Assembly: GCA_019459055.1 (NCBI GenBank)
Contig: JAIBEI010000046.1
Coordinates: forward strand, 1 to 40,004
Length of the DNA stretch: 40,004 nucleotides
Origin: Thiobacillus sp.
GTDB lineage: Bacteria; Pseudomonadota; Gammaproteobacteria; Burkholderiales; Thiobacillaceae
Reading direction: 5' to 3'
The position numbers and the translations under genes are program-made. The stretch's first letter is position 1; each line of letters starts with the position of its first letter. Under the pieces are notes generated by a model that did no database searches, was not told the DNA's origin, and saw nothing but the letters and a program-made list of their open reading frames with translations. Of this stretch, positions 1 through 40,004 are shown in pieces.

Positions 1-53
1 TTTTTTATTTCTGCCCGTTGGTTGGGGCCGCCCTGGCCAAAAATTTTCGTCAT
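1..53 (-). CDS. Possible 5' end of next hyf-operon gene (partial)
   Basis: An ATG at 53 (minus strand) opens a frame of 17 codons that runs off the window edge, beginning MTKIFGQGG. It lies 28 bp after the stop of the hyfF-like gene in the same direction. In hydrogenase-4-type operons the next gene is normally the large-subunit-like hyfG, so this could be its start. No clear ribosome-binding site is visible and 17 residues cannot identify a family, so this is a positional guess only. Confidence 0.3.
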   Translation of the reverse strand, partial: MTKIFGQGGPNQRAEIK

Positions 54-81
54 TTGGGCGTTGGGGCGCCACCCTACCCGA

Positions 82-1533
82 TTACCCACCCAGCAACTGC
101 GCTGCCTGCCTATACCAGTCAGCGAGATACGGCGGAATGAACAGGCCCAGCATCAGCACCAGGCCCAGATGCAGGAACACCGGCGTCAACGCGGGCTGGT
201 AGGGCAGCTTTGCGGATTCGGTCTCGCCGAACACCATCGGCTGCACCTTGCCGAAGATGGAGGCAAACGCCACGCCCAGCGCCAGCAGCAGGAAGGGCGT
301 GGCCCAGGGATGATCGTGCATGGCGGTGGTGATGATGAGGAATTCGCTGGCGAACACGCCGAACGGCGGCACCCCGAGGATGGCGACGGTGCCCAGCATC
401 AGCCCCCAGCCGATGGTGGGGTTGGTCTTGATCAGCCCGCGGATGTCGACCATCAGCTGCGTGCCGGCCTTTTGCGTGGCGTGGCCGACGGCGAAGAAGA
501 TGGCGGACTTGGTGAGCGAGTGCATGGTCATGTGCAAGAGCGCGGCGAAGTTCGCCACTGCGCCGCCCATGCCGAAGGCGAAGGTGATGAGGCCCATGTG
601 CTCGATCGAGGAATAGGCGAACATGCGCTTGACGTCGGTCTGGCGCTTGATCAGAAAGGCGGCCAGCACCACCGACAGCAGGCCGAAGCCCATCATCAGG
701 TTGCCCGCCATCTCGTTGCCGAGCGCGCCGTCGACCAGCACCTTGGAGCGCATCACCGCGTACAGCGCGACGTTGAGTAACAGGCCGGAGAGCACGGCGG
801 ACACCGGCGTCGGGCCTTCTGCGTGGGCGTCCGGCAGCCAGCTGTGCAGCGGCGCCAGGCCCACTTTCGTGCCGTAGCCGACCAGCAGAAAGACGAAGGC
901 CAGCGACAGCACCGTCGGCTCCAGCTCGGTCTTGACGCCGTCCAGGTGGGTCCACAAGAGCGCGGTGCCGCCCGAGCCCAGCACCTTCTCCGCCGCGAAG
1001 TAGAGCAGGATGGTGCCGAACAGCGCCAGCGCGATGCCGACCCCGCACAGGATGAAGTATTTCCACGCCGCTTCCAGCGAGGCCGGGGTGCGGTACAGCG
1101 ACACCAGAAGCACGGTGGCCAGCGTCGCGGCTTCCATCGCCACCCACAGGATGCCCATGTTGTTGGTGGTCAAGGCCAGCAGCATGGCGGCGATGAAGAT
1201 CTGGTAGCTGCTGTGGTACAGGCGCAGCCGCTTGTCGTTGAGCTTGCCGTGCTCCGCCTCGATGCGCATGTAGGGGCGCGAGAAGAGGGCGGTGGTGAAG
1301 GCGACGAAAGCGGTCAACGCGACCAGGAAGACGTTGAACGAGTCGATGAAGAACCAGCCGCCGCCGACGGTCATCGGGCCGTTTTCGATGATGCGGTGCG
1401 TCAGCAGCGCGGCCGCCAGCAGCGTCAGCAAGCTGAACAGCGCGTTGATCTCCGGCGAATGTTTCCGGCAGCCCCACAGCGCCAGGAAGATTCCGCCGGT
1501 CAGCGGAATGCCGAGTAGCCAGTAAATTTCCAC
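82..1533 (-). CDS. hyfF: HyfF-like proton-translocating membrane subunit
   Basis: The 483-residue protein is almost entirely hydrophobic helices and belongs to the NuoL/NuoM/MrpD antiporter-like family, closest in layout to HyfF of hydrogenase-4. Visible family features include a conserved Glu/Lys-bearing core, KVGLAPLHSWLPDAHAEGPTPVSAVLSG followed (in separate stretch) by the RMFAYSSIEHMGL segment. E. coli HyfF is slightly longer (about 526). Translation starts at GTG 1533, four bases after the hyfE stop, with AAGGA about a dozen bases upstream inside hyfE. It is the last complete gene of the usp-sulP-hyfBCEF operon. Its role would be an ion-pumping module in the inner membrane; the redox partner is not in the window. 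Confidence 0.87.
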   Translation of the reverse strand: MEIYWLLGIPLTGGIFLALWGCRKHSPEINALFSLLTLLAAALLTHRIIENGPMTVGGGWFFIDSFNVFLVALTAFVAFTTALFSRPYMRIEAEHGKLNDKRLRLYHSSYQIFIAAMLLALTTNNMGILWVAMEAATLATVLLVSLYRTPASLEAAWKYFILCGVGIALALFGTILLYFAAEKVLGSGGTALLWTHLDGVKTELEPTVLSLAFVFLLVGYGTKVGLAPLHSWLPDAHAEGPTPVSAVLSGLLLNVALYAVMRSKVLVDGALGNEMAGNLMMGFGLLSVVLAAFLIKRQTDVKRMFAYSSIEHMGLITFAFGMGGAVANFAALLHMTMHSLTKSAIFFAVGHATQKAGTQLMVDIRGLIKTNPTIGWGLMLGTVAILGVPPFGVFASEFLIITTAMHDHPWATPFLLLALGVAFASIFGKVQPMVFGETESAKLPYQPALTPVFLHLGLVLMLGLFIPPYLADWYRQAAQLLGG

Positions 1534-1536
1534 GGC

Positions 1537-2199
1537 TTATTTTTCCTTGAGTTTTTCCATGTGCTTCAAGTCCAGCGAATCGAAAGTCTCGCGGATCTGG
1601 AAGATGAAGATGCCGAGTACGAAGACGCCGACCAGTACGTCGAGCGCCACCCCTAGTTCCACCACCAGCGGCATGCCGTAGGTGGCGCTGGTGGCGGCGA
1701 AGAACAGGCCGTTCTCCATCGCCAGGAAGCCGATCACCTGGGGGATCGCCTTGGTGCGGGTGATCATCATCAAAAAGGCGAGCAGCACGGTGGCCAGGGC
1801 GATGCCCAGGGTCGAGCGCGTCACCGTGCCGGACAGCTCCGAGATGGGCAGCGCCAGATTGAAGGCGAAAATCACCAGCACGATGCCGATCAGCATGGTG
1901 GTGGGGATGTTGATCATCGGCTCCACCACCCGGTTTACATTCAGCTTTCGCACCAGGCGGTAGAAGTACCAGGGCATGGCGATGACCTTGAGCACCAGGG
2001 TCAGCGCCGCCGAGTAATACAGGTGGTGCTGGCCGGTGGCCCAGGCGACGATGGCGGTGGACGTCGCCAGGGCCGCGCCCTGACAGGCGAACAGGGTCAC
2101 CAGCGCGACGACGCGGCGCTGCGACAGCATGGCGAAGGAGATCAGCAGCAGCAGCGCGGCGAGCAGGTTGACGACCTGAAGGTGGTAGGCCAGTGTCAT
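1537..2199 (-). CDS. hyfE: HyfE-like hydrogenase-4 membrane component
   Basis: This 220-residue, roughly seven-helix membrane protein matches HyfE in size and operon position. HyfE carries NuoK-like helices plus extra helices. The start at ATG 2199 is one base after the hyfC stop and the stop abuts the hyfF GTG, so translation is probably coupled. The C-terminus is charged and cytoplasmic (DSLDLKHMEKLKEK). Residues such as the TRTKAIPQVIGFLAMENG segment resemble the NuoK/MrpC signature region with its buried Glu. The subunit would form part of the proton path. Identification rests on family resemblance and context. Confidence 0.85.
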   Translation of the reverse strand: MTLAYHLQVVNLLAALLLLISFAMLSQRRVVALVTLFACQGAALATSTAIVAWATGQHHLYYSAALTLVLKVIAMPWYFYRLVRKLNVNRVVEPMINIPTTMLIGIVLVIFAFNLALPISELSGTVTRSTLGIALATVLLAFLMMITRTKAIPQVIGFLAMENGLFFAATSATYGMPLVVELGVALDVLVGVFVLGIFIFQIRETFDSLDLKHMEKLKEK

Positions 2200-2200
2200 C

Positions 2201-3145
2201 TCAAACCTCCAGCAGAAAATGAATCAGCATGCCCAGCACCGCCAGCAAAAAGGCGGTACCGAGAAACTCGGGTGCGCGGAACAGCCGCACCTTGGCCGAA
2301 ATCGTTTCGATGAAGGCCAGCACGGCGCCGCCGAGCAGAAGCTTCGCGACCATGGCCAGCAGCGCCAGCGGCAGTGCCGCGAGTTCCCCCCGCCCCGCAA
2401 TGCCCCACGGCAGGAACAGCGCGATGCCGAGCGCGGAATAGGTGAATAGCTTCAAGGCCACCGCCCATTCGATCAGCGCCAGGTGGCGGGCCGAGTACTC
2501 CAGGATCATGGCCTCGTGGATCATCGTCAGTTCGAGGTGGGTGCTCGGGTTGTCCACCGGGATGCGCGCGTTCTCCGCCACCGAGATCATCCAGAACGCC
2601 ACCGCCGCAAACGCCAGGCTGGGGTAGATGGCGAACTTCTGGTGCGCCAGGGTCTGCACGATGATGGGCAGTTCGGTCGACTGCGAGATCAGGCTGGCGG
2701 TGAAGAACACCATCAGGAGCGCCGGCTCGGCGAGGAAGGACACCAGCATCTCGCGGCGCGCGCCGAGGGTGCCGAACGAGGTGCCGATGTCCATCGCGGC
2801 CAGCGCCAGGAACACCCGCGCCAGGGCGAAGATGCCGACCAGCGCGATGACGTCGGCGGCGGGCGAGAACGGCAGGTCGTTCACGATGGTCGGCACGATG
2901 CCCGCGGCCAGCGCCATGCAGGCGAAGATCATGTAGGGCGCGAAGCGGAACAGCGGCGAGGCGTTGTGCGCGATCACCGCATCCTTGTGGAACAGCTTCT
3001 TCAGCGTGCGGTAGGGCTGGGTGATCGGGGGCGCGCTGCGGCCCTGCAGCCAGGCGCGGCACTGGTTGACCCAGCCCATCAGCAGGGGTGCCAGCAGGAT
3101 CGCCAGCAGGGTCTGGGCGAGTTGCAGAAGGATGCCGGTGCTCAT
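2201..3145 (-). CDS. hyfC: HyfC/HycD-like (NuoH-type) membrane subunit
   Basis: A 314-residue membrane protein of the complex I subunit 1 (NuoH/HycD/HyfC) family. The signature VAENARIPVDNPSTHLELTM around residue 200 matches the quinone-chamber/interface loop of this family, which anchors the hydrophilic arm to the membrane. The chosen ATG (3143-3145) overlaps the hyfB stop as ATGA; a longer frame upstream overlaps hyfB and is unlikely. Length agrees with E. coli HyfC (about 322). In the operon it follows hyfB and precedes hyfE with a 1-bp gap, the standard hyfBC-E order (hyfD is absent). Confidence 0.87.
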   Translation of the reverse strand: MSTGILLQLAQTLLAILLAPLLMGWVNQCRAWLQGRSAPPITQPYRTLKKLFHKDAVIAHNASPLFRFAPYMIFACMALAAGIVPTIVNDLPFSPAADVIALVGIFALARVFLALAAMDIGTSFGTLGARREMLVSFLAEPALLMVFFTASLISQSTELPIIVQTLAHQKFAIYPSLAFAAVAFWMISVAENARIPVDNPSTHLELTMIHEAMILEYSARHLALIEWAVALKLFTYSALGIALFLPWGIAGRGELAALPLALLAMVAKLLLGGAVLAFIETISAKVRLFRAPEFLGTAFLLAVLGMLIHFLLEV

Positions 3146-5160
3146 CGTGTTGTAAAGACCAGAAGGAAGATCAGGGTGGCGAAGCTGTAGATCAGGTACC
3201 ACTGGATGCGGCCGTGCTGCAGCCGCCCGGCCTGCTCAGACAGCCAGTTCGTCACGCGCGCGATGGGCACGTAGAAAATGAACCAGGCCTTGTCCAGCGA
3301 CGCGCCATGGTAGTGCGGGGAGCGCGAGAAGGGATCGGGGGTTTCCCGCTCCACCTTCATGAATACCTCGAAAATCTGCCGGATCGGCTGGCCGAAGCCC
3401 TCGGCGCTGTCCTGCATGCGCGCGTCCTGTTCCGGATAGCCGCAATCCCACGGGTCGCTGCGGCGCACCCGGCCGTGATAGACGCGGCGCACCCAGATGT
3501 AGGTGAGCAGCAGCACCACCCCTACCACTGCGAAGAAGATCAGCGGCGCGTAGCTCGCGCGCTCCGCCGAGACGGGTGCCAGCATCAGCCAGTTGCCGTC
3601 GTTCACCAGCGACTGGTTGGTCAGCAGGGACACCACCGGGGCCAGCCAGCCGATGACCTGGGTGGGAAACAGGCCCAGCAGCACGCATCCTGCCGCCAGC
3701 CAGAGCATGCCCAGGCGCTCCGGCCAGCCCGCCTCGTGCGCCTCGTGCAGCGCCGGATCGCGTGGCTGGCCGAGAAACACGATGCCGAAGAACTTGACCA
3801 TGACATAGGCGGCCAGCGCCGCGGCCAGCGCCACCGTGGCGGCGGCCACCGGGATCACCATGTTGAGGTAGGGCTGGGTCAGGCCGGGCGTCTGCAGGAA
3901 GGCCTGCAGCAGCAGCCATTCCGAGACGAAACCGTTCAAGGGCGGCAGGCCGGCGATCGCCAGCGCGCCGATCAGGGTCAGCCAGGCGGTCCATGGCATG
4001 AAGCGCATCAGCCCACCCAGGTGGCCCATGTGGCGCACGCCGGTGGCATGCAGAACCGAACCGGTGCCGACGAACAGCAGGCCCTTGAAGAAGGCATGGT
4101 TGAGCGCATGGTAGAGCAGCGCGGTGAGCGTCAGCGCGGCCAGCGCGCCCTTGCCGTCGGTGTAGAAGATCAGCGTGAGGCCGAAGGCGGCGAGCAGGAT
4201 GCCGATGTTTTCGATCGACGACCAGGCCAGCAGCCGCTTCATGTCCGACTGCACGGCGGCGAAGATCACGCCGTAGAGCGCAGTAATCAAACCGAGCGCC
4301 AGCGCCAGCGTGCCCCACCAGCCGATCTGGATGTTGAGCAGGTCGAAGGTCACCCGCAGCAGGCCATAGATGGCGGTCTTCAGCATCACCCCCGACATCA
4401 GCGCGGAAACCGGCGAGGGCGCGGCCGGGTGGGCTTCAGGCAGCCACACGTGGAGGGGCACCATGCCCGCCTTGGCGCCGAAGCCGAACAGCGCCAGCAG
4501 GTAGGCGGCCGAGGCCCAGAACGGCGTCATCTCGGCCATTCGCATAGTGTCGAAGGTGTAGTCGCCCTGGCCGCCCTGCAGCACGCCGAAGGTGAGCAGC
4601 AGCGAGATCGCGCCGACGTGCGCGATCAGCAGATAGAGAAATCCGGCGCGGCGGATTTCGGGAACCTTGTGGTCGGTGGTGACGAGGAAGTAGGACGACA
4701 GCGCCATCACTTCCCACGCCACCATGAAGGCATAGGCGTCGTTGGCCAGCAGCACGGTGACCATGCCGCCCAGGAACAGGTGGTACCACAGCGCCAGCAG
4801 CGCCAGCGGGCCGGCGGCCATGCTCTTGAAATAGCCGGACGCATACACCGTGATGCCGAACGCTGCGCCGCCCAGCAGCACCATGAAGAAGGCGGACAGG
4901 GCGTCCAGCCGCAGGTGGAAGGGCAGGTCGGGCAGCCCGATCGGCAGGATGATGGTGGAGGTAGGCAGCAGCAGCCCCGCGACGCCGACGCCGGCGATGA
5001 AGAGCGCGCCCAGCGCGCCCAGCGGAAACACCAGCCGGCTCAGCAGATGCGGCACTCGCTGCAGCAGCAGGGCCGCGAAGCCCAGCGCCAGCCAGAACAG
5101 CACGACGCCCCACGCCCATTGGACCGGTTCGAGGGGAAGCAGTGAAAATGTTTCCATCAT
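3142..5160 (-). CDS. hyfB: HyfB-like proton-translocating membrane subunit
   Basis: This is a 672-residue NuoL-type antiporter-like subunit, the same length as E. coli HyfB. It shows the family core KAGMVPLHVWLPEAHPAAPSP (split here as KAGMVPLHVW and LPEAHPAAPSP), LLAWSSIENIG, and a C-terminal extension with HyfB-type RRSDPWDCGYPEQ. Two adjacent ATGs (5158-5160 and 5155-5157) are possible starts; a longer frame to 5205 has no support. It lies 75 bp downstream of sulP and overlaps hyfC by ATGA. No hyfA ferredoxin gene precedes it, so this is a reduced hyf-like cluster rather than the full E. coli operon. Confidence 0.88.
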   Translation of the reverse strand: MMETFSLLPLEPVQWAWGVVLFWLALGFAALLLQRVPHLLSRLVFPLGALGALFIAGVGVAGLLLPTSTIILPIGLPDLPFHLRLDALSAFFMVLLGGAAFGITVYASGYFKSMAAGPLALLALWYHLFLGGMVTVLLANDAYAFMVAWEVMALSSYFLVTTDHKVPEIRRAGFLYLLIAHVGAISLLLTFGVLQGGQGDYTFDTMRMAEMTPFWASAAYLLALFGFGAKAGMVPLHVWLPEAHPAAPSPVSALMSGVMLKTAIYGLLRVTFDLLNIQIGWWGTLALALGLITALYGVIFAAVQSDMKRLLAWSSIENIGILLAAFGLTLIFYTDGKGALAALTLTALLYHALNHAFFKGLLFVGTGSVLHATGVRHMGHLGGLMRFMPWTAWLTLIGALAIAGLPPLNGFVSEWLLLQAFLQTPGLTQPYLNMVIPVAAATVALAAALAAYVMVKFFGIVFLGQPRDPALHEAHEAGWPERLGMLWLAAGCVLLGLFPTQVIGWLAPVVSLLTNQSLVNDGNWLMLAPVSAERASYAPLIFFAVVGVVLLLTYIWVRRVYHGRVRRSDPWDCGYPEQDARMQDSAEGFGQPIRQIFEVFMKVERETPDPFSRSPHYHGASLDKAWFIFYVPIARVTNWLSEQAGRLQHGRIQWYLIYSFATLIFLLVFTTR

Positions 5161-5235
5161 GTTGGTTGTAAGCCTATCGTGCCCAATTGATCGCACTCGC
5201 AGCACGTGCGGTCCAGAAACGGAATATTGTTGAAA

Positions 5236-7356
5236 TCATGCAGCCGGCTTGATCGCGCAGAACAAGTCCTCTGCCGCTTCTTCGCCCAGTTGCTCGTAGA
5301 TCGCGGCAATCGCCTGGTCCACCGTGGCGAACAGCTTGTCCTGCCCGATCGTCTCGAACAGACCGGTGGCGCGCATCACATCCAGCACCTGTTTTTTCAG
5401 GCCGCTGAATACCAGGGTGATCCCCGCGGCGTGCAGGCGTTCGACCAGGTGATGAATGACCTCCTCGCCCGACGCGTCCAGCTGGTTGATGGCGTCGCCC
5501 ACCACCAGGACGTATTTGGCTTCGGGATTCTTGGATACGGCCTCCAGCACTGCGTCCTCGAAGTAGGAGACGTTGGCGAAGTACAGCGAGCCGTCGAAGC
5601 GGATCGCCACCACGTGCTTGCTGGTGGGCAGATCCGGATTCACCCTGAGGTCGCGTAGCGTGCCGTCCTTGTAGCGGCCGAGAATGGCGACGCGCGGCGA
5701 CATGGTGCGATACAGGTAGAGGCCCAGCGCCAAACCCGCGCCGACCATGATGCCCTTGTCCAGATGCGGGGCGAAGGCCAGCGTGGAAACGAAGGTGACG
5801 CCCGCGGCGATGCCGTCGTGGCGGCTGGCCTGCCAGGCATGCTTCACCGCCTTGAAGTTCACCAGGCCAATCACCGCCATGATGATGATGGCGGCCAGCA
5901 CGGCCTGCGGCAGGTGGTACAGCAGCGGGGTGAGGAACAGCAGCGCGACCAGCACGATCAGCGCGGTGATCACCGAGCTCATGCCGGTTTTGGCGCCGGC
6001 ATTCATGTTGACGGCCGTGCGCGAGAACGAGCCCGAGACCGGGAATGCCTGGGAGAAGCTGCCGACCATGTTGGCAAGGCCTTGGCCGATCAGCTCCTGG
6101 TTGGGGTCGATGCGGTCCTTGGTTCTGGCCGCAACGGCCTTGGCGATGGAGATGGCTTCCATGAAGCCCACCAGCGAAATCACCAGGGCGGCGGACAGCA
6201 GCGAACCCAGCGCATCGAGGTTGAGGCTGGGCATCTGGATGCTGGGCAGGCCTTCCGGGATGGCGCCCACCACCTCGCCGCCGCCCACCAGCTTGAAGCC
6301 TTCGGCGTTGAGCTTGCGCAGGCGGTAGCGGGTCTCGTCCAGCGTCACGCCCTGTGGCGCCCGCTCGGCCGAATAAATCGCCAGGGTCGTGCCGTCCGCG
6401 TCCGTGCTGCGCACCACCTGCAGGTAGCGCAGTGCCGCCTTTTCCTTGGCGAAAGCCGCTTCCGCATCGCGCAGCTTGATTCGCAGCAGTGCCAGTTCAG
6501 CCTCCATTTGCACGGCGTTGACGTTGTTTCCATTGGTTTTTTCGGCGGCTTTCAGCGCGGACGATTTGCTGGAGATCTGCGTATTCAGGTCGTCCACCTG
6601 CTTCGCCGCAGCCATGTTCTGCTGCACCACGACCTGCAGCTGCGGGTCGGCGATCTGCTCCAGCGAGCCGTTGGCGTTGCGTTCGAAGCCGATCGACCAG
6701 GACAGCAGCGTCGTCACCACCACCGCGATCAGCACCCCGGGCAGCTTGGGGGCGTATTTCCTGATGCCCCACATCAGCGCGATGGCCAGGATGCCCATCG
6801 CCAGCGTCGGCATGTGGGTGTCGCCGATCTGTTTCAACACGCCGACGATGTCGTTGATGAAGTGCTCGCTGCGCCCCATCGGCACGCCGAACAGCTTGGA
6901 CACCTGCGACAGGCCGATGATGATGGCCGCCGCGTTGGTGAAGCCGACGATCACCGGATGCGACAGGAAGTTGACGATCACCCCCAGCTTGAACACGCCG
7001 AGCAGCAGCTGAATGATGCCCACCACCAGCGACAGCATGATGGCCAGCGCGATGAACTGGTCGGAGCCCGGCGCCGCCAGCACCGCCAGCGACGAGGCCG
7101 TCAGCAGGGACACCACCGCCACCGGCCCTGTGCCGAGCTGGCTCGAGCTGCCCCACAGGGCCGCCACCGCCACCGGCAGGAAGGCCGCGTACAGCCCGTA
7201 GTACGCCGGCAGCCCGGCCAGTTGCGCGTAGGCCATCGACTGCGGAATCAGCACCAGGGCCACGGTCAGGCCCGCCATGAAGTCGGCCCTCAGTACGTCG
7301 CCTTTCATGGGGAACCAGCGCAGGAAGGGCAGGAATTTGATCAGGAAGGCGGGCAT
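5236..7356 (-). CDS. SulP family anion transporter with inserted coiled coil
   Basis: A 706-residue SulP/SLC26 transporter. The N-terminal membrane domain has the family stretches LVLIPQSMAYAQLAGLP (residues 34-50), YGLYAAFLP and LGTGPVAVVS, and a C-terminal cytoplasmic STAS domain occupies about 590-690. SulP proteins carry sulfate, bicarbonate or other anions; the substrate cannot be read from sequence. Residues about 225-358 form an unusual hydrophilic, Ala/Lys/Glu-rich insertion with coiled-coil character just before the IPxGLP motif; the second SulP in this window has only about ten residues there. ATG 7354-7356 aligns with the usual SulP N-terminus; the longer frame upstream overlaps the usp-like gene. 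It sits between a usp-like gene and hyfB in one operon. Confidence 0.9.
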   Translation of the reverse strand: MPAFLIKFLPFLRWFPMKGDVLRADFMAGLTVALVLIPQSMAYAQLAGLPAYYGLYAAFLPVAVAALWGSSSQLGTGPVAVVSLLTASSLAVLAAPGSDQFIALAIMLSLVVGIIQLLLGVFKLGVIVNFLSHPVIVGFTNAAAIIIGLSQVSKLFGVPMGRSEHFINDIVGVLKQIGDTHMPTLAMGILAIALMWGIRKYAPKLPGVLIAVVVTTLLSWSIGFERNANGSLEQIADPQLQVVVQQNMAAAKQVDDLNTQISSKSSALKAAEKTNGNNVNAVQMEAELALLRIKLRDAEAAFAKEKAALRYLQVVRSTDADGTTLAIYSAERAPQGVTLDETRYRLRKLNAEGFKLVGGGEVVGAIPEGLPSIQMPSLNLDALGSLLSAALVISLVGFMEAISIAKAVAARTKDRIDPNQELIGQGLANMVGSFSQAFPVSGSFSRTAVNMNAGAKTGMSSVITALIVLVALLFLTPLLYHLPQAVLAAIIIMAVIGLVNFKAVKHAWQASRHDGIAAGVTFVSTLAFAPHLDKGIMVGAGLALGLYLYRTMSPRVAILGRYKDGTLRDLRVNPDLPTSKHVVAIRFDGSLYFANVSYFEDAVLEAVSKNPEAKYVLVVGDAINQLDASGEEVIHHLVERLHAAGITLVFSGLKKQVLDVMRATGLFETIGQDKLFATVDQAIAAIYEQLGEEAAEDLFCAIKPAA

Positions 7357-7391
7357 GGTTGTATGTTTTTTGGTCGGTTGGTACGTACGGA

Positions 7392-7787
7392 TCAGGTGGG
7401 TTTCTTGTCGTGTGTCGCCGCGGTCACCAGCGGGCAGGCGAGATGCTTCCACGGGTCGCTGCTGCGGTCCTGGGCCAGCGCTTCCCAGCCTTCGCGCGAG
7501 TCGATCACCACCGCCGCGATGTGCTCGTGGGCGTTGGCGTAGTCGACCAGGTCGCGTCGGCGCAGGCTGGGTTTTACGTCCAGGCTGAAAGGCAGGCCCG
7601 CCTCGCGCAGCGAATCGAGGAAATCGGCCATCTCGGCCGGCGGCGTTTCGCCGGCGGCGATGACCTGGATCTCCAGGTCGGCCTCGAGACGGCGGCAAAG
7701 CGACAGCGCCGAGGTCAGCAGGCGCGGATCCACATGCCCTTCGCGGACGGCGAGCAGTACGGTTCGTTGTTTGCCGGGGTGGGTCAT
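7392..7787 (-). CDS. Universal-stress-like small protein
   Basis: A 131-residue soluble protein with the beginning of a Usp/Rossmann-like alpha/beta pattern (RTVLLAVREGHVDPRLLTSALS, given as two parts RTVLLAVREG and HVDPRLLTSALS; then LEIQVIAAG, and VVIDSREGWEAL). The ATP-binding G-x2-G-x9-G(S/T) motif of canonical Usp proteins is not present. It is the first gene of the operon, starts about 26 nt after the predicted sigma54 transcription start, and is 35 bp upstream of sulP. Usp-like proteins paired with SulP transporters occur twice in this window, suggesting a regulatory or accessory role to the transporter. Family assignment is moderate. Confidence 0.6.
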   Translation of the reverse strand: MTHPGKQRTVLLAVREGHVDPRLLTSALSLCRRLEADLEIQVIAAGETPPAEMADFLDSLREAGLPFSLDVKPSLRRRDLVDYANAHEHIAAVVIDSREGWEALAQDRSSDPWKHLACPLVTAATHDKKPT

Positions 7788-7822
7788 TCCAGGGCGCTGG
7801 TTCTTATTGGGACGCTTCCTTT

Positions 7823-7839
7823 AAGCAGCAAGCGTGCCA
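7823..7839 (-). promoter_or_regulatory. Predicted sigma54 (-24/-12) promoter of usp-sulP-hyf operon
   Basis: On the minus strand the sequence TGGCACGCTTGCTGCTT matches the sigma54 consensus TGGCACG-N4-TTGC(A/T) with one mismatch. GG (7838-7837) and GC (7826-7825) are separated by exactly 10 bp as required. The start of transcription would fall near 7813, about 26 nt before the usp-like ATG. A sigma54 activator gene lies divergently next to it, which strongly supports function. Confidence 0.78.
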
Positions 7840-7917
7840 GTGGAGATATTTCAGACCAAGCGCATGAACAATCAGGGAAATGCGGCAAAGCAAACACTCC
7901 GAATCGCTTCCAGACTG

Positions 7918-7930
7918 TTGCATAGTGCAA
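7918..7930. promoter_or_regulatory. Inverted repeat TTGCA-N3-TGCAA, candidate activator site 1
   Basis: The perfect repeat TTGCA-TAG-TGCAA lies about 93-105 bp upstream of the -12 element of the sigma54 promoter, a normal distance for an upstream activating sequence. An identically spaced copy occurs at 8041-8053. Binding by the adjacent activator is inferred. Confidence 0.5.
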
Positions 7931-7983
7931 TTGTTTGGTCGTTTGCCCGGGAAGCGCCCGTCCCGGGTGGGTATCAGAACATT

Positions 7984-8002
7984 GTTAAATCTAGGTTAAG
8001 CG
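7984..8002 (-). promoter_or_regulatory. TTAA box (11-bp direct/inverted repeat), copy 1
   Basis: On the minus strand CGCTTAAC-N5-TTTAAC; on the plus strand two GTTAA hexamers 11 bp apart. It matches the more perfect boxes at 10699-10719 and 14552-14572. All three lie upstream of usp-like genes. This copy has one arm mismatch and no recognisable -35 beside it. Confidence 0.4.
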
Positions 8003-8040
8003 ACATTTTCTTCCTGGGTGTTGCAATTAGTGTGCATAAA

Positions 8041-8053
8041 TTGCAAATTGCAA
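8041..8053. promoter_or_regulatory. Inverted repeat TTGCA-N3-TGCAA, candidate activator site 2
   Basis: TTGCA-AAT-TGCAA repeats the format of site 1. Further TTGCA words flank it: TTGCAA at 8021-8026, exactly 20 bp upstream, and TTGCA at 8057-8061. It lies 48 bp before the activator ATG, so it could also serve autoregulation. Confidence 0.48.
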
Positions 8054-8100
8054 CAATTGCAGGCATGCTGCGACCTTCTGCACGAATGACCGGAGGGCGC

Positions 8101-9459
8101 ATGACGGGCGGCAGGCTTCTGATCGTGGACGACGAAAAGGTCGCCCTGAAAAACCTCGAACAGGTGATGAAAAAAGCGGGCTACGCGGTCACCGCCACCC
8201 AGAGCGGCGGCAATGCGCTCGTCCTGCTGGAGAAACAGCCTTTCGACGTGGTGCTCTCCGAGCTGCGCATGGACAAGGTGGACGGCATGCAGATCCTCAG
8301 GCGCTGCCGCGAAAACCATCCCGACACCGAGGTCATCCTGGTCACCGGACAGGCCACGCTGGCGTCTGCCGTCGAGGCGATGAAGCAGGGCGCTTTCCAC
8401 TACCTGGCCAAGCCGTATCGCCAGGAGGAGGTGCGCCAGATGGTGGCCGATGCGCTGGAAAAAATCCGCCTCCGGCACGAAAGCCGCAATCTCAAAAAGC
8501 AGGTGGAAAGCTACCAAGGCAAAGTACGCATCCTCACCCAGGATCGGCACATGCAGCATCTTCTCGATATGGCGAGGCAGGTTGCGCCGACCGACTGCAA
8601 CATCCTCATCACCGGCGAATCCGGCACCGGCAAGGAGCTTTTCGCCCGCTACCTGCACCACCAGAGCGGGCGCGAATCCGGCCCCTTCGTGGCGGTGAAC
8701 TGCGGCGCCTTCAACGAGGATTTGCTGGCCAACGAACTGTTCGGGCACATCAAGGGCGCGTTCACCGGCGCCCACGCCGACAAAAAAGGGCTGCTGGAAG
8801 CGGCCAGCGGCGGCACCCTGTTTCTGGACGAGATCACCGAAATGTCGCCCACCATGCAGGTCAAGCTGCTGCGCGTGATCCAGGAAAAGGAAGTGCTGCC
8901 GCTGGGCGCCACCGCGCCGGTCAAAATCGACGCGCGCTTCATCGCCGCCACCAACCGCGACGTGCAGGACATGGTGAAGCAGGGAGGCTTCCGCCAGGAT
9001 CTCTTCTTCCGCCTCAACGTCGTCAACCTGCACATCCCCGCCTTGAGCGCGCGCAAGGAAGACGTGCCGCTGCTCGCCCACCATTTCCTGGCGAAGCATG
9101 CCGCGCTGATGAGCAAGGATGTCAGCGAGATTGCCCCGGATACCCTCGACCTGCTGTGCGCCTACGATTTTCCCGGCAACGTGCGCGAGCTCGAAAACAT
9201 CATCGAGCGCGGCGTCGCGATCGCCACCGGCCACGGCATCGACCCCGCGCAGCTGCCCGACGACCTGCGCGAACTCGCCATCCGCACCTTTCGCAAGAAG
9301 GCCGGGCGCATCCCCACCCTGGAAGAGCAGGAACAGGACTACATCTCCTGGGTGCTGCAGGAAGCCGGCGGCAACCAGACCCTCGCCGCGCAGGTTCTCG
9401 GCATCGATCGCGTGTCGCTATGGCGTAAGCTGAAGCGCTATGAGGTGGAGAAGGGATAA
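8101..9459 (+). CDS. Sigma54-dependent activator with Glu at receiver phospho-site
   Basis: A 452-residue NtrC-family protein: receiver (1-115), AAA+ domain (about 143-380) with Walker A GESGTGKE (172-179), sigma54 contact loop GAFTGA (219-224) and Walker B TLFLDE, then a Fis-type helix-turn-helix (about 405-448). The receiver keeps the acidic pocket (D10, D11), T82 and K104, but the phosphoacceptor position is Glu54 (codon GAG) where NtrC has Asp54. ATG 8101 is preceded by GGAGG at about five bases; a longer frame from 7834 would read through the promoter region. No cognate kinase is adjacent. It is divergent from the usp-sulP-hyf operon and is its likely regulator, possibly constitutively active. 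Confidence 0.93.
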   Translation: MTGGRLLIVDDEKVALKNLEQVMKKAGYAVTATQSGGNALVLLEKQPFDVVLSELRMDKVDGMQILRRCRENHPDTEVILVTGQATLASAVEAMKQGAFHYLAKPYRQEEVRQMVADALEKIRLRHESRNLKKQVESYQGKVRILTQDRHMQHLLDMARQVAPTDCNILITGESGTGKELFARYLHHQSGRESGPFVAVNCGAFNEDLLANELFGHIKGAFTGAHADKKGLLEAASGGTLFLDEITEMSPTMQVKLLRVIQEKEVLPLGATAPVKIDARFIAATNRDVQDMVKQGGFRQDLFFRLNVVNLHIPALSARKEDVPLLAHHFLAKHAALMSKDVSEIAPDTLDLLCAYDFPGNVRELENIIERGVAIATGHGIDPAQLPDDLRELAIRTFRKKAGRIPTLEEQEQDYISWVLQEAGGNQTLAAQVLGIDRVSLWRKLKRYEVEKG

Positions 9460-9471
9460 GCGGTTGTCGGT

Positions 9472-10398
9472 ATGAATAGATTGAGTGATCTCCGGCGGGG
9501 ATGGGCTTGCTTGCCGCGCCCTGGTTTTTTTCGTCCGCTCTGCGCATCCTGCTGCATGGCCATCAGCATCGTCGGCAGTGGCTTCTACTCGCTTCCAGCT
9601 ATGGCCGACAAGCGCATCGCTGCCGATCCTGCCGAAGAGATCTGGCGCCAATCCGCGCCGCAGGATGCGTATGCGCCCTTCATCGGCCATGTCTCGGCGC
9701 TGCATGCAGAGACTGCCGGGGAATCGTACGGATACAACTGGCGGGGGGCTCCGGTCGAGCAGCCGGACTGGCGGGGCGTTCGCCGTGACGTTACCTATTT
9801 CCTCGGCTACCAGTTTGCCGCCATTGCCGCGCTGTATGTTGCCCCCGAAAGCGTCTCGGGCTGGGATCGCGAGCAGAAACAGAACTACAGTTTCAGCAAG
9901 TGGCGCAACAATGTCAGCAATCCGGTGTGGGACGAAGACCGCTGGTGGGTCAATTACGTCACGCATCCTTACTGGGGCGGCGCGTATTACACCCAGGCGC
10001 GGGAGCGCGGTTTGGACCGCGCTCAGGCATTCTGGTATTCGGCGCTGTTATCGACGCTCTTCGAATACGGCGCGGAAGCGCTGGCCGAGCCCGTTTCCAT
10101 TCAGGATCTGGTGGCGACTCCGGTGGTGGGCTTCCTCGTCGGCGAATACCTGTTTACGCCGGTACGGGCACGCATCCGTGCCAAACCCGGCGAGCTCGAC
10201 TGGTCGGACAAGACCCTCCTGTTCGTCACCGACCCCCTTGGCGTGCTCAGTGCGCAAACCGACCGTCTGCTGGGGATGGAAACGACGCTGCGGTGGCAGC
10301 CCATCGGTATGCAAACCCCGGCACTTGCCGCGAATCCGCCGGGCTATTCTCGCAGCGCGGTGCCGGTATGGGGCCTGCAATTTCGCGGTGAGTGGTAG
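9472..10398 (+). CDS. DUF3943-like exported protein
   Basis: A 308-residue protein with an arginine-containing N-terminus and hydrophobic segment ending at a plausible signal peptidase site after LPAMA (about residue 45). The body is rich in aromatic residues, with WWVNYVTHPYWGGAYY and EYGAEALAEPVSIQDL, which I associate with the DUF3943 family of uncharacterised envelope proteins. It begins 12 bp after the activator gene and is probably cotranscribed with it. A strong terminator follows. Function unknown; a periplasmic or outer-membrane location is inferred from the signal and the C-terminal aromatic ending LQFRGEW. Confidence 0.7.
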   Translation: MNRLSDLRRGWACLPRPGFFRPLCASCCMAISIVGSGFYSLPAMADKRIAADPAEEIWRQSAPQDAYAPFIGHVSALHAETAGESYGYNWRGAPVEQPDWRGVRRDVTYFLGYQFAAIAALYVAPESVSGWDREQKQNYSFSKWRNNVSNPVWDEDRWWVNYVTHPYWGGAYYTQARERGLDRAQAFWYSALLSTLFEYGAEALAEPVSIQDLVATPVVGFLVGEYLFTPVRARIRAKPGELDWSDKTLLFVTDPLGVLSAQTDRLLGMETTLRWQPIGMQTPALAANPPGYSRSAVPVWGLQFRGEW

Positions 10399-10429
10399 CA
10401 AGGCTATGACAACATAGCTCGCCCGTGCG

Positions 10430-10468
10430 GCGGATACGGTTGCCGACCCCGTATCCCGCGGGTTTTTT
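10430..10468 (+). terminator. Rho-independent terminator after DUF3943-like gene
   Basis: Stem GCGGATACGG / CCGTATCC-C-GC (one bulged C) with a nine-base loop, followed by GGG and six T (10463-10468). Confidence 0.75.
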
Positions 10469-10535
10469 GTGTGTCAGAACTCGTTGCGGATACGTTTGTA
10501 GCCCTTTACCAGTTCGTGTTGGCCTGCGCCACACT
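10458..10535 (-). pseudogene. Degenerate copy of gamma-carbonic anhydrase 3' end
   Basis: This stretch nearly repeats 13270-13346, covering the terminator T-run and the last 20 or so codons of the carbonic anhydrase gene. Reading the minus strand gives ELVKGYKRIRNEF and a stop (TGA here, TAA in the intact gene), with a one-base deletion upstream that breaks the frame before AQAN. No further upstream homology to the gene is visible beyond about 10535. It therefore looks like a leftover of a duplication or rearrangement that placed the sulP-usp pair between two copies of this tail. Confidence 0.75.
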
Positions 10536-10690
10536 ACACATTAAAATTCCCCAAGCGGGTGCCGGACGTCATTGCGCAACAGGAACTGGCCTGACAGCCA
10601 TATTTTTCAGGCCTGCATTCGGACCGCTTTCCAGCCGGCTGCGTGCTTGATGTACGGCCAGATCATGAAAAGCGTAGCGACAACCTTCCC

Positions 10691-10719
10691 TTGACCCGCG
10701 CTTAACGGGCCGTTAACGC
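10691..10719 (+). promoter_or_regulatory. Promoter with TTAA box, copy 2 (second sulP)
   Basis: A -35-like TTGACC (10691-10696) is separated by 17 bp from a weak -10-like TAACGC. The spacer carries CGCTTAAC-N5-GTTAACGC (10699-10719), an inverted repeat that is also a direct repeat of TTAAC at 11-bp spacing. The minus-strand usp-carbonic anhydrase unit has the same arrangement base for base in position. The rest of the 366-bp gap (10399-10764) holds only the terminator and the gene remnant listed separately. Confidence 0.5.
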
Positions 10720-10764
10720 GTGCTTCGTCAGACTTCAACCATTGCTTCAGGTTGGAGTTTTGCC

Positions 10765-12597
10765 ATGTATGCCGCACACGCCCGCACAGGCGCTTCACGT
10801 TTTTCCTTCGATTGGTCCAGGCTATTTCCCTTCCTGCGCTGGCGCGACCGGGTGACGCGTGCCAGCACGCGCGACGATGCCATGGCCGGGCTGACGGGGT
10901 CGCTGATCGTGCTGCCGCAGGCGGTGGCCTTCGCCACCATTGCCGGCCTGCCGCCAGAATATGGCCTGTATGCGGCGATGACGCCGGCCATCATCGCCGC
11001 CCTGTTTGGATCGAGCTGGCACCTCGTGTCGGGCCCCACCACCGCCATTTCCATTGCCGTATTCGCTTCGGTGAGCCCTTATGCCCCGCCGGGCTCGCCG
11101 GAATTCATCGGCCTGGTGCTGACGCTGACCTTCCTGACCGGCTTGTTCCAACTGGTCCTGGGTTTGGCGCGCATGGGCGTGCTGGTAAATTTCATTTCGC
11201 ATACCGTGGTGATCGGGTTCACCGCGGGTGCGGCGCTGCTCATCGCCGGCAGCCAGATCAAGAACTTCTTCGGCGTGGACATCCCGCGCGGCACGCCTTT
11301 CTTCAAGACGCTGGAACTGCTCGCGCTGCAGCTTGACCGCATCAACCCTTACGTACTGGCGGTGAGCCTGACGACGCTGGCGGTCGGCATCCTGACCAAA
11401 CGCTACGCGCCCAAACTGCCCTACATGATTGTCGCGATGGTGGCGGGCAGCCTGTTCGCGGCAGGCATCAACGCCTATTACGGCGTGGATACGACCCATG
11501 TCGGCACGGTCGGTGCGCTGCCTTCCGGCTTGCCGCCGCTGTCCCTGCCGGACTTTTCATTCCACAGCCTGTCGCAGATGATGTTTCCAGCGCTGATCAT
11601 CACCATGCTGGCGCTGACCGAGGCGGTGTCGATTTCCCGCGCCATCGCCACCCGTTCCGGCCAGAACATCGACGGCAACCAGGAGTTCATCGGCCAGGGG
11701 CTTTCCAATATCGTCGGCAGCTTCTTCTCCGGCTATGCCGCCTCCGGCTCGTTCAACCGCAGCGGTGTCAACTATGCTGCCGGTGCGAGGACGCCGCTGG
11801 CGGCGGTGTATGCCTCGCTGTTCCTGGTAGTGATTCTGCTTTTGGTGGCTCCGCTGGCGGCTTATCTGCCGAACGCCGCCATGGCCGGCATCCTGTTCCT
11901 GGTGGCTTGGGGCCTGATCGACAGCCACCACATTCGATTGTTGCCCCGTATCAGCAAGCAGGAGACCGTGGTGTTGTGGGTCACCCTGATCGGGACGCTG
12001 ATCGACCTTGAAAAGGGCATCTTCTTCGGCATTGCCCTGTCGCTGGCGCTGTATTTGTACCGTACCTCACGTCCGACACTGGAAGTGGTGGTGCCGGATT
12101 CTGACCCGGAGAGCTATCACTACGTTCATGCCGACGGCCATCCGGAATGCCCGCAGATCAAGATGGTGCGGCTGAGCGGTTCCATTTTCTTCGGAGCCGT
12201 CGCCCATCTGCAACAGCGCTTGCAGGAGATGCAGGAAGCGGCGCCGCATCAGAAACACCTGGTGGTGATGGCCAGCGGCATCAATTTCGTCGACCTGGCC
12301 GGCGCCGAGTTTCTCGCCGAAACCGCCCGGCGCTATGCCCGCGACGGTGGCAGCCTGAGCTTCTACCGGATGAAGGAAAGCGTGGCCGAGACCCTGCGCA
12401 AGGGCGGCTTCATGCAGGACATCGGCGAACACAACCTCTACCCGGCCAGGTCCCGGCCGGCGGAAGCGATTTTCCCGCGCCTCGACAAAACCATTTGCGC
12501 GAGCTGTCCGCATCGCCTGTTCCGCCACTGTCAAACAGTCAACCGCCAGGCGGAAAACACGCATCAACACACGCTGACTGAGGGAGCCCTGCCATGA
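10765..12597 (+). CDS. SulP family anion transporter, Cys-tailed
   Basis: A 610-residue SulP/SLC26 transporter with the expected LIVLPQAVAFATIAGLPP segment (residues 47-64), a membrane domain to about 430 and a C-terminal STAS domain containing HLVVMASGINFVDLAGAE. Start ATG 10765 has GGAG seven bases upstream. After the STAS domain is a hydrophilic tail with CASCPHRLFRHC (C578, C581, C589) not typical of the family. The usp gene overlaps its stop by ATGA. A gamma-carbonic anhydrase lies convergently downstream, which favours bicarbonate as substrate, although sulfate or another anion is equally allowed by the family. Confidence 0.9.
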   Translation: MYAAHARTGASRFSFDWSRLFPFLRWRDRVTRASTRDDAMAGLTGSLIVLPQAVAFATIAGLPPEYGLYAAMTPAIIAALFGSSWHLVSGPTTAISIAVFASVSPYAPPGSPEFIGLVLTLTFLTGLFQLVLGLARMGVLVNFISHTVVIGFTAGAALLIAGSQIKNFFGVDIPRGTPFFKTLELLALQLDRINPYVLAVSLTTLAVGILTKRYAPKLPYMIVAMVAGSLFAAGINAYYGVDTTHVGTVGALPSGLPPLSLPDFSFHSLSQMMFPALIITMLALTEAVSISRAIATRSGQNIDGNQEFIGQGLSNIVGSFFSGYAASGSFNRSGVNYAAGARTPLAAVYASLFLVVILLLVAPLAAYLPNAAMAGILFLVAWGLIDSHHIRLLPRISKQETVVLWVTLIGTLIDLEKGIFFGIALSLALYLYRTSRPTLEVVVPDSDPESYHYVHADGHPECPQIKMVRLSGSIFFGAVAHLQQRLQEMQEAAPHQKHLVVMASGINFVDLAGAEFLAETARRYARDGGSLSFYRMKESVAETLRKGGFMQDIGEHNLYPARSRPAEAIFPRLDKTICASCPHRLFRHCQTVNRQAENTHQHTLTEGALP

Positions 12598-13046
12598 AAA
12601 CTTATCGCCGTATTCTGGTGCCCCTCACCGCTGGCGGCCAAAGCGACACCCTGCTGCATCGCGCCGCCGAGCTTGCTCAAGGCCCGCGCACGCAAATGCT
12701 GGTGCTGCGCGTGCTTGACACCCGCAGCGGCTTTGCACCGGATGGTCCGGCTCCCGCACTGCCGGGAGAAACAGCCTCACGACGCGCGCCAGACGTGAAG
12801 AAAAGGCTTGAATCGCAACTGGCGCGCAACAACCTGGGCTGGGCGGAAGCCAAAGTGGTGTGGGGGGATTCGAAGGCTTTGCTGGCCGACGTCATTCGCA
12901 CCTGGGAACCTGATCTCGTCGTTGCGTGCGCGGGTCAACTGCCCCACGGGATCCTGGAACATGCGGATGTCCTGACAGTGGACCGCCGCAGCTTGTTCAG
13001 GCGCCTGGCCGAGGCCTTGCATTATCCGGCGCCCCGGCACGCCTGA
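12594..13046 (+). CDS. Universal-stress-like protein paired with SulP
   Basis: A 150-residue Usp-fold protein beginning MKTYRRILVPLTAGGQS, with the central DLVVACAGQ strand. It is clearly paralogous to the minus-strand usp-like protein at 13939-14403: both share RILxPxT, VLDTRSxFxxDGPA and a VxWGxxxALxAxxIRxWxPDLV pattern. Neither has the C-terminal glycine-rich ATP-binding motif. The ATG overlaps the sulP stop (ATGA), so the two are translationally coupled. The conserved DTRS-F-DGPA insert distinguishes this pair from ordinary Usp proteins. Confidence 0.75.
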   Translation: MKTYRRILVPLTAGGQSDTLLHRAAELAQGPRTQMLVLRVLDTRSGFAPDGPAPALPGETASRRAPDVKKRLESQLARNNLGWAEAKVVWGDSKALLADVIRTWEPDLVVACAGQLPHGILEHADVLTVDRRSLFRRLAEALHYPAPRHA

Positions 13047-13149
13047 CGGGTTTCCGGTCGCCCGGCATGGGTTGGCTTGACGCGGCGGACGCAATGCCGC
13101 GCTTGCAGTAAAAGATATCTGATCGCTCTCGCCAGCATGCCGCCCATTC

Positions 13150-13248
13150 ATGCACGACCCCGAAGCCATTTCCGTACTCGTCATCGAAATAGTCGGGATC
13201 TTGCGGCAAACATTGCCGACGATCTGGAACCCCGGGGCTATCTGTTGC
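13150..13248 (+). pseudogene. Frameshifted N-terminal fragment of a response regulator
   Basis: From ATG 13150 the frame reads SVLVIE and, after a one-base deletion near 13188, continues in the next frame as SRDLAANIADDLEPRGYL. This aligns with residues of the intact OmpR-family regulator at 17884-18591 (SVLVVEDSADLAANIADYLESHGHL). The similarity stops abruptly a few bases before the terminator at 13254. About 33 codons of a receiver N-terminus remain, so this is debris of a paralogous two-component gene. Confidence 0.7.
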
Positions 13249-13253
13249 CCCAT

Positions 13254-13280
13254 AAAAAAACCCGCAGCAGCGGGTTTTTT
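13254..13280. terminator. Bidirectional terminator between usp and carbonic anhydrase
   Basis: CCCGC-AGCA-GCGGG flanked by seven A on the left and six T on the right, so it can end transcription from both directions. Confidence 0.82.
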
Positions 13281-13286
13281 CGTGGG

Positions 13287-13847
13287 TTAAAACTCGTTGC
13301 GGATACGTTTGTAGCCCCTGACCAGCTCGTGGTTGGCCTGCGCCACGCTTTCGGAGAATCCTGTCACATCGGGGGTCACGCGCTCGATGCGGGCCAGTTC
13401 CTCGTCCGAGTGGATGTTGCAGGTGGAGGGAATGTAGAAGCCGTCGGGCACGCTGCAGCCTTCGACCACCGAGTTGTGGCGCACCACCGATCCCTCGCCC
13501 ACCACACAGTTGAACAGCACCGAATTGAAGCCGATGAACACGCGGTTTCCCACCTTGCAGGGGCCGTGCACGATCGAGCGGTGGGCGATCGACGTGTATT
13601 CGCCGATTTCCACCCGCCCACCGGCCTTGGAGTGGATGACCACGCCGTCCTGGATGTTCGAGTGCGCGCCGATGACGATCGGTTCCATGTTGCCGTTCTC
13701 ATCGACCTCGTCTGCACGAATAACCGCGTAGGGGCCGATAAAGACATTCTCGCCGATGATGATGTGGCCACAGAGGATGGCGGTGGGGTCGACAAAAGCG
13801 GTTTCGTGCACGACCGGCAGGTCGCCTCGCGGGTTGCGGCGAATCAT
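13287..13847 (-). CDS. Gamma-class carbonic anhydrase (Cam-like)
   Basis: A 186-residue left-handed beta-helix protein of hexapeptide repeats. The zinc ligands of Methanosarcina Cam are matched by H72 (GVVIHS), H89 and H94 (IAHRSIVHG, H-x4-H). R44, Q66 and D67 match other Cam active-site positions, and an acidic loop (EVDENGNMEP) follows IRADE as in Cam. No signal peptide is present, so it should act in the cytoplasm, interconverting CO2 and bicarbonate. It lies 91 bp downstream of a usp-like gene in one minus-strand unit and faces a SulP gene. A carbonic anhydrase activity is likely but some relatives are inactive. Confidence 0.85.
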   Translation of the reverse strand: MIRRNPRGDLPVVHETAFVDPTAILCGHIIIGENVFIGPYAVIRADEVDENGNMEPIVIGAHSNIQDGVVIHSKAGGRVEIGEYTSIAHRSIVHGPCKVGNRVFIGFNSVLFNCVVGEGSVVRHNSVVEGCSVPDGFYIPSTCNIHSDEELARIERVTPDVTGFSESVAQANHELVRGYKRIRNEF

Positions 13848-13938
13848 GGTGTATTCCTTGTGGTTGCAAGATGGAAAAACAGGTGGTCGCCGGCCTGGGG
13901 CGTGCCCCGATCAGCCGGCGCGCGGGGGCACGGAGCGG

Positions 13939-14403
13939 TCAGGCATGCTCCTGCGCGTACGGAAAGAATAACCCGGCCAGACGCGTGAAAGCGCCGTCGC
14001 GCCCGATCGTCATCAGCGCCGGCCCTTCGCGGTCCGTGCGCGCCGGCAGCAGGCGGCGCGTCCGGCCGTCGCACAAGACCAGATCGGGGCACCAGCTGCG
14101 GATCAGGGCCGCCAGGGCGCTGCGCGGCTCGCCCCAGATCACCGTGGCATTCGCCTGATTCAAGCCGTGCCGCTTCAGGTCGTGCTCGAGCCGTTTTTGC
14201 TCGGGCGGCGCGAGGCGGGCGGCACGTTCGCCGGGCAGCGAGCCGGCCGGGCCGTCCGAATCGAAACTGGAGCGGGTGTCGAGTACGCTCACCACCAGAA
14301 GCTCGACCTCTTGTGAGGCGGCGATCTCGCCGGCGCGGCGAAGCAGGGCCGAACCGCTATGGCCATGCGTGAAGGGGATCAGGATGCGTTGACGGGTGTT
14401 CAT
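13939..14403 (-). CDS. Universal-stress-like protein upstream of carbonic anhydrase
   Basis: A 154-residue Usp-like protein, paralogue of the one at 12594-13046 (shared RILIPFTHGHSGSALLRRA-type start, VLDTRSSFDSDGPAG, VIWGEPRSALAALIRSW, PDLVLC). The C-terminal ATP motif is missing. GGAG lies eight bases before ATG 14403. The promoter with a TTAA box is about 150 bp upstream, leaving a long leader. It and the carbonic anhydrase form a two-gene unit opposed to the sulP-usp pair. Confidence 0.75.
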   Translation of the reverse strand: MNTRQRILIPFTHGHSGSALLRRAGEIAASQEVELLVVSVLDTRSSFDSDGPAGSLPGERAARLAPPEQKRLEHDLKRHGLNQANATVIWGEPRSALAALIRSWCPDLVLCDGRTRRLLPARTDREGPALMTIGRDGAFTRLAGLFFPYAQEHA

Positions 14404-14551
14404 GAGTGCGCTCCTGCGTGGATAAGGAGCTGAGGCAAGCCGGACGACTTGGTACGCGCGAGGTGGAGAGGAGGAATGCCGAGGCGCGCAAGATGAGTAG
14501 TCATCGTTGAAAAATCCGACCGTTGTGATGGATCAGATCGTAGCGATGATG

Positions 14552-14580
14552 GCGTTAACCCAAAGTTAAGCGGGGTGCAA
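14552..14580 (-). promoter_or_regulatory. Promoter with TTAA box, copy 3 (usp-carbonic anhydrase)
   Basis: Minus strand: TTGCAC (14580-14575), 17-bp spacer, TAACGC (14557-14552), with CGCTTAAC-N5-GTTAACGC at 14572-14552. The layout equals that at 10691-10719. A further GTTAA at 14587 continues the 11-bp phase at twice that distance. A shared regulator is inferred. Confidence 0.5.
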
Positions 14581-14622
14581 GACAGGGTTAAATCAGTGGA
14601 CCGCGGCTCAGAACAAGTGAAA

Positions 14623-16563
14623 TCATCGGGGTAGGCCAATCGCCCCCATTTTCAACGCGCCCTCCTTGAACGCCTTGAATGCGGTCTGGTAGTAGGCCAC
14701 GGCCTCGTCGCGCAGGCGCGCGTCCGGCGCAGTCGGGCTGGCGTCGCCGTTGGCATCGATCAGGAAGGTGTCGACCCGTTGCTTGGGGCCGAGCACGACC
14801 AGTTTGCCCCCCTTCAGATACCCCAGTTCCTGATAGTTGCTGATGAAGGCACGCTGATTTTCCGGGCGCTGTTCGAACAGCGATTGGCCAAAGAAATGAT
14901 CGTCCCCCGGCAAGCCCATGGCGTCCAGCAAGGTCGGCGGGATATCGATCTGGCTTGCCACACGTTCATCGCGTCCGGGCTCCAGCAAGGCCGGCGCGTA
15001 GAGAATCAGCGGAATGTGATAACCGGCCACCGGCAGCTTGGTATTGCCGGCGGCGGAAGCGCAATGATCGGCGACGATGACGAACAGGGTTTCGTTGAAC
15101 CAGGGTTTACTGCGTGCCTGGTCGATGAAATGGCCGATCGCGTAATCGGTGTATTTCACCGCGCCCTCGCGTTTGCCCGGCGAGGGAATGTCGATGCGGC
15201 CATCCGGGTAGGTAAAGGGCCGGTGGTTGGAGGTGGTCATGATCTGCGCGAGGAAGGGCTTGCCGGTGGCATGGGCGCGGTCGAGCTGCACCAGGCTGTT
15301 GTCGAACAGGAACTCGTCGGCCACGCCCCAGACATTCGCGAAGCCGATGGAGACCTTCGGGAAATCGGTGCGGTCGACGACGCGATAGTCGTTGCCGGCG
15401 AAATAGGCATTCATGTTGTCGAAATAGCCGTAGCCGCCATAGAGGAACAGCGTCTCGTAGCCCTGGCGGCGCAGAATCTCGCCGATCGTTGCCAGATGTT
15501 CGTTGCCGGGGCGGCGCACGATCGCCTGGCCGGGGATCGGCGGCGTGCCCAGCGACAAGGCCTCCAGACCGCGCACCGTGCGCGTGCCGGTGGCGTACAG
15601 ATGGGTGTACAGCAGGCCGTCCCGGGCCAGCGCATCGAGCTGCGGCGTCAGGCCGGCCGGATTGCCGAAGCTGCCGAGAAACTTGGCGGACAGGCTTTCC
15701 ACCGAAATCAGCACCACGTTCTTTGGCGGGCGCTTGAACGGTACGCGCTGCGGATCGAAGGCCTCGCCCTCGTCCGGGTCGGGGTTCAGCGCCTTCGACA
15801 GAGGCTCGCGTTCGATGCCGAGTTCGCCCAGGATGTGCTGCGCTTGCGCCGCAGGCAGCGTGGCATAAAAACGATCGTAATCCAGTTCGTTGCGCAGGAA
15901 GGCGGCGCTGAACGTCATCAGGCCGTTGCCGGCCAGTTCGTTGGCATAGGTGTTGTCGGAAAACTGCATCTGGTCGATATCGGCCAGCTGCCAGGCACCC
16001 CAGGGCAGGGCAAGCGCCAGTGCGGCATACGCCACGCGCCAGCCCGGCTGTGTCGCCGGCGCGTGCGCCCCCCGGATGCGCGATCGGAACAGCCAGGTCG
16101 GCAAGGCCGCCAGCGCCGCCACGCCGGCAAGCAAGGCGGGCACCGGATACGACTCGACGATGTTGCCGATCACTTCATGCGTGTAGACCAGGTAATCGAC
16201 GGCAATGAAATTGAAGCGGGTGGCGAACTCCTCCCAGAACACCCATTCCGACAGCGCGCCGAACAGCAGGATCGCCGCCACCAGGAAGAAGATCGCCAGG
16301 CGCAGCCCACCCTGCCAACGCGTGTTGCGCCAGCGTGCCGGCCACAGTGCGGCCCACAGCAGCATGGGGGCGAGCAGCCAGGCCAGCACCGCGAGGTCGA
16401 AACCGATGCCGCGCAGCAACAGGCCGGGCCAGAGCGAAAACGGGGTCTTGTCGAGGCCGGCTTGCAAGGCCAGCGCCAGACGCGTCAGGCTGGCGATGGC
16501 CAGAAACAAGATGGCGTAAGGCAGAAAAGGCGGGCTGGCGAAACGGGACGAGAGAAATTTCAT
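14623..16563 (-). CDS. LTA synthase / phosphoglycerol transferase-like protein
   Basis: A 646-residue protein with about five N-terminal membrane helices (to about 190) and a periplasmic sulfatase-fold domain from about 280. Metal and catalytic positions are visible: NVVLISVESLS (E289), TGTRTVRGLEALS (probable nucleophile T329) and VIVADHCAS. Such enzymes transfer phosphoglycerol or related groups to envelope glycans or lipids; in Gram-negatives the acceptor is often periplasmic glucan. A TATAAT-like hexamer (16578-16573) sits only about ten bases before the ATG and no ribosome-binding site is seen, so a very short leader is possible. It follows the two-component genes by 77 bp. Confidence 0.83.
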   Translation of the reverse strand: MKFLSSRFASPPFLPYAILFLAIASLTRLALALQAGLDKTPFSLWPGLLLRGIGFDLAVLAWLLAPMLLWAALWPARWRNTRWQGGLRLAIFFLVAAILLFGALSEWVFWEEFATRFNFIAVDYLVYTHEVIGNIVESYPVPALLAGVAALAALPTWLFRSRIRGAHAPATQPGWRVAYAALALALPWGAWQLADIDQMQFSDNTYANELAGNGLMTFSAAFLRNELDYDRFYATLPAAQAQHILGELGIEREPLSKALNPDPDEGEAFDPQRVPFKRPPKNVVLISVESLSAKFLGSFGNPAGLTPQLDALARDGLLYTHLYATGTRTVRGLEALSLGTPPIPGQAIVRRPGNEHLATIGEILRRQGYETLFLYGGYGYFDNMNAYFAGNDYRVVDRTDFPKVSIGFANVWGVADEFLFDNSLVQLDRAHATGKPFLAQIMTTSNHRPFTYPDGRIDIPSPGKREGAVKYTDYAIGHFIDQARSKPWFNETLFVIVADHCASAAGNTKLPVAGYHIPLILYAPALLEPGRDERVASQIDIPPTLLDAMGLPGDDHFFGQSLFEQRPENQRAFISNYQELGYLKGGKLVVLGPKQRVDTFLIDANGDASPTAPDARLRDEAVAYYQTAFKAFKEGALKMGAIGLPR

Positions 16564-16640
16564 GCGGGATATATTATAAGGCGAAGGTCGGGATCAGCCC
16601 TGTCGACCACGGGCCCATATTGGTCAAGCCGCCTGCCTGC

Positions 16641-17900
16641 TTAGCGCGCGAACACCACCGTCACCGTAGTGCCCTGCTGTTCCCCGCTCTCCAGCCGAAC
16701 CTGCCAGCCGTAGCGGTCGCAAATCTGCTTGACCAGGGACAGGCCGATGCCGGCGCCGGTGCTGGCCATGTCGCGGAAGTGGCGCAGGAAGGCCTGGTCG
16801 ATGGCGTCTGCGGGGATGCCGCGGCCGGTGTCGGAGATGACCAGGCTGCGGCTGTCCTGGTGGATGGTGACGCTGCCGGCATCGGTGTAGGAAAAGGCGT
16901 TGCGCACCAGGTTGCTGACCAGGATGTCGACCAGCCCGCAATCGGCGGCGACGACCAGGGCGGGGTCGGTCTGCACGTCCACGGCAACCGGTTTGCTGCC
17001 GAGCACGTGGTGCTGTCTTTCCACCGCATCCTCGACCACTGCGGCGACCTGGCAGCCGCCGCCGGGTTGGGCGTGATCTTCGCGCGCCATCAGCAAGAGG
17101 GCGGTGCCGAGTTCGGCCATGTCGCGCGCGGCGCGCTCGATGCGCTGCACGCGCGCCTTCTGCTTGTCGTTCAGTTGGTCGTCGTCCAGCAGCACTTCGG
17201 TGGCGCTGAGAATGACGGCGAGCGCAGTGCGCAATTCATGGCTCATGTCGGCGCCGAAGGCCCGCTCGCGTTCCATGAAGGCGCGCATGCGGCTCAACTG
17301 GCGGTCGAACACGCCGGCCAGTTCCTCGATTTCGCGGTCATGGAAATGCTCGGCCAGCGGTCGGTCCCAGTCTTCCGGGCGGCGGTGCCGTACCCGCGCA
17401 GCCAGGTCGCGCACCCGCGCGACGGCCGCGCCGGAAAGGAACACGCCGAGCAAGGCAGAGAGCAAAGTCATGGCGACGGCAACGATGCTGAGCTGCTGGG
17501 CAAAGCGCTGCTCGCGCTTGAGCTTGAGCGAGATGTCGTAGAGCAGGTAGTAGCGCGCGTTGTCGCGGTCGAGCACGGCTGCGCGGTAGGACAGGGTGCC
17601 GACACGGATTTCGTGGCGGCCGGGCGGCAGCGTGGCGAGGTAGTCCGGCACGCCATCCGTTTCACTCGCTTCCCGCACAAAACCCTGCAGGGTGACAGTG
17701 GACGGCGGCAGGGAGAGGGGGTTGCGTTCCCGGCGGGCGATGTAGTCGTCGAGTTCCGCGGTCAGGGTTTCGTCGATCAAACGTACGCTCAGGTCGTGGG
17801 CGGACTGGTACACCATCACCGCCATGACCAGGCTGAGCAGCGCGCCGAAACCGGCGAAGTAGAGCGCGATGCGCGCGCGCAGGCTATGCAGGCGGAACAT
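16641..17900 (-). CDS. HisKA-type sensor histidine kinase
   Basis: A 419-residue kinase: N-terminal helix (about 10-30), a periplasmic region of about 100 residues, second helix near 137-157, HAMP-like linker, H-box FGADMSHELRTALAV, N-box NLVRNAFSYT, G1 box ISDTGRGIP and G2 box GAGIGLSLV. The H-box has TA where most HisKA kinases have TP. It overlaps the response-regulator gene by 17 bp and the pair is clearly one operon. The sensed signal is unknown. Confidence 0.92.
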   Translation of the reverse strand: MFRLHSLRARIALYFAGFGALLSLVMAVMVYQSAHDLSVRLIDETLTAELDDYIARRERNPLSLPPSTVTLQGFVREASETDGVPDYLATLPPGRHEIRVGTLSYRAAVLDRDNARYYLLYDISLKLKREQRFAQQLSIVAVAMTLLSALLGVFLSGAAVARVRDLAARVRHRRPEDWDRPLAEHFHDREIEELAGVFDRQLSRMRAFMERERAFGADMSHELRTALAVILSATEVLLDDDQLNDKQKARVQRIERAARDMAELGTALLLMAREDHAQPGGGCQVAAVVEDAVERQHHVLGSKPVAVDVQTDPALVVAADCGLVDILVSNLVRNAFSYTDAGSVTIHQDSRSLVISDTGRGIPADAIDQAFLRHFRDMASTGAGIGLSLVKQICDRYGWQVRLESGEQQGTTVTVVFAR

Positions 17901-18591
17901 CCGGTGCCTTCAGTTGATAGCCCACGCCGCGCACGGTATGCAGCAGCGGCGGCAGGTCGGGCGGGTCGATGGCTGCGCGCAGGGTGTGCATGTGCACGCG
18001 CAGGGAATCGGAATCGGGTGGCGAATCGCCCCAGGCGGCCTGTTCGATTTCGCGCCGCCACACCACGTTGGGCGAGCGCTTCATCAGCAGTTCCAGGATG
18101 CGCATCGGCAGCATGGGCAGCGCGAGGGTGCGGCCTGCGCGCTGCACCACGCGGGTGCCGAGGTCGAACGCCAGGTCGGCCACCTGCAGCCGGTTCAGGC
18201 GCTCGCCGCTTTTGGCACGCCGCACCAGGGCGGCGAGGCGCAGTTCCAGTTCACGCAGTTCAAACGGTTTGGTCAGATAGTCATCGGCACCTTCGCCGAA
18301 ACCGGCGACTTTGTCGTCCAGCGTGGCGCGCGCGGTCAGCATCAGCACCGGCGTCTGCGATTGCGCGTCCTGGCGCAGGCGGCGGCACAGGGTGAGGCCG
18401 TCAATGCCGGGCAGCATCAGGTCGAGCACGATGACGTCATGCGGCTGGGTCACCGCCAGATGCAGGCCGGTGATGCCGTCCATCGCCACGTCCACCAGAT
18501 GGCCATGGCTTTCCAGATAGTCGGCGATGTTGGCCGCCAGGTCTGCGCTGTCTTCCACGACCAGGACCGAAAAAACGGTGCGGTCGCTCAT
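17884..18591 (-). CDS. OmpR/PhoB-family response regulator
   Basis: A 235-residue regulator: receiver with SVLVVEDSADLA, phosphoacceptor in VIVLDLMLPGIDG, LTKPFE lysine, and a winged-helix DNA-binding domain ending near RVHMHTLRAAIDPPD and VRGVGYQLK. ATG 18591 was chosen because the longer upstream frame lacks homology and the receiver starts directly here. It precedes and overlaps its kinase. OmpR-family proteins bind hexamers spaced 11 bp, the spacing of the TTAA boxes described at 7984, 10699 and 14552, so it is a candidate regulator of those units. A decayed paralogue lies at 13150-13248. Confidence 0.93.
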   Translation of the reverse strand: MSDRTVFSVLVVEDSADLAANIADYLESHGHLVDVAMDGITGLHLAVTQPHDVIVLDLMLPGIDGLTLCRRLRQDAQSQTPVLMLTARATLDDKVAGFGEGADDYLTKPFELRELELRLAALVRRAKSGERLNRLQVADLAFDLGTRVVQRAGRTLALPMLPMRILELLMKRSPNVVWRREIEQAAWGDSPPDSDSLRVHMHTLRAAIDPPDLPPLLHTVRGVGYQLKAPDVPPA

Positions 18592-18700
18592 GACGGGCTG
18601 GGGGGGTGTGGAAAGCGCATGCCGTTCTTGTAACACCGCGCTGCCGTCGACGTCCAGTCTGCGGGGGGCGCGAGCGTTTTCCCCGCCCGGCGCCCGGCCC

Positions 18701-19111
18701 TCATTCCGCGCGGGGGCGGCGCACCAGCGGCAGCACGCGCGCATCCTGCTGCGGCAGGTCGCGTCCGGCGAGCATCTGCAGGGCCTGAAGGAATTCATGC
18801 GGCAGCCGCTTCATGGTCTCGGTCGCCTGCAGCGCGTAATGCACCACCTCGAACGGCACGCGTTCGTTGAGCGCGCTGCGCGCCTGCGGGCGGAAATGCT
18901 GCCAGGCCAGCTCGACCCAGGCCTTGTTCTGGCTGTCGATGAAAATGAATTCTTCGGCATCCAGCACCGCCATGTACTGCAGGCTGCGGATCGGCACGAA
19001 CAGGCAGGTGCCGGCATGCGCCAGCAGGGTGTGGGCAAGGTTGTAGGTGGCGGCCGGAAGAAAGGCCGGCAGCCGGGCGATTTCCTGTTCGCGATAGAAA
19101 CGCTCTTCCAT
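18701..19111 (-). CDS. Conserved-looking hypothetical protein, 136 aa
   Basis: Not recognised. The 136-residue product is soluble and acidic-to-neutral, with LAHTLLAHAGTCLFVPIRSL, a hydrophobic strand VLDAEEFIFIDSQ and an Arg-rich end. ATG 19111 is chosen since sequence upstream loses codon bias; the Shine-Dalgarno is weak. It lies 109 bp upstream of the response regulator in the same direction and could be part of that unit. The IFIDSQNKAWVELAWQHF segment suggests a compact alpha/beta fold. Confidence 0.6.
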   Translation of the reverse strand: MEERFYREQEIARLPAFLPAATYNLAHTLLAHAGTCLFVPIRSLQYMAVLDAEEFIFIDSQNKAWVELAWQHFRPQARSALNERVPFEVVHYALQATETMKRLPHEFLQALQMLAGRDLPQQDARVLPLVRRPRAE

Positions 19112-19263
19112 GGCGTAAAAATAGCAGCCCTTCGCCTCCAGGGTGAAGCAGTTTTTTGCGGAGGTTTGGGTTGGCGCGGTCGGCACAGGCAGAAAAGGCC
19201 GGCCCTTGAGGCAAAATAGGCGTGTATTGATTTCGCTGCGACGCTCCCCGACCGATTCACGCC

Positions 19264-19635
19264 ATGACCCCACCACATGCCATCCCCGCCACGGGCCTGA
19301 TTTTCGACACTCACCTGGAACATTTCGACCGCGATGTGATCGAGGCCTCGCACGCACTGCCCATCCTGGTCGACTTCTGGGCCGACTGGTGTCCGCCCTG
19401 CCGGGCGCTGACCCCGGTGCTGGAGCGCGTGATCCACCATCATGCCGGCAAGCTCCACATGGCCAAGGTCGAGGTCGACGAAGGCGCCAACATGAAGCTT
19501 GCCGGGCGCTACGGCCTGCGTGGCTTTCCCACCGTGCTGCTGTTCGTCAAGGGCGAGATCGTCGGGCGCTTTTCCAGCGCCAGGCCGGAGCACTGGGTGC
19601 GTGAGTTCATCGCCGAGCACACCGGTATTGAATAG
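19264..19635 (+). CDS. Thioredoxin-like protein (WCPPC)
   Basis: A 123-residue thioredoxin-fold protein with active site W-C43-P-P-C46 and the cis-Pro loop GFPTVLLF. Classical thioredoxin has CGPC; CPPC variants are found in thioredoxin-like oxidoreductases. No signal peptide, so it is cytoplasmic. Its stop codon overlaps the likely TTG start of the PIN-domain gene. Confidence 0.88.
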   Translation: MTPPHAIPATGLIFDTHLEHFDRDVIEASHALPILVDFWADWCPPCRALTPVLERVIHHHAGKLHMAKVEVDEGANMKLAGRYGLRGFPTVLLFVKGEIVGRFSSARPEHWVREFIAEHTGIE

Positions 19636-20113
19636 GCCCTTATTGGTGATCGACACCAACGTGGTGCTCGATCTGCTGCATTTCGACGATGCGGTTGCGC
19701 GTCCCCTGCGGCTCGCGCTGGAAGCCGGGCGAGTGCGCTGCGTGGCGTCGGCCCCCACGCTGGACGAGTTGCAGCGCGTGCTGGCCTATCCGGAATTTGG
19801 TCTGGACGCGGCACGGCAGGCGGTGCTCTTCGCGCGCTATCGCGCTCTGTCGGAAGCGGGCCAGATGGTCGAAGGGTGTGCCGGCCCGCCCCACAAGGGG
19901 ACGCCGATCCACTATGGACCCATGTGGAATCGTATGCCACGCTGCAGCGACCCCGACGACCAGAAGTTCATCGAACTGGCCGCCGCCGCCGGCGCGCAGG
20001 GCCTGGTCAGCAAGGACCGCGCGGTGCTCAAGCTGCGCCGCCGCTGCGCGCCGGCCTTTCAGGTAATGACGCCAGTCGAGGCGGTGCGCTGGCTCGATAG
20101 CGCCATCGCCTGA
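19628..20113 (+). CDS. PIN-domain protein (putative RNase)
   Basis: About 161 residues with the four PIN acidic positions: VIDTN (Asp), TLDEL (Glu), DPDDQKF (Asp) and SKDRAVL (Asp). This matches the PIN family often annotated as a toxin component. No ATG is available at the right place: TTG 19628 overlaps the thioredoxin stop, and TTG 19643 or GTG 19646 are alternatives. No antitoxin-like gene is adjacent; the neighbour is a thioredoxin. Ends 4 bp from the convergent nhaR-like gene. Confidence 0.78.
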   Translation: MNRPLLVIDTNVVLDLLHFDDAVARPLRLALEAGRVRCVASAPTLDELQRVLAYPEFGLDAARQAVLFARYRALSEAGQMVEGCAGPPHKGTPIHYGPMWNRMPRCSDPDDQKFIELAAAAGAQGLVSKDRAVLKLRRRCAPAFQVMTPVEAVRWLDSAIA

Positions 20114-20117
20114 CCCG

Positions 20118-21023
20118 TCAGTCCGCGGCCTGCGGCTGAAACCGGCGCCGCGCCGCCTCGCTCACCGCCAGCACCGCCGGGTGGCTCAAGCGCCGCTCCA
20201 CTGAAATGGCGAAAAAGCGTTCGCGAATTTCCAGGGTCTGCCCCAGCTCGACCACCTCGTATTGCCGCATCGCCTCCTGTGCCGTGGTCAGCGGCACCGG
20301 GAACACCCCCGCGCCCGCCTGGCCAAAAGCACTCATCAGCGCGCTGTCGTCGAATTCGCCGACGATGGTGGGCTGGATGCCGCGGCGTTCGAGCCAGCGC
20401 AACAGGGGCATGCGCAGCGCACTGTCCTCGCCCGGAATCAGCAGGGGCGTCTCATGCAGATTGGCTGGAAAGTCCGGGCTTAGCGTTTCCGCGATCGCAC
20501 GCGCGGCCAAAAAGGCAATCCCGCATTCGCCCAGCGGGTGGCTGTAGCCCTTGATGTCCATATTGGACGGCAGCGGGCGGTCGGCCAGCACCATGTCGAG
20601 CCGGTGGATGGCGAGGTCGGCGACCAGCTGCTCCAGCCGGTGTTCCCGGCAGATCAGTTTGACCGGCTCGGCCAGCGTGAGCGCGGGCGCCAGCAGCTGA
20701 TAGGCGATCGCCTTCGGCACGACGTCGGCGATGCCGACGCGAAACGGATGAACGCGCGCAGCAAGGCGGTTTTGCAGGGCTTCCTCGAGTTCGGCGCCGA
20801 CGTCGAAAATTTCGTCGGCGTAGGTTAGCGCGGTGCGCCCGGCATCGGTCAGTTCGAGCCGGCGTCCGCTGCGGCGGAACAGCGCGACCCCCAGGCGGTC
20901 TTCCAGTATGCTGATCTGGCCGGACAGTGTTTGCGGCGTCAGGTGCAGCTTTTCGGCCGCCTTGTTGATGGCGCCGGCCTTGGCGACGGTGCGGAAGTAG
21001 TGCAGGTGCTTGTAATTGAGCAT
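20118..21023 (-). CDS. nhaR: NhaR-like LysR-family regulator
   Basis: A 301-residue LysR-type regulator of the NhaR subgroup, the same length as E. coli NhaR, with matching NYKHLHYFRTVAKAG start, LTPQTLSGQISILEDRLG helix-turn-helix, and GEFDDSALMSAFG and LLIPGEDSALR in the effector domain. ATG 21023 aligns with the family start. No nhaA antiporter gene is present. It is divergent from htpX; the shared intergenic region contains a perfect palindrome that fits a LysR site. Confidence 0.88.
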   Translation of the reverse strand: MLNYKHLHYFRTVAKAGAINKAAEKLHLTPQTLSGQISILEDRLGVALFRRSGRRLELTDAGRTALTYADEIFDVGAELEEALQNRLAARVHPFRVGIADVVPKAIAYQLLAPALTLAEPVKLICREHRLEQLVADLAIHRLDMVLADRPLPSNMDIKGYSHPLGECGIAFLAARAIAETLSPDFPANLHETPLLIPGEDSALRMPLLRWLERRGIQPTIVGEFDDSALMSAFGQAGAGVFPVPLTTAQEAMRQYEVVELGQTLEIRERFFAISVERRLSHPAVLAVSEAARRRFQPQAAD

Positions 21024-21035
21024 GATGTGGAATCG

Positions 21036-21073
21036 GTTCGATAAAATCGAACAATAGCAGTATGAAAATCGAA
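21036..21073. promoter_or_regulatory. Probable NhaR operator between nhaR and htpX
   Basis: Perfect inverted repeat GTTCGAT-AAA-ATCGAAC (21036-21052) contains the LysR T-N11-A pattern. A further ATCGAA half-site at 21068-21073 lies 22 bp from the second arm, i.e. on the same face of the helix. Confidence 0.55.
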
Positions 21074-21161
21074 TTTTATTGTGGTTGGGCGGTCTGTATC
21101 CTTTGTCTATCCGTGAAAGGGCCGCAGGCCCGCACACGACCCGCGCTTTGAAGGAGAAACC

Positions 21162-22037
21162 ATGAAACGGATTGTCTTGTTCCTCGCCACCAACGTGGCC
21201 ATTTTGCTGGTGCTGTCGATCGCCATGCGCGTGCTGGGCCTTGAGCCCTATCTCACCGAGACCGGGCTGAATCTGACTTCGCTGCTGGTCATGGCCGCAG
21301 TGATGGGCTTCGGCGGTTCGTTCATTTCGCTCGCCATCTCGAAGTGGATGGCGAAGAAAACGATGGGCGTGCGGGTGATCGAGACGCCGTCGAACTCGAC
21401 CGAGCTGTGGCTGGTCGACACCATCCGCAAATACGCGGCAGACGCGGGCATCGGGATGCCGGAAGTCGGCGTCTACGACGCGCCCGACGTCAATGCGTTC
21501 GCCACCGGCATGACCCGCAACAACTCGCTGGTCGCCGTGTCGTCGGGGCTGCTGCAGCAGATGAAGCGCAACGAGGCCGAGGCGGTTCTGGGGCATGAAA
21601 TCGCCCACATCGCCAACGGCGACATGGTCACGCTGACCCTGATCCAGGGCGTGGTGAACACCTTCGTGATCTTTCTGTCGCGCGTCATCGGCCACACCGT
21701 CGACCGCGTCGTGTTCAAGAACGAGCGCGGCCACGGCCCGGCGTTCTGGGTGACCACCATCGTTGCCCAGATGGTGCTGGGCATACTGGCGTCGATCATC
21801 GTCATGTGGTTCTCGCGTCAGCGCGAATTCCGCGCCGACCGCGGCGGCGCCAGCCTGGCCGGCGGCCCCAACATGATCGCCGCGCTAGAGCGTCTGGACA
21901 GCCTGCATCCGCAGCCGCTGCCCGACAAGATGGCGGCGTTCGGCATTGCCGGCGGCGGCGCCCACGGCCTGAAGCGCCTGTTCATGACGCACCCGCCGCT
22001 GGAAGAGCGCATCGCGGCGCTGCGCGCGCGGCAGTAA
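21162..22037 (+). CDS. htpX: HtpX zinc metalloprotease
   Basis: A 291-residue inner-membrane M48 protease with two N-terminal helices, HEIAH zinc motif (H145, E146, H149), third ligand in [10 protein letters not shown], and two central helices. GGAG precedes the ATG by about seven bases. HtpX takes part in quality control of membrane proteins. Divergent from nhaR. Confidence 0.95.
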
Positions 22038-22153
22038 ACCTGCCTACCTTCTCGATCTTCTCGATTTCGGCCTGCCGCACGATTTGATCGTGGTGGTGGG
22101 CCGTGCCTGGCGGGAATGTTCCTGTTCCACGCCTTTAACTTTTGGAATGCCTC

Positions 22154-23116
22154 ATGAATAGCGCAATCTCGATCGGCGAACCATGGATGTGGGCAGCGTT
22201 CATCGTCTTCGTTCTGGTCATGCTGGTGCTGGATCTGTTCGTATTCGGCGGCAACAAAGCGCACAAAGTAAGCGTCAAGGAAGCGGCCGCCTGGTCGCTG
22301 GTGTGGGTGAGCCTGGCACTCGCGTTCAATGCCGGTATGTGGTGGTACCTGAACGGCACGGTGGGGCCGGATATTGCCGATCGTAAGGCGCTGGAATTCC
22401 TTACCGGCTATCTGATCGAGAAGTCGCTGTCGGTGGACAACGTGTTCGTTTTCCTGCTGATCTTTACCGCCTTCCAGGTTGCCCCTGAATTCCAGCGCCG
22501 GATTCTGATCTACGGCGTGCTGGGCGCCATCGTCATGCGCGCCGTCATGATCCTGGCCGGCGCCTGGGTGGTGCGGGAGTATTCCTGGGTACTCTATCTC
22601 TTCGGCGCCTTCCTGGTCGTCACCGGCATACGCATGCTGGTCATGGCGGAGAAGACGCCTGATCTGGAACAGAATCCGGTGCTCAAGTTTGCGCGTAGAC
22701 ATCTGCGCGTCAGCGAAGGCCATCACGGCGAGAAGTTCAGCGTGATGAAGGACGGCGTGCGCTATGTCACGCAGCTGTTTCTGGTGCTGATCCTGATCGA
22801 GGTCACCGATCTGGTGTTCGCGGTGGATTCGATCCCGGCCATCTTCGCCATCACCACCGACCCCTTCATCGTCTTCACCTCAAACATCTTCGCCATCATG
22901 GGCCTGCGGGCGCTGTATTTCCTGCTGGCCGACGTGGCTGACCGCTTCCATCTGCTGAAATACGGCCTGGCCATGGTGCTCACCTTCATCGGCTCCAAGA
23001 TGCTCATCATGCCGTGGTATCACGTGCCGGTGGGGGCTTCGCTGGCCATCGTCGCCGTGTTGATCGGAGCGAGCGTGGTCGCCAGCCTGATCGCCACGCG
23101 CAAGCTGGCGAAATAA
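22154..23116 (+). CDS. TerC/Alx family membrane protein
   Basis: A 320-residue multi-helix protein with the TerC core EKSLSVDNVFVFLLIF and VTDLVFAVDSIPAIFAIT, the acidic residues of which probably bind metal. Relatives (Alx, MeeF-type) export Mn2+. ATG 22154 has GGA eight bases upstream. I see no yybP-ykoY-like manganese riboswitch in the 116-bp leader. Confidence 0.9.
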   Translation: MNSAISIGEPWMWAAFIVFVLVMLVLDLFVFGGNKAHKVSVKEAAAWSLVWVSLALAFNAGMWWYLNGTVGPDIADRKALEFLTGYLIEKSLSVDNVFVFLLIFTAFQVAPEFQRRILIYGVLGAIVMRAVMILAGAWVVREYSWVLYLFGAFLVVTGIRMLVMAEKTPDLEQNPVLKFARRHLRVSEGHHGEKFSVMKDGVRYVTQLFLVLILIEVTDLVFAVDSIPAIFAITTDPFIVFTSNIFAIMGLRALYFLLADVADRFHLLKYGLAMVLTFIGSKMLIMPWYHVPVGASLAIVAVLIGASVVASLIATRKLAK

Positions 23117-23158
23117 TGATGCTGCCCCGCCTGTTTTAACCGAATAAAAGGAGCAGGC

Positions 23159-23362
23159 ATGAACAGCAAACCTGAACGCGATGTGGAAAAGACCTACCCC
23201 CTGCCCGAATTCATCGCGAAGCTGCGGCGTCTGGCTGATGCACTCGAGCAGGGCGAACGCTTTGAAATCCAGATCGCGGGCGAGACAATCTCGGTCCCTG
23301 TGCGGGCGGTCTGCAATATCGAGCATGAACGCGCAGGCGAGTCGGAAGAAATCGAATTCTAG
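23159..23362 (+). CDS. amphi-Trp domain small protein
   Basis: A 67-residue protein, PLPEFIAKLRRLADALEQGE followed by FEIQIAGETISVPV, which fits the amphi-Trp domain family of unknown function. AAGGAG precedes ATG by six bases. It lies 42 bp after terC and is followed 20 bp later by the TerB-like gene; likely one operon. Confidence 0.7.
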   Translation: MNSKPERDVEKTYPLPEFIAKLRRLADALEQGERFEIQIAGETISVPVRAVCNIEHERAGESEEIEF

Positions 23363-23382
23363 ATCAAGTGGGAGAACCCGCA

Positions 23383-24462
23383 ATGAACCCCGAACAGCAG
23401 AAATCCATCCTTGTCATTGCCCTCTACGCCGCCTTCGCCGACGGTGCCAAGCATGACCGCGAGCGCGAGGAAATTCGTCGCATCGCCGAGTCCCTCGGTG
23501 GCGAACCAGAGGGGGGAGCCGCGCGCAGGGCTTCGCCCGGCGCGGCGGGGGGATTCATCCCCCCGGAACCGGGTGCGCCCGATCTCGCGCGTCTCTATCA
23601 GGACGTCCTGCTCAAGCGCATCAGCCTGGGGGCCGCTACCGCCGCGCTGCAAGACCCCGGCGAGCGCCAGTTGGCGTATGAAATGGCGGTCTGCGTGTGC
23701 GACGCGGACGGCCGCCAGAGCCCGGCCGAGCAGCGCTTTCTGGATGAGCTGAAGGGCCTGCTGAAGCTGGATGCCGGACAGGCCGCCGCTTTCGAACGCG
23801 ACGCCGATACCATCGTCGATCTCAGCGAGGCCGCCGCGCCTGCCGCCGGTGCCGCGCCCGGCCCAGCGGAGTCGTTGGCGGCTATGCCGCCTTACGAATC
23901 CGGCGTGCCCCTTGCGGGTGCGGTGGTGGCGGCGCAACCGAACGTGTCCGAGGCGGAACTGGACAAGTCCATCCTCAACTACGCCCTGATGAACGGCGCG
24001 CTGGAACTGCTGCCGCAGTCGTGGGCGTCCCTGGCCATCATTCCGCTGCAGATCAAGATGGTCTATGGCGTCGGCCGTGCTCACGGCGTTGAGCTCGACC
24101 AGGGCCACATCAAGGAATTCATCGCCGCGGCCGGGGTCGGCCTCACCTCGCAATACCTCGAACAGTTCGGCCGCAAGCTCCTGGGCGGGCTGCTCGGCAG
24201 GGCCGCAGGCAAGACCTTCGGCGGTATCGGCGGCGCGGCCACGGGCATGGCCTTCTCCTTCGCCACCACCTACGCGCTGGGGCAGCTGGCCAAGCGCTAT
24301 TACGCCGGCGGCCGCGTGATGAATACGGGGGTGCTTAAAGACACGTTTCAGAACCTGCTCGGCCCGGCCAAGCAGATGCAGACGCAATATTTGCCGCAGA
24401 TCCAGCAGCAGGCGAGCACCCTCGACGTCGCCAAGATCATGGCAATGGTGCGCGGAGGCTGA
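23383..24462 (+). CDS. TerB-like / DUF697-type protein with repeat insertions
   Basis: About 359 residues. The N-terminal half looks like a TerB/DjlA-type helical domain (AFADGAKHDREREEIRRIAESLG and VCDADGRQSPAEQRFLDELKG, read in two halves), interrupted near residues 43-66 by Gly/Pro/Arg sequence encoded by palindromic DNA (23500-23576). A low-complexity Ala/Pro linker follows and contains part of the window's interspersed repeat (23877-23921). The C-terminal half resembles DUF697/YcjF membrane-associated domains (QIKMVYGVGRAHGVELDQGH, LAKRYYAGG). ATG 23383 has GGGAG eight bases upstream. Function unknown. Confidence 0.75.
   Translation: MNPEQQKSILVIALYAAFADGAKHDREREEIRRIAESLGGEPEGGAARRASPGAAGGFIPPEPGAPDLARLYQDVLLKRISLGAATAALQDPGERQLAYEMAVCVCDADGRQSPAEQRFLDELKGLLKLDAGQAAAFERDADTIVDLSEAAAPAAGAAPGPAESLAAMPPYESGVPLAGAVVAAQPNVSEAELDKSILNYALMNGALELLPQSWASLAIIPLQIKMVYGVGRAHGVELDQGHIKEFIAAAGVGLTSQYLEQFGRKLLGGLLGRAAGKTFGGIGGAATGMAFSFATTYALGQLAKRYYAGGRVMNTGVLKDTFQNLLGPAKQMQTQYLPQIQQQASTLDVAKIMAMVRGG
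23519..23564. repeat. REP-like double palindrome inserted in an ORF
   Basis: Two adjacent palindromes: CCGCGC...GGGC-TTC-GCCC...GCGCGG type (23519-23545) and GGGGGGAT-TC-ATCCCCCC (23547-23564). They lie in frame in the TerB-like gene. Confidence 0.65.
23877..23921 (+). repeat. Interspersed palindromic repeat, copy C
   Basis: GGCGGC-TAT-GCCGCC hairpin followed by TTACGAATCCGG and CCCCTTGCGGGTGC. Same layout as the copies at 26866-26910 and 39945-39990; in frame in the TerB-like gene. Confidence 0.7.
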
Positions 24463-24665
24463 TCCGAGAAGCGGACGCGACTCCGCCAAACTTGCCCCAT
24501 GCCTTCGTGTCGCTGTTCCTTCTCCGGTCCGGTGTGTGGATCGGGTGGACACGGCAAAAGAGGCAGGCCAGTTTTACCGGGCGCGCTGGCGGGTGGATAC
24601 CCTGATTCGCCCGCTCGTCATCCGCGCTTGATGGTATCCTTGCGCCTCACTCGCTCGACGCCGCC

Positions 24666-25094
24666 ATGAACCCCGCCAAAGACCGCAAACTCTCGCGTCT
24701 GGCACTCAATGTGCTGGGCGTATTCGAAGCCGTCGGCCTCGTTGTTATCACGCTGGCCACCCTGGTGGCGGGCGCGTTCGAAGTGAAGACTATGGTCGAC
24801 GCCAGGACGGTGACGCTGGCCGACCTGTTGCTGCTGTTCCTCTACCTCGAAATCCTCGCCATGGTGGGCGTGTATTTCCGCTCGGGGCAGTTGCCGGTGC
24901 GTTTTCCCATCTACATCGCCATTGTGGCGCTGGCCCGCTATCTGGTACTCGACATGAAAAGCCTGGACGACTGGCGCATGGTGGGCGTTACCGCCTCGAT
25001 GCTGTTGCTGGCCGTCGCAGTGCTGGTGATCCGCTATGGCCACACACGCTTTCCCTACAACGAAACCCCGCAAGACCGAGACTTGCTGCCATGA
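24666..25094 (+). CDS. psiE: PsiE-family membrane protein
   Basis: A 142-residue protein with four predicted helices, LLFLYLEILAMVGVYF and VRFPIYIAIVALARYL being typical of PsiE, a phosphate-starvation-inducible family of unknown function. The next gene overlaps its stop by ATGA. The 203 bp upstream (24463-24665) shows no further gene or RNA that I recognise. Confidence 0.85.
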   Translation: MNPAKDRKLSRLALNVLGVFEAVGLVVITLATLVAGAFEVKTMVDARTVTLADLLLLFLYLEILAMVGVYFRSGQLPVRFPIYIAIVALARYLVLDMKSLDDWRMVGVTASMLLLAVAVLVIRYGHTRFPYNETPQDRDLLP

Positions 25095-25393
25095 AAAACA
25101 CAATGACCTATCCCGGTTTCTATGAGGACAAGCACGGCATCACCATGCTGGCGCGCGTCGTGCTCGACGGCTGGCTGTTCGGCTTCATTCCCGAAACCGA
25201 GGACTGCGCCGGCTGGCAGCTCGGACAAATGCAGACGCTGGCGGACAAGATCGAAGCCGAGTGGGACAAATACGGCAACCTGCCGAGCCGCCTGCCGCCC
25301 GAGCTGTGCGAGCGCCACACCGTCCTGTACAAGATGGCGGTGGACCGCGCGCGCGAGAAGGGCTGGGACCCCGAGCTCGGCGAAGACGAATGA
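25091..25393 (+). CDS. Conserved-looking hypothetical protein, 100 aa
   Basis: Not recognised. Soluble acidic protein with YPGFYEDKHGITMLARVVLDG and a helical, Arg/Glu-rich second half ending in an acidic tail. Translationally coupled to psiE (ATGA overlap) and 52 bp upstream of the rsmB-like gene. Its place suggests association with PsiE but no function can be given. Confidence 0.7.
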   Translation: MKNTMTYPGFYEDKHGITMLARVVLDGWLFGFIPETEDCAGWQLGQMQTLADKIEAEWDKYGNLPSRLPPELCERHTVLYKMAVDRAREKGWDPELGEDE

Positions 25394-25445
25394 CCTTTCC
25401 CGGCAGGACGATTCCTGCCGCCTGCCAACCTGCCTGTCCCCGCCG

Positions 25446-26705
25446 ATGGAACTGACCCCCCCCTTATTGCAACTTGCCACCCAGGCGCTCGACCGGGTGC
25501 TGGACTTCAAGCGTCCGGCCGACTCCGAGCTGTCGGCGTTTTTCCGCGACCATAAAAAGCTCGGCCCGCGCGAGCGCGCGTTCGTGGCCGAGGCCGTGTT
25601 CGGCGTGCTGCGCCGCTATCGCTATCTGTCGGTGGTGGTGCCGGCGGCCAATCCGCGCACCCTGATCATCGCCTGGCTGATCAAGGCGCGCGGCATGAGC
25701 GGCGCGACGCTGGAGCAATTCGCCAAGCCCGAACTGGTGCAGCATATCCGCGACGCCAAAACAGACGACCTGCCGCTCGCCGTGGTGGCCGAATTGCCTG
25801 AATGGGTGATCGAGAAACTGCAGCCGGTGATGAGCGACGCCGACATCCTTACGCTCGGCCGCGCCCTGCAGCAGCCCGCGCCGATGGACGTGAGGGTGAA
25901 CGCGTACAAGGCGGACCGCGACACCGTGCTGGCGCAGTTGCGCGAGGAGGGGCTGGCCGTCGAGCCGACGCCGTATTCGCCCTGGGGCATCCGCTTCAAG
26001 GAGCATCCGGCGATCAACCGCCATCCGCTGTTTCTCGACGGCAGCCTGGAAGTGCAGGACGATGGCAGCCAGCTGCTGGCGCTGCTGCTGGGCGCGCGGC
26101 GCGGCGAAATGGTGTGCGATTTCTGCGCAGGCGCCGGCGGCAAGACGCTCGCCATTGGCGCGATGATGGCGTCGAGCGGGCGCCTGTATGCGTTCGACGT
26201 CGCGGAGAAACGGCTCGCCAAACTGAAGCCGCGGCTGGCGCGCTCGGGCCTGTCCAACGTGATGCCGCAGCTGATCGCTTCCGAGAACGACACCCGGGTG
26301 AAGCGGCTGGCGGGCAAGCTCGATCGCGTGCTGGTCGACGCGCCGTGTTCGGGGCTTGGCACCTTGCGCCGCAACCCGGACCTGAAATTCCGCCAGTCGC
26401 CGGAGAGCGTGGCGGTGCTGACGCAGAAACAGGCCTCCATCCTGCGCGCGGCAGCGAAACTGCTGAAGCCCGGCGGTCGGCTCGTGTATGCTACCTGCAG
26501 CCTGCTGCCGGAAGAGAACGAAGCCATCGTCGAGGCGCTGCTGGCCGAAGGCGGGTTCACCCTGCTGCCGGTGAACGAATTGCTTGCGCAGAACAAGATC
26601 GACCTCGATACCGGCGCCATGCTCAGGCTGTCGCCCGCCGTGCACGGCACCGACGGATTTTTCGCCGCCGTCCTGGTGAAGCTGGCGCTGGCGCCGCTTG
26701 AATAA
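25446..26705 (+). CDS. rsmB: RsmB-family 16S rRNA m5C methyltransferase
   Basis: A 419-residue RsmB/NOP2-type methyltransferase. SAM motif I is CDFCAGAGGKTLAIG, the catalytic loops are DAPCSGLGTLRRNPD (motif IV Cys) and YATCSLLPEENE (motif VI Cys nucleophile). The N-terminal helical NusB-like region is visible though divergent. ATG 25446 was chosen because the upstream frame overlaps the preceding gene. A paralogous RsmB relative rather than true RsmB cannot be excluded. Confidence 0.85.
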   Translation: MELTPPLLQLATQALDRVLDFKRPADSELSAFFRDHKKLGPRERAFVAEAVFGVLRRYRYLSVVVPAANPRTLIIAWLIKARGMSGATLEQFAKPELVQHIRDAKTDDLPLAVVAELPEWVIEKLQPVMSDADILTLGRALQQPAPMDVRVNAYKADRDTVLAQLREEGLAVEPTPYSPWGIRFKEHPAINRHPLFLDGSLEVQDDGSQLLALLLGARRGEMVCDFCAGAGGKTLAIGAMMASSGRLYAFDVAEKRLAKLKPRLARSGLSNVMPQLIASENDTRVKRLAGKLDRVLVDAPCSGLGTLRRNPDLKFRQSPESVAVLTQKQASILRAAAKLLKPGGRLVYATCSLLPEENEAIVEALLAEGGFTLLPVNELLAQNKIDLDTGAMLRLSPAVHGTDGFFAAVLVKLALAPLE

Positions 26706-26718
26706 AGGCGTCATGCTC

Positions 26719-26824
26719 AACCGGGATTGTTCATTCAGGCGCGAGATACGTGCACCTTTGGGCGTCAATCGGTGCACAGAGTGCACCCTACTTATTACAA
26801 ATCGCCTAATGAACAATCTGGGTT
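26719..26824. mobile_element. MITE-like element, about 106 bp
   Basis: Terminal imperfect inverted repeats of 22-23 bp (left AACCGGGATTGTTCATTC..., right ...ATGAACAATCTGGGTT; one indel, two mismatches) bound a 61-bp core that itself contains GTGCAC words. It has no coding capacity and sits between rsmB and the acyl-CoA synthetase. A matching transposase is not in the window. Confidence 0.6.
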
Positions 26825-26848
26825 CAATATGGTGCTCGATGACCTGAC

Positions 26849-28723
26849 ATGACCGCTACGTCCCTCCACCCGCAAGGGGTAGGCCGTGGTTGTAAAGCTG
26901 CTGAAGCGGCAACAACCACGCACCACCCCGATGCGCTGGGCACGCTGTGCGGCCTGTTCCGCACGCGCGTCGCGGCGACTCCGGAGCAACTTGCCTACCG
27001 CCAGTTCGACGAGGCGCGCAACGCTTGGGTGAGTTTCACCTGGGCCGAAGTGGCGGCCGAGGTGGCGCGCTGGCAGGCTGCGCTGGCGAAGGAGGGGCTG
27101 GTTCCCGGCGACCGCGTGGCGGTGATGCTGAAGAACTGCGTCGAGTGGGTGATCTTCGACCAGGCCGCGCTGGCGCTGGGACTGGTCACGGTTCCGCTGT
27201 ATCTCGACGACCGCCCGGACAGCGCGGCCTACATCCTCGATCACGCGGACGCCAAACTGCTGCTGGTCGAAGGCCGCTTCCAGCATCGCAACCTGGCCGA
27301 AATCGCCGGATCGGCCCACAGCCTGCAGCGCATCGTCAGCCTGGTCGCGCCGGAAAACGGACTGGCGGACTGGAGCCCGCGCTTCGTGGTGGCGGCCGAT
27401 TGGCTGGCGGCCGCGGCCGATGCGCCGTTCCCGGAGCGTCACCTTTCGGCCGACCTGCTGGCCAGCATCGTCTACACCTCGGGCACCACCGGGCGTCCCA
27501 AGGGCGTGATGCTGACCCACGAGAACTTGCTGTGGAACGCGTTCTATGCGTCGCAATGCGCAGACTTCGGGCAGCACGCGGTGTTCCTGTCCTTTCTTCC
27601 GTTGTCGCACACGCTGGAGCGCACCGCCGGCTATTACCTGCCGATGCTGCTCGGCGCCGAGGTCGCCTACGCGCGATCCATCACCCAGCTGGCGCAGGAT
27701 CTGCAGACCATTCGCCCCACCGTGCTGATCTCGGTACCGCGCATCTACGAGCGGGTGTACGGCCGCATCCAGGACGGCCTGGCAAAAAAAAGCCTACTCG
27801 CCGGCAGGCTGTTCAGGCTTGCGGTGCAGGTCGGCTGGCGCCGCTTCGAGCGTGGCCAGGGGCGGGCGAGTTGGCATCCCGAACTGCTGCTATGGCCGCT
27901 GCTCGACACGCTGGTGGCGGGCAAGGTCACGCAAAAACTGGGCGGGCGACTGAAGCTGGCGATCTCCGGTGGCGCTGCGCTGTCGCCCGAGATCGCACGC
28001 GTGTTCATCGGCCTCGGCGTGCCGATCTATCAGGGCTACGGGCTTACCGAAACCAGCCCGGTGGTCTGCGTCAATCGCCCGGATTCCAACGTGCCCGCCG
28101 GTATCGGCCTGCCGCTGCCCGGCGTCGAGGTGAAGATCGGCGACCACGACGAACTGCTCACGCGCAGCCGCTGCGTGATGCGCGGCTACTGGAAAGACGA
28201 GGCGGCCACCCGCGCCATGATCGATGCCGAGGGCTGGCTGCACAGCGGCGACAAGGCGCGCCGGGACGCCAGTGGCCATTACGCGATCGTCGGGCGCATC
28301 AAGGACATCATCGTGCTGAACAACGGCGAGAAAGTGTCGCCCACCGATATGGAATCCGCCATCCTGCTCGACCCCCTGTTCGAGCAGGTGATGGTCGTCG
28401 GCGAAGGCAGGCCCTACCTGGCCGCGCTGACCGTGTTGAACGAGGAACACTGGCCGGCCTTTGCCGCCAGCCTCGATGTCGACCCCGGGCATTCCGCGGC
28501 ATTGCGCGACCCCCGGGTGGTGAAGGCGCTGACCCGGCGCGTGGCCGAGCATCTCAAGCACTTTCCGGGCTATGCCCAGGTCCGCCGTCTGCATCCCGAT
28601 CTCAGTCCGTGGACGGTGGACGACGGTCTGCTGACGCCCACGCTCAAGGTCAAACGCAAGCCGGTGACCGACCGTTACCACGCGGCGGTCGAGGCGATGT
28701 ATGCGGATTTCGCGCGCTCATAA
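26849..28723 (+). CDS. Long-chain acyl-CoA synthetase (AMP-forming)
   Basis: A 624-residue adenylate-forming ligase. AMP-binding motif YTSGTTGRPKGVMLTHENL begins near residue 209; YQGYGLTETSPVVC and the C-terminal GRIKDIIVLNNGEKVSP hinge/lysine region are present. It activates fatty acids as CoA esters at the membrane. Residues about 7-22 are encoded by the interspersed repeat copy B, so the true N-terminus is uncertain; homology of the family begins around HPDALGTLCGLF. Followed by a FadL-type porin and a desaturase, forming a lipid block. Confidence 0.9.
   Translation: MTATSLHPQGVGRGCKAAEAATTTHHPDALGTLCGLFRTRVAATPEQLAYRQFDEARNAWVSFTWAEVAAEVARWQAALAKEGLVPGDRVAVMLKNCVEWVIFDQAALALGLVTVPLYLDDRPDSAAYILDHADAKLLLVEGRFQHRNLAEIAGSAHSLQRIVSLVAPENGLADWSPRFVVAADWLAAAADAPFPERHLSADLLASIVYTSGTTGRPKGVMLTHENLLWNAFYASQCADFGQHAVFLSFLPLSHTLERTAGYYLPMLLGAEVAYARSITQLAQDLQTIRPTVLISVPRIYERVYGRIQDGLAKKSLLAGRLFRLAVQVGWRRFERGQGRASWHPELLLWPLLDTLVAGKVTQKLGGRLKLAISGGAALSPEIARVFIGLGVPIYQGYGLTETSPVVCVNRPDSNVPAGIGLPLPGVEVKIGDHDELLTRSRCVMRGYWKDEAATRAMIDAEGWLHSGDKARRDASGHYAIVGRIKDIIVLNNGEKVSPTDMESAILLDPLFEQVMVVGEGRPYLAALTVLNEEHWPAFAASLDVDPGHSAALRDPRVVKALTRRVAEHLKHFPGYAQVRRLHPDLSPWTVDDGLLTPTLKVKRKPVTDRYHAAVEAMYADFARS
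26866..26910 (-). repeat. Interspersed palindromic repeat, copy B
   Basis: On the minus strand GCCGCTTCAGCAGCTTTACA, then ACCACGGCCTACCCCTTGCG and GGTGG. It corresponds to copies A and C and lies at the 5' end of the acyl-CoA synthetase reading frame. Confidence 0.68.
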
Positions 28724-28744
28724 TTCAACAAGGGAGTAGCCTTC

Positions 28745-29956
28745 ATGTCGCACCGATTCAATCGCTTGGCCGCAACGCTGGTTCTGGCCGCTTGTGCCAA
28801 TCTCGCGCACGCCGCCGGCTTCGCGCTGGTCGAGCAGAACGTCAGCGGCCTGGGCAACGCCTATGCCGGCCAGGCTGCTGCAGCGACAGACGCCAGCACG
28901 ATCTTCTTCAACCCCGCCGGGATGACCTACCTGCCCGACCGTCAGGTCGTAGTGGCCGGCCACCTGATCCGGCCGCAAGCCGAGTTCAGCGGAACCGTGA
29001 GCCCGGACATCGGTGGCGGCAATGGGGGGGACGCTGGGGATCTCGCCCTGGTCCCGAATGCCTACCTTGCGTATCGCCTGACGCCGGACGTTTATCTGGG
29101 CGTGGGCCTCAACGCGCCATTCGGCCTCAAGACCGAATATGACCCCGACTGGAAAGGCCGTACCCAGGCGATCAAGTCCGAAGTGAAGATGGTCAACCTC
29201 AATCCCTCAATTGCCTGGAAGGCCGATGAGTCGCTCTCGCTTGGCGCGGGGGTGAGCATCCAGTATGCCGAGGCGACGCTCACCAGCTCGGCCGGCGGCG
29301 CGGGCGTGGCCACCGTCAAGGGCGACGATTACGGCTGGGGCTTCAATCTGGGCGCGTTGTGGCAGGCGAGCGAGGCCACCCGCATTGGCCTCGCCTACCG
29401 TTCCGAGGTCGAGCAGACACTGGCCGGCGACGTCGGCTTCAGCACGGCAGCCGCGCTCAACGGCCCGGTGACCGCCGACGTCACCCTGCCGGATTCGGCT
29501 TCGCTTTCCCTGTTCCACAAGCTCGACTCGCGCTGGGATCTGCTCGCCGACATCACCTGGACCGGTTGGAGCGACTTCAAGGAACTGCGCATCGTGCGCA
29601 CCAACGGCGTTGTGCTGGGTACGCCCACCGAGGAAAACTGGAGCGACAGCTATCGCTATTCGCTGGGCGCCAATTACCACCTCAACGACAAGCTGACCCT
29701 GCGCGGCGGCGTTGCGTTCGACGAAACCCCGGTTTCCGATGCCTTTCGCACCACGCGCATTCCGGACGGAGACCGCACCTGGATCGCGTTCGGCGCGCAG
29801 TACCGGCTGTCCCGGAAAAGCGCGATCGATGTCGGGTATGCGCACCTCTTCATCAGGGATGCCGCCATCGACAAGGCGGAGAACGGGGTCACGCTGGCCG
29901 GAAGCTATGAGGCTTCGGTCGACATTCTTTCCGCCCAGCTCACCCTGGATTTTTGA
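28745..29956 (+). CDS. FadL/OmpP1/TodX outer-membrane transporter
   Basis: A 403-residue beta-barrel protein with signal peptide (cleavage after NLAHA, about residue 24) and family N-terminus GFALVEQNVSGLGNAYAG plus DASTIFFNPAGM. C-terminus ends in LTLDF, a typical barrel terminus. Imports long-chain fatty acids or other hydrophobic compounds. AAGGGAG precedes the ATG. Its position after acyl-CoA synthetase supports a fatty-acid uptake role. Confidence 0.92.
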   Translation: MSHRFNRLAATLVLAACANLAHAAGFALVEQNVSGLGNAYAGQAAAATDASTIFFNPAGMTYLPDRQVVVAGHLIRPQAEFSGTVSPDIGGGNGGDAGDLALVPNAYLAYRLTPDVYLGVGLNAPFGLKTEYDPDWKGRTQAIKSEVKMVNLNPSIAWKADESLSLGAGVSIQYAEATLTSSAGGAGVATVKGDDYGWGFNLGALWQASEATRIGLAYRSEVEQTLAGDVGFSTAAALNGPVTADVTLPDSASLSLFHKLDSRWDLLADITWTGWSDFKELRIVRTNGVVLGTPTEENWSDSYRYSLGANYHLNDKLTLRGGVAFDETPVSDAFRTTRIPDGDRTWIAFGAQYRLSRKSAIDVGYAHLFIRDAAIDKAENGVTLAGSYEASVDILSAQLTLDF

Positions 29957-30074
29957 GCCGGCGCGCCGCGTCGCTCCGCCCACCCGCCCGCCCATGTGCG
30001 AACAATCCTTGGTTTTTAGAGGCTTTGTTTGTACATTGGGAAATGCGTTCGCCCTTACTGATGGAATCTGAATA

Positions 30075-31247
30075 ATGCAACTTGGCTTGATCGATCTTCC
30101 CTGGTGGGGGTACGTGCTGGTGGCCCTCGGCCTGACCCACATCACCATCGCCGCCGTCACCCTCTTCCTGCACCGTTCGCAGGCGCACCGCGCCATCGAT
30201 CTGCACCCCGTCGTCAGCCACTTCTTCCGTTTCTGGCTATGGCTCACCTCTGGCATGGTCACCAAGGAGTGGGTCGCCATCCACCGCAAGCACCACGCCA
30301 AATGCGAAACGCCCGAAGACCCGCACAGCCCGCAGACGCGCGGGATCAAAAAAGTCTTCTGGGAAGGCTCCGAGCTGTATCGCGCCGAGGCCAAGGTGGT
30401 CGAGACGCTGGAGAAATACGGCCACGGCACGCCCGACGACTGGATCGAGCGCAACGTCTACACTCGCCACTCGCTTGCAGGTGTCTGGCTGATGATGGCG
30501 ATCAACCTCGCCCTGTTCGGTCCCCTGGGCCTGACCATCTGGGCAGTGCAAATGGCCTGGATCCCGATTACCGCTGCCGGCATCATCAACGGCATCGGCC
30601 ACTACTGGGGCTATCGCAACTTCGCCAGCGAGGATGCCAGCACCAACATCCTGCCGTGGGGCATCCTGATCGGCGGCGAGGAACTGCACAACAACCACCA
30701 CGCCTACGGCACCTCGGCGCGGCTGTCGAACAAGTGGTACGAGTTCGACATCGGCTGGCTCTACATCAAGCTGATGTCCTATGTCGGCCTGACCACCGTG
30801 CGCAAGCTGGCGCCGAAGGTGAAATGGCAGCCCGCCAAGCCGCTGTGCGACCTCGACACGCTGCAGGCCGTCATCACCCATCGCTATGACGTGATGGCGC
30901 GCTTCGTGAAGAGCGTGCGCGCGGACAGCATGGCCGAGATCGCCAGGCTGAAGGCGGGCGCGAACCTGCCGCAGAACTGGACCTTCGACAGCTTCCGCCG
31001 CTGGCTGTACAAGGAGCCCGCCCAGCTTGCCGCCGCCGACCGCGCCGAACTCGACACCCTGCTTGGCAAGAGCGAGTGCCTGCAAACCGTCTACCGGATG
31101 CGCCAGGAACTCGCCGCCATCTGGAGCCGCTCCACCGCCAGCCGCGAGCAGTTGCTGGAGCAGTTGCAGGCTTGGTGCCGCCGCGCCGAAGACAGTGGCA
31201 TCCAGTCGTTGAAGGAATTCTCGGTGCGCCTGCGACGCTACACTTGA
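30075..31247 (+). CDS. Acyl-CoA / lipid delta-9-type fatty acid desaturase
   Basis: A 390-residue membrane desaturase with three His boxes: HRSQAHR, HRKHHAK and ELHNNHH. It introduces double bonds into acyl chains and uses a di-iron centre. The C-terminal 100 or more residues after the third box are a longer, helical extension than in minimal desaturases. ATG 30075 follows FadL by 118 bp. A strong terminator lies downstream. Confidence 0.9.
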   Translation: MQLGLIDLPWWGYVLVALGLTHITIAAVTLFLHRSQAHRAIDLHPVVSHFFRFWLWLTSGMVTKEWVAIHRKHHAKCETPEDPHSPQTRGIKKVFWEGSELYRAEAKVVETLEKYGHGTPDDWIERNVYTRHSLAGVWLMMAINLALFGPLGLTIWAVQMAWIPITAAGIINGIGHYWGYRNFASEDASTNILPWGILIGGEELHNNHHAYGTSARLSNKWYEFDIGWLYIKLMSYVGLTTVRKLAPKVKWQPAKPLCDLDTLQAVITHRYDVMARFVKSVRADSMAEIARLKAGANLPQNWTFDSFRRWLYKEPAQLAAADRAELDTLLGKSECLQTVYRMRQELAAIWSRSTASREQLLEQLQAWCRRAEDSGIQSLKEFSVRLRRYT

Positions 31248-31311
31248 GCTAATAAATGGAGGATGGCCTGCGGGCCGTCCGCTGCATGGGGGAGTGTTTT
31301 TCCCTGGCTAG

Positions 31312-31350
31312 CCCAACAAAAAACCCGCCAATGGCGGGTTTTTTGTTGGG
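31312..31350. terminator. Bidirectional terminator, 18-bp stem
   Basis: Perfect 18-bp stem with loop AAT whose core is CCCGCC-AAT-GGCGGG, with A6 on one side and T6 on the other. It serves both the desaturase and rpmG transcripts. Confidence 0.9.
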
Positions 31351-31362
31351 CAACCGGCTGAA

Positions 31363-31530
31363 TTACTTCAGCTTGGTTTCCTTGTACATCACATGCTTGC
31401 GAGCCTTGGGATCGAATTTACTGATCTCCATCTTCTCGGGCATGGTCTTCTTGTTCTTGGTGGTGGTGTAGAAGTGGCCGGTGCCCGCAGTGGACTCCAG
31501 CTTGATCTTTTCGCGTCCGCCTTTAGCCAT
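31363..31530 (-). CDS. rpmG: 50S ribosomal protein L33
   Basis: A 55-residue basic protein, [20 protein letters not shown] then YTTTKNKK and [17 protein letters not shown], a classic Cys-less L33. AAGGAGATCC lies just before the ATG. It is the second gene of the rpmB-rpmG pair, 11 bp after rpmB. Confidence 0.96.
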
Positions 31531-31541
31531 GATGGATCTCC

Positions 31542-31778
31542 TTAAACAGCGACGCCACGGGCGCGCAGGTCAACCAGAATGGCGTCGATGCCGTTCTTGT
31601 CGATGGTGCGCAGGGCAGCCGTGGACAAACGCAGACGGATCCAGCGGTTCTCGCTCTCGACCCAGAACCGGCGATATTGCAGGTTCGGCAGAAAACGACG
31701 CTTGGTTCTATTGTTGGCGTGGGAAACGTTGTTCCCGACCATGGGCTTCTTGCCCGTAACGACACATACGCGAGCCAT
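31542..31778 (-). CDS. rpmB: 50S ribosomal protein L28
   Basis: A 78-residue protein starting [20 protein letters not shown], with [16 protein letters not shown] and [15 protein letters not shown], typical of L28. ATG 31778 is preceded by GGAG. The promoter at 31858-31887 drives it. Confidence 0.97.
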
Positions 31779-31857
31779 GACGCTGCTCCAAAATTGAGGG
31801 TTAACAATGCGGGTTATCTTGCCGGGTGAACAATAGGGCCCAACCCGAGAACCGCGA

Positions 31858-31887
31858 TTTATACCACAGGCTGCAAGCGCGAGGCAA
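31858..31887 (-). promoter_or_regulatory. Sigma70 promoter of rpmB-rpmG
   Basis: Minus strand TTGCCT (31887-31882), 18-bp spacer, TATAAA (31863-31858). Transcription would start near 31851, giving a leader of about 73 nt. Confidence 0.55.
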
Positions 31888-31900
31888 GTTCGGCGGCAAT

Positions 31901-32575
31901 TCAGAGTTGGCCGGACTCCATGAACGACAGCGAGGACGCGCCTGCGACGATGAAGTGGTCGAGCACGCGAACGTCGACCAGCGCCAGCGCATCCGCCAGC
32001 CGGCGGGTCAAGGTGCGGTCGGCCTGGCTGGGTTCCGCCACCCCGCTCGGGTGGTTGTGCGCCAGGATCAGCGCGGCGGCGTTGTGGGAAAGCGCGCGCT
32101 TGATGATTTCGCGCGGGTAAACGCTGGTTTGCGTCAGGGTGCCGCGAAACAGCTCTTCCACCGCGATTACCCGGTTTTGCGCATCGAGGAACACGCAGCA
32201 GAACACTTCGTACTCCTTGCCGCGCAGAATCAGCCGCAGATAGTCGCGCACGGCGGTGGGGGATGTCAGCGCATCGCCCGCCTGCATGTCCTCGGCCAGC
32301 GTGCGCCGCGCCATTTCCATCACCGCCTGCAACAGCGCGAACTTGGCCTCGCCGACGCCGGGCGCCGCACAGGCCGATTTTTTGTCCGCCCGGCACAGGC
32401 CGCCCAGGCCGCCGAAGCGCTCGATCAGTTCGCGCCCCAGATCGACCGCACTTTTGCCGACCATGCCGGTGCGCAGGAAGACCGCCACCAATTCGGCGTC
32501 GCTCAGCACGGCGGCGCCCTGCTTCAGCAGCTTCTCGCGCGGACGCGCGTCCTCCGGCCAGTCGCGGATCGCCAT
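31901..32575 (-). CDS. radC: RadC/JAB-domain DNA repair-associated protein
   Basis: A 224-residue protein with an N-terminal UPF0758 helical region and C-terminal JAMM-type domain containing AHNHPSG and downstream acidic residue positions. MAIRDWPED is the usual family start; GGGAG is six bases upstream. The long-standing repair role is uncertain in the family. Divergent from coaBC. Confidence 0.93.
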
Positions 32576-32607
32576 GCCTGTCTCCCTGTAGAATGTGGCC
32601 ATTATTC

Positions 32608-33975
32608 ATGGAAAGTGCGCCGGGAATCGAAGCCGTGTCGCTTGCAAACAAAAAAATCATCCTGGGGGTGACCGGCGGGATCGCCGCCTACAAGGCGGCG
32701 GAATTGTGCCGCCTCTTGATCAAGGCCGGGGCCGACGTGCGGGTGGTGATGACCGCCGCGGCGCAGCAGTTCGTCACCCCGCTGACCTTTCAAGCCCTGT
32801 CCGGCAAACCGGTGCTGACCTCCTTATGGGAGGCCGCCAGCGGCGACGGCATGGAACATATCCATCTTTCGCGCGATGCCGACCTGCTGCTGGTGGCGCC
32901 GGCTTCGGCAGACTTTCTGGCCAAGCTTGCGCACGGCCGGGCCGATGACCTGCTGTCGACCCTGTGCCTCGCGCGCGCCTGCACACTTGCCGTCGCGCCG
33001 GCGATGAACCGTGAAATGTGGGCGGCCGCGCCGACCCGGCGCAATCTCGAACAACTGCGCGCCGACGGCGTGCGCGTGCTGGATCCGGCCGCGGGCGAGC
33101 AGGCGTGCGGCGAAACCGGCCTCGGGCGGATGCAGGAGCCGGCCGATATTCTGGCGGCGCTGCATGGCTTCTTGGGCGCCGCACCCGCAAGGGGTACGCC
33201 GCCAGACACTCGCCCTGCGGGCGGTCTTGGCGCAGCACCCGCAAGGGGTACGCCGCCAGACGCTCGCCCTGCGGGCGGTCTTGGCGCAGCACCCGCAAGG
33301 GGTACGCCGCCAGACACTCGCCCTGCGGGCGGTCTTGGCGCAGGTCCGCTGGCGGGCAAGCGGGTCGTGATCACTGCCGGCCCCACCTTCGAGCCGATCG
33401 ACCCGGTGCGCGGCCTGACCAATCTGAGTTCCGGCAAGATGGGCTATGCGGTGGCGCAGGCGGCGGCCGAGGCGGGCGCAGCGGTGTGCCTGGTGTCGGG
33501 GCCGACCTGTCTCGCACCCCCTGCGGGCGTGACCCGCATTGACGTGCAAAGCGCGGCCGACATGCGCCGCGCCGTGCTGGCGGCGTTGCCCGCCGACGTG
33601 TTCATCGCGGTGGCGGCGGTGGCCGATTACCGGGTGGATGCCGCGGCGCCGCAGAAGCTCAAGAAAAGCACTGACGGCATGACGCTGCACCTGGTTGCCA
33701 ACCCCGACATCCTGGCCGAGGTCGCGGCCTTGCCCGCTGCGCCGTTTTGCGTGGGCTTTGCCGCGGAAACCGAGCAACTCGCCGAGCATGCGGAAACCAA
33801 GCGCCTGCGCAAAAAGCTGCCGCTCCTGGTCGGCAACCTGGCGCAGGACACGCTGGGGCAGGACACGGCCGAACTGGTGCTGTTCGACGACCGGGGCCAG
33901 CACCGGCTACCGCGCGCCGATAAACTCGCCCAGGCACGCCATTTGATCAGCCACCTTGTACACCTGCTGAATTGA
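32608..33975 (+). CDS. coaBC: CoaBC bifunctional PPC synthetase/decarboxylase with repeat linker
   Basis: A 455-residue bifunctional enzyme of coenzyme A synthesis. The CoaC half has the FMN-binding [15 protein letters not shown], and active-site region EHIHLSRD and [10 protein letters not shown] (C167). The CoaB half starts near [10 protein letters not shown] and has KKSTDGM. Between them residues 190-243 are three 18-residue tandem repeats ([18 protein letters not shown]), which explains why it is about 50 residues longer than E. coli Dfp. ATG 32608 has a weak ribosome site; GTG 32635 is an alternative. Followed by dut with a 16-bp gap. Confidence 0.95.
33175..33336 (+). repeat. Three in-frame 54-bp tandem repeats in coaBC
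   Basis: Units at 33175-33228, 33229-33282 and 33283-33336 differ at only two positions. Each contains ACCC-GCAA-GGGG and GCCC-TGC-GGGC palindromes and the ACCCGCAAGGGGTACGCC core of the interspersed repeat family. Confidence 0.92.
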
Positions 33976-33991
33976 CGAGATCCCGACGAAA

Positions 33992-34438
33992 ATGAAGATG
34001 GATGTGAAGATTCTCGACGCCCGCCTGCGCGATCAGCTGCCGCATTACGCCACAACGGGCTCCGCCGGACTCGATTTGCGCGCCTGCATCGATGGTCCAA
34101 TCGTACTAGAGCCGGGCGAAACCCGGCTGATTCCGACCGGGCTGGCCATCCACCTGGCCGACCCCGGCTACGCCGCGCTGATCCTGCCGCGCTCCGGTCT
34201 TGGCCACAAGCACGGCATCGTGCTGGGCAATCTGGTCGGGCTGATCGATTCGGATTACCAGGGCCAGCTCATGGTTTCCACCTGGAACCGCGGCCAGCAG
34301 GCATTCGAACTCGCGCCGATGGAGCGTCTGGCGCAGCTCGTCATCGTGCCGGTGGTGCAGGCAGAATTCAATGTGGTGGATGATTTTGAAGCAAGCCGGC
34401 GCGGTGAGGGAGGCTTCGGCAGCACCGGCCGCCAGTAG
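33992..34438 (+). CDS. dut: dUTP diphosphatase
   Basis: A 148-residue dUTPase with all five motifs recognisable: [37 protein letters not shown] and the C-terminal [10 protein letters not shown]. It hydrolyses dUTP to dUMP. Two ATGs (33992, 33998) are possible. Usual coaBC-dut adjacency. Confidence 0.97.
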
Positions 34439-34470
34439 TGCCGGATTTCTTTACATTGGGATGAATCGAC

Positions 34471-34500
34471 GCACCCGACAGGCACCCGCCTGCCGGGTGC
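34471..34500. terminator. Strong hairpin after dut (possible terminator)
   Basis: GCACCCG-A-CAGGC / GCCTG-C-CGGGTGC, 13-bp stem with one mismatch and loop ACCC. No T-run follows, so termination is uncertain; it may be a REP-like palindrome. Confidence 0.4.
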
Positions 34501-34618
34501 GGTCACATTGGGGCATGGAATTTGCTGCGCTATGTCGGCAGGCTTTCCGGGAGGGAATCGGGAGCAGGCCGTTGCGGAGACAAATAAACATAAGAGGTCA
34601 GGCTTCCTGGCGCATACC

Positions 34619-36061
34619 ATGCCCCACACGTCCATACTGCGGTTTGGTCTGACTCTGACCTCAGCACTGGTGCTGTTGGCCGGACTTGTCACGTCCGCTT
34701 TTTATCTGTCGCGGCCGCAGGTGCAGCCCGTGACGGAAGAGTTCGAAAAGCCGGTGATGGCCACGCAGATCGAATTCCTGGCCGAGGGCATGCAGCGCAG
34801 CGCGGCGCGGATTGCCACCCACCCGCAGACGCTGTCATGTTTCGCCAGTGCCGCACCGGAAGTGTGCCAGGCGCAGGCTGCCAATCTGCACGCCTTGAAT
34901 CAGGACGCGACCGTGCTGTTCGTCGCCGATGGGCAGAATCAGTTGCTGCCCGGCTTCCTGCCGGGGGAAACGCGGCGCTTGATTGCCGGGACCGGCCAGA
35001 ATGGCACGGGCGCGGCCGCCACCTTCAGCTTGTCGCTGTCGCATCCGGTGGTGAATGCCGAAGGCAAGCGGCTGGGATTTGTCATCGTCGAGCAGAGCGT
35101 GCCGCAGCTGCAGGCGCTGTTCGATACACTGCCGCTGCCGGATGCCGCCGCCTACGCCGAGCTTCAGCAAGGCCAGGGCGATAGCGCGGTCAGCGTGTTG
35201 ATGCGGCGCGGCAACCAGGCCATCAAGCGCAATGCCCATCCCACCCTGATTGCGCTGGCGAGCACGCCGTGGACGATCGCGGTGTGGCGCCACGACAAGC
35301 CCTCGATCGAGAACATCGCGCCCTATGCGATGGGCTGGCTGGTGGCGAGCCTGGTGATCGCGGTTTTGGTGATGGCGATCATGCTGTCGGTGCGCAACCG
35401 GGTGACCGGCAGTCTGCGCATGCTGGTGAAACTCACCAACGACCTGCGCCAGCAGCGGCTGCGCGCAGATTATCCGGTCAGCCTGGACGAGTTCAGGCCG
35501 CCGCTTGAGACCATGCTGAAACTCGGCCGGGTGATGATGGGGCGGCAGAAGGAAGTCACCACCCAGGCGCGGATGGATCACTTGTCGCAGGTCAACAACC
35601 GGCGCAGTTTCGACGAAAAGCAGAAGGAACTGTTCGCCAGCATGAAGGACGGCTGGTCGCATAGTTTGCTGATTCTCGACATCGACAACTTCAAGCAGGT
35701 CAACGATACCTTCGGCCACGAAGCCGGCGACCATCTCATCATCAAATTCGGCGAGGTGCTGAAGGCCTGCCTGCGCAACAGCGACTTCATCGCCCGCCTG
35801 GGCGGCGACGAATTCTGCGTGCTGTTCCCCTTTACCCCGCTGGAACGTGCGCGGGAACTCGCCGAGCGCCTGCGCGCCAAAATGCCGGAAAGCGTGGAGC
35901 TGATTCCCGGCGTGACGCAGAAGCTGTCGTGGAGCGGCGGGCTGTCCGAATACAGTCGCGGCGACAAGGGAGAAAACGAGGCACTGGCGCGCGCCGACGC
36001 TGCCTTGCTGGAAGCCAAGCGCGGCGGCCGCAACACCACGCGGGTCAGGGCCGCTGCCTGA
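34619..36061 (+). CDS. Membrane diguanylate cyclase (GGDEF)
   Basis: A 480-residue protein: helix 10-30, a periplasmic sensor region of about 200 residues with a dCache/CHASE-like appearance, helix about 236-258, and a GGDEF domain with intact GGDEF (395-399) and the inhibitory I-site RNSD (386-389), five residues upstream. It should make c-di-GMP and be product-inhibited. ATG 34619 directly precedes the first helix; a longer frame begins at 34508. Its 3' end overlaps lnt tail to tail by 17 bp. Confidence 0.93.
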   Translation: MPHTSILRFGLTLTSALVLLAGLVTSAFYLSRPQVQPVTEEFEKPVMATQIEFLAEGMQRSAARIATHPQTLSCFASAAPEVCQAQAANLHALNQDATVLFVADGQNQLLPGFLPGETRRLIAGTGQNGTGAAATFSLSLSHPVVNAEGKRLGFVIVEQSVPQLQALFDTLPLPDAAAYAELQQGQGDSAVSVLMRRGNQAIKRNAHPTLIALASTPWTIAVWRHDKPSIENIAPYAMGWLVASLVIAVLVMAIMLSVRNRVTGSLRMLVKLTNDLRQQRLRADYPVSLDEFRPPLETMLKLGRVMMGRQKEVTTQARMDHLSQVNNRRSFDEKQKELFASMKDGWSHSLLILDIDNFKQVNDTFGHEAGDHLIIKFGEVLKACLRNSDFIARLGGDEFCVLFPFTPLERARELAERLRAKMPESVELIPGVTQKLSWSGGLSEYSRGDKGENEALARADAALLEAKRGGRNTTRVRAAA

Positions 36062-37565
36062 AACCGGTTACTAGCAGCAGCCCCATTCCGAGCACCCCCC
36101 ACAGCGCCAGCACCGGCGCATTGCCCCAGCGCACATAGGGCGTGCTGCCGGCATAGCCCTGGATTTCTCCGGACAGGCTGCCGGCGGTGAAGGGCGGCAG
36201 GCTGGCCAGCACATGGCCTCGCGCGTCGATGATCGCGGTGATGCCGGTATTGGTGGCGCGCAGCATCATGCGCCCGGTTTCCAGCGCGCGCATCTGCGAC
36301 ATCTGCGCGTGCTGCCAGGGCGCGAACGAATCGCCGAACCACGCCAGATTGCTGACGTTCACCAGCACGCTCGCCTCGGGCAGCTGGCGGATGATTTCCT
36401 CGCCGAAGGCATCCTCGTAACAGATGTTGGACGCCACCCGCTGGCCACCGATGGCGAGCGGGCGCTGGTCGACGGCGCCGCGCGCAAAATCCGACAGCGG
36501 GATGTGCAGCACTTCGACCACCCAGCCCCACACCGCCTTCAGCGGAATGTATTCGCCGAACGGCACCAGGTGCACCTTGTGGTAACGCTGGCTGGGCGCC
36601 GCCCCAAGGCTGATGACGCTGTTGTAGTAGGCGCCCGCGAGCGACCCGGTCGGCACCCCGGTCAGCACATCGCCGCCATTTTTCCGGCCGAGCGACGCCA
36701 GACCGGCGCGATAGGAATCGGGGAGATCGGATTCGAACAGCGGCAGCGCGGTTTCCGGCAGCACGATCAGTTGCGCGGGCGAGGCCGTGGCCATCCGTGC
36801 GTAGCTTTCCAGCGTGGCCTGGGCCTTTTCCGGCTGCCATTTCAGGTCTTGCGGGATGTTGCCCTGCAGCAGGGCGACCGTTGTCGGCGCGCCGTCCGGC
36901 GTCGTCCAGGCGACGCCGCGCAGGGCCTGGCCGCCGACCCCCAGCGCCACGATCGCCACCACGGCCCACGCGCGCTGCGCATATCGGCCGCGCGTCGTCA
37001 CGCTCCATGCCAGCAGGGCTGCGATCAGCGCCAGCAGGAACGACACGCCATACACGCCGACCAGCGGGGCATAACCGGCCAGCGGGCTCGCAGGCACCTG
37101 CGAATAGCCCGCCACCAGCCACGGGAAGCCGGTGAAAAGCCAGCCGCGCACCCACTCCGTCACCCCCCATGCAAGTGGCATCAACAGCAGCAGACGCAAT
37201 GCAGGCGAGACCGGCCAGCGTTTATGCCCCTTTGGGTACGCCTGCAGCGCGCCGACCGCAGCCGGAAACAGTGCCAGCACGGCGCAGAACAGGAAGGTTG
37301 CGAGCGCCGCCAGCCACGTCGCCATGCCGCCATGCACCGACAGGCTGACGAACACCCAGCTTACCCCGGCAATGAAGAAGCCGAGTCCCCAGCTCAGGCC
37401 GACGAGAAAGCCGGCGCGCATCGAGGCGGTGCGCGCCAGCAGCGTGAACAGCACCGCCAGGCTCAATATCGGCAAGGGCCAGAAATCGAACGGGGCGAAG
37501 CCGGCGACCGCCAGCGCGCCGGCGCCCAGGCTGACCGGCAGCACTGGAACGGGCAGATGACGCAC
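36045..37565 (-). CDS. lnt: Apolipoprotein N-acyltransferase
   Basis: A 506-residue inner-membrane enzyme, with N-terminal membrane helices and a nitrilase domain bearing the catalytic triad E271 (LPETALP), K330 (YHKVHLVPFGEYIP) and C382 (SNICYEDAFG). It N-acylates the lipoprotein N-terminal cysteine. No ATG is suitably placed; GTG 37565 is the best start. It lies 38 bp after pyrX in the same direction. Confidence 0.94.
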   Translation of the reverse strand: MRHLPVPVLPVSLGAGALAVAGFAPFDFWPLPILSLAVLFTLLARTASMRAGFLVGLSWGLGFFIAGVSWVFVSLSVHGGMATWLAALATFLFCAVLALFPAAVGALQAYPKGHKRWPVSPALRLLLLMPLAWGVTEWVRGWLFTGFPWLVAGYSQVPASPLAGYAPLVGVYGVSFLLALIAALLAWSVTTRGRYAQRAWAVVAIVALGVGGQALRGVAWTTPDGAPTTVALLQGNIPQDLKWQPEKAQATLESYARMATASPAQLIVLPETALPLFESDLPDSYRAGLASLGRKNGGDVLTGVPTGSLAGAYYNSVISLGAAPSQRYHKVHLVPFGEYIPLKAVWGWVVEVLHIPLSDFARGAVDQRPLAIGGQRVASNICYEDAFGEEIIRQLPEASVLVNVSNLAWFGDSFAPWQHAQMSQMRALETGRMMLRATNTGITAIIDARGHVLASLPPFTAGSLSGEIQGYAGSTPYVRWGNAPVLALWGVLGMGLLLVTGFRQRP

Positions 37566-37603
37566 GGCAGGCAGCTTGCCCGCCACGGATGGCAATGCGG
37601 GAC

Positions 37604-38884
37604 TCAATGCGGGGCTTCGAAGTCGATGTGGCCGTCGATCAGCGTGTAGCGCACCCGGCCCTGCATCGGCAGGTTGAGGAAGGGCGTGTTGTTGCCCTGG
37701 CTGGCCAGTGTTTTGGAGGTGACGACCCATTCGGCATTTTCGTCGAAAATGCATAGGTCGGCGCAGCTGCCGACCGACAGGTCGCCGCCCGGCACGCCCA
37801 GGATCTGCGCCGGCTTCCGCGAAATCAGGTCGATCGCCTGCAGCAGCGGCACGCCCATCTCGCGCGCCCATTTCAGGGTCAGCGGCAGCAGCAGTTCAAC
37901 CCCGGAGGCGCCGGGCGCCGATTCGCCGAACGGGACCTGCTTCTCGTCCTCATCGACCGGGGTATGGTCGGAACACAGCGCGTCGATGGAACCGTCGCGC
38001 AGCGCTTCGCGGATGGCATCGCGGTCGCGCAGGCTCCTCAGCGGCGGCACCAGATGGAGGTGCGTGTCGAAGCTCACGAGGTCGTTTTCCGACAGATGAA
38101 CGTGGGTGGCGGCGACGTCGCAGGTGACCGCCAGCCCCTGCGCCTTGGCGGCGCGCACCATCGCAATGCCTTCGTAGGTCGACAGGCGCGCCACATGCAC
38201 GCGCGCGCCGGTCGCGCGCGCCAGTTGCAGGATGGTCGCCAGCGCCACCGTCTCGGCCAGTGCCGGGATGCCGGGCAGGCCGAGGCGCGATGCGACGGCG
38301 CCGTCGTGCGCCACGCCGCCGCGCGCCAGCGAGGCATCCTGCGGCCGCAGCCACAGGCTGAAGCCGAAGGTGGAGGCGTATTCCATCGCACGCAGCAACA
38401 CCTGGGTGTCGGTCGGCAGGGCGTCGGCCTGGGTGAAGGCGCGGCAGCCCGCCTCGGTCAGTTCGGCCATTTCGGTCAGCATGTTGCCTTCGAGCTTCTG
38501 CGTCATCGCGCCGATCGGGTAGACGCGCGGGCCGGGCAGGTTTTTGGCACGGAACTTCAGCATTTCCACCAGCCCCGGCTCGTCCAGCGGCGGGTCGGTG
38601 TCGGGCGGGCAGGCCAGCGAAGTGATGCCGCCGGCAGCGGCGGCGAGCATTTCGGATTCCAGCGTGGCGCGGTACTCGAAGCCGGGCTCGCGCAGCCGCA
38701 CCGACAGGTCGACCAGGCCGGGACAGACGACGAGGCCGGTCGCGTCGAGGGTGCGGTTGGCGTGGAAATCGGCGGGCGCGTGGCCGTTGCCGACGATCTT
38801 GCCCGCCGCCACGAATACGTCGGCGACTTCGTCACGCGCGTTTATCGGGTCGATCACGCGGCCGTTCTTGATATGGATTTTCAT
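37604..38884 (-). CDS. pyrX: Dihydroorotase-like, probably non-catalytic (PyrX)
   Basis: A 426-residue amidohydrolase-fold protein of the DHOase family. The metal-binding HxH of active enzymes (DLHVHLREPG) is replaced by S61 and R63 ([10 protein letters not shown]), while the later SDHTPVD is kept. This is the pattern of the inactive PyrC-prime/PyrX subunits that assemble with and stabilise PyrB in many proteobacteria. Its ATG overlaps the pyrB stop. A catalytic DHOase should be elsewhere. Confidence 0.92.
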
Positions 38885-39834
38885 GCGTTCCCCGTTCCCG
38901 CCAGCAAGGCCATCACCGCCATTCGCACCGCAATGCCGTAGGTCACTTGCGGCAGGATCACCGACTGCGGGCCGTCGGCCACTTCGGAGGCGATTTCCAC
39001 GCCGCGGTTCATCGGGCCGGGGTGCATGACAATGGCCTCCGGTTTGGCGAGCGCGAGCTTTTCCGGCGTCAGGCCGAAGAACTTGAAATATTCCTGCGCG
39101 GAAGGCAGCCGCGCGCCCTTCATGCGCTCGCTCTGCAGGCGCAGCATGATGACCACGTCGCAGCCGGCAAGCCCCGCTTCCATGTTGTGGAACACCTTGA
39201 CGCCCATCTGCTCGACCCCGGTGGGGAGCAGCGTCTTCGGTCCGACCACGCGCACTTCCGGCACCCCGAGCGTGGTCAGCGCGTGGATCTGCGAGCGTGC
39301 CACCCGCGAATGCAGCACGTCGCCGACGATGGCCACGGTGAGATTGTGGAACTCGCCCTTGAAACGGCGGATGGTGAACATGTCGAGCAGGCCCTGCGTC
39401 GGGTGGGCGTGGCGGCCGTCGCCAGCGTTGATCACCGAGATGTGGGGCGCCACGTGGCGCGCGATGAAGTGCGCCGCCCCCGACTGTCCGTGGCGCACGA
39501 TGAACATGTCGGCGTGCATCGCGGCGAGGTTGTCGACGGTGTCGAGGATCGCCTCGCCCTTGGTCTGGCTGGAGGTGGCGATGTTGAGGTTGACGACGTC
39601 GGCGGACAGCCGCTTGGCGGCGATCTCGAAGGTGGTGCGGGTGCGTGTCGACGGCTCGAAGAATAGGTTGAAGATCGATTTGCCGCGCAGCAGCGGGACC
39701 TTTTTTACTTCGCGCTCGCCGACGTCCATGAAGGATTCGGCGGTGTCGAGGATCTGCGTCAGGATCGTGCGCGGCAGGCCTTCGAGAGTGAGCAGGTGGC
39801 GCAGCCTGCCGTCTTTGCTGAGCTGTAGGTTCAT
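38881..39834 (-). CDS. pyrB: Aspartate carbamoyltransferase catalytic chain
   Basis: A 317-residue ATCase with the carbamoyl-phosphate motif [12 protein letters not shown] (STRTRT at 62-67), [12 protein letters not shown] and the aspartate-site LRLQSERM. It makes carbamoylaspartate in pyrimidine synthesis. The ATG (39834) is chosen over a longer frame whose start region falls in repeat sequence. It overlaps pyrX by ATGA. pyrR is not directly upstream within the window. Confidence 0.96.
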
Positions 39835-39903
39835 CCTAGAAACCGCAGTTGGACGCGCCCGATGGTGCGTCTGGGCGGGTGGCTGTCGCGAAGCGAGGAG
39901 GCG

Positions 39904-39990
39904 GCAGGCCGGGGCCTGCAACGACGAGCGAGAGCGGAGTCGTTGCCGCTTTAGCGGCTTTACGAATCCGGCCTACCCCTTGCGGCTGCA
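39904..39990 (+). repeat. Three stacked palindromes at right end; repeat copy A
   Basis: Perfect hairpins GCAGGCC-GG-GGCCTGC (39904-39919), GCAACGAC/GTCGTTGC (39918-39946) and GCCGC-TTTA-GCGGC (39945-39958), then the conserved tail TTTACGAATCCGG and CCCCTTGCGG of the repeat family (copy A, 39945-39990). The element may continue beyond the window. Confidence 0.7.
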
Positions 39991-40004
39991 AAGGCAGGCG
40001 CACG

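Follow-up and report, generated by a model that had tools for sequence, protein, structure and literature searches.

A sigma54 activator with a natural glutamate at its phospho-acceptor position and a lost kinase: candidate control of a Thiobacillus SulP-hyf operon

How might an operon remain under the control of an NtrC-type activator when that activator carries glutamate at the position a kinase would phosphorylate, and when the kinase gene found beside it in many relatives is absent? This question is raised by a locus of Thiobacillus sp. (contig JAIBEI010000046.1) in which a sigma54-type promoter faces an operon encoding a SulP-family transporter and hyf-like membrane subunits, with the activator gene in divergent orientation. 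We analysed a stretch of 40,004 nt, hereafter called the window, together with related loci from other genomes. The features that bear on the argument are collected in Table 1.

Table 1. Features of the SulP-hyf operon, its upstream region and the divergent activator gene (positions in the window)
Feature	Position	Strand	Remarks
HyfF-like subunit	82..1533	-	contig ends here
HyfE-like subunit	1537..2199	-	90.2 bits, under the NCBIfam cut-off of 136
NuoH/HyfC-like membrane subunit	2201..3145	-	
HyfB-like antiporter-type membrane subunit	3142..5160	-	
SulP-family anion transporter with STAS domain	5236..7356	-	~130-residue insert in membrane domain
First operon gene	7392..7787	-	131 aa; ATG at 7787; named usp in the sequence-only reading
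-24/-12 sigma54 promoter element TGGCACGCTTGCTGCT	7824..7839	-	one mismatch to consensus; GG/GC spacing 10 nt
Operator 1 GTTGCATAGTGCAAT	7917..7931		consensus GTTGC-N5-GCAAC; centre about -111 from predicted start; at most one mismatch in 8/8 orthologues
TTAA-N7-TTAA element	7985..7999		between both operators; conserved
Conserved half site TGTTGCAAT	8019..8027		TGCAACA on the other strand in 8/8
Operator 2 ATTGCAAATTGCAAC	8040..8054		~123 bp upstream of operator 1; at most one mismatch in 8/8 orthologues
Activator leader	8055..8100	+	kinase position in L121 and other relatives; kinase absent here
NtrC-type activator	8101..9459	+	receiver 7-115, sigma54 AAA+ domain 145-310, Fis-type HTH 406-447
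Activator codon 54	8260..8262	+	GAG (Glu) replacing the phospho-acceptor Asp

Promoter, operators and layout of the locus

The element facing the operon departs from the sigma54 consensus TGGCACGN4TTGCW at a single position, is read on the minus strand from 7839 to 7824 with its GG and GC 10 nt apart, and is kept in 8/8 close orthologues, in agreement with the near-consensus -24/-12 element that a sequence-only reading of this DNA had proposed. The distance of 26 nt to the first gene given in that reading has to be reassigned: the element itself ends 36 nt before the ATG, and 26 nt fits the interval between the ATG and the transcription start, which is predicted near 7813. Scanning the window with a loose consensus (at most two mismatches) yielded 21 matches against 25.85 expected, so that such matches are no rarer than chance would have it; motif score alone was dropped as proof of a promoter, and the case for the promoter rests on conservation.

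A search of 61 genomes gave 45 SulP matches, and conservation was scored at 30 of these loci. In the 8/8 closest loci (SulP 85-100% identical) an element with one or two mismatches is placed 476-495 bp ahead of the SulP match, a position at which 0/22 remaining SulP loci have one; L024 and L031 have matches with two mismatches, but at other positions, and in L035 84 bp of upstream sequence could be scanned for the element. The genome encodes RpoN, with a single match to the RpoN DNA-binding family PF04552 (G000:C21, E 8.8e-66).

Two TTGCA-N3-TGCAA repeats had also been pointed out upstream of the promoter, and both are present, at 7918-7930 and 8041-8053. An alignment of eight intergenic regions extends each of them to a conserved 15-bp unit, GTTGC-N5-GCAAC, of which the shorter repeat is the inner part. 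Elsewhere in the same genome the exact unit occurs at two sites (C37:501 and C39:23022), and the compound pattern TTGCN5GCAA-N55..85-TGGCAN7TGC, which joins the dyad to the promoter, occurs once, at this locus, with 0 matches to the reversed control. Across 61 genomes the compound pattern gave 27 matches and its reversed form 1. Sixteen of the 27 have an orthologue of this activator or of its kinase as a neighbour, and the remaining 11 are not next to any activator orthologue; in 8 of the 16, orthologues of both kinase and activator (the latter 62-65% identical) form a pair that is divergent from another gene. Phylogenetic footprinting across the orthologous regions and the recurrence of the same operator beside orthologous activators support the proposal, already made in the sequence-only reading, that the adjacent activator controls the operon through sigma54, and we infer that it does so by binding these operators; that reading had overlooked both Glu54 and the loss of the kinase. 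In another lineage of the genus, L087:8730-11521 and similar loci have the kinase-activator pair divergent from a gene that is preceded by the same operator and by a promoter of the sigma54 type, and in one such locus examined this gene encodes a DUF599 protein.

The layout had been taken as unfamiliar, but other loci, most of them betaproteobacterial, show it next to SulP-hyf genes as well, there with a kinase gene included. The mapping covered 22 of the best 80 of 86 relatives. Besides L121 and L122, a sigma54-type element (at most two mismatches) lies upstream of the kinase gene and points away from it in 12 of the 22 mapped loci (L129, L130, L132-L135, L138, L142, L150, L152, L153 and L178), and 10 of these 12 also hold the dyad (at most one mismatch) in the same intergenic stretch, L133 being without a dyad and the only dyad of L135 overlapping the promoter. 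SulP and then HyfB follow in the direction of the element in eight loci (L129, L132-L135, L138, L150 and L178). L155 has no element at up to two mismatches, yet matches the compound pattern, and no sigma54 element was found in L139, L140, L157 and L158 or in the short contigs L136 and L137; L151 has a perfect -24/-12 element with no kinase gene between it and the activator gene. Since the arrangement of activator, kinase, promoter and SulP is shared with other loci, it is probably ancestral and not special to this genome. The gene maps of the relatives were made with a codon-usage caller trained on the genes of the window, which fails at the AT-rich loci L136, L137, L139, L140 and L151, and these were read from the list of open reading frames. 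The L132 contig, with its kinase-activator pair, SulP and HyfB, is labelled Bordetella parapertussis, a label that is probably wrong.

Residue 54 of the activator and the missing kinase

The divergent gene had been recognised as that of an NtrC-type activator, which its receiver-AAA+-Fis architecture bears out; the GAFTGA and Walker A motifs are intact. The receiver matches the profile PF00072 (E 1.6e-27) with the phospho-acceptor aspartate replaced, which places it among the aspartate-less receivers or pseudo-receivers, and the protein falls outside the canonical response regulators in having Glu54 for the phospho-acceptor Asp and no cognate histidine kinase encoded. Because Asp54 is replaced by Glu, the activator is not phosphorylatable at the usual site. 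Residue 54 could be read in 75 of the 81 rows that the window and the best 80 of 86 relatives make up (6/81 were unreadable); 12 of these 75 have Glu, 62 have Asp and 1 has Asn. The Glu54 loci are the window, L122-L128, L131, L141, L148 and L177, and the dyad-plus-promoter pattern is present in 12/12 of them within this set. In L148, which is from a metagenome assembly, the frame of the activator is broken near the C-terminus.

The kinase of the relatives has the domain order HAMP-HisKA-HATPase. A homologue of the G006 kinase lies within 1 kb of the activator gene in 0/12 Glu54 loci and in 44/62 Asp rows, again among the window and the best 80 of 86 relatives, and in 34/38 of those Asp rows that reach 50% identity (rounded). 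The other 18/62 Asp rows include 14 below 50% identity; L137 is an Asp row without a kinase, but with only 58 bp of upstream sequence. L136, L140 and L151, two of them in Nitrospirota, have Asp54 orthologues with no kinase gene adjoining the activator gene, and the absence of an adjacent kinase therefore does not force Glu54. In a further set of regions, which overlaps with the set of 80 relatives, a kinase gene is found directly upstream of the activator gene in 21/21 Asp-type and 0/7 Glu-type regions (window included).

No orthologous kinase was found elsewhere in the genome of the window, where the best match is 39% identical, is confined to the catalytic part and has another NtrC-like gene next to it. 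The corresponding search returned partial matches of 38-43% in G032 and, in G001, a 51% paralogue adjoining a second, Asp-type activator; in four of the 7 Glu-type genomes searched there was no kinase match at E 1e-30. One Glu54 locus, L141, retains 109 bp of the 3' end of the kinase gene, 87% identical to L121 (E 1e-26), and this stretch adjoins the kinase's own 5' leader (57 bp, 91%). We read the L141 fragment as a remnant of a kinase deletion.

A maximum-likelihood tree was built from 30 hand-picked rows (the window, 25 of the best 80 of 86 relatives and 4 further relatives), with L148, owing to its broken frame, and L177, which is cut by a contig end, excluded here and from the domain-rate counts. 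Ten Glu forms make up one clade (support 87/64), with L141 as its first branch and L121 (G006; Asp, with kinase) as its sister, and 88% of 200 bootstrap trees imply a single change at residue 54. Glu54 probably arose once, which makes its link with the loss of the kinase one event that could be a coincidence. Compared with G006, the window is 96-98% identical in the first gene, SulP, HyfB, HyfC and HyfF and 89% in HyfE; the activators are 88% identical, a contrast suggesting that recombination probably separated the histories of regulator and operon. The kinase-activator pair of G006 may have been kept or regained.

What Glu54 may do

The explanation that we consider likely is that the activator, bound at the operators, drives the sigma54 promoter of the SulP-hyf operon and that, the two-component kinase having been lost, a natural phosphomimetic Glu54 keeps the switch working. 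Ancestrally, the activator would have been the response regulator of a two-component system with the kinase gene directly upstream of its own gene; in the Thiobacillus lineage of this genome the kinase gene would then have been deleted and Asp54 changed to Glu, a residue that probably keeps the activator active as if phosphorylated, with no need of the kinase. From GTTGC-N5-GCAAC operators ~110 and 230 bp upstream it would drive the promoter of the usp-like gene, sulP and hyfBCEF, together with hyfG and hyfI in the relatives. We infer constitutive activity of the Glu54 form, the operon thereby being constitutively on or set by the level of the activator instead of by the old signal.

The way in which the receiver has evolved bears on whether the glutamate does any work. 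In a comparison of hand-picked near relatives (10/12 Glu rows and 12/62 Asp rows), 186 columns are fixed within both the 10 Glu and the 12 Asp activators, and residue 54 is the only one of them that differs between the groups. The ratio of mean divergence in the receiver to that in the ATPase domain is 2.46 in the Glu group, against 0.99 and 0.78 in two Asp groups. Variable columns number 65/115 in the receiver and 67/248 in the ATPase domain of the Glu group (Fisher p = 9.5e-8), against 37/115 and 76/248 (p = 0.81) and 22/115 and 61/248 (p = 0.28) in the Asp groups, p values that describe the contrast and not the number of events, since the columns are not independent of the tree. Distances to the outgroup L129 are 0.122 for L121, 0.139 for L141 and 0.275 on average for the Glu forms in the receiver, and 0.214 for L121 and 0.221 for the Glu forms in the ATPase domain. 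Such faster evolution of the receiver would suit the view that Glu54 is a passenger in a domain decaying after kinase loss, the output being due to de-repression or to the AAA+ domain by itself and the promoter still depending on sigma54 and the activator. The same view gains from Thr82, a part of the usual activation pathway of receivers, which is Ala or Ser in 5/12 Glu54 loci and whose loss argues against a strictly canonical phosphomimetic state at those loci. The retention of Glu54 is in itself weak evidence, because 50/115 receiver columns, Glu54 among them, are invariant in the Glu group anyway. We nevertheless consider a passenger unlikely: the glutamate is retained in 12/12 loci despite changes between GAA and GAG (5 and 5 of 10 full-length rows), no other column is fixed for different residues in the two groups, the acidic pair and Lys104 are each retained in 11/12 Glu54 loci, and receiver dN is well under synonymous divergence (dN/pS 0.43).

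The conservation of operator 2, ~50 bp before the activator start, and that of the TTAA-N7-TTAA element, which is exact in 11/12 Glu54 loci and L121 and in 1/13 other kinase-bearing loci examined, would fit a transfer of control from phosphorylation to amount, with a constitutively active activator whose own gene is transcribed under the influence of the operators (autoregulation), the TTAA-N7-TTAA element or both; a LysR-type or other factor might bind the element. We regard this account, which is compatible with the preferred one, as possible without being probable, for the element is also found in L121, where the kinase is still present, and it was missing at both cbbL promoters examined as a check on its possible reading as a CbbR-type motif. 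Alternatively, a partner protein or a ligand could have taken the place of the kinase in controlling the activator, Glu54 then being permissive and not constitutive. A partner protein reportedly activates the dephosphorylated DctD of Vibrio (PMC9040800), and other modes of regulation are described as possible for pseudo-receivers (PMC12632262). The gene downstream of the activator differs among the 7 Glu54 maps, in which no shared new partner gene was recognised, and this makes a replacement of the kinase quite improbable in our view.

For the preferred reading, in which a phosphomimetic Glu54 took over from the kinase, living relatives hold the precursor form, a form with a kinase remnant, a decaying receiver and an intact target promoter. 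An instructive parallel is the D54E form of NtrC of enteric bacteria, a laboratory mutant reportedly described by Klose, Weiss and Kustu in 1993, in which the change is said to imitate the kinase's signal. NtrC D54E resembles the present activator in its Glu for the phospho-Asp, in the residue number and in the domain order. It differs in its laboratory origin, since the present form occurs naturally throughout a clade in which the kinase gene has been deleted. On balance we lean, if only slightly, towards a kinase deletion that was fixed together with the Asp54-to-Glu change and that turned an inducible SulP-hyf switch into a locked-on one-component activator, a natural re-run of NtrC D54E. 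In the portions of two papers on aspartate-less receivers and pseudo-receivers that we drew on, Glu is the commonest replacement and the characterised cases are mostly orphans (PMC4395418, PMC12632262); Glu can be phosphomimetic in many regulators, and has been disproved in some as the source of pseudo-receiver activity (PMC12632262). The present receiver shares with those the missing phospho-Asp, and it differs from the known pseudo-receivers treated there (PMC4395418, PMC12632262) by its close Asp-plus-kinase sister, the kinase remnant, the target promoter with operators and the single fixed difference.

The operon and inorganic carbon

The operon of the window is cut by the end of the contig, and hyfG of the same genome, encoding a 49-kDa/30-kDa-like subunit 95% identical to HyfG of G006, lies on a second contig, at its end (G000:C49:5533-7080 of 7155). 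In the relatives the operon extends further to hyfG and then hyfI, so that the linked hyf-like genes include those for 49-kDa/30-kDa-like and 20-kDa-like subunits. The first gene is 83-98% identical across 7 close relatives. Searches against Pfam (E up to 1) and NCBIfam (E up to 0.001) found no family for it; its earlier identification as usp is unconfirmed. In five of six close relatives for which the hyfI end is covered, that stretch also carries cbb genes. G006, G032 and G001 have cbbL, cbbS (named by position), cbbQ and cbbO there, G002 and G015 have cbbO alone, and G025 has no cbb gene on it. Relatives of the locus include several Thiobacillus, e.g., T. denitrificans RG.

HyfG of one relative (L071:41-1591) has four scattered cysteines and no CxxC pair, and thus lacks the NiFe-binding cysteine pairs that mark the large subunit of Group 4 NiFe hydrogenases; judging from this subunit, the complex is probably not a hydrogenase. 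HyfI of the same relative (L071:1679-2212) retains a CxxC. In the energy-converting hydrogenase-related (Ehr) complexes, too, Hyf/complex I-like membrane and 49-kDa subunits occur without the usual NiFe cysteine motifs; in contrast to Ehr, the hyf-like genes considered here are linked to SulP and cbb genes.

SulP proteins transport various anions. Bicarbonate would be the substrate here, judging from the cbb neighbourhood and from SulP bicarbonate transporters of other organisms, and the SulP-hyf operon is probably an inorganic-carbon uptake module, in which SulP would import bicarbonate and the hyf-like subunits would perhaps give ion coupling. According to two sources, a SulP transporter encoded near carboxysome or RuBisCO genes can take up inorganic carbon, as can multisubunit membrane complexes of chemolithoautotrophs (PMC12628692, PMC10880623), and of two T. 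pelophila SulP proteins tested, only one restored E. coli growth at low CO2 (PMC12628692). Compared with the systems covered there, the SulP gene of the window is linked to hyf-like genes and preceded by a sigma54 promoter; the main text of neither paper contains the word 'sigma' (PMC12628692, PMC10880623).

Several further SulP observations belong to this neighbourhood. The SulP protein of the operon has an insert of ~130 residues at residues about 229-361, inside the sulfate-transporter domain, and in three Thiobacillus relatives (L072, L075 and L077) sulP and hyfB are separated by an additional gene for a SulP-type transporter. Adjoining the activator gene on its other side, positions 10765-14403 of the window hold a second SulP gene, two Usp-type genes, the second of them assigned by similarity only, and a hexapeptide-repeat gene (Pfam Hexapep), which we take to be of the gamma carbonic anhydrase type.

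In a literature search at the level of titles and the beginnings of abstracts, no description came up of a SulP-hyf operon controlled by sigma54, or of a natural activator with Asp changed to Glu and a remnant of its kinase gene. The locus may represent a natural bacterial switch locked on. Among close orthologues that have a likely target promoter are the form with the kinase (L121), the form with the remnant (L141) and further derived ones, so that a single promoter assay can test the hypothesis. Beyond this genome, sigma54 two-component control of SulP-hyf operons, near RuBisCO genes in several relatives, points to a recurring scheme.
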